From Patescibacteria group bacterium (lineage in GTDB: Bacteria; Patescibacteriota; Minisyncoccia; Phycocordibacterales; CSBR16-119): a stretch of DNA of 55,417 bases. The notes under the pieces were generated by a model, which saw nothing but the letters and a program-made list of their open reading frames with translations, was not told where the DNA came from and searched no databases. Shown here piece by piece: positions 1 through 55,417 of the stretch; positions within the stretch are counted from its first letter, which is position 1; each line of letters begins with the position of its first letter. The stretch lies in the NCBI GenBank assembly GCA_030917865.1, contig JAUPTX010000005.1, positions 1 to 55,417 on the forward strand, written 5' to 3'. The position numbers and the translations under genes were made by a program.

Positions 1-1506
1 GGCAATCTAAACGGTACACAGCCAAACTGGATAACTTTAACAAACACTTTCACTGCTGTAAAAAATCAAACAACAATATCTTTTGCAGACGTTAGTGATT
101 TTCCAAATTCATTTGGAACACTATTAGATGACGTTTCTGTTAAATGTGTTGATGATCCGGTTGATCCAGATCCAGACACAGATCCTACTATCACAGTTAA
201 TCCTACAGAAGTTTGTCTTCCAACTGATGCTACAGTTTATGACTTTATGTCAGGGGTGACTGCAAATGATGCAGAAGATGGAAATATAACATCAAGTGTT
301 GTTGTAGAAATCGGTAATTTCACATTAGGGGTTCCAGGAGTTTACACAATAACTTATACTGTTACAGATTCTGATAAGAATACAGTAACAGCAATAAGAA
401 CAATTACAATAAAAGAAAATTGTAGCGAAACACCTTCTTGTGAAGCTAACGGAAATGAAATCTGGGCTAAGATAACTTTGACTAATGTTGTTAGTGAAGG
501 TGCCGGAGATTTACAATCTAGAATATATGTAGGTTCAAATTCTACTTACATAAACTCTGGTGAATGGTTTATGGTTCATGATGGAACAAATGCTGTTGTT
601 GATGCAACGCTATTCGAAAATGTTCCTGGCGTGGCGGTTCAAAGAGTTAACGGAAAGGTTAGATTCGGTATTCACGGAAGTCATCCAGAAAGAAGACCTT
701 ATGCTTATGAAAGAGTTGTTGGAACTATAGAATTTTTCCAAGGTGATATAACTACGTGGGAAAATGATCTATCTGATAATAATAAATTTGATGGTCCAGA
801 AGTTACGGTTCCTGATACAGTATCTGTTGCCAATAACGTACTATCATTTGACTTGGGTGTAGATATCGCAGACGACTTCCTATACGCTCCATATGTATTT
901 AATCCTTGTGATGATGGTGGAGACGATGGGGATGACGACGATGATGGAGATGATAATGGCGGAGGTGGAGGCGGTGGTTCATCAGGCGGTGGATCATCTA
1001 GAAGATCTGAAGGAGAAGTTTTGGGTGCAACAAGTTGTGTAGCATTCACTACTTATAACAGATTAGGAAACAAAGGAGGTGAGATAAAAGCACTTCAAAC
1101 ATTCTTAAATGAATACATGAATGCAGGTCTTACAGTTGACGGTGTTTACGGAAGAACTACAGCACAAGCTGTTCACAACTTCCAAGCTTTCCACTGGAAA
1201 GAAGTTATCGATCCTTGGACACCACCACTTTCTCCGAATACGACAGGATGGCAATACAAATCGACTAGAGCAACTATTAACGCGATAATCGATTGTCCAG
1301 AATCTCCAGTTTTTCTAGAAGATCCAGCTGTTATGTATTCTGTTACAGAAGTTGAAAATGAAAAACCTTTCACTGCGCAGCAAATGCAAAAGATCTATGA
1401 TCTTCTAATCGAAGCTCAAACAGGAGATGTTCTAGGTGCTGCTACAGTAAATGTAGATGCTCTAGACTACTCAAACCCAAACTACGATCTAATGTTTGGA
1501 AAATAA
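1..1506 (+). CDS. Secreted surface protein with Ig-like and C-terminal peptidoglycan-binding domains (5' truncated by window edge)
   Basis: The frame is open from base 1, so the true start lies upstream; 501 codons are visible. In order I see the end of a beta-rich domain (LLDDVSVKC), a DUF5011-type Ig-like repeat (AEDGNIT to PGVYTITYTVTD, codons 90-135), a longer unassigned domain, a low-complexity Asp/Gly then Gly/Ser linker (codons about 304-338), a PG_binding_1 domain (VDGVYGRTTAQAVHNFQ, codons about 355-400) and a tail. It is probably exported and held at the cell wall by the PG-binding module. VLGA occurs twice (codons about 340 and 477), flanking the PG-binding region. The gene ends 45 bases before a strong hairpin terminator. 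The adhesive or cell-wall role is inferred; no enzyme motif is visible. Confidence 0.85.
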   Translation, partial: GNLNGTQPNWITLTNTFTAVKNQTTISFADVSDFPNSFGTLLDDVSVKCVDDPVDPDPDTDPTITVNPTEVCLPTDATVYDFMSGVTANDAEDGNITSSVVVEIGNFTLGVPGVYTITYTVTDSDKNTVTAIRTITIKENCSETPSCEANGNEIWAKITLTNVVSEGAGDLQSRIYVGSNSTYINSGEWFMVHDGTNAVVDATLFENVPGVAVQRVNGKVRFGIHGSHPERRPYAYERVVGTIEFFQGDITTWENDLSDNNKFDGPEVTVPDTVSVANNVLSFDLGVDIADDFLYAPYVFNPCDDGGDDGDDDDDGDDNGGGGGGGSSGGGSSRRSEGEVLGATSCVAFTTYNRLGNKGGEIKALQTFLNEYMNAGLTVDGVYGRTTAQAVHNFQAFHWKEVIDPWTPPLSPNTTGWQYKSTRATINAIIDCPESPVFLEDPAVMYSVTEVENEKPFTAQQMQKIYDLLIEAQTGDVLGAATVNVDALDYSNPNYDLMFGK

Positions 1507-1550
1507 AAACAAATATATAAAAAAGATTTGTACTTTAATAAGCACTTTTA

Positions 1551-1581
1551 GCAAAAGCCCCGAAAGGGGCTTTTGCTTTTT
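1551..1581 (+). terminator. Intrinsic terminator
   Basis: An 11-bp perfect stem (GCAAAAGCCCC / GGGGCTTTTGC) with a GAAA loop is followed by a T-run. It lies 45 bases after the stop of the truncated surface-protein gene. Confidence 0.9.
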
Positions 1582-1615
1582 CACACTTTTGTTTATGTTT
1601 TTATTTTTAAAGTTG

Positions 1616-1621
1616 TATAAT
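1616..1621 (+). promoter_or_regulatory. -10 box for the 1648 gene
   Basis: TATAAT preceded directly by TTG, 26 bases before the GTG start at 1648. No clear -35 box is seen. Confidence 0.55.
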
Positions 1622-1647
1622 TAAAATACTAAGTTCTTAAAAATATC

Positions 1648-2130
1648 GTGACTGATTTTAATTTACAAAAAACAAAATCTAATCTGGCATGGGTGTCCGT
1701 GCTGGTTGTTTTCTTTGGTGCAGTTATATATGTTCCTATGGTTCAGCTTTCTGAAAAAAGGGAAGAGGTCGTTTATTATCGTGTGCCAGTAATTGTTCCA
1801 GTTGTTACTAGTGTAGAAGGAAAACCTACTGATACAGATAATGAGGTTAAGATAGATAAGCCAAAACTTCTTTTAACCAAAGATTTAAAAATGGGAGATG
1901 TTGACCCGGAAGTTAAAATTTTACAAGAATACCTAAACTCTAACGGATTTACTGTTGCTTTGTCTGGTCCTGGCTCCCCTGGAAAAGAAACAGAGCTGTT
2001 CGGTAGAGATACAAAAGAAGCGTTGATAAAATTTCAAGAAGCAAACAGTGAAATTCTATTAAAGCCATTTGGTCTTTCACAGGGAACTGGTTTTTTGGGT
2101 GAATTAACTAGAAAACTTATAAATTCATAA
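1648..2130 (+). CDS. Membrane-anchored peptidoglycan-binding protein
   Basis: 160 residues. One hydrophobic segment near the N terminus (residues about 14-32) is followed by a short linker and a PG_binding_1 domain (DPEVKILQEYLNSNGF then FGRDTKEALIKFQ, residues about 88-150). The layout suggests a signal-anchor protein with its PG-binding part outside the membrane. The start is GTG, since no in-frame ATG precedes the hydrophobic segment. The next gene begins 3 bases after the stop, so the two are probably co-transcribed. No catalytic motif is present; a structural role at the cell wall is inferred from the domain alone. Confidence 0.8.
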   Translation: MTDFNLQKTKSNLAWVSVLVVFFGAVIYVPMVQLSEKREEVVYYRVPVIVPVVTSVEGKPTDTDNEVKIDKPKLLLTKDLKMGDVDPEVKILQEYLNSNGFTVALSGPGSPGKETELFGRDTKEALIKFQEANSEILLKPFGLSQGTGFLGELTRKLINS

Positions 2131-2133
2131 TTT

Positions 2134-2817
2134 ATGAAAAAAGTCTTACCTATTTTAATTTTATTAGCATTACCCGCTATTAGCCTTGCTCAAAAAGAAG
2201 GAGATGTTAAGCCTCCTAGTGCCCCTGTAAATTTTAGTTACCAAATGGTTGGCGATTTAGGTATTTCTTTTACGTGGGACCCGCCTTTAGATAGCGGAGG
2301 TTCTGAAATAGATGGTTATAATTTTACTTCTGTTGGAGGATCTCAAAACCATTCAGTCTCTGGTTTAATAGACACTTCTTATTCCGTTGATAAGCTCGAG
2401 AGAGGTGTTTTTTATGAGTTTTCTGTAACTGCATATAATTATCTATATGAAAGTGCTAGTTCTGATGTTTTAACAGTTTCTATTCCACCTATCGGTGACC
2501 CAGGAGATGAAACTCCGCCCGTTATAACAAATGGCCCAAATGTCACAGAGATAACTGACACTTCAGTCAATATATCTTGGAATACCGACGAGCAGGCTTA
2601 TGCGTCTTTGATTTTCGATGTTCACAAAACAGAACCTCATAATATTATTGAGTATCAGAAACTTAGCGATTCTCATCAGTTCAGTATTACTGGGCTTATA
2701 CCTTGTTCTACAAATTATTATTTTATAAAAAATGTAGATCCATTTGAAAATATTCTATATAGTGATGTTTTAAGTTTTACAACTAGCGGATGTCTGGGGG
2801 GGTGTTTTAAAAAGTGA
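2134..2817 (+). CDS. Secreted FN3-domain protein, N-terminal part of a frameshifted gene
   Basis: 227 residues as read. A signal peptide (MKKVLPILILLALPAISLA, then Gln) is followed by two fibronectin type III-like domains (residues about 25-118 and 128-218). The reading frame ends in CFKK-stop just after a run of seven G (2796-2802). In the +1 frame the protein continues without a stop for a further 229 codons (see 2804-3490). Removing one G would join the halves as TTSGCLGGVLKSEDTD. I read this as one gene broken by a one-base shift: a sequencing or assembly error, a slippage (phase-variable) tract or a real mutation. The intact product would be a surface protein with a C-terminal PG-binding domain. 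Confidence 0.75.
   Translation: MKKVLPILILLALPAISLAQKEGDVKPPSAPVNFSYQMVGDLGISFTWDPPLDSGGSEIDGYNFTSVGGSQNHSVSGLIDTSYSVDKLERGVFYEFSVTAYNYLYESASSDVLTVSIPPIGDPGDETPPVITNGPNVTEITDTSVNISWNTDEQAYASLIFDVHKTEPHNIIEYQKLSDSHQFSITGLIPCSTNYYFIKNVDPFENILYSDVLSFTTSGCLGGCFKK
2796..2802 (+). repeat. G7 homopolymer at frameshift point
   Basis: Seven consecutive G in an AT-rich gene mark the exact place where the coding frame changes. A G6 or G9 tract would keep the two halves in frame. Confidence 0.8.
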
Positions 2818-3490
2818 AGATACTGATAATGTTGCACCATCATCTAGGATTCTTGAAAATTTTAACGGCCTTTCTGTTTCTTTAGATCAAGATGCTTTTT
2901 CAAAAGAATCTGCATTTCAGATTAAAAAGTTAGATATTATGGAGGTTGATCAAAATGTTGGTTGTCCTGCAGGAAAGAAACCGATTGGTGGACGCGTCTA
3001 CGATATAAAACTTTTGGAGGAATATAACAAAGAAGTTGATCTGCTAAAACCTGCAACGGTAACTATGTATTACGAAGAAGGTGAGCTTTCTGGCGTTGAT
3101 GAGTCTTCAATTTCTATGTATCATTTTGATGATAGTTCGGGATGGTCAAAATTAACTTCCTGTGTTTTAGATAAAGAAAATAATTCTTTAACATGCCAGA
3201 CGGAGAGTTTTTCTAAATTTATACTTTCAGCTGATGTGTTTTGTAAAAAACTGTCAAAAAAATTAATGTTAGGTAGTCACCATAAAGAAGTTTCTTATTT
3301 GAAAAAATATTTAAACCAAATTGGATTTTTACAAAACTATAAAGGTTTAGAAAATAACTTTTTTGATTTTAAAACTAGAAATGCCTTAAAAGATTTTCAA
3401 GAAGTTTCTGGTATTGTCGGAAACGAAGCACGTTTTGGTATCTTGGGTAAAAAAACAAGAAATTATATAAATTCACAAAGTGAGGAATAG
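2804..3490 (+). CDS. C-terminal part of the frameshifted FN3/PG-binding surface protein
   Basis: This frame has no start codon near the junction; the first ATG is at 2939, but coding character (VLKSEDTDNVAPSSRIL) begins right after the G7 run. It encodes a beta-rich domain (residues after the junction to about 130) and a C-terminal PG_binding_1 domain (HHKEVSYLKKYLNQIGF then FDFKTRNALKDFQ). Domain order and the absence of a promoter at 2818-2938 argue that it is the tail of the 2134 gene and not a separate one. If the tract is really seven G, this part would be made only through slippage or internal initiation at 2939. Confidence 0.7.
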   Translation, partial: VLKSEDTDNVAPSSRILENFNGLSVSLDQDAFSKESAFQIKKLDIMEVDQNVGCPAGKKPIGGRVYDIKLLEEYNKEVDLLKPATVTMYYEEGELSGVDESSISMYHFDDSSGWSKLTSCVLDKENNSLTCQTESFSKFILSADVFCKKLSKKLMLGSHHKEVSYLKKYLNQIGFLQNYKGLENNFFDFKTRNALKDFQEVSGIVGNEARFGILGKKTRNYINSQSEE

Positions 3491-3557
3491 TATAAAGTCC
3501 TTATATTTGTTAATATTTATACAAGAAACCATAAATACTTGATTTTTATATTATTTA

Positions 3558-3566
3558 TGGTATAAT
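3558..3566 (+). promoter_or_regulatory. Extended -10 promoter, leaderless start
   Basis: TGG-TATAAT ends 6 bases before the ATG at 3573, so transcription should begin at or next to the start codon. Confidence 0.7.
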
Positions 3567-3572
3567 TAAAAT

Positions 3573-4613
3573 ATGAAAAAAAGCTTCAAAAAATACTTTA
3601 TTCCTAATGAATCAAACGAACACAAGCCATATTTCTTAAGAGAGAAATCTGTTTTGGTTATACTTTCTATTATCGTATTTCTACTTCTTTCATCTATTGC
3701 TGGTTCTTATGTTATAAGAAATTCTAGATTCATGGCTGCAATCCAGTCTGCTTTTTTGGTTGACTTGGCAAACGAAGACAGAGCAGAGCAAGGATCTTCT
3801 AAGCTTGTTATAAACGACAAACTAATCGCTGCTGCGCAACTTAAGGCGAACGATATGGCAGAAAAAGGTTATTTTGCTCACACAAGTCCAGAAGGTGTGA
3901 CTCCTTGGTATTGGTTCGGTCAAGCTGGATATACATATATTTATGCTGGAGAAAATTTAGCTGTAAACTTTAGTGACTCTGTAGATGTTCAAGAGGCTTG
4001 GATGAATTCTCCACTACACCGAGCAAATATTTTAAATAATAGATATAAAGAAATCGGCATTGCAACAGCTGAAGGTTATTATAAAGGCAAGAAAACAACT
4101 TTTATTGTTCAGATGTTTGGAACACCAACTGCTAAACCTATTACCGTAAACAACACACAACCTGCTTCTGTTCCAGCTTCAACTGTTGTGCAAAATAATC
4201 CAACATCACCAGCAATACAACCGCAAGCTTTGGGCGAATCTGATGAAAATCTTAATAAAGAAAAAGAAGTCTTGGCTTTAAATGAGCAAGAATCTACCCC
4301 AGAAGAAATTTTCACTGAAACAAAAAACGAGAATTACCAAGATAGTGAAGTTGCTGGCGCAACAGATCCAGAAGATGTTGTTTATACAAATTGGTTTGAG
4401 AGATTTTTAGTAAATCCAGGCGATACAGTAGACAAAGCATATGTAGCACTTTTTGTAATAATACTATTTTCTTTAATATTAAAAATATTTGTTGCAATAA
4501 GAAAACAACATCCGAAAACTATTGCATATGGAATATTGTTACTAATTTTGGTTTTGGTCTTTATGCATCTTAATCAAGAAATGTTTATTAAACCAGTTAT
4601 TGCTGGGTTCTAG
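3573..4613 (+). CDS. CAP/SCP-domain membrane protein
   Basis: 346 residues. An N-terminal membrane segment (about 27-50) precedes a CAP (SCP/PR-1) domain at about 60-190, with the family signatures YFAHTSPEG, AGENLA, AW and LHRANILN. A Pro/Thr/Asn-rich and acidic linker (190-275) follows, then two C-terminal membrane segments (about 288-310 and 318-338). Bacterial CAP proteins are extracytoplasmic; their biochemical activity is mostly unknown. The C-terminal hairpin suggests both ends sit in the membrane with the CAP domain outside. The gene stands alone between a leaderless promoter and a GC-rich terminator. Confidence 0.85.
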   Translation: MKKSFKKYFIPNESNEHKPYFLREKSVLVILSIIVFLLLSSIAGSYVIRNSRFMAAIQSAFLVDLANEDRAEQGSSKLVINDKLIAAAQLKANDMAEKGYFAHTSPEGVTPWYWFGQAGYTYIYAGENLAVNFSDSVDVQEAWMNSPLHRANILNNRYKEIGIATAEGYYKGKKTTFIVQMFGTPTAKPITVNNTQPASVPASTVVQNNPTSPAIQPQALGESDENLNKEKEVLALNEQESTPEEIFTETKNENYQDSEVAGATDPEDVVYTNWFERFLVNPGDTVDKAYVALFVIILFSLILKIFVAIRKQHPKTIAYGILLLILVLVFMHLNQEMFIKPVIAGF

Positions 4614-4621
4614 ATTTAAAT

Positions 4622-4660
4622 AAATAAAGGGCGGGGCGCTTCGCGCCCCGCCCTTTATTT
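4622..4660 (+). terminator. GC-rich intrinsic terminator
   Basis: A perfect 17-base-arm hairpin (AAATAAAGGGCGGGGCG and its complement) with a short CTTCG loop. The flanking A/T arms make it usable in both directions. Confidence 0.9.
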
Positions 4661-4685
4661 ATTTTGAAAAACCCTTATTTTGAGG

Positions 4686-4691
4686 TATTAT
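4686..4691 (+). promoter_or_regulatory. -10 box for leuS
   Basis: TATTAT lies 7 bases before the leuS ATG, the same close spacing as at other starts here, so a leaderless transcript is likely. Confidence 0.5.
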
Positions 4692-4698
4692 TTATTAC

Positions 4699-7155
4699 AT
4701 GGCAAAACCTTATGATCATAAAGAAATAGAGGGCAAATGGCAGAAATTCTGGGAAGAAAAGGGTGTTTATAAAACTGAAAATCCACCAATTGGCGAAGGA
4801 AAACCAAAATATTATGTTCTAGATATGTTCCCGTATCCTTCGGGGGCAGGTCTTCATGTGGGACACCCAAGAGGTTATATTGGCTCTGATGTGCTTTCTC
4901 GTATGCGACGAATGCAAGGCTTCAACGTTCTTCACCCGATGGGTTTTGACGCTTTCGGACTCCCAGCAGAGCAATACGCAATCCAAACTGGCGAGCATCC
5001 ATCTGTTATCACAGAAAAAGCAATAGACACTTACAAAAAACAATTAGAGATAATTGGTCTTTCTTATGACTGGTCTAGAGAAGTTAGAACAATAGATCCA
5101 GGATACTACAAATGGACACAATGGATTTTCTTAAAACTTTTTGATTCATATTTTGACGAAGTGGATAAAAAAGCAAAGTCAATATCTGAACTTGTCGCAA
5201 AATTTGAAAAAGAAGACCCTGCTTGGAGTGCAAAGAGTGAAAAAGAAAAAGAAGATCTGCTGATGAACTATCGCCTGGCTTATGAAGGTTATAGTGAGGT
5301 GAACTGGTGCCCAGAACTCGGCACAGTTTTGGCTAACGACGAAATTGTCGATGGTGGAGACGGAAAACCTGTTTCAGAACGAGGTGGTTTTCCTGTTGAA
5401 AAGAAAAATATGCGTCAGTGGTTTTTGCGAATCACTTCATACGCCGACAGACTTTTGTCAGGACTTGAAAGTATAGACTGGCCAGAGCATATAAAAGAAA
5501 TTCAAAGAAATTGGATAGGAAGGTCAGAGGGCGCGGAAATTGAATTTGGTCTAAAGGATGGCGACGAAAAAATTAAAGTATTTACAACAAGACCAGATAC
5601 TCTTTTTGGTGTCACTTTTGTTGCTGTGCCTGGAGAGAAAGAAAGATTCACAGGTAAATACGCGATAAATCCGGCAAATGGCGAACAAGTGCCAATCTGG
5701 GAAGCTCCATATGTGATGGAGGGCTACGGCACAGGTGCCGTGATGGGTGTACCCGCGCACGATGAACGTGATTTTGAATTTGCGAAGAGGAATGGGCTTT
5801 ATATAAAAAATGTCATTTTACCTAATTACTATATTTCAAAAAGAAATGAGTCAAAAAATGATTTAGAAAAAGAAGGATTTGATTTGTTAATTAATAAAAT
5901 TATTAATGGTGATTCTCCATATGCATATGAGGGTATTTTAAGTAATTCAGATCAATTTTCTGGTTTGAATTCCGAAGAAGCTAAACAAAAAATCACCGAA
6001 TTCGTCGGTGGGAAAATGGTTACGAAATACAAAATGCGTGATGCTATTTTTGCCCGACAAAGATATTGGGGTGAGCCGATTCCACTTAAACGCGTTGGTG
6101 ATGTAATCAAACCTCTTTCTGAAAATGAGCTTCCACTAGAGCTTCCAAACGTTTCTTCATATAAACCGGCAGGGAATGGTGAATCTCCACTTGCAGGCGT
6201 TTCTGAATGGGTAGAAAAAGGTTTTGAAACAAATACGATGCCTGGCTGGGCAGGATCTTCTTGGTATTTTTTGCGATATATGGATCCAAAAAACAGCGAA
6301 GCTTTCGCCGGAAAAGATACGGTGAAATATTGGCAAGATGTTGACGTATATGTTGGCGGTGCAGAACATGCGACAGGGCACCTTTTGTATTCACGTTTTT
6401 GGCATAAGTTTTTACATGACTTGGGCTATGTGCCAACAGAAGAACCATTTAAACTTTTGAAAAACCAAGGTTTAATACTTGCAAGCGACGGACGAAAAAT
6501 GTCTAAGCGATGGGGAAATGTAGTGAATCCAGATGAAATGGTGGATCGTTTCGGCGCGGACTCTTTCAGGCTTTATGAAATGTTTATCGGACCCTTTGAC
6601 CAATACACTTCTTGGAATACAGACGGGCTTGTTGGAACAAGACGTTTCTTGGAACGTGTATGGCGAGCAAAAGAAAGAATCGGTGAGCCAAATCAAGAAG
6701 TCGATATTTTGGTAAATAAAACTATTAAAAAAATAACTGAAGATATTGAAAACTTCAGATTCAATACTTCTGTTTCCTCTATGATGATTTTGGTTAACAA
6801 AATGGAAGAAGCGCCGTCTTTTTCAAAAGAAAATTATTTAAGCTTTTTGCAAATCCTTGCTCCTTTTGCACCACACATGACAGAAGAGCTTTGGCATAAA
6901 CTTGGCGAAACTTCATCGATCCATAAATCAAATTGGCCAAAAGCTGACGATTCAAAATTAAAAGATGAAAAAATAAAAATCGCTGTTCAGGTAAATGGAA
7001 AAGTTCGTGATGAGATAGAAATTTCTCCGGACGCAAGTGAAGAAGATGTTAAAGAGTTAGCTTTGTCTAAAAATAATATTTCAGAAATAATCAAAGATCA
7101 AAGCGTCAAAAATTTTATTTACGTAAAAGGTAAAATAGTGAACATTGTTATCTAA
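4699..7155 (+). CDS. leuS: Leucyl-tRNA synthetase
   Basis: 818 residues, normal size for bacterial LeuRS. It charges tRNA-Leu with leucine in the cytoplasm. Class I signatures are present: the HIGH-equivalent HVGH at residues 53-56 after PYPSGAG, and KMSKR near residue 600. The CP1 editing insertion carries TTRPDTLFG and the GVPAHDERD motif with its conserved Asp, so editing looks intact. The C-terminal anticodon-binding and tail region (IAVQVNGKVRDEI) is complete. murJ starts 3 bases after the stop, forming a two-gene unit. Confidence 0.97.
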   Translation: MAKPYDHKEIEGKWQKFWEEKGVYKTENPPIGEGKPKYYVLDMFPYPSGAGLHVGHPRGYIGSDVLSRMRRMQGFNVLHPMGFDAFGLPAEQYAIQTGEHPSVITEKAIDTYKKQLEIIGLSYDWSREVRTIDPGYYKWTQWIFLKLFDSYFDEVDKKAKSISELVAKFEKEDPAWSAKSEKEKEDLLMNYRLAYEGYSEVNWCPELGTVLANDEIVDGGDGKPVSERGGFPVEKKNMRQWFLRITSYADRLLSGLESIDWPEHIKEIQRNWIGRSEGAEIEFGLKDGDEKIKVFTTRPDTLFGVTFVAVPGEKERFTGKYAINPANGEQVPIWEAPYVMEGYGTGAVMGVPAHDERDFEFAKRNGLYIKNVILPNYYISKRNESKNDLEKEGFDLLINKIINGDSPYAYEGILSNSDQFSGLNSEEAKQKITEFVGGKMVTKYKMRDAIFARQRYWGEPIPLKRVGDVIKPLSENELPLELPNVSSYKPAGNGESPLAGVSEWVEKGFETNTMPGWAGSSWYFLRYMDPKNSEAFAGKDTVKYWQDVDVYVGGAEHATGHLLYSRFWHKFLHDLGYVPTEEPFKLLKNQGLILASDGRKMSKRWGNVVNPDEMVDRFGADSFRLYEMFIGPFDQYTSWNTDGLVGTRRFLERVWRAKERIGEPNQEVDILVNKTIKKITEDIENFRFNTSVSSMMILVNKMEEAPSFSKENYLSFLQILAPFAPHMTEELWHKLGETSSIHKSNWPKADDSKLKDEKIKIAVQVNGKVRDEIEISPDASEEDVKELALSKNNISEIIKDQSVKNFIYVKGKIVNIVI

Positions 7156-7158
7156 TTT

Positions 7159-8883
7159 ATGGTAAAAAGAGTTTTTAATCTTTTAAACAGAGAATTTCAT
7201 AATATAAACCAAGCTGCAATAATACTGGGTTTCTTTACTTTGCTTTCGCAAATATTAGGACTAGTTCGTGACAGAATGTTTGCACATATTTTGGGTCCAT
7301 CGGCGTCGCTCGATGTTTACTATGCCGCTTTTCGTGTACCTGATTTTATTTTCGTTTCTGTTGCATCGCTCGCGTCTGTCACAGTGCTTCTGCCTTTTTT
7401 GGTCGAGAAATTGGGTGTAAAAGAAGACGGAGAGTTAAACGGTAATAGTGAAAAAGCTAAAAAGTTTTTAAATGACACATTTACTGTTTTTCTTTTGGCG
7501 ATGATTTTTGTTTCTGTTTTAGCCTTTATTTTTATGCCTTATTTGGTAAAAATGGTCGCGCCGGGATTTACAGAATTCGAACTCAAAGAGCTGATTTCTC
7601 TTTCTCGTGTGATGGTTCTTTCTCCTATATTTTTAGGACTTTCAAATCTTTTCGGGTCTGTGACTCAGATGTTCAAAAAGTTTTTTGTTTTTGCATTGTC
7701 ACCGATTTTTTATAATATCGGCATAATACTTGGTATCGTTTTGTTTTATCCGATGATGGGTGTTTTAGGTCTTGCCGTTGGAGTTGTTTTAGGTGCTTTT
7801 ATGCACATGGTTATACAATTCCCGGTTCTGATTCGACATGGATTTTTTCCAAAGATTTCAAAAAGTATAAATTGGCCAGATTTAAAAGAAATGATCACGA
7901 CTTCGTTACCAAGAACTATTGGTCTTTCTCTTTCAACTATTTCTTTAATCGCGATTGTGGCGATAGCTTCACTTATAGGGGAAGGTTCTATTTCTATTTT
8001 CCAATTCTCTTTAAACCTTCAAAACGTGCCCCTGGGTATAATAGGTATTTCATATTCAGTCGCAGCTTTTCCAACTTTGGCTAGGTATTTTTCTTTGAAT
8101 AATTTAAAAGATTTTGTTGGACATATTGCTGTCGCCGCAAGACAGATTATTTTCTGGTCACTTCCTGTTATGTTTTTGTTTATAGTTTTACGTGCGCAAA
8201 TTGTTCGTGTGATATTGGGAACAGGGAATTTCACTTGGGACGACACGAGACTCACAGCTGCATCGCTCGCACTTTTTTCAGTATCTATTTCTGCTCAGAG
8301 TTTGATACTTTTGTTTACTCGCGGATATTATGCAGCTGGAAATACAAAAAGACCACTTTACATAAATATTTTTTCGACGGTTGTGACAATCGGACTTTCA
8401 TTTTTGCTTGTAAAAATATTTAATCAAAATGAATTTTTCAGATTTTTCTTTGAATCACTTTTGCGTATTGAAGATATAAAAGGTGCGCAGATTGTGATGT
8501 TACCGCTCGCGTATTCTGTCGGTTCTATACTAAACGCGCTTTTGCTTTGGGCTTTCTTTAAATCTGATTTTAAAGTAAAAGACAAAGAAGATTCTTTCTT
8601 GCTTGTTTCTTTTTTCCAAAGTTTCGCTGGGGCATTTTTCGCAGGATTTACTGCTTACCAGCTGCTTTCTGTTTTTGATAATTTTTTGAATATAAATACT
8701 TTTTGGGGGATTTTAGGACAAGGATTTTTCTCTGGAATTATCGGTCTTTTGGTTTGGTATATTGTTTTGAAAGCATTAGAAAATAAGCAGGTTATAGAGA
8801 TAGAAAATATCTTAAAAAAGAAAAGGTTTTGGAAAAATGGAAATGCTGTAAAGAGCGGGGATGATGTTTCGTCTGTTTTATAA
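7159..8883 (+). CDS. murJ: Lipid II flippase MurJ (MviN family)
   Basis: 574 residues with about 14 hydrophobic segments across the MATE-like fold typical of MurJ. The N-terminal SQILGLVRDRMFAHILG is the family signature with its functional Arg residues. MurJ moves lipid-linked peptidoglycan precursor from the inner to the outer face of the cytoplasmic membrane. It follows leuS with a 3-base gap and so is probably co-transcribed. A short charged cytoplasmic tail ends the protein. No terminator-like hairpin is obvious before the convergent topA. Confidence 0.93.
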   Translation: MVKRVFNLLNREFHNINQAAIILGFFTLLSQILGLVRDRMFAHILGPSASLDVYYAAFRVPDFIFVSVASLASVTVLLPFLVEKLGVKEDGELNGNSEKAKKFLNDTFTVFLLAMIFVSVLAFIFMPYLVKMVAPGFTEFELKELISLSRVMVLSPIFLGLSNLFGSVTQMFKKFFVFALSPIFYNIGIILGIVLFYPMMGVLGLAVGVVLGAFMHMVIQFPVLIRHGFFPKISKSINWPDLKEMITTSLPRTIGLSLSTISLIAIVAIASLIGEGSISIFQFSLNLQNVPLGIIGISYSVAAFPTLARYFSLNNLKDFVGHIAVAARQIIFWSLPVMFLFIVLRAQIVRVILGTGNFTWDDTRLTAASLALFSVSISAQSLILLFTRGYYAAGNTKRPLYINIFSTVVTIGLSFLLVKIFNQNEFFRFFFESLLRIEDIKGAQIVMLPLAYSVGSILNALLLWAFFKSDFKVKDKEDSFLLVSFFQSFAGAFFAGFTAYQLLSVFDNFLNINTFWGILGQGFFSGIIGLLVWYIVLKALENKQVIEIENILKKKRFWKNGNAVKSGDDVSSVL

Positions 8884-8971
8884 AAATTATTCTTTTACTT
8901 TTTTCATGATAAAAAAGTAACAAAAACTCTACTATTTTCTTAACGGTGTTCCCGTGTAGGGTCAGAAGATT

Positions 8972-11167
8972 TTATTTTTTCTTTGGTTTGGTTTCTTGGT
9001 TTAACTTGTGAGGGTTATGATTCGGGCAAGTTTTAACTGAACATCTTTCTGGAATAGTTTTACTGCCTTCCATCATCAGCTTTCCACACATTGGGCAGAG
9101 CTTGCCTGTTGGTTTTGTTTTGATTGCATGTTTGCAATCCGGGTAATTTGAGCAGGAATAAAAGATTCCGAATCTTCCTTTTCGTTCCACCATCTCTCCA
9201 TCCTTACATTCTGTACATTTAACACCAGTTTTCTTTTTCGCAGCTTCAGCTTCATCTTCTTTTATAAATTTACATTTTGGATAACGCGCGCAAGATATAA
9301 ACATTCCGAATCTTCCTTCGCGTAGTACGAGTTTGCCTCCATGTTTTTCTCCGCAGTCTGGGCAAGCCTCGCCAATTTCTTTTGGGCCTTCCATTATCTT
9401 ACCTTCTTCTGTTCGTGCACCAGTACAGTTAGGGAAGTCAGAGCAGCTCATAAATTTGCCGTTTTTAGAAAGCTTGTACACCATTTTCTTGCCACAAGTA
9501 GGACAAGGGAATTCTTCTGGTGCGTCACCTAGGTTTGTTAATTTTTCAATTTTTTCTTTTTCTTTTAGAGCTTTTGTAAATGGTCCGTAAAAATCAGTCA
9601 GAGTTTTAACATAAGTGTTTTTACCGATTGCTATCTCGTCTAACTCACTTTCCATTTCTGCTGTGAAAGAGTCTGAAATATAGTTTCCGAAATTATTTTC
9701 TATAAAAGTTGAAACAACATCACCAGTGTCTGTTGGGATTAGCGTTCTGCCTTCTTTTGTGACGTACCCTCTGTCTACGATGGTTTTGATAGTTGATGCA
9801 TAAGTTGAAGGTCTACCGATTCCTCTTTTTTCAAGCTCTTTAATCAAACCTGCTTCTGTATATCGTCCAGGCGGAAGAGCTTCTTTTTCTTCGTTTGTAA
9901 TTTTTAGTAAATCAAGACCGTCTTTTTCTGTTAGTTTTGGAACTTCTACGTCTTCGCCACGAGCACGCGTGTCTACAGCTAACCATCCAGGGAAAAGTAT
10001 CTGAGATCCGTTTATAGAAAAATTCGGAATATCTTTTGAGGTGATATTTGCAGATATTTTTGTTCTAAGGATTTTTGCTGGAGTCATTTGAGATGCAACA
10101 GCTCTTTCCCAGATTAGACGGTAAAGTTTTTTCTCGTCTTCTGTTGTTCCTAGCGATGGGCGAAGAGGGTTTGTTGGTCGAATTGCTTCGTGTGCCTCTT
10201 GAGCATTTTTGGATTTTTTAGCGTAGAAATTTGCTCTGGCGTATTCTTTGCCAAAGTTTTCCTCTACGTATTTTACCATTTGCATTTGTGCGCCTTTCGA
10301 AAGGTTTGTGCTATCTGTTCTCATATATGTGATCAGACCTTTTTCGTATAGCTTTTGTGCGACACCCATTGTGCGAGATGGGGCAAAGCCAAGGCGAGTT
10401 GATGCGACTTGTTGCATCGTCGATGTGGTAAAAGGTGGTCTTGGGGCACGAGCAGCCTCACTTTCTTTTATAGACACAACAGACCATTTTCCATTTTCTC
10501 CTTTTTTGAAAATTTCTTCAGCTTCTTTTTTGTCCCAGATTTCTTTGTCACAAGTAAAAAGCATTTCGTCTTTGCCTTTTTTAAGAAGCGCAGAAAGTAT
10601 GTAGTAATTTTCTGGAACGAATGCTCTGATTTCTCTTTCGCGTTCCATTATTATACGCAGTGCAGGCGACTGAACTCGTCCAGCCGAAAGTCCATATCGA
10701 ACCTTTTTCCAAATAAGTCCTGACAAATCATATCCGAAAAGTCTGTCTAAAACTCTGCGAGCTTCTTGAGCTTCTTTTAAGTTTATATCTATTTCTCGTG
10801 GATTTTTAATTGCTTCTTTAATTGCGCTTTCTGTGATTTCGTTAAATACGATTCTTTTTGGATTTTTCAGACCTAAAGCTTCTTTTAAGTGCCACGCGAT
10901 AGCTTCACCTTCACGGTCAAGATCGGTTGCGAGTACTACTTCTTTTGCTTTTTCTGCCATATTGCGAAGTTCTGAAACAACTTTCTTTTTTAATGGTGAA
11001 ATTTCATAATGAGGAATAAAACCGTTTTCTATATCGACGGCTTTTTTATTTGATTTTGGCAGGTCTCTGATGTGTCCCACAGAAGCTCTTACGATGTATT
11101 CGTTATCAAGATATTTCTCGATTGTTTTTGCTTTTGCAGGCGACTCAACTATTAGTAATTTTGTCAT
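8972..11167 (-). CDS. topA: DNA topoisomerase I (type IA)
   Basis: 731 residues. The N-terminal Toprim domain (LLIVESPAKAKTIEKYL and ATDLDREGEAIAWHL) is followed by the type IA catalytic core with the active-site Tyr in GLITYMRTDST, and by four Cys-rich zinc modules at the C terminus (CPTCGKKM, CPDCGEK, CTECKDGE, CPMCGKL). It relaxes negative supercoils by transient single-strand cleavage. The tail is Lys-rich. It lies 56 bases downstream of dprA on the same strand, the common dprA-topA order, and converges on murJ. Confidence 0.97.
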   Translation of the reverse strand: MTKLLIVESPAKAKTIEKYLDNEYIVRASVGHIRDLPKSNKKAVDIENGFIPHYEISPLKKKVVSELRNMAEKAKEVVLATDLDREGEAIAWHLKEALGLKNPKRIVFNEITESAIKEAIKNPREIDINLKEAQEARRVLDRLFGYDLSGLIWKKVRYGLSAGRVQSPALRIIMEREREIRAFVPENYYILSALLKKGKDEMLFTCDKEIWDKKEAEEIFKKGENGKWSVVSIKESEAARAPRPPFTTSTMQQVASTRLGFAPSRTMGVAQKLYEKGLITYMRTDSTNLSKGAQMQMVKYVEENFGKEYARANFYAKKSKNAQEAHEAIRPTNPLRPSLGTTEDEKKLYRLIWERAVASQMTPAKILRTKISANITSKDIPNFSINGSQILFPGWLAVDTRARGEDVEVPKLTEKDGLDLLKITNEEKEALPPGRYTEAGLIKELEKRGIGRPSTYASTIKTIVDRGYVTKEGRTLIPTDTGDVVSTFIENNFGNYISDSFTAEMESELDEIAIGKNTYVKTLTDFYGPFTKALKEKEKIEKLTNLGDAPEEFPCPTCGKKMVYKLSKNGKFMSCSDFPNCTGARTEEGKIMEGPKEIGEACPDCGEKHGGKLVLREGRFGMFISCARYPKCKFIKEDEAEAAKKKTGVKCTECKDGEMVERKGRFGIFYSCSNYPDCKHAIKTKPTGKLCPMCGKLMMEGSKTIPERCSVKTCPNHNPHKLNQETKPKKK

Positions 11168-11223
11168 TACAAACTAAGTAATACTATGAAATCTAAAATT
11201 TTGCAAATCTGTCAAGTTTTTAG

Positions 11224-12078
11224 TTAATCAAGTCTTGTGACTTTTCCATCTGCTTGTTTTACGATTCCTCGTATTTCTAACATTGAAACTAAAATATTAA
11301 TTTCTTCTATTTCTTTTTTAAATTCTTCGCTTAACTGGTCTTTTGATTTTGGTTCTTTAAGAGATTTGTAAATCAAAAGTTCTTCTTCTGGTAAATCTTT
11401 AATGATTTCTTTTTCTTCATTTTTTATCTCTTTTATTCCTAGCGCCTCTAATATGTCTGCGCTTTTTGTTATTGGCGTTGCTCCGTCGCGTAAAAGGCTG
11501 TTCGTGCCTTTTGAAGTCGGAGAGCTGATATTTCCAGGAACAACTAAAACCTCTCTGTTGTAGTCTATTGCAAATCGGGCAGTGGTGAGCGTGCCAGACT
11601 TTTCTTCTGCTTCTATTAATAGAACAGCATCAGAAATACCTGCACCGATTCTGTTTCTTTGTATAAAGCTCCAATTTGTTGCTTTAAAGTCTGGCTCGAA
11701 CTCTGAAATGAGACATCCGCCCGCCTCTAAGATTTTTCTTGAAAGTTTAAAATTGCTTTTTGGGTATAAAACTTTTTCTGAAAGTCCTGAACCGGGAATA
11801 GCGACCGTCTTAAGTCCTGCTTTTATTGCAGATTCGTGGGCAATAGAGTCGATACCCAAAGCCATCCCAGAAACTATCACTATCGGGTAGCCAGCGAGCT
11901 TTTCTATCAGCTTTTCGCAAACCATTTTTCCATAAGAGCTGTGTTTGCGAGAGCCGACAACTGTTAAGAATTTTAATTCTTCGTCTGGGAACTGGCCTTG
12001 TATATAAAGCTTTTTAGGGGGGTCGGAAATCTCTCTTAATCTGTAGGGAATATTATTAAATTCTTCTATAGATATCAT
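11224..12078 (-). CDS. dprA: DNA-processing protein DprA (Smf)
   Basis: 284 residues. The Rossmann-like DprA core runs from TVVGSRKHSSYG through SGMALGIDSIAHE to GTNSLLRDGA, with a short C-terminal winged-helix-like part (residues about 220-284). DprA binds incoming single-stranded DNA and loads RecA during transformation. Its presence fits the natural-competence machinery often kept in Patescibacteria. It is first in a minus-strand unit with topA and divergent from serS, with only 38 bases between the two starts. Confidence 0.94.
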   Translation of the reverse strand: MISIEEFNNIPYRLREISDPPKKLYIQGQFPDEELKFLTVVGSRKHSSYGKMVCEKLIEKLAGYPIVIVSGMALGIDSIAHESAIKAGLKTVAIPGSGLSEKVLYPKSNFKLSRKILEAGGCLISEFEPDFKATNWSFIQRNRIGAGISDAVLLIEAEEKSGTLTTARFAIDYNREVLVVPGNISSPTSKGTNSLLRDGATPITKSADILEALGIKEIKNEEKEIIKDLPEEELLIYKSLKEPKSKDQLSEEFKKEIEEINILVSMLEIRGIVKQADGKVTRLD

Positions 12079-12087
12079 ACTTTCTAA

Positions 12088-12096
12088 ATTGTAGCA
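12088..12096 (-). promoter_or_regulatory. Extended -10 promoter of dprA-topA
   Basis: Read on the minus strand this is TGC-TACAAT, 9 bases before the dprA ATG. It lies within the 38-base gap it shares with the serS promoter, so the two promoters overlap face to back. Confidence 0.6.
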
Positions 12097-12101
12097 TTTT
12101 T

Positions 12102-12109
12102 TGTATAAT
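12102..12109 (+). promoter_or_regulatory. -10 promoter of serS, leaderless start
   Basis: TG directly followed by TATAAT, ending 7 bases before the serS ATG at 12117. Confidence 0.65.
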
Positions 12110-12116
12110 GTAGCGT

Positions 12117-13379
12117 ATGTTAGATATTAAATTTATTCGTGAAAATAAAGATATCGTAGAGCTTGCGATTAAAAAGAAGAAAGTTAAGTTAGATCTTAAT
12201 GCACTTATTTTGACTGACGACGAAAGATTGGTGCTTTTGGCAGAAGTTGAAAGACTGAGAAGTAAGCAAAATCTGGTTAGCGACAGAATCCCGACAATGG
12301 CAGACGAGGCAGAAAAAGCAGAGCTTATACGACAAATGCAAATCTTAAAAGAAGATTTGAAAAAAGAAGAAGATAAATTAAAAGTAGTAATGGACACTTG
12401 GAGATCTTTAATGCTTCAAGTTCCTAACGTTCCAGATATTTCTGTTCCAGACGGTGACTCTGATGCTGAAAATGTTGAAGTAAAAGTTTGGGGCGAAAAA
12501 ACAAATTTTGAATTTAAGCCAAAAGATCATGTTGAAATAATGACAAAACTAGACATGGTGGATTTTGAGCGTGGAACAAAAGTCCACGGATTTCGTGGAT
12601 ACTTTTTGAAAAATGACGGAGCTATACTTTCGATGGCTATTTGGAGATACGCGATGGACTTTTTTGGAAAGAAAGGTTTTACTCCGATGATCGCACCAGC
12701 TATTGCTAGGAAGGAACATTTTTTTGGAACAGGTCATTTACCAAATGACGCCGAAGATTTGTACGAAACACAGGATGACGACTATCTTTCAGGTACGGCA
12801 GAGGTTCCTGTGATGGGATATTATTCAAATGAAGTTTTAGATAAAAAAGAATTTCCTAAAAAGTTCTTGGCTTTTTCTCCGTGTTATCGAAGAGAGGCTG
12901 GAAGTCATGGAAAAGATACTCGCGGACTTATTCGTGTTCATGAATTCTATAAAGTAGAACAAGTTATTTTGTGTGAAGCGAGCCACGAGGAATCTGTTAA
13001 ATTCCACGAATGGTTAAATAGAAATACAGAAGAGTTTATTGAAAGTCTAGGGATCCCATATCACACAGTTATGAATTGTGGAGGGGATTTGGGACTTGGG
13101 CAAGTTAAAAAATACGATATCGAGCTTTGGGTTCCAGGAGAGCAAAAATACAGAGAGATTTCTTCTGCTTCATATTTCCACGATTTTCAAACAAGAAGAT
13201 TTAATATCAGATACAAAGATGAAGAAGGAAAAATACGCTTTGCTCACTCTTTGAACTGTACAGCGATACCAACACCTAGAATATTGGTTTCTTTGATTGA
13301 AAATTTCCAACAAGCAGACGGCACTGTAAAAATACCAGAAGTTTTGGTTCCATACTTTGGTAAAAATATAATTTCTTAA
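12117..13379 (+). CDS. serS: Seryl-tRNA synthetase
   Basis: 420 residues, standard length. The N-terminal tRNA-binding coiled coil (about 25-105) is followed by the class II catalytic core, with motif 2 in SPCYRREAGSHGKDTRGLIR and motif 3 in LNCTAIPTPRILVSLIEN. It charges tRNA-Ser (and selenocysteine tRNA where present). It opens a plus-strand run: the FtsQ-like gene begins 7 bases after its stop, followed by dus with a 1-base overlap. Confidence 0.97.
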   Translation: MLDIKFIRENKDIVELAIKKKKVKLDLNALILTDDERLVLLAEVERLRSKQNLVSDRIPTMADEAEKAELIRQMQILKEDLKKEEDKLKVVMDTWRSLMLQVPNVPDISVPDGDSDAENVEVKVWGEKTNFEFKPKDHVEIMTKLDMVDFERGTKVHGFRGYFLKNDGAILSMAIWRYAMDFFGKKGFTPMIAPAIARKEHFFGTGHLPNDAEDLYETQDDDYLSGTAEVPVMGYYSNEVLDKKEFPKKFLAFSPCYRREAGSHGKDTRGLIRVHEFYKVEQVILCEASHEESVKFHEWLNRNTEEFIESLGIPYHTVMNCGGDLGLGQVKKYDIELWVPGEQKYREISSASYFHDFQTRRFNIRYKDEEGKIRFAHSLNCTAIPTPRILVSLIENFQQADGTVKIPEVLVPYFGKNIIS

Positions 13380-13386
13380 TTTCTTT

Positions 13387-14253
13387 ATGATGAGAGAAAG
13401 AATCACAAGATCTTCAGACGTTTTAAAAGAGCGTCGCAAGAAAACTTTTGTAAAATACCTTTGGTTTTTACTTGGGCTTGTGGTTCTTTTTATTTTGGTT
13501 GCATTTTTTTCTTATAATAAAAATCTTTTGATAAAGGATGTTGTTGTAAGTGGAAATGAAATTTTAAATGAGGAAGATATTAAAACAGAAACCTTAAAGA
13601 TTTTAAAGAAAAATAAAGTCCTTGCTTTTTTAGCTGGCGATAATAAATTTATTTACAGAAATAAAAAATTAGAAATTGGTTTAAGAGAAGCTTTTCCTAG
13701 AATTTTAGATATAAATATACAAAGAGTTGGTAAAAATCTTGAAATAAATTTATCAGAAAGAGAAAGAGCTTTTCTTTGGTGTGGAAATGAGGCGCCGGCT
13801 TTTGTTCAAAGGTTTGAAGAAGGCGACTGCTACTTTTTAGACAACAGTGGATTTATTTTTGATAAATCTCCAGGATTTTCTTCTGGTGTTTACTTTACTT
13901 TTTATTCAAAAACACAAGACGAAAACCCGATAGGTGAACACGTTCTCGACTTTCAATTTATAAAAGATATAAATTCTTTAATTTCTGCGATGTCAGAAAA
14001 AGGTTTACCGGCGCACTCTTTGGTTGTAAAAGACGAAGGTCAATACGAACTTCTTTTAAATATTGGTACGACTTTAGAAGATTATCCAAAACTTCTTTTT
14101 ACTAAAGAAAACACAATAGAAGAGATATATAATAAATTTATCTCAATAATAGACGAAGAACCGCTCAAAACAGATTTGCTTGAAAAAAGTAATAAATTAG
14201 AATATATTGATTTTCGTTTTAATAATAGAGTTTTTTATAGATTTTTAGAATAA
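13387..14253 (+). CDS. FtsQ/POTRA-like cell-division membrane protein
   Basis: 288 residues. A short basic cytoplasmic N terminus and one membrane segment (about 22-42) are followed by a POTRA-like domain (LIKDVVVSGNEILNEEDI, about 50-118) and a beta-rich C-terminal part, the layout of FtsQ/DivIB. FtsQ links early and late divisome proteins in the periplasm or outside the membrane. Sequence similarity is weak, as is usual for FtsQ, so the call rests on architecture. ATG codons at 13387 and 13390 are both possible starts. It overlaps dus by one base. Confidence 0.7.
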   Translation: MMRERITRSSDVLKERRKKTFVKYLWFLLGLVVLFILVAFFSYNKNLLIKDVVVSGNEILNEEDIKTETLKILKKNKVLAFLAGDNKFIYRNKKLEIGLREAFPRILDINIQRVGKNLEINLSERERAFLWCGNEAPAFVQRFEEGDCYFLDNSGFIFDKSPGFSSGVYFTFYSKTQDENPIGEHVLDFQFIKDINSLISAMSEKGLPAHSLVVKDEGQYELLLNIGTTLEDYPKLLFTKENTIEEIYNKFISIIDEEPLKTDLLEKSNKLEYIDFRFNNRVFYRFLE

Positions 14254-15323
14254 TGTTTTGGGATTTTTTTAGAAGAAAAAAGCGCGTCGTTTTAGATAAA
14301 AAGATAAATGACACGATAAATATGGGTTTTTGGGAAAAACTTTCTTTAAATAAAAAGCCGTTTTTTGTTTTGGCGCCGATGGCAGACGTCACAGATATTG
14401 CCTTTCGAAAAATAATAGCAAAATATTCTCGTCATGGAGAAATTGGTGGCGGACCAGATGTTTTTTGGACAGAGTTCGTTTCTGCTGATGGATTAAATTC
14501 TCCAGGGAAAGATAAACTTTTGATTGATCTTAAATTTGAAGAAAACCAAAGACCTATAGTCGCACAGATTTTTGGGAGTAATGAAAAAAATATGGAAGAG
14601 ACTGCAAAACTTTGCAAAGAGCTTGGTTTTGATGGTATCGATATTAATTTTGGTTGTCCTGATAAAGCTATAATAAAACAGGGCTGTGGTGCAGGTGCTA
14701 TACAAAATCCTGAACACTCTTTGAAAATAATACAAGCTGTTAAACGTGGTGCGGGAGATTTACCTGTTTCTGTTAAAACACGACTTGGATTTAATAAAAA
14801 TGAAATAGATACTTGGATACCGCAAATTTTGTCTGTTGGTGTTTCTGCTTTGATTATACATGGACGAACAAAGAAGGAGATGTCAAAAGTTCCAGCTAGA
14901 TGGGAAGATATCAAAAAAGTTGTTGATATTGTAAAAAATGCCGGACTTAAAACTTTGGTTATCGGAAACGGAGACGTCACTTCTTTAGAAGATGGGAAAG
15001 AAAGAGCGGAAAAGTCAGGGGTGGATGGAGTTATGATTGGACGTGGGGTTTTTGGCAATCCTTGGCTTTTTGATGAAAATAAAAAAGAAATAAGTGTGAA
15101 AGAAAGATTGACTGTTATGCTCGAGCATACGAGAGCTTTCGTGGAATATCTGGGTGGTCATAAAAATTTTAATATTATGAAAAAGCACTACAAAGCCTAT
15201 GTAAATAATTTTCACGGTGCAAAAGAGCTTCGCACTAAACTTATGGAATCTGAAAGTTATGAAGAAATAGAAAAAATAACTTTAGAATTTTTAGAAAAAG
15301 AAAGATTGACTTTAGGGGTTTAA
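14253..15323 (+). CDS. dus: tRNA-dihydrouridine synthase
   Basis: 356 residues. The FMN-binding TIM barrel begins at FFVLAPMADVTDIAFR and carries the conserved INFGCPDKAI (catalytic Cys), SVKTRLGF and IGNGDVTS phosphate-binding motifs. It reduces uridines in the tRNA D-loop. About 24 residues precede the usual start of the domain; the ATG at 14322 (MGFWEKLSL) is a possible alternative start, but the 14253 ATG overlaps the previous stop (TAATG) as is common for coupled genes. The transcript ends before the leaderless promoter of the rimB-like gene. Confidence 0.93.
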   Translation: MFWDFFRRKKRVVLDKKINDTINMGFWEKLSLNKKPFFVLAPMADVTDIAFRKIIAKYSRHGEIGGGPDVFWTEFVSADGLNSPGKDKLLIDLKFEENQRPIVAQIFGSNEKNMEETAKLCKELGFDGIDINFGCPDKAIIKQGCGAGAIQNPEHSLKIIQAVKRGAGDLPVSVKTRLGFNKNEIDTWIPQILSVGVSALIIHGRTKKEMSKVPARWEDIKKVVDIVKNAGLKTLVIGNGDVTSLEDGKERAEKSGVDGVMIGRGVFGNPWLFDENKKEISVKERLTVMLEHTRAFVEYLGGHKNFNIMKKHYKAYVNNFHGAKELRTKLMESESYEEIEKITLEFLEKERLTLGV

Positions 15324-15337
15324 ATCTGTAAATTCTT

Positions 15338-15346
15338 TGCTACAAT
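15338..15346 (+). promoter_or_regulatory. Extended -10 promoter, leaderless start
   Basis: TGC-TACAAT ends 6 bases before the ATG at 15353. Confidence 0.65.
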
Positions 15347-15352
15347 AAAAAT

Positions 15353-15778
15353 ATGAGTATAGATAAGAAAATCATTGGTCGAAGGGAATACGTGGATTTG
15401 CCAGAATTTGGTCTTTCTAAAATAATAGCCAAAATAGATACCGGTGCTTATAATGGCGCGATACATACTGGTAAGGTTATAGAAAAAGAAATCGACGGTA
15501 GAAAGTTTATAGAATTCTCTCTTTTAGATGAAGATCATCCGGAATTTAAAGAAGAATATTTCCAGGTTGATAATTTTGAAAAAAGAAAAGTTACAAATTC
15601 AAATGGAGACACAGAAGAGCGATATGTTATTCCCACAAAAATAGTGTTATCTGGTTTTGAGATTCCTGTTAAATTAAGTTTAAGTAATAGAAAAAATTTA
15701 CGATATCCAATTTTAATTGGTAGAAAAATTATTAAAAAACATTTTCTTGTAGACGTTGCAAAAAAATTCACAAATTAA
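15353..15778 (+). CDS. RimB-like retropepsin-fold protease (PF05618)
   Basis: 141 residues. It matches the 'ATP-dependent zinc protease' family PF05618, now understood as retropepsin-like: IIGRREYVDLPEFG, then IAKIDTGAYNGAI with the DTGA active-site motif, then RYPILIGRKII. In proteobacteria the RimB protein trims poly-glutamate added by RimK to ribosomal protein S6. Here it lies 3 bases upstream of rimK, so the pair is probably one glutamylation/deglutamylation unit. The zinc-protease name in older annotations is likely misleading. Functional transfer to this lineage is inferred. Confidence 0.85.
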   Translation: MSIDKKIIGRREYVDLPEFGLSKIIAKIDTGAYNGAIHTGKVIEKEIDGRKFIEFSLLDEDHPEFKEEYFQVDNFEKRKVTNSNGDTEERYVIPTKIVLSGFEIPVKLSLSNRKNLRYPILIGRKIIKKHFLVDVAKKFTN

Positions 15779-15781
15779 AAT

Positions 15782-16735
15782 ATGCAAATAATAATATTAT
15801 CTAGAAAACCAGACTTGTATTCGACAAAGCGTTTGGTGGAAGCTGCTAGTTTAAGAGGTCATGACGTGCGCGTTATCGATCATACAAAATGTAATCTAAT
15901 AATGGAAAAAGCAAAACCTGCTATAAGAATTGGTCACGAGTACATAAAAGATGCAGATGTTGTTATTCCGAGAATTGGTGCGTCTGTGACGATTTACGGC
16001 TCTGCCGTGATTAGACAGTTTGACCTGATGGGTATACCTTCTATTTTAACTTCTACCTCTTTGATTCGTTCTAGAGATAAACTCCGAAGTCTGCAAATCA
16101 TGTCTAAGTCTGGAGTTGGTATTCCAAAATCTGTTTTTGCAAGACATCCAAAATCAGACGACGTGAAAATGATGATAGAAGAAGTTGGCGGAACTCCTGT
16201 TATTTTAAAACTTTTAGAAGGAACTCATGGTACTGGTGTTATAAAGGCAGACTCTGTTTCTTCTGCCAAATCTGCCGTTGAGGCTTTTTCTGGAATAAAG
16301 AAAGATATTATCGTTCAAGAGTTTATCCAAGAAGCAAAAGGAAAAGATATTAGAGCTTTTGTTGTAGATGGGGAAGTTGTTGGTGCGATGGAGCGAAGCG
16401 GACAAGGTGATGAATTTCGTTCAAACTTACACAAGGGTGGCGTTGCACGTCCGATTGAATTATCTTCAAAAGAAAAATCTGTTGCGATAGAAGCTGCGAA
16501 TTTGCACGGACTTACTGTGGCTGGTGTTGATATGATTATTTCTGCAAGAGGGCCTCTTATAATAGAAGTTAACTCTTCTCCAGGCTTGCAGGGTATCGAG
16601 CGCGCCACAGGTGTTGATATTGCTGGAAAGATAATCGAAGCCGCAGAAAAGAAAGTAAATAAAAAAATAAAAGACAAAGAAAAAACAAAAGGCAAGAAAA
16701 AGAAGAAAAAGAAAAAGGTAGACGAAAACGAATAA
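15782..16735 (+). CDS. rimK: RimK-type alpha-L-glutamate ligase (ATP-grasp)
   Basis: 317 residues. An N-terminal pre-ATP-grasp domain (IIILSRKPDLYSTKRLVEAA) leads into an ATP-grasp fold with LKLLEGTHGTGVIKA, VQEFIQEAKGKDIRAFVV and IEVNSSPGLQGIE. RimK adds glutamates to the C terminus of ribosomal protein S6; related ligases make cofactors. The protein is longer than E. coli RimK by a strongly basic C-terminal tail (residues about 292-313, mostly Lys), which could contact RNA. It is coupled to the rimB-like gene and followed by a terminator. Confidence 0.9.
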   Translation: MQIIILSRKPDLYSTKRLVEAASLRGHDVRVIDHTKCNLIMEKAKPAIRIGHEYIKDADVVIPRIGASVTIYGSAVIRQFDLMGIPSILTSTSLIRSRDKLRSLQIMSKSGVGIPKSVFARHPKSDDVKMMIEEVGGTPVILKLLEGTHGTGVIKADSVSSAKSAVEAFSGIKKDIIVQEFIQEAKGKDIRAFVVDGEVVGAMERSGQGDEFRSNLHKGGVARPIELSSKEKSVAIEAANLHGLTVAGVDMIISARGPLIIEVNSSPGLQGIERATGVDIAGKIIEAAEKKVNKKIKDKEKTKGKKKKKKKKVDENE

Positions 16736-16743
16736 AAATGTTC

Positions 16744-16771
16744 AAAAGAGCTCTCGTTTGGGAGCTTTTTT
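16744..16771 (+). terminator. Intrinsic terminator after rimK
   Basis: AGCTC / GAGCT stem with flanking A and T runs (AAAAGAGCTC ... GGAGCTTTTTT), 8 bases after the stop. Confidence 0.8.
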
Positions 16772-16776
16772 AATTT

Positions 16777-16785
16777 TGGTATAAT
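16777..16785 (+). promoter_or_regulatory. Extended -10 promoter of dnaX, leaderless start
   Basis: TGG-TATAAT ends 6 bases before the dnaX ATG at 16792. Confidence 0.7.
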
Positions 16786-16791
16786 GGTCTT

Positions 16792-17820
16792 ATGTCAGAA
16801 ATAGCTTTATATAGAAAATATAGACCTTCTTCTTTTGATGATGTTTTAGGTCAAGATCATATTGTAAAAGTTTTAAAGGGTGCGATATCTTTAGGAAATA
16901 TTTCTCATGCTTATCTTTTTCATGGGCCACGTGGCACAGGGAAAACTTCCATCGCCAGAATAGTTGCGCGTGAATTACAAACAAAAGATCACGACATTTA
17001 TGAAATAGACGCAGCATCAAACAGAAAGATAGAAGATATTCGTGAGGTTCGTGACTCGGTCAGAACTTTGCCATTCGATTCAAAATATAAAGTTTACATA
17101 ATAGACGAAGTGCATATGCTTACAAAAGAGGCTTTCAATGCACTTTTGAAAACTTTAGAAGAACCGCCAGCTCATGTTGTATTTATTTTAGCTACAACAG
17201 AACTCGACAAAGTTCCAGAAACTATCATTTCTCGATGTCAGGTTTTTCATTTTAATAAACCAACACTTTCTGTTTTAAAAGAATTGGTTTTAAATGTTTG
17301 TAAAAAAGAAGGTGTAAAAATAGAACCTTCGGGCGCAGAACTCATTTCTATTTTAGGTGACGGATCTTTTCGTGACACACAGAGTACTTTGCAAAAAGTT
17401 ATTTCTTTTTCTAAAGATAAAAAACTTACTTTAGATGAAATAGAAAGCGTGACCGGTTCGCCGAGCTCTGTTTTGGTAAATGATTTTATTTTGTCGCTAG
17501 TTTCTGGAGACACCGCGAAAGCCTTTAGCTCAATTTCAAAAGCTGAAGAGAAAAATATAGATATTTCGGTTTATCTAAAATTAATTTTGGTGAAGTTAAG
17601 ACTTGCATTGCTTTTGCGATATGCGCCAGATATGAAAAAAGATTTAGAAGCTCAAATTTCTGAGAGTGATAAAGATTTTTTCAAAGAAATACTTCAAGAT
17701 AAAAAGGGGATAATAACATCAAAAACCCTAGAAACTCTTCTAGAGGTAGAAAAGCAGATAAAACACTCTTTTGTTAAAACCCTGCCTTTGGAAATTGCTG
17801 TTACAAAGGTTATATCTTAG
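16792..17820 (+). CDS. dnaX: DNA polymerase III gamma/tau-type clamp-loader ATPase, short form without zinc module
   Basis: 342 residues. The AAA+ core has Walker A (GPRGTGKTS, about residues 45-53), EIDAASNR, Walker B (IIDEVHML) and the ISRCQ region, followed by lid and collar domains. It loads the sliding clamp during replication. Two features are odd. The Cys4 zinc module that normally sits between Walker A and EIDAASN is missing: only about 18 residues, with no Cys, separate them. The protein also ends after the collar, so there is no tau extension. It stands alone behind a leaderless promoter. The EIDAASN and VHML signatures favour DnaX over HolB. Confidence 0.93.
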   Translation: MSEIALYRKYRPSSFDDVLGQDHIVKVLKGAISLGNISHAYLFHGPRGTGKTSIARIVARELQTKDHDIYEIDAASNRKIEDIREVRDSVRTLPFDSKYKVYIIDEVHMLTKEAFNALLKTLEEPPAHVVFILATTELDKVPETIISRCQVFHFNKPTLSVLKELVLNVCKKEGVKIEPSGAELISILGDGSFRDTQSTLQKVISFSKDKKLTLDEIESVTGSPSSVLVNDFILSLVSGDTAKAFSSISKAEEKNIDISVYLKLILVKLRLALLLRYAPDMKKDLEAQISESDKDFFKEILQDKKGIITSKTLETLLEVEKQIKHSFVKTLPLEIAVTKVIS

Positions 17821-17896
17821 TTTTCCACACTTTTAGGGTTTTTAAGATCGATCGTATTTGTTATGGTTGGTTTATTAGCAGTTTATCTTTTAAATC

Positions 17897-20068
17897 ATGA
17901 AAAAAATCCTTAATATTTTTATCTTAATAACTTTTTTTGTTCTTAATGCAAACCTGACAAACGCCGCGGTTATTAACCCGGTTTTGATTAGTAAAACACC
18001 AAGTGGTGGATTTTCTAATGGTGACTCTGGTAGTGGCGGTCTTTCTGCCGATGGCCGTTATATCGTTTTTGATTCAGAGGCTAGTAATATTATAGCTGGT
18101 GATACAAATGCTGAATCAGATGTTTTTTTGTATAACATAGCAAACGATACTATTAAAAAAATAAGCACTGGGTTGCTTGGTGCTGAAGCGGATGGTTCCT
18201 CTATTGGTTCAATGATTTCTGAGGATGGTAATTACGTTGTTTTTTGGTCAAACGCAACTAATCTGGTAGAAGGTGACACTAATAATCAATTGGATGTTTT
18301 TCGATATAGCACACAAACAGAAGAGATTGAAATAGCTAGCTTGGCCGACGATGATTCTTTAGGTGACTCGGGTTCAGGTTTCCCTTCAGTATCTTCAGAT
18401 GGTAGATATGTTTCATTTGTTTCTGCTGCAACAAATCTTGTTGTTGGTGATACAAATAGCCTAGAGGACGTTTTTATTAGAGATATGGATCTTGGAACAA
18501 CGGAGAGAGTCAATGTTACTTCTTCTGAGGGTCAACAAACATCTGGAGCATTAAACACTTCAATGATGTCTTCAGATGGAAGATATATAGCCTTTAGCAC
18601 AAACTTTCCTTTTGATCCTGCTGATGATAATAATAATCAAGACGTATATATAAGAGATTTACAGCTAGGTATAACAGAGGCAATAAGCGTAGATTCTGAC
18701 GAGCAGTTTATCGCTGACTCTGGTGCGTATAATAATAATCCTGGTATTGGTATAACAGAAGACGGTAGGTATGTCATCTTTGGATCATTTTCCGGGGGGT
18801 TTGTTTCGGGCGATACAAATAATACAGGAGACGTTTTCTTGAGAGATAGGGTTTCTGGTATAACAGAAATTATTAGCACTGGCGACTCAGGTGTGATAGG
18901 AAATGGGGGCTCTTTTCCAATTAGTATTTCTCCCGATGGAAGATATATAGCATTTACTTCTGAGGCTACAAATTTAGTATCGGGAGATACTACAGGAGGT
19001 TTAGATACTATCATTTTTGATATATTTGTTCGTGATACATATAATGATACCGTTAGAAGAGTAACTGTATTTGAAGACGGTACGGAATTTGATGATTATT
19101 CAGACTCTTATCAAATATTTGCAACTGGGGGTCGCTATATCACTTTTACAAGTCTTGCGAGTAATATTGTAAATGGTGATACGAATGGTTTTTATGATGT
19201 TTTCTACGCAGAAATAACAGACATGGATGGAATCGAGCATCAGGTTGAAGATGATGCACCAAACAACGGAGATATAGATGATAATGGATACGACGACGCT
19301 ATCGAAGACAACGTTTCTTCTTTTGTAAATTCAGTTTCTGGAAATTATACTTCGGTTGTAACGACTGGTGATTGTTTCTATAATTCAAATCTTGACTCAG
19401 AAGCAGAATCAGAGCTTGCATCGGAAGATTCAGAATACGACTATCCTTTAGGAATCATTTCTTTTGAAGTTAATTGTAGAGAGGTAGGTGAGACGGCAAC
19501 AGTTTCTGTTTATTGTTTCTGTAATCAAACACCATTAGAAGGTTTGGTTGCTAGAAAATATGACCCAGATACTGGTGAATACACGACGATAGAATCTGCA
19601 GTTATAGAAGAGGTAACAATCGACGGTCAAAGAGCGTTGCGTATGACATACGATGTTGTCGACGGTGGAGTATTAGATGAAGACGGTTTAGAAAACGGAA
19701 CAATTATAGACCCAGTTGGTTTTGGTAGACCTGTACAACAGCAATCAAGTGGTGGTTCTAGATCTTCAGGAAGTATTCCAAAAGAAAAACTTGCTCAGTT
19801 GCTTCAAAACAACACGCAGACATCTACAGAAAATTCTTGTAACAAAAACAATCTTGTAACACTTATGAAAAAAGGTTCAAAGTTTGGAGAAGTTTCTCTG
19901 CTACAATCTTTCTTAAACAAAAACGGATTTAATTCAGGAGTTGTGGATGGATTATTTGGATCGATTACTGATTCTGCGGTAAAAGCCTTCCAAAAATCTA
20001 ACAGTTTGGTGTCTGATGGAATCGTTGGTCCTATAACAAGAGGTGTCATCAATTCTAAGTGTAAATAA
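17897..20068 (+). CDS. Secreted beta-propeller surface protein with C-terminal PG-binding domain
   Basis: 723 residues. A signal peptide (about 1-23) is followed by about seven WD40/PD40-type blades (repeats of DGRYIVFDS / SNIIAGDTN / DVFLYN, residues about 30-440), an acidic linker, a Cys-containing beta domain (ISFEVNCREVGETATVSVYCF), a Gly/Ser linker and a PG_binding_1 domain (FGEVSLLQSFLNKNGF, VDGLFGSITDSAVKAFQ). It is probably exported and wall-attached, with the propeller for binding. No catalytic residues were identified. A perfect-looking sigma-70 promoter for the next gene starts 8 bases after its stop, and there is no terminator between them. Confidence 0.85.
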   Translation: MKKILNIFILITFFVLNANLTNAAVINPVLISKTPSGGFSNGDSGSGGLSADGRYIVFDSEASNIIAGDTNAESDVFLYNIANDTIKKISTGLLGAEADGSSIGSMISEDGNYVVFWSNATNLVEGDTNNQLDVFRYSTQTEEIEIASLADDDSLGDSGSGFPSVSSDGRYVSFVSAATNLVVGDTNSLEDVFIRDMDLGTTERVNVTSSEGQQTSGALNTSMMSSDGRYIAFSTNFPFDPADDNNNQDVYIRDLQLGITEAISVDSDEQFIADSGAYNNNPGIGITEDGRYVIFGSFSGGFVSGDTNNTGDVFLRDRVSGITEIISTGDSGVIGNGGSFPISISPDGRYIAFTSEATNLVSGDTTGGLDTIIFDIFVRDTYNDTVRRVTVFEDGTEFDDYSDSYQIFATGGRYITFTSLASNIVNGDTNGFYDVFYAEITDMDGIEHQVEDDAPNNGDIDDNGYDDAIEDNVSSFVNSVSGNYTSVVTTGDCFYNSNLDSEAESELASEDSEYDYPLGIISFEVNCREVGETATVSVYCFCNQTPLEGLVARKYDPDTGEYTTIESAVIEEVTIDGQRALRMTYDVVDGGVLDEDGLENGTIIDPVGFGRPVQQQSSGGSRSSGSIPKEKLAQLLQNNTQTSTENSCNKNNLVTLMKKGSKFGEVSLLQSFLNKNGFNSGVVDGLFGSITDSAVKAFQKSNSLVSDGIVGPITRGVINSKCK

Positions 20069-20075
20069 TTAAATA

Positions 20076-20104
20076 TTGACAGGTGGGTATATTTAAAGTA
20101 TTGT
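20076..20104 (+). promoter_or_regulatory. Sigma-70 promoter of the T9SS-domain gene
   Basis: TTGACA, a 17-base spacer, then TATTGT. A full -35 box is unusual for this window, where most promoters have only an extended -10. Confidence 0.65.
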
Positions 20105-20125
20105 TTTTTAAAAGTCCTTTGACTA

Positions 20126-21934
20126 ATGAAAACGACACTAACTACCATCTTTTTACTGGTCAGCGTTTTGTCGTCTGGTCAGTATTCGTACAAGCTTTTT
20201 GGCGCATCTACCAATCTGGTTTCGCCAAGTTCGCGCGGCGCTCATGTTGATTCTGACGGGAACACCTTGATGGTTTTCTATGACCGTCATCTTTCTCCTG
20301 GAGATTTCGATATTTGCGCTACAAAGGTTGACCCTTCGGGTAATATTTTGTGGGCGAAGAAATATCGCCTTCCGAGTGTTGACGAGGATGTTTGCCCTTT
20401 GGTGATAGAGAACAGCACTTCATATGTTCTGCTCGGGGTCACGGGTTGGGGAACTCCAAATCCTGATGGGCTCATACTCCGAATAAACAAGTCAACAGGG
20501 AACTGTGACTTGGCTAAGGTTTTCGGAGGAAGTTCTTTCGATTACTTCACCTTTGGGGTGGGTATTTCAGAGCAGAGCTTTCTTGTTTGCGGGTATACTG
20601 GCAATCCTAGTTTTTCCGCATCTTCGTCGAACAGGGGTGATGGCTTTCTCGTGGAGCTTAATTTCAACCTCGACACTCTTCGCACAAGAAGAATTGGTGC
20701 AAACAACCTTTTCGATAAGTTCGACAGAGTGGTGCGGGGTGTTGATGGGCACATTATTTTGGCTGGAACTAGGAAGCCGTTTTCTGCGACGCCGGTTGGT
20801 ACACCTGCTGACTATGACGACCTTTCTTTGGTGAAAGTGTCATACGCATCCTTCAACCCGATTTGGTTACGTCTGTATAATCACTCCGGGAACTTGATCG
20901 AGCAACCTTCTGCGTTGATGCAACTTAGCAATGGAAACATCTATGTTGCAACTCAATTGCCGATGCTCGGTAGTAGTTCGGTCCTAAGACTTGGTTCGTC
21001 TGGTAATGTTTTGCAGAAAACAAAGCTAGAAGAACTGACTGTGCTCGGAATGTCGCAACACTTAGGTGTTTCGGTTCTGGGATACAAGGGCACTACTGCT
21101 ACGATATCAAGACTTGATCCAAACGGACTTACTGTTGGGTTTTCGAACTCTTACAGTTTTGGTTCTACTGGTCAGGGATTCTCTTGGTCTTTGAAGACTA
21201 CGCCTTCTGGTATGGTCACCTTTGGTGGTTCGCACGGTAACACCAGACTTTTCCAGTTAAATGCCGATGCCTTTGGGCAACTGGGGTGCAACGAAACGAC
21301 AACTGTCGTTGGTAACACCGCACTGCTTTTGGATACAGCGAGGATTTTCAATCCGACTCTCGGTCGTTATCCATACAAAGGATCGGCCATAAGTGTGCAG
21401 TCGGTATCGATAAGTCATTCAGAAGATGGTTGTCAGGGATTCGTTTTACCACTAGACGACATAGTTATTGGTGTCGAGCAATCGAACCAAGATGTGATCG
21501 TAAAATGGAATACGGCGCCCGAAGACAGTCAGACTGAAGCTTTCGAGGTCGAGAAGTCGTTCGACGGCTACCTGTTTGAGAAAATAGGTACTGTAGATCG
21601 ATCATCTTACGTTACGGATTATTCTTTCCGTGACAGAGTTAGCCGTTCTAGTTTGGTGTATTACCGAGTAAAAGTTCTAGATTCGTCTGGAACTTCTCGG
21701 TATACACCCGTCGTGTATTTGGATGTTCGGTTGCACGGAAGTGTATATCCGAATCCAAATAGTGGTACGTTCCTCGTCTCTGACGATTTTGTGCCTTACA
21801 TTATTCACAACAACTTGGGAGAAGTTTTGTTTCGCGGAGAGTCGACTTTTGTTAACGTTCCCGGTCTAGCACCTGGAGTTTACACAATAAGAAGTATTCA
21901 AAGCGGAGAAGCTAGATCCTTCGTTGTAAAATGA
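20126..21934 (+). CDS. Secreted protein with T9SS-type C-terminal sorting domain, foreign-looking
   Basis: 602 residues. A signal peptide ending SSG before Gln is followed by a repeat-rich beta domain resembling Bacteroidetes 'T9SS type A sorting' secretomes (residues about 30-435), an FN3-like segment (VIVKWNTAPEDSQTEAFEVEKS, about 450-540) and a C-terminal sorting domain (VYPNPNSGTFLV to APGVYTIRS, about 540-602). In Bacteroidetes that last domain directs export by the type IX system. No T9SS component is in this window. Codon use is unlike the neighbours: many CGC/CGG/CGT Arg and TCG Ser codons, and visibly higher GC. Horizontal transfer, or a misassembled join, is the simplest reading. 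Confidence 0.85.
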   Translation: MKTTLTTIFLLVSVLSSGQYSYKLFGASTNLVSPSSRGAHVDSDGNTLMVFYDRHLSPGDFDICATKVDPSGNILWAKKYRLPSVDEDVCPLVIENSTSYVLLGVTGWGTPNPDGLILRINKSTGNCDLAKVFGGSSFDYFTFGVGISEQSFLVCGYTGNPSFSASSSNRGDGFLVELNFNLDTLRTRRIGANNLFDKFDRVVRGVDGHIILAGTRKPFSATPVGTPADYDDLSLVKVSYASFNPIWLRLYNHSGNLIEQPSALMQLSNGNIYVATQLPMLGSSSVLRLGSSGNVLQKTKLEELTVLGMSQHLGVSVLGYKGTTATISRLDPNGLTVGFSNSYSFGSTGQGFSWSLKTTPSGMVTFGGSHGNTRLFQLNADAFGQLGCNETTTVVGNTALLLDTARIFNPTLGRYPYKGSAISVQSVSISHSEDGCQGFVLPLDDIVIGVEQSNQDVIVKWNTAPEDSQTEAFEVEKSFDGYLFEKIGTVDRSSYVTDYSFRDRVSRSSLVYYRVKVLDSSGTSRYTPVVYLDVRLHGSVYPNPNSGTFLVSDDFVPYIIHNNLGEVLFRGESTFVNVPGLAPGVYTIRSIQSGEARSFVVK

Positions 21935-21936
21935 TA

Positions 21937-21970
21937 ACGCTCGCGCCCCGTAAGGCGCGAGCGTTTTTCT
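21937..21970 (+). terminator. Intrinsic terminator after the T9SS-domain gene
   Basis: ACGCTCGCGCC / GGCGCGAGCGT stem with a CCGTAA loop followed by T5, beginning 3 bases after the stop. Confidence 0.9.
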
Positions 21971-22022
21971 TTTTAATTAAAATATGATAAAAATATCTAT
22001 GAACCTTTAAAACCTTACAGTC

Positions 22023-22340
22023 ATGGGCATATACAAAGTTTCACTAGAGTCTCCAAGGGACGACAGGGACATGGATGTTGTTGCCGTTATTCTTGGTGAC
22101 GGAGAAAAGTCTGGCCAATATCTGAATGATGGCCATCGGTATCTTGTGTCAAAAGTAGTTAATGGGGGCGAGGAAACGCACCCAGGATATGTTCTTTTAG
22201 TTAGAAAAGAAGGTCGTGAGCACCGACTATACCTTCAATCTAGTGAGGATGGTGAACCTAGGCCGCTGTATCGCGAAGAGATCGGTCTTTATGAATTCAT
22301 TTTTCATGATTTTGGAACTGATGAGACCATCTTCGTGTGA
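22023..22340 (+). CDS. Hypothetical protein, orphan higher-GC gene
   Basis: 105 residues, not recognised. It is acidic and soluble with no signal peptide or membrane segment; a beta-rich small domain is suggested by the alternating VAVILGDG / YLVSKVV / GYVLLVRK pattern. Base composition and codon use resemble the 20126 gene more than the core genes. A hairpin precedes and follows it, so it appears to be a self-contained unit. Frame length, a plausible ATG and the downstream terminator support it as a real gene; its function is unknown. Confidence 0.6.
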   Translation: MGIYKVSLESPRDDRDMDVVAVILGDGEKSGQYLNDGHRYLVSKVVNGGEETHPGYVLLVRKEGREHRLYLQSSEDGEPRPLYREEIGLYEFIFHDFGTDETIFV

Positions 22341-22354
22341 GGGTTATCATTTTC

Positions 22355-22383
22355 GAAGGGCGACGGCAGAGCCGTCGCCCTTC
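22355..22383 (+). terminator. Intrinsic terminator
   Basis: A perfect 13-bp stem (GAAGGGCGACGGC / GCCGTCGCCCTTC) with an AGA loop, 14 bases after the stop of the 22023 gene. The T-run is weak. Confidence 0.75.
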
Positions 22384-22460
22384 AATCTATTTTCCTTGAT
22401 TTTTTAATAATTTTAAGGCACAATATTATCCGTTATTAACTTCCTGGTTAATAAACTTAT

Positions 22461-22531
22461 TGCCGGTTCGTCTAATGGTAGGACACCAGGTTTTGGTCCT
22501 GGGTATTGGGGTTCGAGTCCCTGACCGGCAG
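22461..22531 (+). tRNA. tRNA-Gln (anticodon UUG)
   Basis: 71 bases form a full cloverleaf. The acceptor stem is TGCCGGT / ACCGGCA and the anticodon stem CCAGG / CCTGG with loop TTTTGGT (anticodon TTG). The T-loop is GTTCGAGTC. CCA is not encoded. A terminator follows immediately. Confidence 0.95.
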
Positions 22532-22533
22532 CA

Positions 22534-22577
22534 AAAATAAAAACCTCAACATACATTGTTGAGGTTTTTATTTTTAT
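22534..22577 (+). terminator. Intrinsic terminator after tRNA-Gln
   Basis: AAAACCTCAACA paired with TTGTTGAGGTTTT and flanked by A and T runs, just after the tRNA. Confidence 0.85.
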
Positions 22578-22611
22578 TTATCCCATAGTTTAGTTTTTTA
22601 AAAAGATGATA

Positions 22612-22617
22612 TATAAT
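22612..22617 (+). promoter_or_regulatory. -10 box for the AI-2E/PerM-type transporter gene
   Basis: TATAAT ends 10 bases before the ATG at 22628, giving a very short leader. Confidence 0.55.
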
Positions 22618-22627
22618 TAAATTAATT

Positions 22628-23656
22628 ATGGACACAAAAATTCATCCAAAATATTTTTTCTTTACTCTTTTGATTTTATCTGGAGCACTAGCTTTCTTTT
22701 TATATAAACCATTTTTAAATGTTCTGATTTTATCTGCATCACTGTCTTTGGTCTTTAGTCCTGTATACAAATGGTTGAATTCAAAAATGTCTTGGCAAAA
22801 TGGGTGGCTTGCTTCTACTTTTACTATTTTGTTATTTATTTTGATTTTATGTATTCCTTTATTTTTCTTGGGTAAGTCTTTGTTTAAAGAAACAACAAGT
22901 CTTTATAATTCACTAACAAGTACTTATGATTCAAATGAGATTCTGGAGAATTTAGAAATGCAAATATCAAAATTTTCACCAAGTGGTATTGATATAGATT
23001 TAAAAAGAAGAATAGCAGATTTTATTTCAAGTATTTCTGATAACCTGGGATCATTCTTTAACTCAACTCTTAATACTGTATTTTCTTTCTTCTTAATGAT
23101 TCTTTCAATGTTTTATTTTTTGAAAGATGGCGAGAGATGGAAAAAAGCAATTATATTTTTGAGTCCTTTGCCAGATAAATATGACGATAAGATAATTGGT
23201 CGTTTAAAGCGTGCAGTTAACGGAATAATTTTTGGATATTTATTTATTGGTTTTGCTCAGGGTGCTCTTCTTGGCTTTGGACTTTTTATATTTGGAGTAG
23301 AGAATGCTGTTTTATTTGGATTAATAGCTTCTATTGCATCTCTTGTTCCTGTCTTCGGTACTGGCCTCGTTGCCATACCAGTTATACTATTCCTATTTGC
23401 TTCAGGTGACAGTAGTGCCGCCATAGGATTTCTTATTTGGTCTGGAATCGTGGTTGGAACATCAGATGAAATATTGAGACCTTTTGTTATAGGTCATCAT
23501 TTAAATATTCCGCCGATACTAATTTTATTTTCTGTTCTTGGTGGGCTTTCGATGTTTGGACCGCTTGGATTTTTAATTGGGCCTTTAATAATAAGTTTGT
23601 TGCATGCCCTTGTCTCAATATATAAAGAGGATGGAAAGGTTGTTAAATTTGATTAG
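22628..23656 (+). CDS. AI-2E/PerM family transporter
   Basis: 342 residues with about eight membrane segments, in the PF01594 pattern. An N-terminal helical pair is followed by a soluble amphipathic stretch (about 95-150) and a C-terminal bundle with GRLKRAVNGIIFGYLFIGFAQG and PVFGTGLVAIPV, then GPLGFLIGPLII near the end. Family members have been proposed to export autoinducer-2 or to work as Na+/H+ antiporters; the substrate cannot be told from sequence. It is first after the tRNA-Gln terminator, and a small envelope gene follows 62 bases later. Confidence 0.92.
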   Translation: MDTKIHPKYFFFTLLILSGALAFFLYKPFLNVLILSASLSLVFSPVYKWLNSKMSWQNGWLASTFTILLFILILCIPLFFLGKSLFKETTSLYNSLTSTYDSNEILENLEMQISKFSPSGIDIDLKRRIADFISSISDNLGSFFNSTLNTVFSFFLMILSMFYFLKDGERWKKAIIFLSPLPDKYDDKIIGRLKRAVNGIIFGYLFIGFAQGALLGFGLFIFGVENAVLFGLIASIASLVPVFGTGLVAIPVILFLFASGDSSAAIGFLIWSGIVVGTSDEILRPFVIGHHLNIPPILILFSVLGGLSMFGPLGFLIGPLIISLLHALVSIYKEDGKVVKFD

Positions 23657-23718
23657 GTGAAATAAATTTAAAAATAATATAAAATAGTATTTATTATTCT
23701 TATAAATTAATTATTGTT

Positions 23719-24252
23719 ATGAAAAAAGTTTTGATTATAGTTTTAGCTTTGGGGGTTGCCGCTTTCTTTGTTTTTAAAAAAGATAAAGTAGTAGATCAAG
23801 AGCCTGGAGTTTTGGCGGTGGATGAATCTTCACAAGAGTTTGGAGAAGAAACTTTTACAGAGAAAACAACTCTACTTGATCTTGCTAAGAAGGGAGGTGA
23901 TTATAAATGTACATTTTCTCAGACAACTTCTTTGGGTAATTCAAATGGTACTGTATATGTTTCTGGAAAAAATATAAGAGGGGATTTTGTTTCAGAGGTA
24001 TCTATACCAAGCCTTTCTACTATAAGTAAAATTGATACATATATGATAAGCGATGGTGAATCTGTTTATACATGGTCTTCTATGTCTCCTGATGGATTCA
24101 AAGCTCCTGTTGCAGAAGATTCTAAAACTGCCAATAATTCAAATTTAAACAATCCATCAATGCAACAATTAGATTATAAATGTGTTTCTTGGAAAGTTGA
24201 TGAGTCTGTATTTAAAATACCAAACAATATAACTTTTAAAACCACTTTATAA
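23719..24252 (+). CDS. Membrane-anchored envelope protein, LolA/DUF4412-like fold possible
   Basis: 177 residues. One N-terminal membrane segment (about 3-19) is followed by an acidic linker and a beta-rich domain (GDYKCTFSQ, GTVYVSGKNIRGDF, TYMISDGESVYTWSS, YKCVSWKVDESVFKIP). The pattern of a Cys early, a 'D-G-ESVYTWS' strand and a late Cys resembles outer-envelope lipoprotein-carrier folds common in CPR hypotheticals, but I cannot name the family securely. The two Cys could form a disulfide outside the cell. Its transcript ends in a strong terminator shared with the convergent 24283 gene. Confidence 0.7.
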   Translation: MKKVLIIVLALGVAAFFVFKKDKVVDQEPGVLAVDESSQEFGEETFTEKTTLLDLAKKGGDYKCTFSQTTSLGNSNGTVYVSGKNIRGDFVSEVSIPSLSTISKIDTYMISDGESVYTWSSMSPDGFKAPVAEDSKTANNSNLNNPSMQQLDYKCVSWKVDESVFKIPNNITFKTTL

Positions 24253-24288
24253 AAACTAAAGCCCGCCTGTATGGCGGGCTTTTTAGTT
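24252..24288 (+). terminator. Bidirectional terminator
   Basis: AAACTAAAGCCCGCC / GGCGGGCTTTTTAGT with a TGTAT loop, overlapping the stop of the convergent minus-strand gene. Confidence 0.9.
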
Positions 24289-24468
24289 GTTGCTTGGTGT
24301 GATGATTTGGCCGTAGCCCAATCCTTCTTCTTTTAAGAACTTGAGCATTTCTTGCTTGAATTTTTTATTTCTTTTTTCTCTTTGTTTTTTATTCAATGCT
24401 CCAACTTTTTCTGAAGATGTTTTCTTTTTTACTTTTCTTTGTACTGGTCTTCTGATTCTATGTTTCAT
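24283..24468 (-). CDS. Small very basic hypothetical protein
   Basis: 61 residues, not recognised. The first 40 residues are dominated by Lys and Arg (RRPVQRKVKKK, KKQREKRNKKFKQ), followed by a short helical MLKFLKEEG and a Gly-rich end. The composition is that of a nucleic-acid-binding or ribosome-associated protein. It lies convergent to the 23719 gene, sharing its terminator, with a long AT-rich intergenic stretch upstream. The opposite-strand frame is only a low-complexity Phe-rich shadow. Existence is moderately supported. Confidence 0.5.
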   Translation of the reverse strand: MKHRIRRPVQRKVKKKTSSEKVGALNKKQREKRNKKFKQEMLKFLKEEGLGYGQIITPSNN

Positions 24469-24728
24469 TTTTTTCTTTTTTAATTATTTTAATTATAAAA
24501 AAATAAATTGCAAATTATTTTTTTTGAAAAAAATTTAAAAAATAAAAATAAAAAAAAGTTTTACACAGTTTTTTTATTTTTCTTCTATACATTTTAAAAA
24601 AATAAGAGTAAAATTTTATTAGCGTTCACTTGTAAACAATTTTTTTCCTTCAGGCTTTTCTAAAAAGTTTAAAGGAGAACGTTGGTTGAAATTATTAATA
24701 TTAAAATCACGTAAGTGATGTAAATAAT
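24469..24728. other. AT-rich intergenic stretch and leader of the Lys/Ala repeat gene
   Basis: About 260 bases with no convincing protein gene. The left half is A/T homopolymer-rich. The right half holds AAAGGAG at 24671-24677, a rare Shine-Dalgarno-like sequence here. It sits 4 bases before a possible 10-codon TTG-started frame (24682-24714) that ends 14 bases before the ATG at 24729. Whether this leader peptide is translated is speculative. Confidence 0.4.
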
Positions 24729-24821
24729 ATGGCAAAGAAAAAAGCTGCAAAAAAGAAAGTAGCTAAAAAAGCTGCAAAAAAGAAAGTAGCTAAAAAAGCT
24801 GCAAAGAAAAAGAAGAAATAG
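24729..24821 (+). CDS. 30-residue Lys/Ala repeat protein (histone H1-tail-like)
   Basis: ATG-to-TAG frame of 31 codons made only of Met, Ala, Lys and Val. It begins MAKKKAAKKKV, then repeats AKKAAKKKV and ends in a Lys run. The unit is nine residues (27 bases), present about two and a half times. Such AKK repeats are typical of eukaryotic H1-like tails and bacterial histone H1-like proteins, and suggest binding to DNA or RNA. It is followed 13 bases later by a strong terminator, and preceded by an AT-rich leader of over 100 bases with a Shine-Dalgarno-like site. The terminator and clean start support a real gene, but its small size leaves doubt. Confidence 0.65.
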   Translation: MAKKKAAKKKVAKKAAKKKVAKKAAKKKKK

Positions 24822-24834
24822 TTTTATCCTACTA

Positions 24835-24864
24835 ACAAAAAATCCCGCATCGCGGGATTTTTTG
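24835..24864 (+). terminator. Intrinsic terminator
   Basis: ACAAAAAATCCCGC / GCGGGATTTTTTGT with an ATC loop, directly after the Lys/Ala repeat gene. Confidence 0.9.
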
Positions 24865-24868
24865 TTGG

Positions 24869-24877
24869 TGGTATAAT
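24869..24877 (+). promoter_or_regulatory. Extended -10 promoter, leaderless start
   Basis: TGG-TATAAT ends 7 bases before the ATG at 24885 and begins only 5 bases after the preceding terminator. Confidence 0.7.
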
Positions 24878-24884
24878 ACAATTC

Positions 24885-25397
24885 ATGAAAACATTTAGTA
24901 TATTTAAAAACATTTTAATTATAATAGTAGCTTTTGGGGTGACAGTTTCTTTGATGGGTATTTTAAAAAACAAAATTGGTAATAGTCATATTGAAAATAA
25001 TGATTTAATTATTAATGATTCTGAATCTGAGGTTGCACCTCAAGATTCTCCAATAGAACTTATAAGTTTAAAAGGCGTTAAAATTTTTATTGATAAGCCT
25101 TCTGCTTCTGAAGCGGTGATGCAGTCCTTGGTTTTAAAAGGACGAGCTCCCGGCAATTGGTTTTTCGAAGCTAACGCTCCGGTTGTTGTGACTAATTGGG
25201 ACGGTTTAATAATAGGCGAAGGTTATGTTATGACAGAAGAGGATTGGATGACAACGGACTATGTTCCTTTTTCTGGATCTATTAATTTTACGAACACAGA
25301 ATATGGCGATTATGGATTTGTTATCTTTAAAAAAGATAATCCATCAGGTGAATCGCAGTTTGATGATTCTGTAGAGTTTAAGGTTTTATTTAAATAA
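24885..25397 (+). CDS. Gmad2-type Ig-like domain membrane protein
   Basis: 170 residues. An N-terminal membrane segment (about 8-27) is followed by a Gmad2 immunoglobulin-like domain (PF10648) at about 65-168, with the typical IDKPSASEAV, LKGRAPGNWFFEANAPVV, EDWMTTDYVPFSG and GFVIFKKDNPSG motifs. The domain is common in spore-former and CPR surface proteins; its ligand is unknown. The protein is probably anchored in the membrane with the Ig-like part outside. It forms a single-gene unit between a leaderless promoter and a GC-rich terminator shared with the convergent 25432 gene. Confidence 0.85.
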   Translation: MKTFSIFKNILIIIVAFGVTVSLMGILKNKIGNSHIENNDLIINDSESEVAPQDSPIELISLKGVKIFIDKPSASEAVMQSLVLKGRAPGNWFFEANAPVVVTNWDGLIIGEGYVMTEEDWMTTDYVPFSGSINFTNTEYGDYGFVIFKKDNPSGESQFDDSVEFKVLFK

Positions 25398-25403
25398 AAA
25401 ATA

Positions 25404-25434
25404 GAGGGGGCGGCCTGCGGCCGCCCCCTTTTTA
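25404..25434 (+). terminator. Bidirectional GC-rich terminator
   Basis: GGGGGCGGCC / GGCCGCCCCC with a TGC loop and flanking A/T runs, between convergent genes. Confidence 0.9.
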
Positions 25435-25824
25435 TTCTCTGTCTCCAGTTCTCCATGTTGGAGGTTTTTTCTCGATCTTTGTCCACGACTTTAGAGCGAA
25501 GTCGTATTTATACTTGATATTTTTTCCTATTACTTTAACTATGAAGAACTTCGTGCCGTAACTTTCGATCTTCTTTTTACCTTCTTGCATCACGTATTCA
25601 TCGTTGAGTAGTAATCCATATTCAGCATCATGGTTACTCTTTATCACGAAAAGATCTTTCGTCTTTTCACCTGTACATTTTATATGAATAAGTATTCCAA
25701 CTCCAGGAATATTGTATGATTCTTTTTTGTCTCCTTTACAGGTTTGTTCTAGTGAGAGAACGGTTTGACCGCTGGTCTTAATGCAAAGGAAAAGACCAAA
25801 GAGTAGGATTGCTAGCTTTTTCAT
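25432..25824 (-). CDS. Small secreted hypothetical protein with Bacteroidetes-style signal peptide
   Basis: 130 residues, not recognised. The signal peptide ends KTSG before Gln, the '+1 Gln' cleavage pattern described for Bacteroidetes exported proteins. The mature part (about 110 residues) is beta-rich with two Cys (QTCKGDK and HIKCTGEK) that could pair. It is convergent to the Gmad2 gene with a shared hairpin. Its upstream region carries a host-like TATAAT. Base use is somewhat richer in GC than the neighbouring core genes. It may be an acquired gene like 20126. Confidence 0.6.
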   Translation of the reverse strand: MKKLAILLFGLFLCIKTSGQTVLSLEQTCKGDKKESYNIPGVGILIHIKCTGEKTKDLFVIKSNHDAEYGLLLNDEYVMQEGKKKIESYGTKFFIVKVIGKNIKYKYDFALKSWTKIEKKPPTWRTGDRE

Positions 25825-25881
25825 GGCTTAATGAGCTTTGTTTGATTATATAATAATATTATTTATTATTGAATCGTGATT

Positions 25882-25890
25882 TGGTATAAT
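25882..25890 (+). promoter_or_regulatory. Extended -10 promoter
   Basis: TGG-TATAAT, 35 bases before the ATG at 25926. Confidence 0.6.
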
Positions 25891-25925
25891 TAAAATAGAA
25901 TTATTATTTAAATTTGTTTAAATTT

Positions 25926-26171
25926 ATGGCAAAAGTTTTAAAGATTATTCTTTGGCTTGCAGTATTGGCTATAATAGCTTTCTTGGTTTTTACTGGAGCA
26001 AAGAAAGAGGTTGTGGCTCCAACACCTGAAATGACTGGTGGACCAGCGGGTGATAGAGTGGAGGAAGGTTTAAATATTGATACCGAGGCTGGCGTTGAAA
26101 CAAGTATACCAGACTCTAGTGTCGAGTTGGAAACAGAAACATCTTCTCCTTCTAGTGCTGATGGTGAATAA
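25926..26171 (+). CDS. Small single-pass membrane protein
   Basis: 81 residues from the ATG at 25926; a TTG four codons upstream is less likely. A hydrophobic segment (about 4-23) is followed by an acidic, Thr/Ser/Glu-rich tail of about 55 residues without a recognisable domain. A short anchor with a low-complexity outside tail is typical of CPR membrane hypotheticals. It has its own extended -10 promoter and a strong terminator right at its stop. Function unknown. Confidence 0.65.
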   Translation: MAKVLKIILWLAVLAIIAFLVFTGAKKEVVAPTPEMTGGPAGDRVEEGLNIDTEAGVETSIPDSSVELETETSSPSSADGE

Positions 26172-26203
26172 AATAAAAAGTCGCATTTGCGACTTTTTAT
26201 TTT
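26170..26203 (+). terminator. Intrinsic terminator
   Basis: ATAAAAAGTCGC / GCGACTTTTTAT with an ATTT loop, overlapping the stop of the 25926 gene. Confidence 0.9.
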
Positions 26204-26230
26204 GTTTATTTTTTATGATAGAATGGCCAT

Positions 26231-27622
26231 ATGTTTGATACTAATAAATTTTCACAAATTAAAAAAAGTAAGAAAAATATAATAATCGGAGCAATTGCCC
26301 TGGTTTTATTAATTATCTTAATTGGTGGTGGGGGGAATAAAGAAGAAGTCGTCAAAGACACCGTTACCTTAAATACAATAGAGTCATCTATAAATTTATC
26401 TGGTTCTGTGCTTGCTTCTGATAATGTTTCATTAAATTTTAATAGCTCAGGTGTTGTTGCCGGGGTGTATATAAAAGAGGGTCAAATGGTCAAAGAGGGA
26501 GACAGACTTTTAGAACTTGAAAATGCTTCACTTAGAGCAGAGCTTTTAAGTGCTGAGGCAAATTTAGAACTTCAAAAAGCTCAGTCAAATGTTTCGAATG
26601 CCGAGCTAGATAGAGCCGTAGAAAATGCATATACAGAACTTTTAAATAACGACCTAAGAGCCTATCCCAAAAACGAAGACGATGACTATGAAGCGGTGGC
26701 TCCAACTGTTTCTGGTTCATATTTGTCTAAAAAAGAAGGGGCTTATGAAATACAGGTTTATCCTTCTAGTTCTAATAGTGGAGAATCATATAGGATTTTT
26801 GGTCTTGAAACGGGAACAAGTTCTGTAAACGAAAGCTCTCCTTCTTCGTTGGGTCAAAACGGTTTGTTTCTAAACTTTGATTCAGACTATTCTTATAAAA
26901 ATACAGAATGGATCGTGCCAATACCAAACACAAGAAGTTCTACTTATATATCTGCACTAAATGCTTATAAAGCTGCTTTAGCTAGTCGCGATGCAACAGA
27001 ATCTAACAGCGCGTCAAGACAAATATCAGAAGCTAGAATAAAGCAAGCAGAGGCTGAAGTTGCAAAAATAAGAGCCCAAATTAACGAAAGAATTTTAAGA
27101 GCACCTTTTTCTGGAACAGTTTCTTTTGTTGGCCCAACAAAAGGAGAATCTATAAGTTCGTCTGATGTTGCAGTTTCTATGATTTCTGAAGATAATTACG
27201 AGGTTAAAATTAAAATACCAGAAGTTGATTTGGCGAAAATATTACCAAACATGAAGGTTGAAATAGAGCTCGACGCATATAAAGGGGAAAAATTTAGTGG
27301 ATATGTATTTAATATAGACCCAGCTGAAACAATCGTTGACGGCGTTTCTGTGTACGAAGCAACAATTTATTTTGACGAACAAAATATTAAAATAAAATCT
27401 GGAATGACTGCAAATGTTAGTGTTATAAATGAAACTAGAGAAAACGTTTTATCTATTAAAAAACAGTTCATTGAAAAAGATGATTTGGGTGAATATGTGT
27501 ATGTTGATGACAGGGAAGAGCAAATAAAAACATATATTAAAACAGGAATAGTTGGCTCGAATGGTCTAGTTGAAATTATCAGCGGGCTTAATAGTGGTGA
27601 CGTTATTATTGGTAAGTTTTAA
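26231..27622 (+). CDS. HlyD/MacA-type membrane-fusion (adaptor) protein
   Basis: 463 residues. One N-terminal membrane segment (about 16-34) is followed by a split lipoyl-like domain (SGVVAGVYIKEGQMVKEGDRLLELE and ILRAPFSGTVSFVGPTKGESI), a helical hairpin interrupted by an insert of about 110 residues (about 140-250), a beta-barrel (VDLAKILPNMKVEIELDA) and a C-terminal membrane-proximal domain. Together with the permease (4 bases downstream) and ATPase it forms a MacAB/LolCDE-like efflux set. In a cell lacking an outer membrane the adaptor would act outside the single membrane. The cargo is unknown. Confidence 0.9.
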   Translation: MFDTNKFSQIKKSKKNIIIGAIALVLLIILIGGGGNKEEVVKDTVTLNTIESSINLSGSVLASDNVSLNFNSSGVVAGVYIKEGQMVKEGDRLLELENASLRAELLSAEANLELQKAQSNVSNAELDRAVENAYTELLNNDLRAYPKNEDDDYEAVAPTVSGSYLSKKEGAYEIQVYPSSSNSGESYRIFGLETGTSSVNESSPSSLGQNGLFLNFDSDYSYKNTEWIVPIPNTRSSTYISALNAYKAALASRDATESNSASRQISEARIKQAEAEVAKIRAQINERILRAPFSGTVSFVGPTKGESISSSDVAVSMISEDNYEVKIKIPEVDLAKILPNMKVEIELDAYKGEKFSGYVFNIDPAETIVDGVSVYEATIYFDEQNIKIKSGMTANVSVINETRENVLSIKKQFIEKDDLGEYVYVDDREEQIKTYIKTGIVGSNGLVEIISGLNSGDVIIGKF

Positions 27623-27625
27623 AAA

Positions 27626-28873
27626 ATGTTAACTTCTTTAAGAGTCGGTATTTTACTTGGTTTGCGTCAGATACAACGTGCCTCTATTTGGACTACGTTT
27701 TTGATTATATTCATCATGATGCTTACGTTTCTTAACCTTGTCGGTGTTTCCGGTATACTTGTTGGGCTTATCGAAGGTTCTGTAGAAGCAAACAGAAATC
27801 AATATACTGGTAATGTTTTTATTTCAACACCTTCTGGTGATCCTGACATAAAAACAACTAATTCTATTTTGCAAACTATAGAAAATATTAACGAGGCTGA
27901 GAATTATTCTTATAGATTTTTATCTAATGCAACAATAGAGGCAAATTATAAAACAAGAAGAGATCAAAACGAAGTTCGCGATACAGTCGGTGCTCAAATA
28001 GCTGGAATTAACCCAGAAAGAGAGAATTCTGTGACCGGACTTTCTAACTTCGTTGTCGAGGGAGAATACTTAAACAATAATGATACTGAAAGTATTTTGA
28101 TTGGTGCGAATTTGTTACGACAGTATGCGGCGGATTTTGGAGAAGGTTTTTCTACTTTAGATAATATTTCTCCTGGTGCCACTGTTAGGTTAACGGCCGG
28201 AGATAAAACAAAAGAATATAAGGTAAAAGGAGTTGTAGATAGTAAAGTGAACGAGACATCGTTAAGAGTTTTTATGACTGAAGACGAATTCGTGAGATTT
28301 TTCGATAGATATACTTTAAATGTTAACGAAATAGCAGTTGTGTCAAAGCCTGGAATCGGCGAAGATATTTTAAAATCGATAATATTAAGAAGTGGTGCTG
28401 GTGATGGTGCAAAAGTTCAAACAGCAGAAGAGTCTATACCTCAATTTTTAAACGATATAAAAATAGCTTTCGGTATTTTAGGAAACATAATCGGAGGCAT
28501 TGGTATTGTAGTCGCATCTATTACGATTTTTATAATCATATTTATAAACGCTATAACTAGAAGAAAATATATCGGCATCCTAAAAGCCATAGGTATTAGA
28601 GCCAGATCAATACAGTTTGCTTATATATTCCAATCTATTTTTTATGCTCTTTCTGGATCTCTTTTAGGTATGGCTGTTTTATACGGACTACTTGTTCCGA
28701 CAGTTGCGAAAAATCCAATAGACTTTCCTTTTTCAGACGGTATACTAGTTGCTCCAATAGACGATGTTTTAATTAAGCTTCTAATCCTGCTCGTTGTTAC
28801 CATACTAGCTGGCTTTATTCCTGCCTGGATGATTATTAGAAAAAATACTTTAGACTCGATTTTAGGAAGATAA
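27626..28873 (+). CDS. ABC transporter permease, MacB/FtsX family
   Basis: 415 residues. One N-terminal membrane segment (about 20-50), a large extracytoplasmic MacB-PCD-like domain (about 55-285) and three C-terminal segments with the FtsX signature (ITIFIIIFINAITRRKYIGI, LKAIGIRARSIQ) match the MacB/LolC fold of mechanotransmission transporters. It lies between the adaptor and the ATPase with 3- and 2-base gaps. The triad probably exports a peptide, lipid or toxic compound, or acts on envelope lipoproteins; the sequence does not say which. Confidence 0.92.
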   Translation: MLTSLRVGILLGLRQIQRASIWTTFLIIFIMMLTFLNLVGVSGILVGLIEGSVEANRNQYTGNVFISTPSGDPDIKTTNSILQTIENINEAENYSYRFLSNATIEANYKTRRDQNEVRDTVGAQIAGINPERENSVTGLSNFVVEGEYLNNNDTESILIGANLLRQYAADFGEGFSTLDNISPGATVRLTAGDKTKEYKVKGVVDSKVNETSLRVFMTEDEFVRFFDRYTLNVNEIAVVSKPGIGEDILKSIILRSGAGDGAKVQTAEESIPQFLNDIKIAFGILGNIIGGIGIVVASITIFIIIFINAITRRKYIGILKAIGIRARSIQFAYIFQSIFYALSGSLLGMAVLYGLLVPTVAKNPIDFPFSDGILVAPIDDVLIKLLILLVVTILAGFIPAWMIIRKNTLDSILGR

Positions 28874-28875
28874 AT

Positions 28876-29556
28876 ATGATACAAGTAAAAAATTTAAAAA
28901 AGACATACTCGAACGGAAAAATTGAGACACAGGTTCTCAAGGGTGTTGATCTGACTGTAAAAACAGGAGAATTTTTAGCTATCATGGGTAAATCTGGAGC
29001 AGGTAAATCAACTCTCATGTATCAAATGAGTATTTTAGACGAGCCAACTTCCGGTGAAATCATAATTGACGATGTAAACATTGTTTCTTTGTCGATAAAA
29101 GAAAAAACAGACTTTAGGTTAAATAAACTTGGTTATGTTTTTCAAGATTATGCTCTTGTTCCAGAACTTACTGCAGTTGAAAACATAATGATACCCCTAC
29201 TCATGCGTGGAATGGATACTGACATTGCTAAATCAAGAGCTTTAAAATCTTTAGAAGACGTGGGTTTAACTGGTAAGGAAAATAATTTGCCAAGTCAACT
29301 TTCGGGTGGTGAACAACAAAGAGTATCAATTGCTCGTGCTGTGGCTCAAGATCCAATAATTCTTTTCGCAGATGAACCAACTGCAAACTTAGACTCTGCT
29401 TCAAGTAACCATATAATCGAAGTTTTAATGGAGCTAAACAAAAGAGGTCAAACCATAATAATGGTTACTCACGAAAAAGAATACACTATTTTTTGTAACA
29501 GAATTATCTTTCTTGAAGACGGGAAAATTATAAGAGAAGATATTTTAAGAAATTAA
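28876..29556 (+). CDS. ABC transporter ATP-binding protein, MacB/LolD family
   Basis: 226 residues, a single complete nucleotide-binding domain: Walker A (GKSGAGKST), Q-loop (YVFQDYALVPELT), signature (LSGGEQQR), Walker B (ILFADEPT) and H-loop (VTHE). The family powers MacB/LolCDE/FtsX-type permeases. It starts 2 bases after the permease stop and is followed after 1 base by ccdA, so all four genes are probably on one transcript. All catalytic motifs are intact. Confidence 0.95.
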   Translation: MIQVKNLKKTYSNGKIETQVLKGVDLTVKTGEFLAIMGKSGAGKSTLMYQMSILDEPTSGEIIIDDVNIVSLSIKEKTDFRLNKLGYVFQDYALVPELTAVENIMIPLLMRGMDTDIAKSRALKSLEDVGLTGKENNLPSQLSGGEQQRVSIARAVAQDPIILFADEPTANLDSASSNHIIEVLMELNKRGQTIIMVTHEKEYTIFCNRIIFLEDGKIIREDILRN

Positions 29557-29557
29557 A

Positions 29558-30271
29558 ATGGAATTCGCGTTTTTAGTGTCATCTTTTTTGGCCGGCGTTT
29601 TAATGTTTTTGGCGCCTTGTACACTTCCTTTGGTTCCGGGATTTTTATCTTTCGTTGGTGGTGAAGATAAAAGAAAAACCATTGTTAATACTTTATTTTT
29701 TATTCTAGGTTTTTCTTTGGTGTTTATAGGGTTTGGTGTCTTGGTCTCTTTTCTTGGCGAAAGCTTGGTGATTTTCAGAAACACTCTATCTTTTTTAGGT
29801 GGAGTTTTAATTATATTTTTTGGTTTATATATATTGAGGTTTTTTAGAATACCTTTATTAGAAAGAAGTTTTAAAATATTTAATTTTGGCAAATTAAAAC
29901 CTCATACAAAAAGTGGATCATTTATTTTGGGAGTTTCTTTTGCTTCCGGTTGGACGCCTTGCGTTGGGCCAATTTTAGCCTCTATATTACTCATAGCCGC
30001 GAATACCGACACGGTTTTAGTTGGAACATTTTTGCTTTTTGTTTTTTCTTTAGGGCTTGCTATACCTTTTTTGGTTACAGCAATACTTTCAAGAAGGATT
30101 AATAATATAATCCAAAGAATAAATAAAAATGATTGGGTGTATAAAATCGGCGGACTTTTGCTTGTTTTTATAGGTTTTTTGCTTGTAACAAATAATTTTT
30201 ATCTTTTTACAAGATGGGGTTTTCAGCTGCTTGATTTTATTGGTTACGATAAAATACTAAATCTACTTTAG
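29558..30271 (+). CDS. CcdA/DsbD-type thiol-disulfide transmembrane protein
   Basis: 237 residues with six membrane segments arranged as two inverted repeats. Each repeat carries one redox Cys in the family motifs LAPCTLPLVPG (about residue 21) and WTPCVGPILAS (about residue 135). The family passes reducing power from cytoplasmic thioredoxin to the outside, for disulfide reduction or cytochrome c assembly. No cytochrome genes are nearby, so repair of secreted Cys-containing proteins is more likely. It is translationally close to the ABC genes. Its 3' end overlaps the convergent DedA gene by 9 bases. Confidence 0.92.
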   Translation: MEFAFLVSSFLAGVLMFLAPCTLPLVPGFLSFVGGEDKRKTIVNTLFFILGFSLVFIGFGVLVSFLGESLVIFRNTLSFLGGVLIIFFGLYILRFFRIPLLERSFKIFNFGKLKPHTKSGSFILGVSFASGWTPCVGPILASILLIAANTDTVLVGTFLLFVFSLGLAIPFLVTAILSRRINNIIQRINKNDWVYKIGGLLLVFIGFLLVTNNFYLFTRWGFQLLDFIGYDKILNLL

Positions 30272-30937
30272 ATCTTTATCGGCTTCTTTTTTACTTAGGC
30301 CTGGAATTATTGTCGGGATATATGAAGAGACTTTTTGACTGAAGTCTTTTATAAATTTTTTATTTATATATTTTAATAAAATAAATCCTAAAATTATTAG
30401 AATTATGGTCAGCGCTATATTTCTACCAACTGAAACTCCATTCAAAACAGAACTAATGTTTTTATGGAAATATTTTCCTATAAAAAGAACAAAAGGCACA
30501 TAAATCAAAAGGGCAATAAAATCATAAAACAAAAAAGTTGACCATTTTGTTTTAGTGCTTCCAGCCAAGACTGGGCCAATAAATCTTATATAAACTAAAA
30601 ATCTAGACCCAAAAATAATTTTTTTAATATGTCTTTTTACAAAATCTTCATCTTGTAAGAAGTTTTTATTTTTAATTTTTGATTTTAACTTTTCAACAAA
30701 TTTATTTCCTTTTCTTGATAGATAAAAAAGCCCAATGTCGCTCATGTACATTCCCGATAAAAATATTAAAGCTGTTGTAAGGTAGTTGAAATGTCCTGTT
30801 CCAACCAAATAGCCAGACACTAAAAGTATAACTTCTTCTGGAACCGGTATTATCATGTTTGCCATTAGGGCTAAAACAAATAGCCCTCCATATTGAAGGC
30901 CTCCTATAGAGTTTATTATTATGTTACTTTCTTCCAC
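30263..30937 (-). CDS. DedA family membrane protein
   Basis: 224 residues with about five hydrophobic segments and the DedA/SNARE-associated signature: PVPEEVILLVSGYL near the N terminus, then FGSRFLVYIRFIGPVLAGSTK with the family Arg residues. DedA proteins are lipid scramblases or flippases (for example of undecaprenyl phosphate or phosphatidylethanolamine). The start is GTG at 30937, placed 6 bases after a TATAAT, another leaderless-type start. It is divergent from the 30996 gene and overlaps the end of ccdA by 9 bases. Confidence 0.92.
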   Translation of the reverse strand: MEESNIIINSIGGLQYGGLFVLALMANMIIPVPEEVILLVSGYLVGTGHFNYLTTALIFLSGMYMSDIGLFYLSRKGNKFVEKLKSKIKNKNFLQDEDFVKRHIKKIIFGSRFLVYIRFIGPVLAGSTKTKWSTFLFYDFIALLIYVPFVLFIGKYFHKNISSVLNGVSVGRNIALTIILIILGFILLKYINKKFIKDFSQKVSSYIPTIIPGLSKKEADKDLK

Positions 30938-30943
30938 ATAGAT

Positions 30944-30949
30944 ATTATA
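30944..30949 (-). promoter_or_regulatory. -10 box of the DedA gene, leaderless start
   Basis: TATAAT on the minus strand ends 6 bases before the GTG start at 30937. Confidence 0.6.
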
Positions 30950-30957
30950 CTATATAT

Positions 30958-30966
30958 TGTTATAAT
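30958..30966 (+). promoter_or_regulatory. Extended -10 promoter of the 30996 gene
   Basis: TGT-TATAAT, 29 bases before the ATG, divergent from and only 8 bases from the DedA promoter. Confidence 0.6.
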
Positions 30967-30995
30967 GTTTATATTACTATTTAACACTAAATTTT

Positions 30996-31460
30996 ATGGA
31001 TCAAAATTCAAATAATAACGCTAAAAAATTCTTTATAATACTGGCTGTTCTTATTGTCGCGCTTGTTCTTATTGTTGTTTTAAGAAAGAGTGACAATCAA
31101 GACGAGTATGATGTTTCTTTGGCTTCTGTAAACGAAGTTGAGGTTATTCTAAAAGAATCTTTTCCTGTAGAGGTTGATGTTTTAGTAAAAGGTGATTTAC
31201 CAGACGGATGCACAAGTCTTTCTGAAGAAATCTCTCAGAGACTTATCGGTAATGAATTTTCTGTTGAGCTTAAAACTATGAAATTAAAAGATGCCGATGT
31301 TATGTGTACACAAGCATTGGTTCCATTTGAAAAAACAATTTCTTTGGAAAATGTCGTTGGTATAGCCGCTGGAGATTACACAGTAAATGTAAATGGTGTT
31401 ACTAAAAATTTCAAAATGGACGTAGATAATTATATTTCAGACGTTGATCCATTAAAATAA
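30996..31460 (+). CDS. Membrane-anchored beta-rich protein
   Basis: 154 residues. An N-terminal membrane segment (about 12-29) precedes one beta-rich domain with PVEVDVLVKGDLPDGCTSL, then CTQALVPFEKTISLE and AGDYTVNVNGVTKNF. This pattern of two Cys and a terminal 'AGxYTVxVNGV' strand recurs in uncharacterised secreted proteins of Chloroflexi and CPR bacteria, from general memory and not from a search. The two Cys could form a disulfide. The next gene begins 4 bases downstream, so both are probably one operon. Function unknown. Confidence 0.7.
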   Translation: MDQNSNNNAKKFFIILAVLIVALVLIVVLRKSDNQDEYDVSLASVNEVEVILKESFPVEVDVLVKGDLPDGCTSLSEEISQRLIGNEFSVELKTMKLKDADVMCTQALVPFEKTISLENVVGIAAGDYTVNVNGVTKNFKMDVDNYISDVDPLK

Positions 31461-31464
31461 AAGT

Positions 31465-32235
31465 ATGAGTATAAAGAGGTTTGTATTTTTAAGTTTAGTT
31501 TTTTTGTTGCCAGTAAATGGTCTATTTGCCGTTTCTCCTAATACAGGTTTTGTTTCAAATAAAATATGGTTCTCAGAAGAAACCATTAATGAAGGCGATA
31601 GTGTAAAGATCTACACCGCCGTCTTTAATGGAGAAGAAAAATCTGTAAAATTTAGTGTGAATTTTTTAAATGGTGACACTCTTTTATCTAAAAAGGATAT
31701 ATCTGTTGCTCCTGGAGAAACCAAAACAGTATCTGCTGATTTCAAGGCTGTTCTGGGGCACCACGAGCTTTTTGTGCAATCCATAAAGGCTTCGATAGGA
31801 GCTGAAGAAATTATTTTAGAAAAAGACGAGACTGAAAAGACTAAAATCTCTATTGTAAAAGATGTTCCGGTAACCGTTGCTAAAGATGCTCTGGTCGGCA
31901 ATCTATCAAATGCTTTTTCTGAAGAAACATTAAGCAAATTTGGTTTTTGGTTTAACGAGCATTTTAAACAAAGCGAGGAATTCCGATATAAAAAACTTCA
32001 AAATTTTAAAGATCAAAAAGAAGAAATATCTGAAAAAAGGGAAGATTCAAAAGATGTAAAAACACAAACAAAGGTTTTGATGTTTCTACACTTCTCGCTT
32101 TTTGCTATTTTGGTTTTTATATTTTCTGTTCAATTTGTCTTTTATGCTCTTGTTGTAGTTTTATCTTATATATTAATTAGATGGGTGTTTAGAATTATAA
32201 TTAGGCTTTTCAAAAGAAGACACGACGAAGAATAA
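31465..32235 (+). CDS. CARDB-like surface protein with C-terminal membrane segments
   Basis: 256 residues. A signal peptide (about 1-21) is followed by a CARDB/Ig-like domain (about 35-135: EETINEGDSVKIYTAVFNGE, ISVAPGETKTVSADF), a charged helical, probably coiled-coil stretch (about 165-200, DQKEEISEKREDSKDVK), one long or two short membrane segments (about 207-243) and a basic cytoplasmic tail. The arrangement suggests an outward beta domain held by the C-terminal anchor. It follows the 30996 gene with a 4-base gap. Function unknown. Confidence 0.75.
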   Translation: MSIKRFVFLSLVFLLPVNGLFAVSPNTGFVSNKIWFSEETINEGDSVKIYTAVFNGEEKSVKFSVNFLNGDTLLSKKDISVAPGETKTVSADFKAVLGHHELFVQSIKASIGAEEIILEKDETEKTKISIVKDVPVTVAKDALVGNLSNAFSEETLSKFGFWFNEHFKQSEEFRYKKLQNFKDQKEEISEKREDSKDVKTQTKVLMFLHFSLFAILVFIFSVQFVFYALVVVLSYILIRWVFRIIIRLFKRRHDEE

Positions 32236-32298
32236 ATACAACTTTAATGAAAAAAGTCAATATTTGGTAATTTTTTTATAAAAAACTATAATCATATT

Positions 32299-32574
32299 AT
32301 GGATTATAAAAATCTAGCCAAAATATTAATTGCTTTTTCTGCTTTATTTTTACCTTTTTGGGTAACTTCAATTATTTTTGTTTTTTGCGTTTTGTTTTTT
32401 GATAAATTTTATTTTGGTATTTTTGTTTTCTTTTTCATTGAAATAATATTTGGTGCAGAAAATTACAACATATTAAATTTTCCAGGAGCCATATTTTTTT
32501 CTTCTGTTGCTGTTTATTTTTTAATTAATTTTTTGAAAAAGTTTATTAACGTTAGAAAAAATGAATCTTTTTAA
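32299..32574 (+). CDS. Small polytopic membrane protein before PBP2 (possible MreD-like)
   Basis: 91 residues with three hydrophobic segments covering most of the length and a short basic C terminus. Its last 14 bases overlap the start of the penicillin-binding protein gene, so the two are translationally coupled. In rod-shape operons the membrane protein before PBP2 is usually MreD. This one is much shorter than typical MreD (about 160 residues) and has no clear signature, so MreD is only a positional guess. No mreB or mreC is visible upstream. Confidence 0.6.
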   Translation: MDYKNLAKILIAFSALFLPFWVTSIIFVFCVLFFDKFYFGIFVFFFIEIIFGAENYNILNFPGAIFFSSVAVYFLINFLKKFINVRKNESF

Positions 32575-34249
32575 GAAAAAAAATAAAATACACGATATTG
32601 ATCCAGATGAGATCTTTATTGATACTCAAAATCTTTCCGGTTTTGATGTTCAGCAGTTTGAAGGAAGGATCGAAAAGCCAATATCAAAAAAATCTGTAAA
32701 TATGGTTTTGATGTTTTTTGTCTTTTTAATTTTAGTTTTTTCTTACAAGTTAAGTGTTTTGCAGATTAAAAAAGGAGAAGCATATTTTTCTATGAGTCAG
32801 AGAAATTCTTTGGACGGAGAAATATTGTTTGCAGATAGGGGAATAATATACGATCGCAATGGTGTTGAGCTTGCTTGGAACGAAGCTCAAGAAGAAGAGG
32901 GGCTGTTCGGACACCGAACTTATATTAAAGAAGAGGGCTTTGGTTTAATTCTAGGTTATGTTGATAGTCCTAAAAAAGATAAATTTGGTTTTTGGTGGCA
33001 GGAAAATTTTATCGGGAAAGCCGGTCTTGAAAAATATTATGATGAAATTTTAAATGGTCAAAACGGTAGCAAGTTCATAGAAAAAAGTGCCTTGGGTGAG
33101 GTCGTTTCTGAAAACATAATCAACAAACCTGTTCACGGCGAAAATTTAAACATATCTATAGATTCAAGGCTTCAAGCTGTTGTTTACGATGCAATAGTTG
33201 AACTTTCTGAAAACATTGGTTACGACGGTGGTGCCGGGGTTATAATGGATGTTAGAACTGGAGAGATTTTAGTTTCTACTAGTTATCCAGAATATGATCC
33301 TTCAGTTATGTCTTTAGGTTCTGACAGAGAAAAAATAAATAGCTATTTAAATAGCACTAAAAAGCCGTTTTTAAATAGGGTTATTTCTGGTTTGTATTCA
33401 CCGGGTTCTACAGTAAAGCCGTTTGTTGCTATTGGAGCACTTCATGAAAATATAATCACTGAAAATACTAGAATTCTTAGTACTGGTTTTATAGAAATTC
33501 CAAACCCTTACAATCCAGAACTTTCTACAAAGTTTAGAGATTGGAGAGAAGAGGGTCATGGAAATGTTAATGTTGTGCGTGCAATCGGTGATTCCGTGAA
33601 CACCTTTTTCTATGCTATTAGTGGGGGGTATAAAGGCCAGCCAGGTCTCGGTATATCTAAAATAGAAGAGTACATGAATATTTTTGGTATTGGTCAAAAA
33701 ACAGGGGTAGATTTTGAAGGTGAGGTTTCCGGGACAATTCCTAATCCCGAATGGAAAAAAAGAGTTTTCAAGGGTGATGCATGGAGATTGGGAGACACGT
33801 ATAACACTTCTATTGGCCAATATGGATTTCAGGTTACACCTATTCAGATGGTTAGATCTATTTCAACAATCGCAAATGAGGGAGTGGTTGTGACTCCAAG
33901 TTTTTCTTTGGAAAGTATTAGTCAGCCAAGAAAGATATCCGTAGATTTTTCATCAGACGATTATAGGATTATAAAAGACGGTATGAGAGATGTGGTTGCG
34001 GCTGGTACTGGTCAGCTTATGAATGTTTCTTATGTTGATGTTGCTGCAAAGACTGGTACTGCCCAAACCGGCCCAGGAAATAGGTTTGTTAACTCTTGGT
34101 CTATAGGCTTCTTCCCATACGAAAATCCAAAGTACGCTTTTGCGATACTTATGGAAAAAGGCCCAGCTAAAAACGAATTAAGTGCATCTTTCGTGATGAG
34201 GAAGCTTTTTGATTGGATGAACCAAAATACACCCGAATATTTTCAATAA
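32561..34249 (+). CDS. mrdA: Penicillin-binding protein 2 (class B transpeptidase)
   Basis: 562 residues. A cytoplasmic N terminus and one membrane segment (about 47-66) are followed by a dimerisation/pedestal domain and a transpeptidase domain with SPGSTVKPF (active Ser), the SVN triad and AAKTGTAQTG. It cross-links peptidoglycan, in rods during elongation. It is distinguished from FtsI at 38290 by the pedestal domain (ADRGIIYDRNGVELAWNEAQEE) and by its coupling to a small membrane protein. No terminator is obvious before greA. Confidence 0.88.
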   Translation: MNLFKKKNKIHDIDPDEIFIDTQNLSGFDVQQFEGRIEKPISKKSVNMVLMFFVFLILVFSYKLSVLQIKKGEAYFSMSQRNSLDGEILFADRGIIYDRNGVELAWNEAQEEEGLFGHRTYIKEEGFGLILGYVDSPKKDKFGFWWQENFIGKAGLEKYYDEILNGQNGSKFIEKSALGEVVSENIINKPVHGENLNISIDSRLQAVVYDAIVELSENIGYDGGAGVIMDVRTGEILVSTSYPEYDPSVMSLGSDREKINSYLNSTKKPFLNRVISGLYSPGSTVKPFVAIGALHENIITENTRILSTGFIEIPNPYNPELSTKFRDWREEGHGNVNVVRAIGDSVNTFFYAISGGYKGQPGLGISKIEEYMNIFGIGQKTGVDFEGEVSGTIPNPEWKKRVFKGDAWRLGDTYNTSIGQYGFQVTPIQMVRSISTIANEGVVVTPSFSLESISQPRKISVDFSSDDYRIIKDGMRDVVAAGTGQLMNVSYVDVAAKTGTAQTGPGNRFVNSWSIGFFPYENPKYAFAILMEKGPAKNELSASFVMRKLFDWMNQNTPEYFQ

Positions 34250-34259
34250 TTTTACACAA

Positions 34260-34288
34260 TTGACTTAAAAGTCTTTAATAGCTAGAAT
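34260..34288 (+). promoter_or_regulatory. Sigma-70 promoter of greA
   Basis: TTGACT, a 17-base spacer, then TAGAAT, 9 bases before the greA ATG. Confidence 0.65.
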
Positions 34289-34297
34289 TACCCCAAT

Positions 34298-34756
34298 ATG
34301 AAAGAATACATAACAAAAGAAAAAGCAGAGGCCCTGAAAGCTGAACTGAATGATCTACAATCTGTCAAGAGAAAGGAAATAATCGAATCTTTGGAATACG
34401 CAAAATCACTAGGTGATTTATCTGAAAATGCAGAATATCACCAAGCTAGAGAAGCTCAAGGAAAATTAGAAGACAGAATTCTTGAAATAAACAGAATTCT
34501 TAAAAATGCAGAAATTGTTGCTCATAAAAAAAGTGACACTGTAAATATTGGCTCAAAAGTTATTGTTAAGAAAAAAGGTGATACAAAAACAAGAGAATTT
34601 ATTTTAGCTGGGGAGGGCGAAGCAGATATGGCTTCTGGAAAAATTTCTTATCAGTCTCCTTTAGGAAATGCTCTTATGGGTGCAAAGAAAGACGAAGTTG
34701 TTAACTTCAAAAGCCCAGCCGGGACTATCGAATATAAGATAATTGATGTAGAATAA
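34298..34756 (+). CDS. greA: Transcription elongation factor GreA
   Basis: 152 residues. The N-terminal coiled coil carries the acidic tip (GDLSENAEYHQAREAQG) that reaches into the RNA polymerase secondary channel to stimulate transcript cleavage. The C-terminal FKBP-like domain (ISYQSPLGNALMGAKKDEVV) binds the polymerase. Length and motifs are normal. lysS starts 4 bases after the stop, as in many bacteria where greA and lysS are neighbours. Confidence 0.96.
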   Translation: MKEYITKEKAEALKAELNDLQSVKRKEIIESLEYAKSLGDLSENAEYHQAREAQGKLEDRILEINRILKNAEIVAHKKSDTVNIGSKVIVKKKGDTKTREFILAGEGEADMASGKISYQSPLGNALMGAKKDEVVNFKSPAGTIEYKIIDVE

Positions 34757-34760
34757 TTTC

Positions 34761-36242
34761 ATGGCAAATCTAAATGAAATTAAAGAGGCACGTTTAGAAA
34801 AAATAAAACTATTAAAAGAGTTCGGTATGAATCCGTACTCTTTTGATGTTAAAAGAGATAAAACTCTTAAAGAGGTTTCTTATGATTTTGATTCTTTGAT
34901 TGATAAGGGAAGCTTTTTTGCTGTTGGCCGTGTTATGGTTGTGCGCGGTCAGGGTGCGATACTTTTTGTTGAGCTAAATGACGGCACAGGTTCTATTCAG
35001 GCTGTTTTTAAAAAAGATGTTTTAGGTCAAGAAAAAACAAAACTTTTTGAAGACACAATAGACATGGGGGATTTCATCGAAATACACTGCGAGCCTTTCA
35101 TTACTCAAAGAGGTGCAAAAAGTCTTCTAGTTCACGATTGGAAAATAATCTCTAAAAGTTTAGCTCCACTGCCAGAAAAATGGAGCGGTCTTGCTGACGT
35201 AGAAGAAACATATAGAAAAAGATATTTAGATATTTTGACAGACAAAGAAGTTTTTGAAAGATTTAAGAAAAGAAGTGAGATTGTAAAATACATCAGAACT
35301 TTTTTTGATAATCTTGGTTTTCTTGAGATAGAAACTCCAATACTTCAAAAAGAAGCTGGTGGTGCAATGGCAAAAACTTTTAACACACATCATAACGATT
35401 ACGACATGGACATGGTTATGCGAATATCTCTTGAGCTAGAGCACAAGATGCTAATGGTTTCTGGCTTTAACAGAATTTATGAGATTGGTAAAAATTTCCG
35501 AAATGAAGGTTCTGACCCAACTCATATTCAAGAGTTCACTATGATGGAGTGGTACGCTGCGTATATGAGCCTAAAGGATAATATGGACCTAACCGAAGAG
35601 TTAATCAGAGGTTTGGCTAAAAATGTAATGGGTAAAGAAGTCTTTAAAGTTTTAGACAAAGACGGTGAAGAAAAAGAAGTTGATTTTAGTAAAGAGTGGC
35701 CTAGAGTTAATTTCGCAGATTTACTAAAAGAAAATGCTGGCCTTGATATGTTTTCTGCAACTTTAGATGAAGTTCAAAAGAAAGCAAAAGAATTTGGAAT
35801 GGATGAAAAAGAAATAGGCAAAACAAGCAAAGCAAATCTTTTAGATTTTATTTACAAAAAGTCTTCAAGAAATAAAATAATCAATCCGACTTTTGTTATG
35901 AATTATCCGACAGACTTAAAACCTTTAGCTGCTCAAAACGGTGACGGTACAGCAAATGTTTGCCAGCTTATCATCGCAGGTGCAGAGATAACAAACCAAT
36001 ATCAAGAGTTGGTTGATCCAATAGAGCAAAGAAATCTTTTAGAAAATCAGGCGAAAGCAAAAGAAGCAGGGGACGATGAAGCGATGAGTATAAATGAAGA
36101 ATTTTTAACAGCGATGGAACATGGTATGCCTCCAATGACAGGTTTTGGAATGGGTATCGATAGAATAGTCGCTATACTTACAGAGCAAAGAAATCTAAGA
36201 GATGTTATATTTTTCCCAATATTAAGACCTAAGAATGATTAA
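34761..36242 (+). CDS. lysS: Lysyl-tRNA synthetase, class II
   Basis: 493 residues. The N-terminal OB-fold anticodon-binding domain (VRGQGAILFVELNDGTGSIQ) is followed by the family linker DVEETYRKRYLDIL and the class II core: motif 1 (FLEIETPIL), motif 2 (FRNEGSDPTHIQEFTMMEWY) and motif 3 (GFGMGIDRIVAIL). It charges tRNA-Lys. An insertion of about 70 residues after motif 2 (about 280-370) is typical of bacterial LysRS variants. It is co-transcribed with greA and ends at a very strong hairpin. Confidence 0.97.
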   Translation: MANLNEIKEARLEKIKLLKEFGMNPYSFDVKRDKTLKEVSYDFDSLIDKGSFFAVGRVMVVRGQGAILFVELNDGTGSIQAVFKKDVLGQEKTKLFEDTIDMGDFIEIHCEPFITQRGAKSLLVHDWKIISKSLAPLPEKWSGLADVEETYRKRYLDILTDKEVFERFKKRSEIVKYIRTFFDNLGFLEIETPILQKEAGGAMAKTFNTHHNDYDMDMVMRISLELEHKMLMVSGFNRIYEIGKNFRNEGSDPTHIQEFTMMEWYAAYMSLKDNMDLTEELIRGLAKNVMGKEVFKVLDKDGEEKEVDFSKEWPRVNFADLLKENAGLDMFSATLDEVQKKAKEFGMDEKEIGKTSKANLLDFIYKKSSRNKIINPTFVMNYPTDLKPLAAQNGDGTANVCQLIIAGAEITNQYQELVDPIEQRNLLENQAKAKEAGDDEAMSINEEFLTAMEHGMPPMTGFGMGIDRIVAILTEQRNLRDVIFFPILRPKND

Positions 36243-36245
36243 AAC

Positions 36246-36279
36246 GTAAAAGGCCCGGCGCTAGCGCCGGGCCTTTTAC
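36246..36279 (+). terminator. Bidirectional GC-rich terminator after lysS
   Basis: GTAAAAGGCCCGGCG / CGCCGGGCCTTTTAC with a CTAG loop. Confidence 0.9.
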
Positions 36280-36296
36280 TAACGCCTTGGCGTTAG
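36279..36296. repeat. Second palindrome next to the lysS terminator
   Basis: CTAACGCC-TT-GGCGTTAG is a perfect inverted repeat. It ends on the stop codon of the convergent 36293 gene and may serve as part of that gene's terminator. Confidence 0.6.
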
Positions 36297-36490
36297 GGTT
36301 GTTTGATCGCAAGTCGTTTCTTGTTCCCTTTGAGCACTTGTGTGCAATGAAGGGTTAAGTCCAAACCCGCTTGTACGTCCACCTCTTTTCTTTTCGAGGA
36401 GGATTCAGGCTCTCTCATGTTCACCTTGCAAACCCGAGCCTCTCCGGTCTTGGTGTTCAAGCGTACTAATTCACCTTTGAATCTGTTCAT
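36293..36490 (-). CDS. Small orphan hypothetical protein
   Basis: 65 residues, not recognised. It is soluble, basic and hydrophilic, with no membrane segment; strands such as GELVRLNTKTGEARVCKVNM suggest a small beta fold. It is convergent to lysS, with a TATAAT (minus strand, 36508-36513) 17 bases before its ATG and the hairpin pair at its end, so it looks like a complete transcription unit. Codon and base use are higher in GC than in lysS and mraZ on either side. It may belong to the scattered acquired genes of the window. Confidence 0.5.
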   Translation of the reverse strand: MNRFKGELVRLNTKTGEARVCKVNMREPESSSKRKEVDVQAGLDLTLHCTQVLKGNKKRLAIKQP

Positions 36491-36556
36491 TGATCTGGTT
36501 TTTGATAATTATACAACAAAAAAACCAAAAGTCAAAGCAAAATTGTTTTCCACAAT

Positions 36557-36624
36557 AAAGTGGGAACATTTTTTGTTTGGTGGGATAAAGTGGTGTATAC
36601 TTACATCCAGGTGGGATAAAGTGG
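36557..36624 (+). promoter_or_regulatory. MraZ operator repeats and mraZ promoter
   Basis: GTGG occurs at 36560, 36580, 36590, 36611 and 36621, that is, spaced 10 or about 20 bases apart on one face of the helix. The 16-base unit GGTGGGATAAAGTGGT is repeated exactly 31 bases apart (36579 and 36610). TGGG repeats with a 10-base period (E. coli) and AAAGTGG boxes (Mycoplasma) are known MraZ binding sites. A -10 box TGTATACT (36594-36601) sits between the repeats, so MraZ binding should block its own promoter. Confidence 0.85.
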
Positions 36625-36638
36625 TAAATTAAAAAAAT

Positions 36639-37073
36639 ATGTTAATCGGAGAATATATACACACAATAGACAATAAAAATCGCGTTTCTTTGCCGGCAAA
36701 ATTCCGAAAAGAAATGGGAAAAAGCCTAGTGGTGACACCAGGTCTTGATAATTGTCTTTTTATATTCACCAAAAAGGAATGGGTTAAGATTTCTGAAAAG
36801 TTGTCCAGCTTTTCAATGCTCTCAGCTGATAACAGAAGTTTTAACCGATTTATGTTTGGTGGCGCGACTGAAGTCGACGTCGATTCTATTGGAAGATTTT
36901 TGATTCCAGACTTTCTAAAAACACGAGCATCTCTTTCTGAAAAAGTTGCTTTGATTGGTGTGCAAAACAGAGTTGAAATTTGGAACGAAGAAAAATGGAT
37001 GGAATACAAGAAAACTGTTGAAAAACAAGCGGATGGTTTAGCAGAAAAGTTAGGTGGCGTTGGTGTTTTATAG
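36639..37073 (+). CDS. mraZ: Transcriptional regulator MraZ
   Basis: 144 residues with the two AbrB-like half domains of MraZ (IGEYIHTIDNKNRVSLPAKFR and EVDVDSIGRFLIPDFL). MraZ forms rings that bind direct repeats upstream of the division/cell-wall (dcw) cluster and regulate it. The phased repeats just upstream fit autoregulation. rsmH begins 5 bases after the stop, the conserved mraZ-rsmH order. Confidence 0.96.
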   Translation: MLIGEYIHTIDNKNRVSLPAKFRKEMGKSLVVTPGLDNCLFIFTKKEWVKISEKLSSFSMLSADNRSFNRFMFGGATEVDVDSIGRFLIPDFLKTRASLSEKVALIGVQNRVEIWNEEKWMEYKKTVEKQADGLAEKLGGVGVL

Positions 37074-37077
37074 GCTT

Positions 37078-37974
37078 ATGCATAAGACAGTACTTTTACA
37101 TGAATCAGTCGATGCTCTAAACCTTACAAAGGGTGGTATTTATGTTGACTGTACCGCCGGTGCTGGCGGACACACAGAAGAAATCGTTAAACGTATGAAT
37201 GATCAAGTAAAAGTCATCGGCCTCGATCTGGACGAAGACGCACTTAAAAGATCAGAAGAAAGAATTAAAAATACAAATCTAAAATCAGACGTGCTTTGGA
37301 GACTTTCAAATTTTAGAAATTTTGATAGCGTTTTGTCGGAAGAAAAAATAGAAAAAGTCGATGGATTTTTGCTTGATTTGGGATTTAGTTCTTATCAAAT
37401 AGAAGACTCTGGTCGCGGTTTTAGTTTTTTACGAGACGAACCCCTTGAGATGACACTACAGAAAACTGCAGGTCCAGCGGACATCACAGCCAAAATGATA
37501 GTAAACGAATGGTCGGAAGAATCCATAGCAAACATTATTTATGGATATGGAAATGAAAGATTTTCAAGACGCATCGCTAGAGAAATAGTTTCGGTTAGAG
37601 AAAAAGAGTTGATAGAGACAACTTCTCAGCTTGTGGGAATTATCGAAAACGCTGTTCCATTTTTTTACAGAAAGGGAAGAATCCATCCAGCTACAAAAAC
37701 TTTTCAAGCTTTGCGTATTGCGGTGAACGACGAACTTGGGGCTTTAGAAGAATTTTTAGAAAAAAGTTTTGATTTCCTAAACCAAGATGGAAGAATTGCA
37801 ATTATTTCTTTTCATAGTCTAGAAGATAGAATCGTAAAAAATTTCTTTAGGAAAAAGAAAGACGAAAAAGAAGGTGTGCTCGTTGTAAAAAAGCCTATCG
37901 TGCCAAAAGATGAAGAATTAAAAGAGAACCCTCGGTCGAGAAGTGCAAAATTAAGAATAATTCAAAAAAAATAA
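37078..37974 (+). CDS. rsmH: 16S rRNA (cytosine-1402-N4)-methyltransferase RsmH
   Basis: 298 residues from the ATG at 37078 (MHKTVLLHES), the normal RsmH start; a longer frame from 37054 would overlap mraZ. The SAM-binding fold has YVDCTAGAGGHTEEI, DLDEDALKR and the family motifs FLLDLGFSSYQIEDSGRGFS and FHSLEDRIVKNFF. It methylates C1402 in the ribosomal decoding centre. It is second in the dcw cluster, 4 bases before the ftsL-like gene. Confidence 0.96.
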   Translation: MHKTVLLHESVDALNLTKGGIYVDCTAGAGGHTEEIVKRMNDQVKVIGLDLDEDALKRSEERIKNTNLKSDVLWRLSNFRNFDSVLSEEKIEKVDGFLLDLGFSSYQIEDSGRGFSFLRDEPLEMTLQKTAGPADITAKMIVNEWSEESIANIIYGYGNERFSRRIAREIVSVREKELIETTSQLVGIIENAVPFFYRKGRIHPATKTFQALRIAVNDELGALEEFLEKSFDFLNQDGRIAIISFHSLEDRIVKNFFRKKKDEKEGVLVVKKPIVPKDEELKENPRSRSAKLRIIQKK

Positions 37975-37978
37975 ACAT

Positions 37979-38290
37979 ATGAAAAATTTACAAACAAATT
38001 TAAATAATTTAAATGTAAACAAAAGAGCTTTGTTTTTTGGAATGCTTTTCTTGGTTGTGTTATCTTTCTCTCTTTATATGTTCTTTTTAGGAAGAACAAT
38101 ATTTGATTTAGTTGATCGAAAAAATGCAGAAGATGAGATAAAGCTTGTTATGTCTAATATTTCAGAATTAGAACTAGAGGTTTTGGATTATAACAACAAA
38201 GTGACTTTAGAAAGTGCATACAATTTAGGCTTTGTTCCAAATAATGATCCAAAATTTGTTTCTAGAAAAAAGGCAGCTTTTGTTAGGTAA
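37979..38290 (+). CDS. FtsL-like division protein
   Basis: 103 residues. A short cytoplasmic part and one membrane segment (about 18-38) are followed by a predicted coiled coil (ISELELEVLDYNNKVTLESA) and a basic end. Sequence is poorly conserved in FtsL, but size, topology and position between rsmH and ftsI are those of FtsL, which with FtsB/FtsQ activates the septal synthase. It overlaps the next start by one base. Confidence 0.75.
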   Translation: MKNLQTNLNNLNVNKRALFFGMLFLVVLSFSLYMFFLGRTIFDLVDRKNAEDEIKLVMSNISELELEVLDYNNKVTLESAYNLGFVPNNDPKFVSRKKAAFVR

Positions 38291-40023
38291 TGAACAATCA
38301 TAAACTATTAATTAGAAAAGGTTTTCTTCTTCGGATACGTGTTTTATCTGGCTTCGTTATTTTGGCTGGACTTTTTTTGATTACAAGACTTTTCTTTATT
38401 CAGTCGGTAAATAGCGACTATTATATTGCTAAAGCAGACGGTGCATACGTAGACACTCCAGACTCTTTTGATCGTGGCTTGATTTATTTTGAGAAAAAAG
38501 ACGGAACTAGAATATCTGCCGCGTCTGTTATGACTAGTTATATTTTAGCAATAAAGCCAAAAGATATTGTAGACCCGGAAGATTTATATAATAAAATCAA
38601 TGAAATTTATCCAATAGATAAAGAAGCTTTTCTTAAAAAGGCAGAAAAAGAAAATGACCCATACGAAGAAATAGTTAAGAGGGTTCCAAAAGATGTTAGA
38701 GATAAAATAATGGACCTAGATCTTTTAGGTGTACAAATGCCAAGGCACAAATGGAGATTTTATCCTGGCGAATCTTTAGCTGCTCATACTGTGGGCTTTA
38801 TGGCATACAAGGGTGACGAAATCGCTGGTAGATATGGCATAGAGAGATTTTATAATGAGACACTTTCTCGAGACAAAGAAGACGTAGAGGTAAATATTTT
38901 CGCTGAAATTTTTTCTAGTTTTTATAATGAAAAATATTCTACTTCAAAAAGCGAACGCGCAGATATCGTGACAACTATAGAGCCCGTGGTGCAAAATTTC
39001 ATGGAGCAAGAGTTGACCAGAACTATGAAAAAGTTCGGTTCAGAGGCGGCAAACGGAATAATAATTAATCCGCAAAACGGAGAAATAATAGCTATCGCGC
39101 ACGTGCCTTCTTTTGACTTAAACAATTTTGGAAAAGTGGAAGACGCCACAGAATATTCAAATCCTTTGGTTGAAAATGTTTTTGAGTTCGGTTCTGTGGT
39201 GAAGCCTTTAGTTATCGCAGCGGCTCTCGACGCAGATGTTATATCTGCCGAAACTCCTTTTTATGATCCGGGTTTTGTTCAAGTGGAAGATAAAAAAATA
39301 GAAAACTTCGACAAAAAGGGTAGAGGTCAAACAACTATGCAGACGGTTTTGGCTGAATCTTTAAACACCGGTATGGTTTATTCTATGCGAGCTTTAGGTA
39401 AATCTCGTTTCCGAGATTATATGCTTGCATACGGTATTGGTGAAAGATCCGGAGTTGATCTGCCAAATGAATCAAAAGGGTTGGTCTCAAACTTGCAGTC
39501 TCCAAGAGAGCTGGAATATGCGACAGCGTCTTTCGGTCAGGGAATATCTTTTAACCCTGTTGTTTTGGTTAGGGCTTTGTCTGCGATGTCTAACGGCGGT
39601 TACATGGTTCAGCCGCACGTTGTGAAAAAATTTGAATATATAAATGGAGAAGCTAAAGAGGTTGTTTATAGCAAGCAAGACGGTAAAAAAGTTTTAAAAG
39701 ATGGAACATCAGAAAAAATTTCAAGAATGCTTGTTAGTATAGTCGACAACACTTTGGGTGGTGGAAAGTACAAAATGCCAGGACATTCTATCGCTGCAAA
39801 AACAGGTACAGCACAGATTCCAAATCCAAGAGGTGGTGGTTACATAGAAGGGAAAAATCTTCACTCATTTTTCGGATATTTCCCGGCGTATGATCCAAAG
39901 TTTTTAGTTTATATTTCAAACACTGCCCCTGTCGCAAGATTTGCTTCAGAAACTCTAACAGAGCCATTTATGAATATCGCAAATTTCTTGATTAACTATT
40001 ACGAAATACCTCCGGATAGGTAA
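38290..40023 (+). CDS. ftsI: Septal penicillin-binding protein (FtsI/PBP3-like)
   Basis: 577 residues. An N-terminal membrane segment (about 15-36) is followed by a pedestal domain and a transpeptidase domain with FEFGSVVKPLVI (active Ser), SLN and AAKTGTAQIPN, and the FGQGISFNPVVLVRALSAM stretch typical of FtsI. It cross-links septal peptidoglycan. It is the last visible dcw gene; the murein ligase and ftsZ genes that usually follow are absent, and gdhA comes after a strong terminator instead. Confidence 0.93.
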   Translation: MNNHKLLIRKGFLLRIRVLSGFVILAGLFLITRLFFIQSVNSDYYIAKADGAYVDTPDSFDRGLIYFEKKDGTRISAASVMTSYILAIKPKDIVDPEDLYNKINEIYPIDKEAFLKKAEKENDPYEEIVKRVPKDVRDKIMDLDLLGVQMPRHKWRFYPGESLAAHTVGFMAYKGDEIAGRYGIERFYNETLSRDKEDVEVNIFAEIFSSFYNEKYSTSKSERADIVTTIEPVVQNFMEQELTRTMKKFGSEAANGIIINPQNGEIIAIAHVPSFDLNNFGKVEDATEYSNPLVENVFEFGSVVKPLVIAAALDADVISAETPFYDPGFVQVEDKKIENFDKKGRGQTTMQTVLAESLNTGMVYSMRALGKSRFRDYMLAYGIGERSGVDLPNESKGLVSNLQSPRELEYATASFGQGISFNPVVLVRALSAMSNGGYMVQPHVVKKFEYINGEAKEVVYSKQDGKKVLKDGTSEKISRMLVSIVDNTLGGGKYKMPGHSIAAKTGTAQIPNPRGGGYIEGKNLHSFFGYFPAYDPKFLVYISNTAPVARFASETLTEPFMNIANFLINYYEIPPDR

Positions 40024-40062
40024 GAAAAGCCCGGGAAAACCTTCGGTTTTCCCGGGCTTTTC
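40024..40062 (+). terminator. Intrinsic terminator of the dcw unit
   Basis: GAAAAGCCCGGGAAAAC / GTTTTCCCGGGCTTTTC with a CTTCG loop. Confidence 0.9.
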
Positions 40063-40079
40063 TTTTTAAATATCAAACC

Positions 40080-40088
40080 TGGTATAAT
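40080..40088 (+). promoter_or_regulatory. Extended -10 promoter of gdhA
   Basis: TGG-TATAAT, 30 bases before the ATG at 40119. Confidence 0.6.
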
Positions 40089-40118
40089 ATCACTTGTTAA
40101 TTTTAATTATTTTGAGTT

Positions 40119-41327
40119 ATGCAAAATCCATTCGAAAACGCCTTAAATCAGATTAAAAGAGCTGTAGAAGTAAAAGAATTTCCGAAAAGTTTCATAGAAA
40201 GATTGATGCACCCAGACAGACAAGTTAGAATTTCTATTCCTCTTGTTATGGACGACGGAACAGAAAAGATTTTCGAGGGCTATCGAGTAGAGCACAACAA
40301 CAAACGTGGTCCATACAAGGGCGGAATCAGATTTCACCAAGATGCAGATATGAACGAAGTGAACGCTCTTGCTCTTTGGATGACTTTGAAATGTGCGGTT
40401 GCAAATATTCCAATGGGTGGCGGAAAAGGCGGCATAACAGTTGATCCAAAAACTCTTTCTCAAAATGAATTAGAAAATCTTTCACGTGGATGGGTGCGTG
40501 GCATGCTTCCGCTTCTAGGACCTTACAAAGACGTTCCAGCTCCAGATGTAAACACAAACGGACAAATCATGTCTTGGATGGTAGATGAATATGAAAAGTT
40601 AACAGATGAAAAATCTGGCGCAACTTTTACCGGAAAACCTGTTTCAAACAGAGGAAGCGAGGGAAGAGAGGAAGCTACTTCGATGGGTGGACTCTATGTT
40701 TTCAATGCACTTCGTGAAAGTTTAAACTTAGAAGGATCTTTGTCTGTCGTTATCCAAGGTCTTGGAAATGTAGGCGGTAACGCAGCGCTACTCTTTGAAG
40801 CCGACGGTCATAAAATTATCGCTTTGTCTGATTCAAAAGGTGCGATTATGAACGAAGAAGGCCTTTCTGTAAAAGATGTTATAGAATTCAAAAAGCAAAC
40901 AGGTTCTGTTGTTGGTTTTCCTGGATCAAAAGAAATTTCTCAATCAGAACTTTTGACTCTTGCTTGCGACATATTGATACCTTCTGCACTCGAAAATCAG
41001 ATTACTGCTGAAAATGCAAAAGATATAAAAGCGCGATTAGTGCTCGAGCTTGCAAACGGACCAACAACACCAGAAGCAGACGATATTTTGTTTGCGAAAG
41101 GCATATATGTTGTTCCAGATATTTTGGCAAACTCTGGCGGTGTGACGGTTTCTACTTTTGAATGGGAGCAAAACCTAAAGGGTGAAAAATGGACAAAAGA
41201 AGAAGTTTTTGAAAAGTTAAAAGAAAAAATGGAAAAAGAAGCAAACAATGTTTTAGATAATTCTAGAAAATACGAAACAGATTTGCGACGTGGAGCATTT
41301 ATCTTAGCGATGGAAAGACTATCTTAA
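40119..41327 (+). CDS. gdhA: Glutamate dehydrogenase
   Basis: 402 residues, the short hexameric type. The catalytic domain has NKRGPYKGGIRFH and NIPMGGGKGGI with the active Lys, plus the GPYKDVPAPDVNTNGQIMSW region. The Rossmann domain has VVIQGLGNVGGNAA, and IDs such as LANSGGVTVSTFEWEQN complete the core. It interconverts glutamate with 2-oxoglutarate and ammonia. In a reduced genome this may supply glutamate or NAD(P)H; glutamate is also the substrate of RimK. Single-gene unit with its own promoter and terminator. Confidence 0.95.
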   Translation: MQNPFENALNQIKRAVEVKEFPKSFIERLMHPDRQVRISIPLVMDDGTEKIFEGYRVEHNNKRGPYKGGIRFHQDADMNEVNALALWMTLKCAVANIPMGGGKGGITVDPKTLSQNELENLSRGWVRGMLPLLGPYKDVPAPDVNTNGQIMSWMVDEYEKLTDEKSGATFTGKPVSNRGSEGREEATSMGGLYVFNALRESLNLEGSLSVVIQGLGNVGGNAALLFEADGHKIIALSDSKGAIMNEEGLSVKDVIEFKKQTGSVVGFPGSKEISQSELLTLACDILIPSALENQITAENAKDIKARLVLELANGPTTPEADDILFAKGIYVVPDILANSGGVTVSTFEWEQNLKGEKWTKEEVFEKLKEKMEKEANNVLDNSRKYETDLRRGAFILAMERLS

Positions 41328-41332
41328 AACAA

Positions 41333-41361
41333 ACAGGGGCCAGCTTGCGCTGGCCCCTTGT
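41333..41361 (+). terminator. Bidirectional terminator after gdhA
   Basis: GGGGCCAGC / GCTGGCCCC with a TTGC loop, between convergent genes. Confidence 0.85.
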
Positions 41362-41837
41362 CATTCCATTATCACGAACACCGGATCCTTTTCGTGAATG
41401 ATTGCGTTCTTCCTGCTTTTGGTTCGAACCATTTCTGCAGGATATCTGGTTTGTACTTCCCTGAACTTCTCAGCCAGTTCGTTGTTTGAATGGTTGAGCA
41501 GAAAGTAATCAAGTTTCAATCTACCTGATCTGTCTAGTGATTCTCCACACAGTGCTTGGACGAGGGTTTTGTACATCGTCACAACACCGTCTGTGTAGTA
41601 GATGAAGTAATCCGGTTTAGACTTATCTATATCACTTGATGAAACCATATAAAAGTATTTATCATTTTCCTCAATGATTGCCAAGAGTTGGTCAACATAT
41701 TCTGTTGGCGTGAATGCTTTGGGAAACGCATGACGTATTCCTTTGCCAGGTATTGTGTTTGATTCAACAAACATATACCAGCCAACATACTCTTCGTTCA
41801 GCGCCTTAACGGCTTTTAATGCATCATTTTGGTTCAT
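41361..41837 (-). CDS. Orphan hypothetical protein
   Basis: 158 residues, not recognised. It is soluble, mixed alpha/beta, with no signal peptide or membrane segment. Strand-like GWYMFVES, YFYMVSSS and YFIYYTDGVVTMYKT alternate with charged helices. It is convergent to gdhA with a shared hairpin and has a TATACT-type -10 close upstream. Codons such as CGC, CTG and TCG occur more often than in neighbouring core genes, so it resembles the other higher-GC orphan units. Its function cannot be inferred. Confidence 0.6.
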   Translation of the reverse strand: MNQNDALKAVKALNEEYVGWYMFVESNTIPGKGIRHAFPKAFTPTEYVDQLLAIIEENDKYFYMVSSSDIDKSKPDYFIYYTDGVVTMYKTLVQALCGESLDRSGRLKLDYFLLNHSNNELAEKFREVQTRYPAEMVRTKSRKNAIIHEKDPVFVIME

Positions 41838-41880
41838 GTTCGTGTGCTTTGGCGAGAGTATACATAAAAATTGTCCAAAA

Positions 41881-41889
41881 TGCTACAAT
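41881..41889 (+). promoter_or_regulatory. Extended -10 promoter
   Basis: TGC-TACAAT, 28 bases before the ATG at 41918. Confidence 0.55.
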
Positions 41890-41917
41890 ATAAACATTAT
41901 TAAATTAACATAATTTT

Positions 41918-42925
41918 ATGTCAGAAAATATTCAAAAAGATGGTAAATTGTCTCCAAAATTCTTTTTTCTCTCGCTTGGGGTTTTGGTTTCTTTGGTCGC
42001 AAGCGTGGTTTCTTTTTTAAATCTCATTTTCCAGGCTTTAAACAAAAGATTTCCAGATGCTCTAAATTCAACTTACACATACGGGTACTCTTCTTGGGAC
42101 TATGACGCTATCAGAGCATCGCTTGCCACGCTTATTATCGTATTTCCTGTGTTTTTGACTCTTTCATATTTTTGGAAAAAAGTTGGAAGTGTGGGACTTT
42201 CTCGTGTAGATGAAATCATAAAAAAGTGGATGGTATATCTGATACTTTTCCTTTCGTCTGTTGTTGTTGTGGTGGATTTGGTGACGCTCGTTAGATATTT
42301 TGTTGCGGGGGAAATAACACAAAGATTTTTGATAAAAGTAGGCGTGACTCTTTTGGTGGCTCTTGTTTCTTTGGTTTACTATTCTTCTTTGATAAAAAAC
42401 GAAAACAAATGCAAGGGTAAAGAAATATTTTTCGGATCAATTAGCCTTCTTATGGTTTTATCTGCGATCGTTTGGAGCTTTACTGTTATAGGATCTCCAA
42501 AAGATCAACGTGCTTGGAGACTCGACGAAAGAAGAGTGCAAGACCTTCAATCAATCCAATGGCAAGTGATAAACTTCTGGCAACAAAAAGAAAGACTCCC
42601 AGAAGAATTGAAAGATTTATCAAGTCCGCTCTCAGGATTTATGGTTCCTGTTGATCCAGAATTTGAAAAAGGTTTAGCGTATGAATATAAAAAATTAGAA
42701 GGTCTAAAATTTGAATTGTGTGCGACATTTTCTGCGGAGATGCCGCAAGGTTGGGTAGAATACGGTGGCGGAGTAATGCCAATGTATGGAGGCAAAGACG
42801 TTGCTGTGTCTTCTATGCCTTTTCCAGGAAACGGTGGAGACTCTTGGATGCATGAAGCAGGAAAAACTTGTTTTGAAAGGGAGATAGACAAAGAAATGTT
42901 CCCACCATTTGAGAATAATAGATAG
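41918..42925 (+). CDS. DUF5671-like polytopic membrane protein
   Basis: 335 residues. Five membrane segments occupy about residues 15-195, with the PDALNSTYTYGYSSWDYDAIRASLATLIIVFPVFL-type arrangement known from DUF5671 proteins common in Parcubacteria. The C-terminal half (about 200-335) is a soluble domain with short helices (RVQDLQSIQWQVINFWQQK, LPEELKDLSSPLSG), similar to the pilin-like tails seen in that family. Function unknown. It probably shares a transcript with the methyltransferase, which starts one base after its stop. Confidence 0.75.
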   Translation: MSENIQKDGKLSPKFFFLSLGVLVSLVASVVSFLNLIFQALNKRFPDALNSTYTYGYSSWDYDAIRASLATLIIVFPVFLTLSYFWKKVGSVGLSRVDEIIKKWMVYLILFLSSVVVVVDLVTLVRYFVAGEITQRFLIKVGVTLLVALVSLVYYSSLIKNENKCKGKEIFFGSISLLMVLSAIVWSFTVIGSPKDQRAWRLDERRVQDLQSIQWQVINFWQQKERLPEELKDLSSPLSGFMVPVDPEFEKGLAYEYKKLEGLKFELCATFSAEMPQGWVEYGGGVMPMYGGKDVAVSSMPFPGNGGDSWMHEAGKTCFEREIDKEMFPPFENNR

Positions 42926-42926
42926 T

Positions 42927-43679
42927 ATGAAAAAAGAAAATTCTTGGGGTGCTGTTGCTGGCTGGTATGATAAACATCTTGAAAACGAAGACACTTATCA
43001 TTCGGCTGTTGTTTTGCCAAATCTGTTACGTGTTGTGAATCTTAAAAAAGAAGAATCTCTTTTAGAGCTTGGTTGTGGTCAGGGTTTTTTCTTGGATAAA
43101 TTTTCTGAAATATCTTCAAGTATTACAGGGGTTGATTTAGGAAAAGAGCTTATCAAAATTGCTAAAAGTAAAAATCCAAAAATAAATTTCAAAGTTGGAA
43201 ACGCAGAAGATCCAAATATATTAAAAGGGGAGAAATTTGATGTTGTAACCATTGTTCTTGCCTTGCAAAATATGAAAAATTTAAATTCTGTCGTTGCTAA
43301 CCTAGACAGACTGTTAAAAGAAAATGGCAGAGTTTGCTTGGTTGTAAATCATCCGACTTTCCGGATTCCTAAAAAGAGTTCTTGGGGTGTTGATAGAGAA
43401 AATAAAATTCAGTATAGAAGAATAGACGAATACATGACTGAAAGTGAGGTTTCGATGGATATGACACCTGGTCAAAACAAAAATAAGATTATAACTTTAA
43501 GCTATCACAGACCTCTTCAGGTTTATTCAAAATCTTTTAGTAAATTTGGTTTTGCGATAACAAAAATCGAAGAATGGATTTCTCATAGAAAAAGCGAAAA
43601 AGGCCCGATGGCAAAAGCAGAAGATAAATCTAGAAAAGAAATACCACTTTTTATGTGTTTGGTTTTAAAGAAAATATAA
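42927..43679 (+). CDS. Class I SAM-dependent methyltransferase
   Basis: 250 residues from the ATG at 42927. The Rossmann-type core has motif I LLELGCGQGFFLDKF, the acidic GVDLGKELI and the post-motif FDVVTIVLALQNM, followed by a C-terminal substrate region (YRRIDEYMTESEVSMDM, YHRPLQVYSKSFSKFGF). It resembles UbiE/Methyltransf_11 small-molecule enzymes; the substrate is unknown. It is coupled to the upstream membrane gene and followed by a GC-rich hairpin in front of the minus-strand tRNA-Glu. Confidence 0.88.
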   Translation: MKKENSWGAVAGWYDKHLENEDTYHSAVVLPNLLRVVNLKKEESLLELGCGQGFFLDKFSEISSSITGVDLGKELIKIAKSKNPKINFKVGNAEDPNILKGEKFDVVTIVLALQNMKNLNSVVANLDRLLKENGRVCLVVNHPTFRIPKKSSWGVDRENKIQYRRIDEYMTESEVSMDMTPGQNKNKIITLSYHRPLQVYSKSFSKFGFAITKIEEWISHRKSEKGPMAKAEDKSRKEIPLFMCLVLKKI

Positions 43680-43684
43680 TAAAA

Positions 43685-43716
43685 CAGTCGCGGGCCTTCG
43701 GCCCGCGACTCTTTTA
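43685..43716 (+). terminator. Bidirectional terminator
   Basis: AGTCGCGGGCC / GGCCCGCGACT with a TTC loop. It serves the methyltransferase and, on the minus strand, tRNA-Glu. Confidence 0.85.
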
Positions 43717-43723
43717 TTATTTG

Positions 43724-43795
43724 TGACTCTACCGGGAATCGAACCCGGCTTTGATCCTTGAGAAGGATCCGTCCTAACCGATAGACGATAGAGCC
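43724..43795 (-). tRNA. tRNA-Glu (anticodon CUC)
   Basis: 72 bases on the minus strand. The acceptor stem is GGCTCTA / TAGAGTC (one G-U pair), the anticodon stem GATCC / GGATC with loop TTCTCAA (anticodon CTC), and the T-arm CCGGGTTCGATTCCCGG. No CCA is encoded. Confidence 0.95.
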
Positions 43796-43852
43796 ATTTC
43801 TTTTGACACTTGTCCCGACCAACGGGATGGCTGGCGGGGACGATAGAGCCAT
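43784..43852. repeat. Direct repeat of the tRNA-Glu 5' end
   Basis: GACGATAGAGCCAT occurs at 43784-43797, inside the start of tRNA-Glu, and again at 43839-43852, 55 bases away. Between them is a small inverted repeat (TCCCG ... CGGGA). The pattern fits a partial tRNA duplication or an attachment-site-like scar. Confidence 0.7.
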
Positions 43853-43906
43853 GCCTTATTTCTGGCACATAAAGAATACATAAAAAATATTTTTTAATCA
43901 AGGTTT

Positions 43907-43947
43907 AAATAAAATCACCCGCAGGCCTTCCGACCTGCGGGTGTTTC
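43907..43947 (-). terminator. Terminator of the 43963 gene
   Basis: CACCCGCAGG / CCTGCGGGTG stem. On the minus strand it is followed by ATTTTATTT. Confidence 0.85.
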
Positions 43948-43962
43948 AATATGTCTTGAGTA

Positions 43963-44232
43963 TTACTGGTGGTATACTCGTAGCTTTCCTTCACGATGTG
44001 TCAAATCGTAGTATCCGAAGATATATGCATGATCATGAAGCGGGTGATCAACAGGGAATTCAAAAGAAAGATGTACTGTGTTCTGATCACTGTTCCTCGT
44101 TTTGTCTTTGAAGACGAGGCATAGTGTCGATTCATGTCCGTATTCTGTTATGACATCTACTTCGATAGGCTCTCCATCTTTGATCTTCTGTTCGTCGATC
44201 TCGATCCGTTTTATTCTATAGAACTTAACCAT
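43963..44232 (-). CDS. Small orphan hypothetical protein
   Basis: 89 residues, not recognised. It is soluble with alternating charged strands (VKFYRIKRIEIDEQKI, VDVITEYGHESTLCLVFKD, VHLSFEFPVDHPL), suggesting a single small beta domain. It is divergent from the 44343 gene, with a 110-base region between them containing a palindrome. A terminator follows. GC and codon use are higher than in the core genes. Possible partner of the divergent zinc-ribbon protein, but only position supports this. Confidence 0.55.
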   Translation of the reverse strand: MVKFYRIKRIEIDEQKIKDGEPIEVDVITEYGHESTLCLVFKDKTRNSDQNTVHLSFEFPVDHPLHDHAYIFGYYDLTHREGKLRVYHQ

Positions 44233-44275
44233 CTGTTAAATGTTTTCTAGATAGTATCACAATGCGATAAAAACA

Positions 44276-44293
44276 CAATACTTTCAAGTATTG
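44276..44293. promoter_or_regulatory. Palindromic operator candidate between divergent genes
   Basis: CAATACTT-TC-AAGTATTG is a perfect 8-base-arm inverted repeat. It overlaps the -35 box (TTGACA, 44291-44296) of the plus-strand 44343 gene and lies upstream of the minus-strand 43963 gene. Confidence 0.5.
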
Positions 44294-44318
44294 ACAAAAT
44301 TCTGAAAAATTATATTGT
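44291..44318 (+). promoter_or_regulatory. Sigma-70 promoter of the 44343 gene
   Basis: TTGACA, a 16-base spacer, then TATTGT. The same two boxes precede the foreign-looking 20126 gene. Confidence 0.6.
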
Positions 44319-44342
44319 ATATTTGAACAAAAATTTAGAACA

Positions 44343-45026
44343 TTGGAAGCAAAAAAGGAATACACAGACGCAGAGAAGTTTGCCGCTTTGGTGAGTAAAC
44401 TTTCCAAGCATGGATTTCGTGTGGTTGAGCGTGGCGAGATGTCGGGATACCAGAAAGCTATCAAGCTTATACCTCCCAACGGTCGTAAGCCTCACCCAGG
44501 ACAGGTAGCGCTCTTGTATGTGCATATGAACGGCATGAGAGTCCTTTGCTGGACTACTTTCAATAGAGCCTCTGGTGAATTCATACACAAAGGTGATGTC
44601 GCGGCATGGGTGCTCATCTTGAACAAAGAAGGTGAGTCTCGGCACATTTCGAGAATGATCAAGCGTGAAGGATTGTTTGTGAGGCGTATTCTGAAAGAGT
44701 GTATCATAAACAAAGCCCGAGTAGTTAGCTCCGCGTACTGCTCTGTATGTGGTGCACCGATGAAGCTCGCATGGCGACGTGAGTATCTGCGCGGACGTTA
44801 TTGGATATGCTCTCGTGCAGGGGTTCACGTTCAGAATAAACAGAAGATCCCAACGCTTGGTTTCAATAACGGGGTCACTGGAGATCTCTTGGAGTACATT
44901 GATACCAGGACAAAAGTTCGCCGTAAGTACGCTAACAAGCGACGCAAAGCAGGCAAAGACCCTCAGCACCAGATGAAGAACAGGAAGAAGTGGAATAGGG
45001 GCGGTCTGTATAAGGCGCTACCTTAA
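44343..45026 (+). CDS. Orphan basic protein with zinc-ribbon-like motif
   Basis: 227 residues from a TTG codon. There is no in-frame ATG until residue 39, and the frame is open back to 44295, so the start is uncertain. The N-terminal half is mixed alpha/beta. Near the middle YCSVCGAPM followed 17 residues later by WICSRAGVH looks like a Cys2-Cys/His zinc ribbon. The C-terminal 45 residues are strongly basic (RTKVRRKYANKRRKAGK, NRKKWNRGG). Nucleic-acid binding is the likely role. GC and codon use differ from core genes. It has a TTGACA promoter and its own terminator, and sits directly before the rRNA-like RNA locus. Confidence 0.65.
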   Translation: MEAKKEYTDAEKFAALVSKLSKHGFRVVERGEMSGYQKAIKLIPPNGRKPHPGQVALLYVHMNGMRVLCWTTFNRASGEFIHKGDVAAWVLILNKEGESRHISRMIKREGLFVRRILKECIINKARVVSSAYCSVCGAPMKLAWRREYLRGRYWICSRAGVHVQNKQKIPTLGFNNGVTGDLLEYIDTRTKVRRKYANKRRKAGKDPQHQMKNRKKWNRGGLYKALP

Positions 45027-45037
45027 GCACTTTCGCT

Positions 45038-45070
45038 CCGCAGGCCGTAAGGCCTGCGGGGCTTTTCTTT
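45038..45070 (+). terminator. Intrinsic terminator of the zinc-ribbon gene
   Basis: CCGCAGGCC / GGCCTGCGG with a GTAA loop followed by a T-rich run. Confidence 0.9.
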
Positions 45071-45139
45071 TTCTTGCAAAACAATTCTATAAATGTAATA
45101 TTAATTAAAGACCAGTTTGAAACCTTTCACATTTCAAAT

Positions 45140-45225
45140 GTCGATGAAGGACGTGACACGCTGCGATAAGCTGTGGGGAGGTGTGTAAATTCCTATGATC
45201 CACAGATTTCCGAATGGGGGAACCC
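45140..45225 (+). other. 23S rRNA 5'-domain-like segment
   Basis: GTCGATGAAGGACGTG, CTGCGATAAGCTG and GATTTCCGAATGGGGGAACCC match the 5' domain of bacterial 23S rRNA (about nt 40-125 in E. coli numbering, from memory). The CTGTGG / CCACAG helix between them is kept. After 45225 the similarity ends abruptly. Confidence 0.8.
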
Positions 45226-45253
45226 GTCCGGTAACCACTCCGTGACATCTTGC

Positions 45254-45272
45254 GACGGATTAGATACCCGTC
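45254..45272 (+). other. 16S helix-24 (790 loop)-like hairpin
   Basis: GACGG-ATTAGATAC-CCGTC contains the universal 16S motif GGATTAGATACCC. The loop is identical to the 790 loop, while the stem has compensatory changes relative to the usual CAGG/CCTG, so it would still fold. Confidence 0.65.
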
Positions 45273-45387
45273 ACATGCGAGAGGGCCACCCAGTGACCGA
45301 AGGGCGCTGGAGCGAAGGGATGCTGGTTTAGGGTAACCGCAAGTATTGACTCATAAGCAATGGGGTCTTGAACGCGATTGTTATCCG

Positions 45388-45419
45388 GCCCGGGGGTGCT
45401 AAGGCTCCCGGGCTTTTTC
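45388..45419 (+). terminator. Terminator of the rRNA-like RNA
   Basis: GCCCGGG / CCCGGGC stem followed by T5. Confidence 0.85.
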
Positions 45420-45467
45420 TTTCCTTGTAAAAACAAAATTTTTAATGCACAATAAAGATATAAAATC

Positions 45468-45863
45468 ATGAATTCATTTAACTGGTATCAAACAATAATA
45501 AAACCAACATGGGCTCCGCCTTCGTGGCTTTTTGGTCCAGTGTGGTCTGTCCTGTATACCATCATCGCTCTTAGCTTTGGGGTCGTGTTCTACAAACTCT
45601 TTACGAAACAAATTCCTTTTTCTGTTGCTTTGCCTTTCATATTAAATCTTGTTTTTAATTTTGCTTTCACACCTCTACAATTCGGTCTTAGGAACAATCT
45701 TCTCGCATCGATCGACATAGTTTTGGTTTTAGTCACTTTGATATGGGCGCTTTTCGCTATATGGCCATACGCGAAATGGATCGCTTTGGTAAATATTCCA
45801 TATTTGCTTTGGGTTTCTTTTGCGACGGTGTTACAGATAACGATTACTTATTTAAATCGTTAA
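45468..45863 (+). CDS. tspO: TspO/MBR family membrane protein
   Basis: 131 residues in five membrane segments. It has the TspO signatures KPTWAPPSWLFGPVWSVLY (residues about 12-31) and the conserved TPLQFGLRNN and IWPYAKWIALVNIPYLLWVSFA. The family binds porphyrins and other hydrophobic ligands and takes part in stress responses. It is slightly shorter than usual (about 155 residues), with the segments intact. A TATAAA lies 3 bases before the ATG. It may share a transcript with the MazG-like gene 98 bases downstream, but a hairpin lies between. Confidence 0.9.
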   Translation: MNSFNWYQTIIKPTWAPPSWLFGPVWSVLYTIIALSFGVVFYKLFTKQIPFSVALPFILNLVFNFAFTPLQFGLRNNLLASIDIVLVLVTLIWALFAIWPYAKWIALVNIPYLLWVSFATVLQITITYLNR

Positions 45864-45917
45864 TTTTCTTTAATTTATCTCCTTTAAATTAAAATTTTTG
45901 GCAAAAAACTTTAATTT

Positions 45918-45938
45918 GCGGTTTCTTGTAAAAACCGC
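45918..45938 (+). promoter_or_regulatory. Inverted repeat before the MazG-helicase operon
   Basis: GCGGTTT / AAACCGC with a 7-base gap, 23 bases before the ATG at 45961. It could be an operator or a weak terminator; the following T-run is poor. Confidence 0.4.
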
Positions 45939-45960
45939 CATTTTAAGGCAAAATATAGAT

Positions 45961-46299
45961 ATGGAAGATTTAACTAAAAAAATTATAAAATTTGTGGACG
46001 ACCGAGACTGGAGGCAGTTCCACAATCCAAAAGACACAGCCATATCTTTGGTTTTAGAGGCGACAGAATACTTAGAGCATTTTCAATGGAAAAACCCTGA
46101 AGAGATTAAAAAACATATACAAGACAAAAAAGAAGATATCGGCGAAGAACTCGCAGATATACTTTATTGGGTAATTTTAAACGCATACTATCTCGATATT
46201 GATTTACAAAAAGCTGTAGAAAAAAAGCTTGAAAAAAATGCTCAAAAATACCCGATAGAAAAAGCAAAAGGTCAGCATACTAAATATACCGAATTATAA
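45961..46299 (+). CDS. MazG-like (RS21-C6/DCTPP1-type) nucleotide pyrophosphohydrolase
   Basis: 112 residues from the ATG at 45961, which matches the usual domain start. All-alpha MazG fold: RDWRQFHNPKDTAISLVLEATEYLEHFQW carries the first acidic metal-binding pair (EATE) and EELADILYW the second. These enzymes hydrolyse (d)NTPs, especially non-canonical dCTP analogues, to monophosphates. It is first in a tight three-gene unit: the helicase-protease gene begins 2 bases after its stop. That pairing suggests nucleotide-pool control during DNA damage or phage attack (inference). Confidence 0.9.
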   Translation: MEDLTKKIIKFVDDRDWRQFHNPKDTAISLVLEATEYLEHFQWKNPEEIKKHIQDKKEDIGEELADILYWVILNAYYLDIDLQKAVEKKLEKNAQKYPIEKAKGQHTKYTEL

Positions 46300-46300
46300 T

Positions 46301-48346
46301 ATGTCACAGATAAAGTCTTTTAAATTCGATAAAAATAATTTTAATGAAATCAGAGCCTATCGTTTTGGTAAGAATTGGCCTGTCGTTTATGTTTTAGAGA
46401 ATGGAAAAGACGTTTATGTCGGACAAGCTATAAATGCATATAGAAGACTTAAACAGCACAACGAAAATACAGAGAAACAAATTTTAAAATTAAAAACAGC
46501 TCATATTTTAAGTGACGAAGAATTCAATGTTTCTGCGGCTCTTGATATTGAATCTTGGCTTATTCAATATATGTCCGCTGATCAGGTTTTTACTTTGCAT
46601 AACAAAAATGGTGGATTAAAAAATCACAACTATTATGATCGGCCAAAGTACGAAGCAAAATTTGAAGATATCTGGAAACAGTTTTTGGAAATGGGAATTG
46701 CAAAAAGCACTCTCGAAGATTTAAAAAATACAGACCTATTTAGATATTCTCCTTATAAATCTTTGACAGAAGATCAGCTTTTTACTGCTCGAAAAATTTT
46801 TAAAGATATTAAATCTGGAAAGTCACAATCATATATTGTAAATGGTAAACCTGGAACAGGTAAAACAATCTTAGCTGCTTATCTTTTTAAATTTTTAAAA
46901 GAGAAAGAAGAAACAAAAAAATTTAAAATGGCTCTGGTTGTACCAATGACTCCGCTTAGAAATACAATTAAAAAAGTTTTTGGAAAAATAAAAGGACTAA
47001 GTGCGGGGATGGTAATTGGTCCAAATGATGTGACTAGAGATTCCTATGATCTTATTATTGTTGACGAAGCTCATCGCTTACAAAGAAGAAAAAATATCAT
47101 GGGTATGGGTGCATATGATCAAGTTAATAAAAAACTTGGTTTACCGAAAGAGGCAACCAATCTGGATTGGATTATTAAGTGTTCAAAAAACCAGATATTT
47201 TTCTATGACGAAAACCAAAGTATAAAACCAGCAGACGTTAGAAAAGAAGATTTTAAAAAGCTAAATGCAAAACACTACACACTTTCTACTCAAATGCGTG
47301 TTGAGGCCGGAGAGGAATATATAGAATTCATCGAAGCTTTATTTGATCTAAAGATGCCACAGAAAACAAGTTTTGGATCATATGATTTTAAAATCTACGA
47401 TGATGTAGAAGAAATGGTTTCTGATATAAAAGAAAAAGATAAAAAACATGGACTTTCTCGTGTTGTCGCTGGGTATGCTTGGCCTTGGCATACTAAAAAG
47501 GGCTCAAAATCAAAACAAAAATATGATATTGAAATAGGAAATTATAAAGGTGTCTGGAATTCTACCGCGACAGACTGGGTTAATTCACAAAATGCGGTAA
47601 ATGAAGTCGGATGTATTCACACAGTTCAGGGTTACGACCTAAACTATGTTGGTGTAATTATCGGACCAGAGTTTGGTTATGATAAGGAAAATAAAAAGTT
47701 TTTTGTAGACAGAGAAAAATATCTTGATAGAAATGGACGAGCCGGAATACAAGACCCAGAAGAACTCGATGGCTATATAAAAAATATTTATAAAACTATT
47801 CTTACTCGTGGAATAAAAGGAACTTTTGTTTATATTTGTGATGAAGGTTTAAGAGAATATTTCAAAAATATTTTAGATAATAATTTGATAGATAAAAAAG
47901 AAATAATTATTACAGAAAATAAAATCGTATCTCCTTTAGCAATTGAAGTGGTCCAGATTCCATTAGTTGGTTCTGCACCATGTGGTAACCCTCTTCTTGG
48001 AGAAGAAAACATAGAAGAATATATCGAGGTTGAAAAAAGTAAGATTAAACCAGGTTATAAATATTTTATTCTTCGTGCTACTGGAGATTCTATGAATCGT
48101 GCAGAAATAAATGATGGAGATCTTGTACTATGTCGCCAACAATTAAAGGCTGATACGGGTGATAGGGTAGTTGCTCTTTTGGGTGACAATGTGACAATAA
48201 AAGAATATGGACCACGTATAAATGGAGTTCGTCTTTTGTTGCCAAAAAGTTCAAACAAAGATCATACGCCAATAACACCAGATGAAGGAGATAGTGTGCA
48301 AGGTGTTGTACAGGAAGTTTTAAAAGACGAGGATTATGAAGAATGA
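46301..48346 (+). CDS. GIY-YIG-like nuclease / DUF2075 (Schlafen-group) helicase / UmuD-like S24 protease fusion
   Basis: 681 residues, three domains. (1) GIY-YIG-like, about 25-110: VVYVLENG then VYVGQAINAYRRLKQH. (2) DUF2075 superfamily-1 helicase, about 150-520: Walker A GKPGTGKT (182-189), Walker B IIVDEAH (252-258), STQMRV, HTVQGYDLNYVGVIIG (440-455), TRGIKGTFVY. (3) S24/LexA-UmuD protease, about 545-675: putative self-cleavage site Cys561-Gly562 in GSAPCGNP, nucleophile Ser597 in GDSMN, general base Lys634 in TIKEYG. C-to-S is 36 and S-to-K is 37 residues, the same as UmuD (C24, S60, K97). RecA-stimulated self-cleavage would release a two-domain nuclease-helicase. It lies between a MazG-like and a DUF5872 gene. 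Confidence 0.88.
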   Translation: MSQIKSFKFDKNNFNEIRAYRFGKNWPVVYVLENGKDVYVGQAINAYRRLKQHNENTEKQILKLKTAHILSDEEFNVSAALDIESWLIQYMSADQVFTLHNKNGGLKNHNYYDRPKYEAKFEDIWKQFLEMGIAKSTLEDLKNTDLFRYSPYKSLTEDQLFTARKIFKDIKSGKSQSYIVNGKPGTGKTILAAYLFKFLKEKEETKKFKMALVVPMTPLRNTIKKVFGKIKGLSAGMVIGPNDVTRDSYDLIIVDEAHRLQRRKNIMGMGAYDQVNKKLGLPKEATNLDWIIKCSKNQIFFYDENQSIKPADVRKEDFKKLNAKHYTLSTQMRVEAGEEYIEFIEALFDLKMPQKTSFGSYDFKIYDDVEEMVSDIKEKDKKHGLSRVVAGYAWPWHTKKGSKSKQKYDIEIGNYKGVWNSTATDWVNSQNAVNEVGCIHTVQGYDLNYVGVIIGPEFGYDKENKKFFVDREKYLDRNGRAGIQDPEELDGYIKNIYKTILTRGIKGTFVYICDEGLREYFKNILDNNLIDKKEIIITENKIVSPLAIEVVQIPLVGSAPCGNPLLGEENIEEYIEVEKSKIKPGYKYFILRATGDSMNRAEINDGDLVLCRQQLKADTGDRVVALLGDNVTIKEYGPRINGVRLLLPKSSNKDHTPITPDEGDSVQGVVQEVLKDEDYEE

Positions 48347-48347
48347 C

Positions 48348-48731
48348 ATGAAAAAACCAACACAAAAAAGTGCGAAGAGGGATAATGAAGAGCTTTGGGA
48401 ATATTGCAAAGAAGAAGCTGTTTCAAAGATGGGCAAGTTTTCTGCTCGTGCGATGCAATTTGCTGTGAAGCTGTATAAAGAGCGGGGCGGAGGATATATT
48501 GGCGAAAAGACAGATGAAAATAGTTTGGTGAAATGGACGAAAGAGGATTGGGGATATACAGGCGAGCCAGGGCACAGTCGGTATTTGCCGAAGAAGGCGC
48601 GAGAGCATTTGACTGTCGGAGAGAAAATCGCCACAGATAGAGCGAAGAACAAAGGAACGAAAGCAGGGAAGCAATGGGTGGCTCAGCCAGAACGCATAGC
48701 GAAAAAAACCGCGAAGTATAGATTGAAATAG
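48348..48731 (+). CDS. DUF5872-like protein
   Basis: 127 residues from the ATG at 48348, two bases after the helicase stop; an ATG at 48336 overlapping the helicase end is the alternative. Very basic and hydrophilic. The signature VKWTKEDWGYTGEPGHSRYLPKKARE, then GTKAGKQWVAQPERIAKKTAKYR, matches my memory of DUF5872, found in CPR bacteria and large DNA viruses; function unknown. The KWTKEDWGYTG core and Arg/Lys richness suggest nucleic-acid binding. It is the last gene of the MazG-helicase-DUF5872 unit and ends at a strong hairpin. Confidence 0.75.
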   Translation: MKKPTQKSAKRDNEELWEYCKEEAVSKMGKFSARAMQFAVKLYKERGGGYIGEKTDENSLVKWTKEDWGYTGEPGHSRYLPKKAREHLTVGEKIATDRAKNKGTKAGKQWVAQPERIAKKTAKYRLK

Positions 48732-48762
48732 GGTTTAGGGAAAGAAGTTTAATAATTTAAAT

Positions 48763-48797
48763 TTAAACCGCCCCGGCGTTCGCCGGGGCGGTTTTCC
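48763..48797 (+). terminator. Bidirectional GC-rich terminator
   Basis: AAACCGCCCCGGCG / CGCCGGGGCGGTTT with a 2-base gap. It ends the DUF5872 gene and, on the minus strand, the structured RNA. Confidence 0.9.
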
Positions 48798-48976
48798 CTT
48801 GCTCGAAGGGTGATGACGAATGTGCGAAAGCTTTGATAAAGCTATCTTGATTTTCGGACTTAGCACTGGCGGGTTGGATACCGCTCGGGGCCGGACAGCT
48901 TTATTCTCAGGGGACTTATCCTCTAACCGTTTGCACGGCTTTGGGCCCGCGACGAGACAGCTTTCTCTAAGGTCTG
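48765..48976 (-). ncRNA. Unidentified structured RNA
   Basis: About 210 bases with no credible protein gene and high pairing potential, bounded on the minus strand by an extended -10 (TGA-TACAAT, 48990-48982) and a strong terminator. The minus strand gives a hairpin AGCCGT-GCAA-ACGGTT with a GNRA tetraloop (48940-48925), closed by a longer GGGCC / GGCCC helix (48948-48944 with 48892-48888), then GCGG/CCGC and GATA-GCTT-TATC hairpins. One G-U pair is lost if the plus strand is read, which favours minus. It does not match tmRNA, RNase P, SRP or 6S RNA as I know them. Confidence 0.55.
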
Positions 48977-48981
48977 TGTAT

Positions 48982-48990
48982 ATTGTATCA
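48982..48990 (-). promoter_or_regulatory. Extended -10 promoter of the structured RNA
   Basis: TGA-TACAAT on the minus strand, giving an expected transcription start near 48975. Confidence 0.45.
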
Positions 48991-49008
48991 AAGGAAATAT
49001 AAAAAAGG

Positions 49009-49037
49009 AAAAGCGCCGTCTGTGGGACAGCGCTTTT
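49009..49037 (-). terminator. Terminator of the 49057 gene
   Basis: AAAAGCGC / GCGCTTTT with an inner GTC/GAC pair set. On the minus strand it is followed by T-rich CTTTTCCTTTTTT. Confidence 0.8.
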
Positions 49038-49056
49038 GCGAAGTGGTGGTCTGGAG

Positions 49057-49272
49057 TTACCAGTTGCCACGACGCTTCATGATCTTGCGGGCTTTCTTAC
49101 AGGAAGTACCCTTGGTGCCCTTCTTCTTGCCGTAGGTCGCCTTGCGGCCCTTGTTCATCTTCCGGTCACCAGGAGCGAAATGCTCCATCTGGGTGGACTC
49201 GGACGTTGCGTTGGCGGCGAAGGTTGCAGGTGCCATCATCAAGAGGGCGAGGGAAAGGATCAGGTATTTCAT
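49057..49272 (-). CDS. Small secreted basic protein, orphan higher-GC gene
   Basis: 71 residues from the ATG at 49272. A longer frame from 49320 would start upstream of the promoter's expected transcript start. A signal peptide (MKYLILSLALLMMAPATFA) is followed by a 50-residue mature part rich in Lys, Arg and Gly (KMNKGRKATYGKKKG, CKKARKIMKRRGNW). It has one of the best promoters in the window and a terminator. It could be an exported cationic peptide or envelope-binding protein; there is no family match. GC and codon use are unlike the core genes. Confidence 0.6.
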   Translation of the reverse strand: MKYLILSLALLMMAPATFAANATSESTQMEHFAPGDRKMNKGRKATYGKKKGTKGTSCKKARKIMKRRGNW

Positions 49273-49310
49273 CTTTTTTTGCTGGGGGGTTTTATTCCAG
49301 CTTCTATTAA

Positions 49311-49339
49311 ATAATAGCATATTTGATTTAATTTGTCAA
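49311..49339 (-). promoter_or_regulatory. Sigma-70 promoter of the 49057 gene
   Basis: On the minus strand TTGACA, a 17-base spacer ending TGC, then TATTAT. The 30-base leader contains a GCTGG / CCAGC hairpin just before the ATG. Confidence 0.75.
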
Positions 49340-49377
49340 GTAAATAATATGTATGCTTTTTACTGTGTTTTTAAAGG

Positions 49378-49416
49378 AAAGAAAGCCGGGGCGCGGAGCG
49401 CCCCGGCTTTCTTTTT
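49378..49416. terminator. GC-rich terminator, copy of the 50477 hairpin
   Basis: AGCCGGGGCGC-GGA-GCGCCCCGGCT, identical core to the hairpin at 50481-50505. It lies between the divergent 49057 and 49445 units, 39 bases upstream of the 49311-49339 promoter, where no gene obviously needs a terminator. Confidence 0.75.
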
Positions 49417-49429
49417 GTAAAAATATTCA

Positions 49430-49438
49430 TGATAAAAT
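49430..49438 (+). promoter_or_regulatory. Extended -10 promoter, leaderless start
   Basis: TGA-TAAAAT ends 6 bases before the ATG at 49445. Confidence 0.5.
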
Positions 49439-49444
49439 AAATTT

Positions 49445-50434
49445 ATGAAGAAAAATCTAAAAATAAATAAAAAAGAAAAAGGTTTAGTGATTTATCAAGC
49501 AAAGAACGGAGCAATAGAGTTTCGTGGTGATTTACAGCACGAGACTATTTGGGCGACACAGGCTCAGATATCAGAAGTTTTTGGGGTTGATCGTTCTGTG
49601 GTTACAAAACACATTAATAATTTATTTAAGTCAAAAGAGGTTGATCAAAAAAGCAATGTGCAAAAAATGCACATTGCAAATTCTGATAAGCCAGTAAGCT
49701 TCTATTCTCTGGATGTTATTTTGTCTGTTGGGTATCGTACAAATTCTGCTAGAGCTATTGTGTTCAGACGTTGGGCTAATGATTTGATAAAAAAATATTT
49801 AATGCGTGGCTATGTCTTAAATAAGAAACAAATACAGAAAAATCACCAAGAATTTTTGAAAGCTGTGGACTCTATCCAAAATCTTTTACCAGAACATGTG
49901 GTCCTCGACCCAAAAGCAATTCTTGATCTTGTTAAAGAATTTTCAAGTACATGGAAGTCTTTGGATGGATACGACAAAGAATCTTTAACAAAAATCGGCT
50001 CTACAAAAAAATCAGTTAAGTTTTCTGCGAGCGAGCTTTACGAATCAATTTCTTTGTTAAAAAAAGATCTTTTGAAGAAAGGTGAGGCAACAGAGATTTT
50101 CGCTCAAGAGAGAGTTTCTGGAAGTGTTGAAGGTATAATCGGAAACGTGATGCAGACTTTTGGAGGAAAGCCGGTGTATCCTACTGCAGAAGAAAAATCT
50201 GCGAACCTGCTGTACTTTATGGTTAAAAACCATCCTTTTGTTGATGGAAATAAAAGAAGCGGAGCTTTTGCTTTTGTTTGGTTTTTAAGAAAGGTTGGAG
50301 TGAGAGGGTATCGAAATATTAATCCGAGTGCTTTGACAGCGATAACTCTTTTGATTGCAGAAAGTAAACCAGAAAAGAAAGATCAGATGATAGCTCTGGT
50401 GACCAATCTTTTGTCTGTGAAAGGGAAGTCATAA
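49445..50434 (+). CDS. RhuM-Doc fusion (virulence RhuM domain with Fic/Doc toxin domain)
   Basis: 329 residues. The N-terminal RhuM-like domain (about 15-130: IWATQAQISEVFGVDRSVVTKHINN, FYSLDVILSVGYRTNS, RRWANDLIKKYLMRGYVLN) resembles phage antirepressor DNA-binding parts. A helical linker follows, then a Fic/Doc domain (about 195-325) with the active motif HPFVDGNKRSG at 263-273. The GNKR form is the Doc type, whose founder phosphorylates EF-Tu; classical Fic enzymes have GNGR and AMPylate. This RhuM/Fic architecture is known in many bacteria as a toxin-like accessory gene. No separate antitoxin gene lies next to it, so the RhuM part may act as built-in control. Confidence 0.9.
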   Translation: MKKNLKINKKEKGLVIYQAKNGAIEFRGDLQHETIWATQAQISEVFGVDRSVVTKHINNLFKSKEVDQKSNVQKMHIANSDKPVSFYSLDVILSVGYRTNSARAIVFRRWANDLIKKYLMRGYVLNKKQIQKNHQEFLKAVDSIQNLLPEHVVLDPKAILDLVKEFSSTWKSLDGYDKESLTKIGSTKKSVKFSASELYESISLLKKDLLKKGEATEIFAQERVSGSVEGIIGNVMQTFGGKPVYPTAEEKSANLLYFMVKNHPFVDGNKRSGAFAFVWFLRKVGVRGYRNINPSALTAITLLIAESKPEKKDQMIALVTNLLSVKGKS

Positions 50435-50436
50435 GT

Positions 50437-50464
50437 CGTGAAGCGTAAAGCGTGAAGCATGAAG
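50437..50464 (+). repeat. Four tandem 7-base repeats
   Basis: CGTGAAG, CGTAAAG, CGTGAAG, CATGAAG in direct succession, between the RhuM-Doc stop and its terminator. Confidence 0.7.
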
Positions 50465-50476
50465 ATAAAAGAATTA

Positions 50477-50513
50477 ACAAAGCCGGGGCGCGGAGCGCCC
50501 CGGCTTTGTTTTA
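50477..50513 (+). terminator. GC-rich terminator
   Basis: CAAAGCCGGGGCGC / GCGCCCCGGCTTTG with a GGA loop, then T-rich. Confidence 0.9.
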
Positions 50514-50518
50514 TTTTC

Positions 50519-50527
50519 TGGTATAAT
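50519..50527 (+). promoter_or_regulatory. Extended -10 promoter of the DoxX-like gene
   Basis: TGG-TATAAT, 29 bases before the ATG at 50557. Confidence 0.6.
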
Positions 50528-50556
50528 AAAAGTATTAGTAATAATTATTTTTATTT

Positions 50557-50958
50557 ATGCAAGAAACAACTATTATTTTATTAGTTTCTGTATTGCAAGT
50601 TATTCTCGCTTTGGGGCTTATAAACGTTTGGCTCGTTCGTTTTAGAAAGCCGACAAAATATCGTGGACGTGGAGCGCACAATATGAAAGAAGAATTTAGC
50701 GCATATGGTTTGCCATCTTGGTTTATGTATGTTGTAGGATTTTTGAAACTTGGTATTGCCTTTGTTTTGATCGCCGGACTTTTTGTTATGAACTTTACTT
50801 ACTTTGTTTTACCATCTTTGCAACTTCTTGCAGTTCTGATGGTCGGCGCGATATTTATGCATATAAAAGTTAAAGATACTTTAACCAGAAGTATCCCAGC
50901 TGTTTTGATGCTTTCGATGTCTGTACTGGCTATTATCTTGATAAAATCTTTGTCTTAA
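50557..50958 (+). CDS. DoxX-like membrane protein
   Basis: 133 residues, four membrane segments. The N-terminal half has LALGLINVWLVRF then RGRGAHNMKEEFSAYGLPSWFMYVVGFLKLGIAF, a pattern of the DoxX/DoxX-like family in which the loop before the second helix carries 'YGLP'. DoxX proteins occur with thiosulfate oxidation or redox stress systems, but most are uncharacterised. It is a single-gene unit with its own extended -10 promoter and a GC-rich terminator. Confidence 0.8.
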   Translation: MQETTIILLVSVLQVILALGLINVWLVRFRKPTKYRGRGAHNMKEEFSAYGLPSWFMYVVGFLKLGIAFVLIAGLFVMNFTYFVLPSLQLLAVLMVGAIFMHIKVKDTLTRSIPAVLMLSMSVLAIILIKSLS

Positions 50959-50968
50959 AAAGAAACGA

Positions 50969-51003
50969 AAAAGTCGGGGCGCTCCGCGCCCCGGCTTTAA
51001 GTT
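50969..51003 (+). terminator. GC-rich terminator
   Basis: GGGGCGC-TCC-GCGCCCC core extended by AAAGTC / GGCTTT, similar to the hairpin at 52752-52788. Confidence 0.85.
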
Positions 51004-51051
51004 TTTAACAGGAATAAATCATTATTTAAAAAACGCATGTTAGAATATTTA

Positions 51052-51057
51052 TATAAT
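51052..51057 (+). promoter_or_regulatory. -10 box for the 51071 gene
   Basis: TATAAT, 13 bases before the ATG. Confidence 0.5.
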
Positions 51058-51070
51058 CGAATTCAACAAT

Positions 51071-52750
51071 ATGCATAATACTTTTTTAAATAAAAAACTT
51101 TTGTTTATTTTTTCTTTTGCCTTTTTGTTTTGTTCAAATATGGCTTTTGCTTCTGTGACCAGCCTTGTTGACTTTAACGATACGGGTGATTTAACCGATA
51201 AATTTAATCCGAGCACAAGTACTCAGTTTACAAATACAGCAGACGGCGGTATTGGAAATACTGGTGCTATAAACGTGCCCTTGGGTTCAAATGAAGTTTG
51301 GACAACAAAGCAGGCCTATACTGTTGCAGGTGAGGGTGACATTTATACTTTCAGTGCGTATTTTAAAATTCAAGCAAACAGTGGTTATGGTGGTCTTGGT
51401 TTTACCACAGCAAACACGGGCAACACCACCGACTCCTATGGTTCGCCTGCAACTGGTATTGGTATGGGTTTCCATGGGGGTGGAGGATTTTTTGTGAACA
51501 ATAGAGTAAACGAAGATGTGAGTTGGCCACCAGATCTTGTTTTAGGAAATTGGTATAAAATGATTTTGCGTGTTGAGGCTATCGGAAGTAATCAATATGA
51601 TTTAAATTTCAAAATATATAACTCAGATGCGGATGGTGTTTTGGGGTCTCTTAAAACAGAACAAACAACAACTGTGACAAACGCAACTGTTGCTGGTTCA
51701 AATATTATCTACGGATATTTTTCTGCAGCGGGAAGTCGTATGGCAAAGATTGATGACTTTGAAATGACTTTGGAGGGTGGTGCAACTTTTATCGAAGCTG
51801 GTGCACCGATAGTTACAACAGCCTCTGTCACAGACGTTACATCTTCGACAGCTTCTTCTGGTGGAGAAGTCACAGACGACCAAGGTGGCGCCGTGACAGT
51901 TAGAGGTGTTTGTTGGTCAGAAACTACAGCGCCAACAACCGCCGACGATTGTACAGAAGATGGTACGGGTGAAGGTGTTTTTACTAGTGAACTGACAGGA
52001 CTTACTCAGGGTACTACGTATTACTTAAGAGCATATGCAACGAATGCCTCAGGTACGACTTATGGATTAGAACAGACTTTTACAACAGATGCAGACAGTA
52101 CTGCGCCTGTTTTGACAGAAGTCACACCTCTTACTGGAACAATAGATTTAGAAGACGGCACTTACTATTTCACATCTTCTGAAGTGTGCGAACTTCTTGT
52201 TAGCCAGCCAACAAGTACAAAAGGCGAAGTGACTGTTTTGGCTGAATCAGTAACGGTTGGTCAAAATATTGGTATTACCCTGACTGGTATGCAGGCTGGT
52301 GGAAGATATTCTTTTACTTTTTCTTGTATGGACGCTGCAGATAATGAGTCAAACACTCTGAGCGTGGGACCTTTTACTATAAGAGAAAATTCTTCAGGAT
52401 CTTCTGGTTCGTTTTCTATGGCGGCTCTTCTCAAATTTAGAAATCAAGTAAACGAGAACACAGATAATAAAAATGAAGATAATATGTGTCCTTCTGATTT
52501 GATTTTAACTCAAAATTTAAACAAAGGTGCAAGGAACGGTGTTTTCAATAGATTTACAGGTGGCATTGTAAAGGAGGCTCATATTTTGCAAAAACACTTA
52601 AACAGACTTGGATTTGATTCTGGTCCAGAAGATGGAATAATTGGGCCATTAACAGAAGGTGCAATAAAAAGAATGCAATCTTTCCTAAAAACAAAACCAG
52701 ATGGTGACGTGGGGCCAATGACCAGAGAGTTGATAAATAAATCTTGTTAA
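51071..52750 (+). CDS. Secreted surface protein with lectin-like, FN3-like and PG-binding domains
   Basis: 559 residues. A signal peptide (about 1-26) is followed by a LamG/concanavalin-like beta domain (about 27-235: VAGEGDIYTFSAYFKIQ, WYKMILRVEAIG), an FN3-like domain with GVCWSETTAPTTADDCTEDG (about 240-345, a type frequent in Bacteroidetes surface proteins), a second beta domain (about 350-445), a linker and a C-terminal PG_binding_1 domain (VKEAHILQKHLNRLGF, EDGIIGPLTEGAIKRMQ). A wall-attached binding protein is the likely role. Codon use is host-like. It stands alone between GC-rich hairpins. Confidence 0.85.
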   Translation: MHNTFLNKKLLFIFSFAFLFCSNMAFASVTSLVDFNDTGDLTDKFNPSTSTQFTNTADGGIGNTGAINVPLGSNEVWTTKQAYTVAGEGDIYTFSAYFKIQANSGYGGLGFTTANTGNTTDSYGSPATGIGMGFHGGGGFFVNNRVNEDVSWPPDLVLGNWYKMILRVEAIGSNQYDLNFKIYNSDADGVLGSLKTEQTTTVTNATVAGSNIIYGYFSAAGSRMAKIDDFEMTLEGGATFIEAGAPIVTTASVTDVTSSTASSGGEVTDDQGGAVTVRGVCWSETTAPTTADDCTEDGTGEGVFTSELTGLTQGTTYYLRAYATNASGTTYGLEQTFTTDADSTAPVLTEVTPLTGTIDLEDGTYYFTSSEVCELLVSQPTSTKGEVTVLAESVTVGQNIGITLTGMQAGGRYSFTFSCMDAADNESNTLSVGPFTIRENSSGSSGSFSMAALLKFRNQVNENTDNKNEDNMCPSDLILTQNLNKGARNGVFNRFTGGIVKEAHILQKHLNRLGFDSGPEDGIIGPLTEGAIKRMQSFLKTKPDGDVGPMTRELINKSC

Positions 52751-52751
52751 T

Positions 52752-52788
52752 AATTAAAGCCGGGGCGCTCTGCGCCCCGGCTTTAAGT
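52752..52788 (+). terminator. GC-rich terminator
   Basis: TTAAAGCCGGGGCGC / GCGCCCCGGCTTTAA with a TCT loop. Confidence 0.9.
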
Positions 52789-52832
52789 TGTACGAATTTT
52801 AAAGTATTATGATAGTATTGTTTAAATAATTT

Positions 52833-53519
52833 ATGGCGCAATTTACTGCTTGGGAAAAAGAATACAAAAAGCCGAAAATGATCACAAGGGCAGATGAACC
52901 CGCTGTGGCTTTTAAGGATTTTGTTAAATGGCTTCGTAGAAAAGAGGGGGTGGGGTTCGACGGACTCCGCGTTTTAGATTTAGGTTCTGGGACAGGGAAG
53001 AATGCGATATATCTGGCGGAACGTGGTGCGAAAGCTTTCGGGATAGAGCTTTCAAAAGAGGCTGTAAAAATCTCAAAAGAGCGTGCGGTGCGTGAGGGTG
53101 TCCAGGTAGAATTTTTAGAAGGAAGTTTCGGAGAAAAACTTTCTTTTCCTGATCAATCTTTTGACTTAGTTTTAGATGTGACATCTTCAAACTCTTTAGA
53201 TGAAAAAGAAAGAGGGGTTTATATAAATGAAGTTGCTAGAGTTTTGAAAACCGGAGGATATTTTTTTGTTCGTGCACTTTGTAAGGACGGAGACAAAAAT
53301 GCAAACAATCTTTTAAAAGAAAGTGGAAGCAAGGAAAAAGATACTTACTATATGTCAGAGCTTGGTCTTTATGAAAGAGTTTTTTCTAAAGAAGATTTTT
53401 TAAATATGTATTCAAAAGATTTTGAAATTTTAAAATTAGAAAAAGATTCTGGATACACTACTGTCGCCGGTAGAAAATACAAGCGAAATTTCTGGCTTGC
53501 GTACATGAAAAAGAAATAG
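52833..53519 (+). CDS. Class I SAM-dependent methyltransferase
   Basis: 228 residues. Rossmann-type SAM fold with motif I VLDLGSGTGKNAIYLAERG, acidic GIELSKEAV, VEFLEGSFGEKL and the post-motif FDLVLDVTSSNSL. A C-terminal part (SELGLYERVFSKEDFLNMY) resembles TehB/Methyltransf_25-type small enzymes. The substrate is not evident. It stands as a single gene; a TATGAT lies 19 bases before the ATG, and no hairpin separates it from the next gene. Confidence 0.88.
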   Translation: MAQFTAWEKEYKKPKMITRADEPAVAFKDFVKWLRRKEGVGFDGLRVLDLGSGTGKNAIYLAERGAKAFGIELSKEAVKISKERAVREGVQVEFLEGSFGEKLSFPDQSFDLVLDVTSSNSLDEKERGVYINEVARVLKTGGYFFVRALCKDGDKNANNLLKESGSKEKDTYYMSELGLYERVFSKEDFLNMYSKDFEILKLEKDSGYTTVAGRKYKRNFWLAYMKKK

Positions 53520-53580
53520 AAAATATCAAAACAACACAAAAAATGGCTTAAAACAAGGTTTGAATAGGAAAATAGTTTCG

Positions 53581-53589
53581 TGGTATATT
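53581..53589 (+). promoter_or_regulatory. Extended -10 promoter
   Basis: TGG-TATATT, 9 bases before the ATG at 53599. Confidence 0.5.
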
Positions 53590-53598
53590 ATAGGCATT

Positions 53599-54165
53599 AT
53601 GAGTATGAAAGAAAAACTGCAAGGTATAAAGTCTAACAAGAGCTTAATAGGAGGAATTCTTGTTGTTATTATAATATTAGTATTAGTATTTACATTAGGG
53701 AAGAAAGGCGCTGAAGCTCCGGTAACAGAAGGAGAAAATACAGGCGAAGAAACTGGAACAGCATTGTCTGTGGCAGAACCTGTGGTGAGTGGAGATTTCG
53801 AATATGCTTTCTCTGGAGTTGAGTGGATGTTCGACACAGAAGATCCTTTAGTAGTAGGAACAGGTCAAACATATCTTAAAATGATGTTTGCTGACTTTAC
53901 AAGAAATGGAAATGCGATAACTTTCGGAAGACCTTACAAGTTAGGATTTCATCCAGGAACATGTGAAGTGGTTGATTTCCTAGATACAGCTGATCTTTCT
54001 GGAATACCACTTGCTTATGCAAAGTGTTCTGATGGAAAAATCACAAGAGAATTTGCTGTTTTACAAGAATCAGAAAATGTAATGGTGAAGATGAAAGAAA
54101 CAACTCTTGAGAACCCAGTTTGGCAAGATTGGTACAAGATAAATGTTACTGAGATTGTTAAATAA
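53599..54165 (+). CDS. Membrane-anchored envelope protein
   Basis: 188 residues from the ATG at 53599 (MSMKEKLQ); a start at 53560 would lie upstream of the promoter. A membrane segment (about 19-37) is followed by a Gly/Thr/Glu-rich linker and a beta-rich domain (about 65-188: YAFSGVEWMFDTEDP, LGFHPGTCEVVDFL, YAKCSDGKITREFAV). The two Cys may form a disulfide. Similar single-pass proteins with this YAFSGVEW-type strand occur in CPR genomes as hypotheticals, from memory. It ends at a hairpin shared with convergent rmuC. Confidence 0.7.
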   Translation: MSMKEKLQGIKSNKSLIGGILVVIIILVLVFTLGKKGAEAPVTEGENTGEETGTALSVAEPVVSGDFEYAFSGVEWMFDTEDPLVVGTGQTYLKMMFADFTRNGNAITFGRPYKLGFHPGTCEVVDFLDTADLSGIPLAYAKCSDGKITREFAVLQESENVMVKMKETTLENPVWQDWYKINVTEIVK

Positions 54166-54171
54166 TTAATT

Positions 54172-54211
54172 AAACAATAAGGGTGCGCCGCAAGGCGCGC
54201 CCTTATTGTTT
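54172..54211. terminator. Bidirectional terminator
   Basis: AAACAATAAGGGTGCGCC / GGCGCGCCCTTATTGTTT (one G-T pair) with a GCAA loop, between convergent genes. Confidence 0.9.
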
Positions 54212-55250
54212 ATTCGTCTTTTGGTTTATCTAGTTCTAGTATTTCTATGTTCATAGATTCACCAGAAATTCTCATAACGTCTTTGTCTATCTTTTTAAAT
54301 TCTTTACTTGATAGGTTGTATTGATTTACTACTGTGCCAAGGTTCTTGCCGAGCTTGTCGTGATATTCTGCATAGCTTTGAAGGTGTTTTCCGAGTTCAC
54401 CTACACGCTTTTGGATTTCTGCAGCTTTTTCTTCGATCTGCATCGCTTTGAGTCCCTGTAGAACTGTTTGTAGATATGCCAGGAACGAAGTAGGAGAAAC
54501 GATAACAACTTTGTATTTGCTCGCTGCACGTTGGATCAGGTTTTCTGTATCTTCTTGAACTGCGCCTATTTTGTTTACCAATAGGTCGTAATATATCGCT
54601 TCGTGCGGGATAAACATAAATGCAAAGTCCATCGTGCCTTCCTCTGGGCGAATATATTTACTTGTTTCAAGTATTCTGTTTTTGAGGTCGTTTACAAAAA
54701 CTTTTTCTAATCTTTCTTTTTCTGATTGATTTTCTGCTTCTGAAACTTTGTTGTAGTTTTCGAGAGAGAATTTTGAATCTATTGGGATAATTTTATCTTT
54801 TATGAAAACTGCAGCGTCTACTATTTCTCCGTTGTTAAAGCCGTATTGCATTTGATATGAATCAGGCGGAAGAGTATTTTTTAAAAGAGTTTCTAGATAA
54901 TATTCTCCTAAAATTCCTCGGCTCTTTGGATTTTTTAGCATGTTTTGGAGTTCTTGGAGTTGGTCTGTGAAATTCATCACTTGCTTGCTCGTTTCTTTAA
55001 CTTCTGTTATTTCGCGAGTGATTTCACGTATTAGTTTTTGTGATTCGCTGGTTTGGTATTTTAGAGATTCCATCATTTCTTTTCCAGAGTCGCGAAGGCG
55101 TTCGTCGAGTGTTCGGCGGATATCTTTCATTTCATCTGCTAAAAACCGAAATGCTTTGTCAGCACCGGCGTCTTCTTTTTTGTTTTTATTTATGAGGGTG
55201 AAGATTATATATCCTACAACCAACCCTAAAAGTATATACAATATTGTCAT
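54210..55250 (-). CDS. rmuC: DNA recombination protein RmuC
   Basis: 346 residues. An N-terminal membrane segment (about 2-18), a long coiled coil (about 30-110, DEMKDIRRTLDERLRDSGKE) and the RmuC domain (LEELLKN-type YLETLLKNTLPPDSYQMQYGF, VDAAVFIKDKIIPIDSKFSLENY, MFIPHEAIYYDLL, VIVSPTSFLAYLQTV) are all present. RmuC has a restriction-endonuclease-like core and limits inversion recombination at short repeats. It is shorter than E. coli RmuC (about 475 residues), as is usual in CPR. Confidence 0.94.
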   Translation of the reverse strand: MTILYILLGLVVGYIIFTLINKNKKEDAGADKAFRFLADEMKDIRRTLDERLRDSGKEMMESLKYQTSESQKLIREITREITEVKETSKQVMNFTDQLQELQNMLKNPKSRGILGEYYLETLLKNTLPPDSYQMQYGFNNGEIVDAAVFIKDKIIPIDSKFSLENYNKVSEAENQSEKERLEKVFVNDLKNRILETSKYIRPEEGTMDFAFMFIPHEAIYYDLLVNKIGAVQEDTENLIQRAASKYKVVIVSPTSFLAYLQTVLQGLKAMQIEEKAAEIQKRVGELGKHLQSYAEYHDKLGKNLGTVVNQYNLSSKEFKKIDKDVMRISGESMNIEILELDKPKDE

Positions 55251-55294
55251 GTTTTTATTTTAGCATAAAAGTAAAAAGTCGGGTTTTTAGTATG

Positions 55295-55323
55295 AAAAGG
55301 GCGGGCGCCTCGGCGCCCGCCCC
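55295..55323 (-). terminator. GC-rich terminator for the partial minus-strand gene
   Basis: GGGCGGGCGCC / GGCGCCCGCCC; the minus strand continues with CTTTTC. It lies 7 bases past the stop at 55330. Confidence 0.75.
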
Positions 55324-55329
55324 TCGGAG

Positions 55330-55417
55330 TTACAAAAAGATGTAGCCCATCACTGCAGCCATCACAAGTCCAAAGACCGTGATAAACAACATGATGTTGT
55401 CCACATCTTCATGTGTA
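55330..55417 (-). CDS. C-terminal end of a small membrane protein (truncated by window edge)
   Basis: The minus frame is open from the right edge to a TAA at 55332-55330 and reads THEDVDNIMLFITVFGLVMAAVMGYIFL, here split as THEDVDNIMLF and ITVFGLVMAAVMGYIFL: one hydrophobic segment ending at the stop. A terminator follows directly. GC use is higher than in rmuC. The start lies outside the window, so identity and length are unknown. Confidence 0.45.
   Translation of the reverse strand, partial: THEDVDNIMLFITVFGLVMAAVMGYIFL

Follow-up and report, generated by a model that had tools for sequence, protein, structure and literature searches.

Self-cleavage of the LexA type is known as a means of controlling transcription or a polymerase subunit. 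IrvR, a LexA-like protein, autocleaves independently of RecA and in this is an exception among characterized members (PMC7101444). Among defense systems, AbpAB, Hna and Nhi combine a helicase with a nuclease and are activated by phage SSB; AbpAB is also activated by replication stress, and its activation by mitomycin C is independent of both RecA and LexA (PMC10732053). We analyzed a 55,417-nucleotide contig from a Patescibacteria genome (JAUPTX010000005.1, assembly GCA_030917865.1; hereafter the window) encoding a protein in which a LexA-type proteolytic sensor sits on an enzyme expected to cut and unwind nucleic acid. No published description of an S24-helicase fusion was found in the open-licence literature searched: the parts are already known, and neither their combination nor the cassette exchange reported below was found there.

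Results

A three-domain fusion protein with a MazG-like partner

The protein is encoded by an uninterrupted ORF of 681 residues on the forward strand (46301..48346). The initial annotation read it as a GIY-YIG domain, a Schlafen-group-3 (SLFN-g3) helicase and a C-terminal S24 domain, and all three pass the curated Pfam cut-offs. The GIY-YIG nuclease domain (residues 26-94, 46376..46582, +) gives a partial match to PF01541 over residues 29-65 (2.1e-5, 25.2 bits against a cut-off of 22.6). Its catalytic Tyr/Tyr/Arg/Glu set is present in full as Y30, Y39, R49 and E84, and these four residues, together with G41, are invariant in 13 tailed proteins, where H53 is nearly so. The SF1-type helicase (residues 177-514, 46829..47842, +) matches PF09848 (1.8e-70, 238.5 bits, cut-off 24), and its Walker A segment P184-K188 and residues D255, E256, H258 and R259 are again invariant in 13 tailed proteins. 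Human SLFN11 was the top Foldseek match to the model of the fusion, the best entry for the whole model being the SLFN11 dimer 7zel. A linker predicted to be disordered (residues 528-547, 47882..47941, +; pLDDT < 50) joins this head to the tail, a cassette of about residues 541-681 (47921..48343, +) that matches Peptidase_S24 (PF00717) over residues 554-668 (5.7e-20, 71.6 bits, cut-off 23.3). The last 11 bases of the fusion ORF are shared with a small gene (window 48336-48731) that matches DUF5872 below threshold.

On the same strand, a gene for a MazG-like nucleotide pyrophosphohydrolase (45898..46299, +; Pfam MazG-like, 3.6e-16) stops 1 nt upstream of the fusion ORF; as listed it begins at a TTG, but translation more likely starts from an ATG at about 45961. 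All 24 other complete fusion loci, and 5/5 close tail-less homologs, have a MazG-like gene immediately upstream in the same orientation. On a plasmid of the archaeon Halalkalicoccus, an annotated nucleotide pyrophosphohydrolase precedes a tail-less DUF2075 gene by 5 nt, so the MazG/helicase pairing is not confined to tailed proteins; the Paenibacillus and Lysinibacillus plasmid homologs have no such nucleotide pyrophosphohydrolase neighbor annotated.

The neighbors of tailed loci suggest a defense island. They include AbiEii (L080), AbiLi/RloB (L072), an OLD/Gabija-like ATPase (L077), a candidate-defense nuclease (L081) and a type II methyltransferase (L076), as well as RhuM-Fic near the tailed loci of the window, L069, L079 and L072. 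The fusion itself partially matches the PADLOC models Nhi/AbiO (6e-16) and PDC-S14 (3.6e-9). From this neighborhood and family resemblance we infer an anti-phage role for the module. The RhuM-Fic fusion genes correspond to PADLOC PDC-S23 (window 49445-50434; L069 1830-2816; L079 377-1324; L072 8406-9359), and RhuM alone occurs near the MazG/helicase pair in L007 and L009. In G163, a genome of the same order, the region upstream of the module (L083 1934-2974) encodes a DUF4325 STAS-like protein and a MerR-type HTH protein whose C-terminus looks ATPase-like.

A LexA-like tail predicted to cleave itself

The initial annotation had likened the tail to UmuD. That likeness holds for the Cys-Gly bond and the spacing, C561, G562, S597 and K634 lying where claimed with 36 and 37 residues between site, serine and lysine, but the S24 domain overall is nearer to LexA. 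In NCBIfam, LexA (TIGR00498) scores 2.2e-22 and 79.7 bits against 2.1e-14 and 53.5 bits for UmuD, and a PDB sequence search gives 2.6e-13 for LexA and 2.6e-8 for UmuD. Both scores fall below the respective cut-offs (110.95 bits for the LexA equivalog, 110 bits for the UmuD subfamily), and no HTH match was found in Pfam or NCBIfam. The Cys-Gly site also occurs in many LexA-like repressors of related genomes. On sequence grounds, then, the tail domain is LexA-like overall and only its Cys-Gly bond is UmuD-like.

The predicted self-cleavage bond Cys561-Gly562 (47981..47986, +) and the catalytic residues Ser597 (48089..48091, +) and Lys634 (48200..48202, +) are invariant in 27/27 distinct tails, namely those of the window protein, its counterpart in G163 and 25 more S24 tails on a group-3 helicase, despite tail identity down to about 42%; the serine and lysine are also invariant in 14/14 LexA-like proteins. 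The cleavage site and dyad are among 20 invariant positions in the 134 of the tail alignment, and the chance that four random positions would all be invariant is 0.0004 if shared ancestry is ignored. S24 domains fold and dimerize irrespective of catalysis, and the tail could in principle be an inert relic whose fold is retained solely for oligomerization; the invariance of site and dyad in every tail disfavors such a catalytically dead dimer domain, which we regard as exceedingly improbable. Cys611 (in VLC; window 48131-48133) is invariant in 27/27 fused tails and replaced by other residues in aligned LexA-like sequences, making it a possible signature of fused tails.

The S24 fold, on which the initial annotation had staked its reading, was seen in the profile search and again in the AlphaFold model of the fusion (mean pLDDT 82, about 84 in the S24 part). 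The modeled domain matches the hyper-cleavable LexA mutant 1jhe, which we take to represent the cleavable conformation of LexA (TMt 0.85, rmsd 2.2), and RecA-bound LexA 8gms (TMt 0.85, rmsd 2.3); the matches to the S119A fragment 1jhc and to nanobody-bound LexA 7b5g are poorer (TMt about 0.75, rmsd 4.2-4.8). In the predicted model the tail thus has the LexA C-terminal fold in a cleavable conformation, and these fold matches would bring Ser597 close to the scissile bond. Residue invariance and the match of the model to cleavable LexA together give good support to cleavage competence; the dyad and scissile bond appear to be held by selection, and self-cleavage of the tail is therefore highly probable.

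The fit to RecA-bound LexA structures and the flexible linker would also suit a tail whose main task is to recruit the enzyme to DNA coated with RecA, in the manner of UmuD and polymerase V, with cleavage secondary. The invariance of the scissile bond and dyad across tails this divergent argues instead for selection for cutting itself, and we find a mere docking device very doubtful.

RecA and LexA in fusion genomes

RecA is present in 15 of the 17 fusion genomes checked; it was found neither in the window's own genome (G000; 463 kb, 76% complete, with the window as contig 16) nor in G698 (95% complete). Given the LexA-like form of the tail, RecA is, by analogy, a reasonably likely trigger of cleavage. 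Self-cleavage might instead be real without being driven by RecA, occurring constitutively or under another stress, with control exerted through fragment stability. The two genomes in which RecA was not found and the RecA-independent autocleavage of IrvR fit this idea, but IrvR is exceptional among characterized members (PMC7101444) and RecA is found in most of the fusion genomes checked; we consider it quite improbable. A need for a partner LexA was ruled out: in five fusion genomes (G646, G639, G608, G728 and G554) no other full LexA-type S24 match was found, and the tail therefore needs no such partner.

Distribution of the fusion

The survey for the same three-domain architecture called for by the initial annotation showed that it recurs, over the full length in G163 (67% identity to the window protein) and in further tailed GIY-YIG heads. 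In a first survey of the phylum (380 genomes), the fusion occurred only in G000, G163 and G340, and the head alone in five close homologs. Within the order, 17 of 397 genomes carry the fusion; the 18 genomes with a GIY-YIG head divide into 12 tailed, 3 intact without a tail and 3 with truncated frames. Searching 84,980 species with the tail alignment, in the form of two short peptide patterns that could miss fusions with other S24 sequences, yielded 15 tailed loci, every tail on a group-3 helicase, the remaining 5 matches being ordinary LexA (Oleiphilus). Nine of the 15 loci are labeled candidate-phyla bacteria, five 'bacterium' and one Bacteroidetes; the last label may be a binning error, and the tailed proteins are apparently all from Patescibacteria. 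A chance motif or an assembly chimera is ruled out by the E-values and the 26 further cases. At G389:C9 (L121, L158, L167), a tailed head is broken into two reading frames near residue 232, by either a frameshift or an assembly error.

We also considered a virus-borne fusion and rejected it, two scans of viral_contigs with the fusion alignments having returned no relative. Proteins of the phage collection contained heads or S24 domains separately, never together, and relatives of the head in the plasmid collection lacked the S24 tail. A second S24-enzyme arrangement is found in many Patescibacteria, where a full LexA (HTH plus S24, with an Ala-Gly site) is fused in one ORF to a DNA methyltransferase (about 435-907 aa; L029-L040; L127-L130, L132-L137, L140-L142). 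Twelve matches of S24 in long frames from the first phylum survey, initially candidates for more fusions, proved to be of this different arrangement.

An exchangeable cassette on two head families

Two head families bear the tail. One has the GIY-YIG domain; heads of the other are longer (about 770 aa) and have a different N-terminus. For the N-terminal domain of the second family, of which the AlphaFold model of L070 has a pLDDT of 48, a sequence motif (D...ExK) leads us to guess at a PD-(D/E)XK-like fold. Heads and tails disagree in their relationships: the window protein and L119 are 31% identical in their heads and 86% in their tails, and L072 and L082 are 41% (over a partial head) and 90% identical, whereas L069 and L111 share 84% of the head and 51% of the tail, and L112 and L083 80% and 42%. 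In the tail tree, the fused tails group together, apart from LexA-like proteins, with modest support (87/88), and within this group second-family tails fall at six separate places among first-family tails, a split forced by well-supported branches. The head tree requires 7 changes of tail presence and 10 changes of tail type. The tail is thus a cassette that has repeatedly been gained, lost or swapped across the two head families. The GIY-YIG heads of L077 and L079 have helicase ends resembling those of the second family (GCYxxFVDKExE...FKSR); a crossover close to the TRGxxG motif has apparently left its traces here.

The tail-less homologs bear on whether cleavage would switch the enzyme on or off. 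Their ends lie near residue 525, showing that a head with no tail is complete, although a cleaved head would retain about 35 linker residues that they lack, a point against equating the two. LexA-type S24 domains dimerize, and dimerization could activate the head rather than restrain it: the tail would hold the head in an active dimer, and RecA-stimulated cleavage would split the dimer and end activity once damage appears, for example sparing the cell's own DNA. That the whole model is best matched by a SLFN11 dimer agrees with such an off-switch, but close tail-less homologs share the MazG partner, which argues that the head generally needs no S24 dimerizer, and we judge it unlikely. We favor an on-switch: with complete tail-less homologs at hand, the freed head would probably be a working enzyme.

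Discussion

We propose that a MazG-like nucleotide pyrophosphohydrolase and a GIY-YIG/Schlafen-group-3 nuclease-helicase form a two-gene defense-type module. In a subset of Patescibacteria the nuclease-helicase would have gained, on a flexible tether at its C-terminus, a cassette consisting of a LexA-type S24 domain. The tail would restrain the enzyme, for instance as an S24-mediated dimer, until infection or DNA damage produced RecA-ssDNA filaments; docked onto these, it would cut its own Cys561-Gly562 bond through the Ser597/Lys634 dyad, releasing a nuclease-helicase of 561 residues that would be the counterpart of the homologs naturally lacking a tail. Certainty drops along this chain, from self-cleavage to the RecA trigger to the whole statement with its direction, and we give the full chain, with self-cleavage, RecA trigger, on-direction and defense module all holding, about an even chance. 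More tentatively, the protein may be a post-translational SOS effector, in which RecA filaments activate an attached nuclease-helicase by proteolysis and the S24 trigger is transferable among defense heads.

Were this to hold, a nuclease could be switched fast and directly by RecA filaments, with no new gene expression required. That the tail has been exchanged repeatedly between two head families points to a natural plug-in sensor, tailed and tail-less homologs constitute ready experimental pairs, and the use of S24 cleavage beyond repressors and UmuD becomes directly testable.

The fusion shares features with several known systems. Its head is that of Schlafen-group-3 helicases (PF09848, DUF2075) with GIY-YIG or other N-terminal domains, and it partially matches the PADLOC Nhi, AbiO and PDC-S14 models; the relatives examined in plasmid and phage collections are without its S24 tail. 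AbpAB, Hna and Nhi likewise unite helicase and nuclease, but a built-in protease has not been described for them (PMC10732053). IrvR-type regulators share S24 self-cleavage outside the standard SOS response, but are transcription regulators with no enzyme attached (PMC7101444). UmuD has the same Cys-Gly bond, the same 36/37 residue spacing and an S24 domain serving a DNA enzyme; it is a separate small subunit of DNA polymerase V, whereas the S24 core of the fusion is a covalent C-terminal tail. With LexA the fusion shares the S24 fold, the Ser-Lys dyad and a scissile x-Gly bond, and its tails cluster beside LexA-like proteins of the same phylum; where LexA has an HTH and an Ala-Gly site, the fusion has a nuclease-helicase and Cys-Gly.
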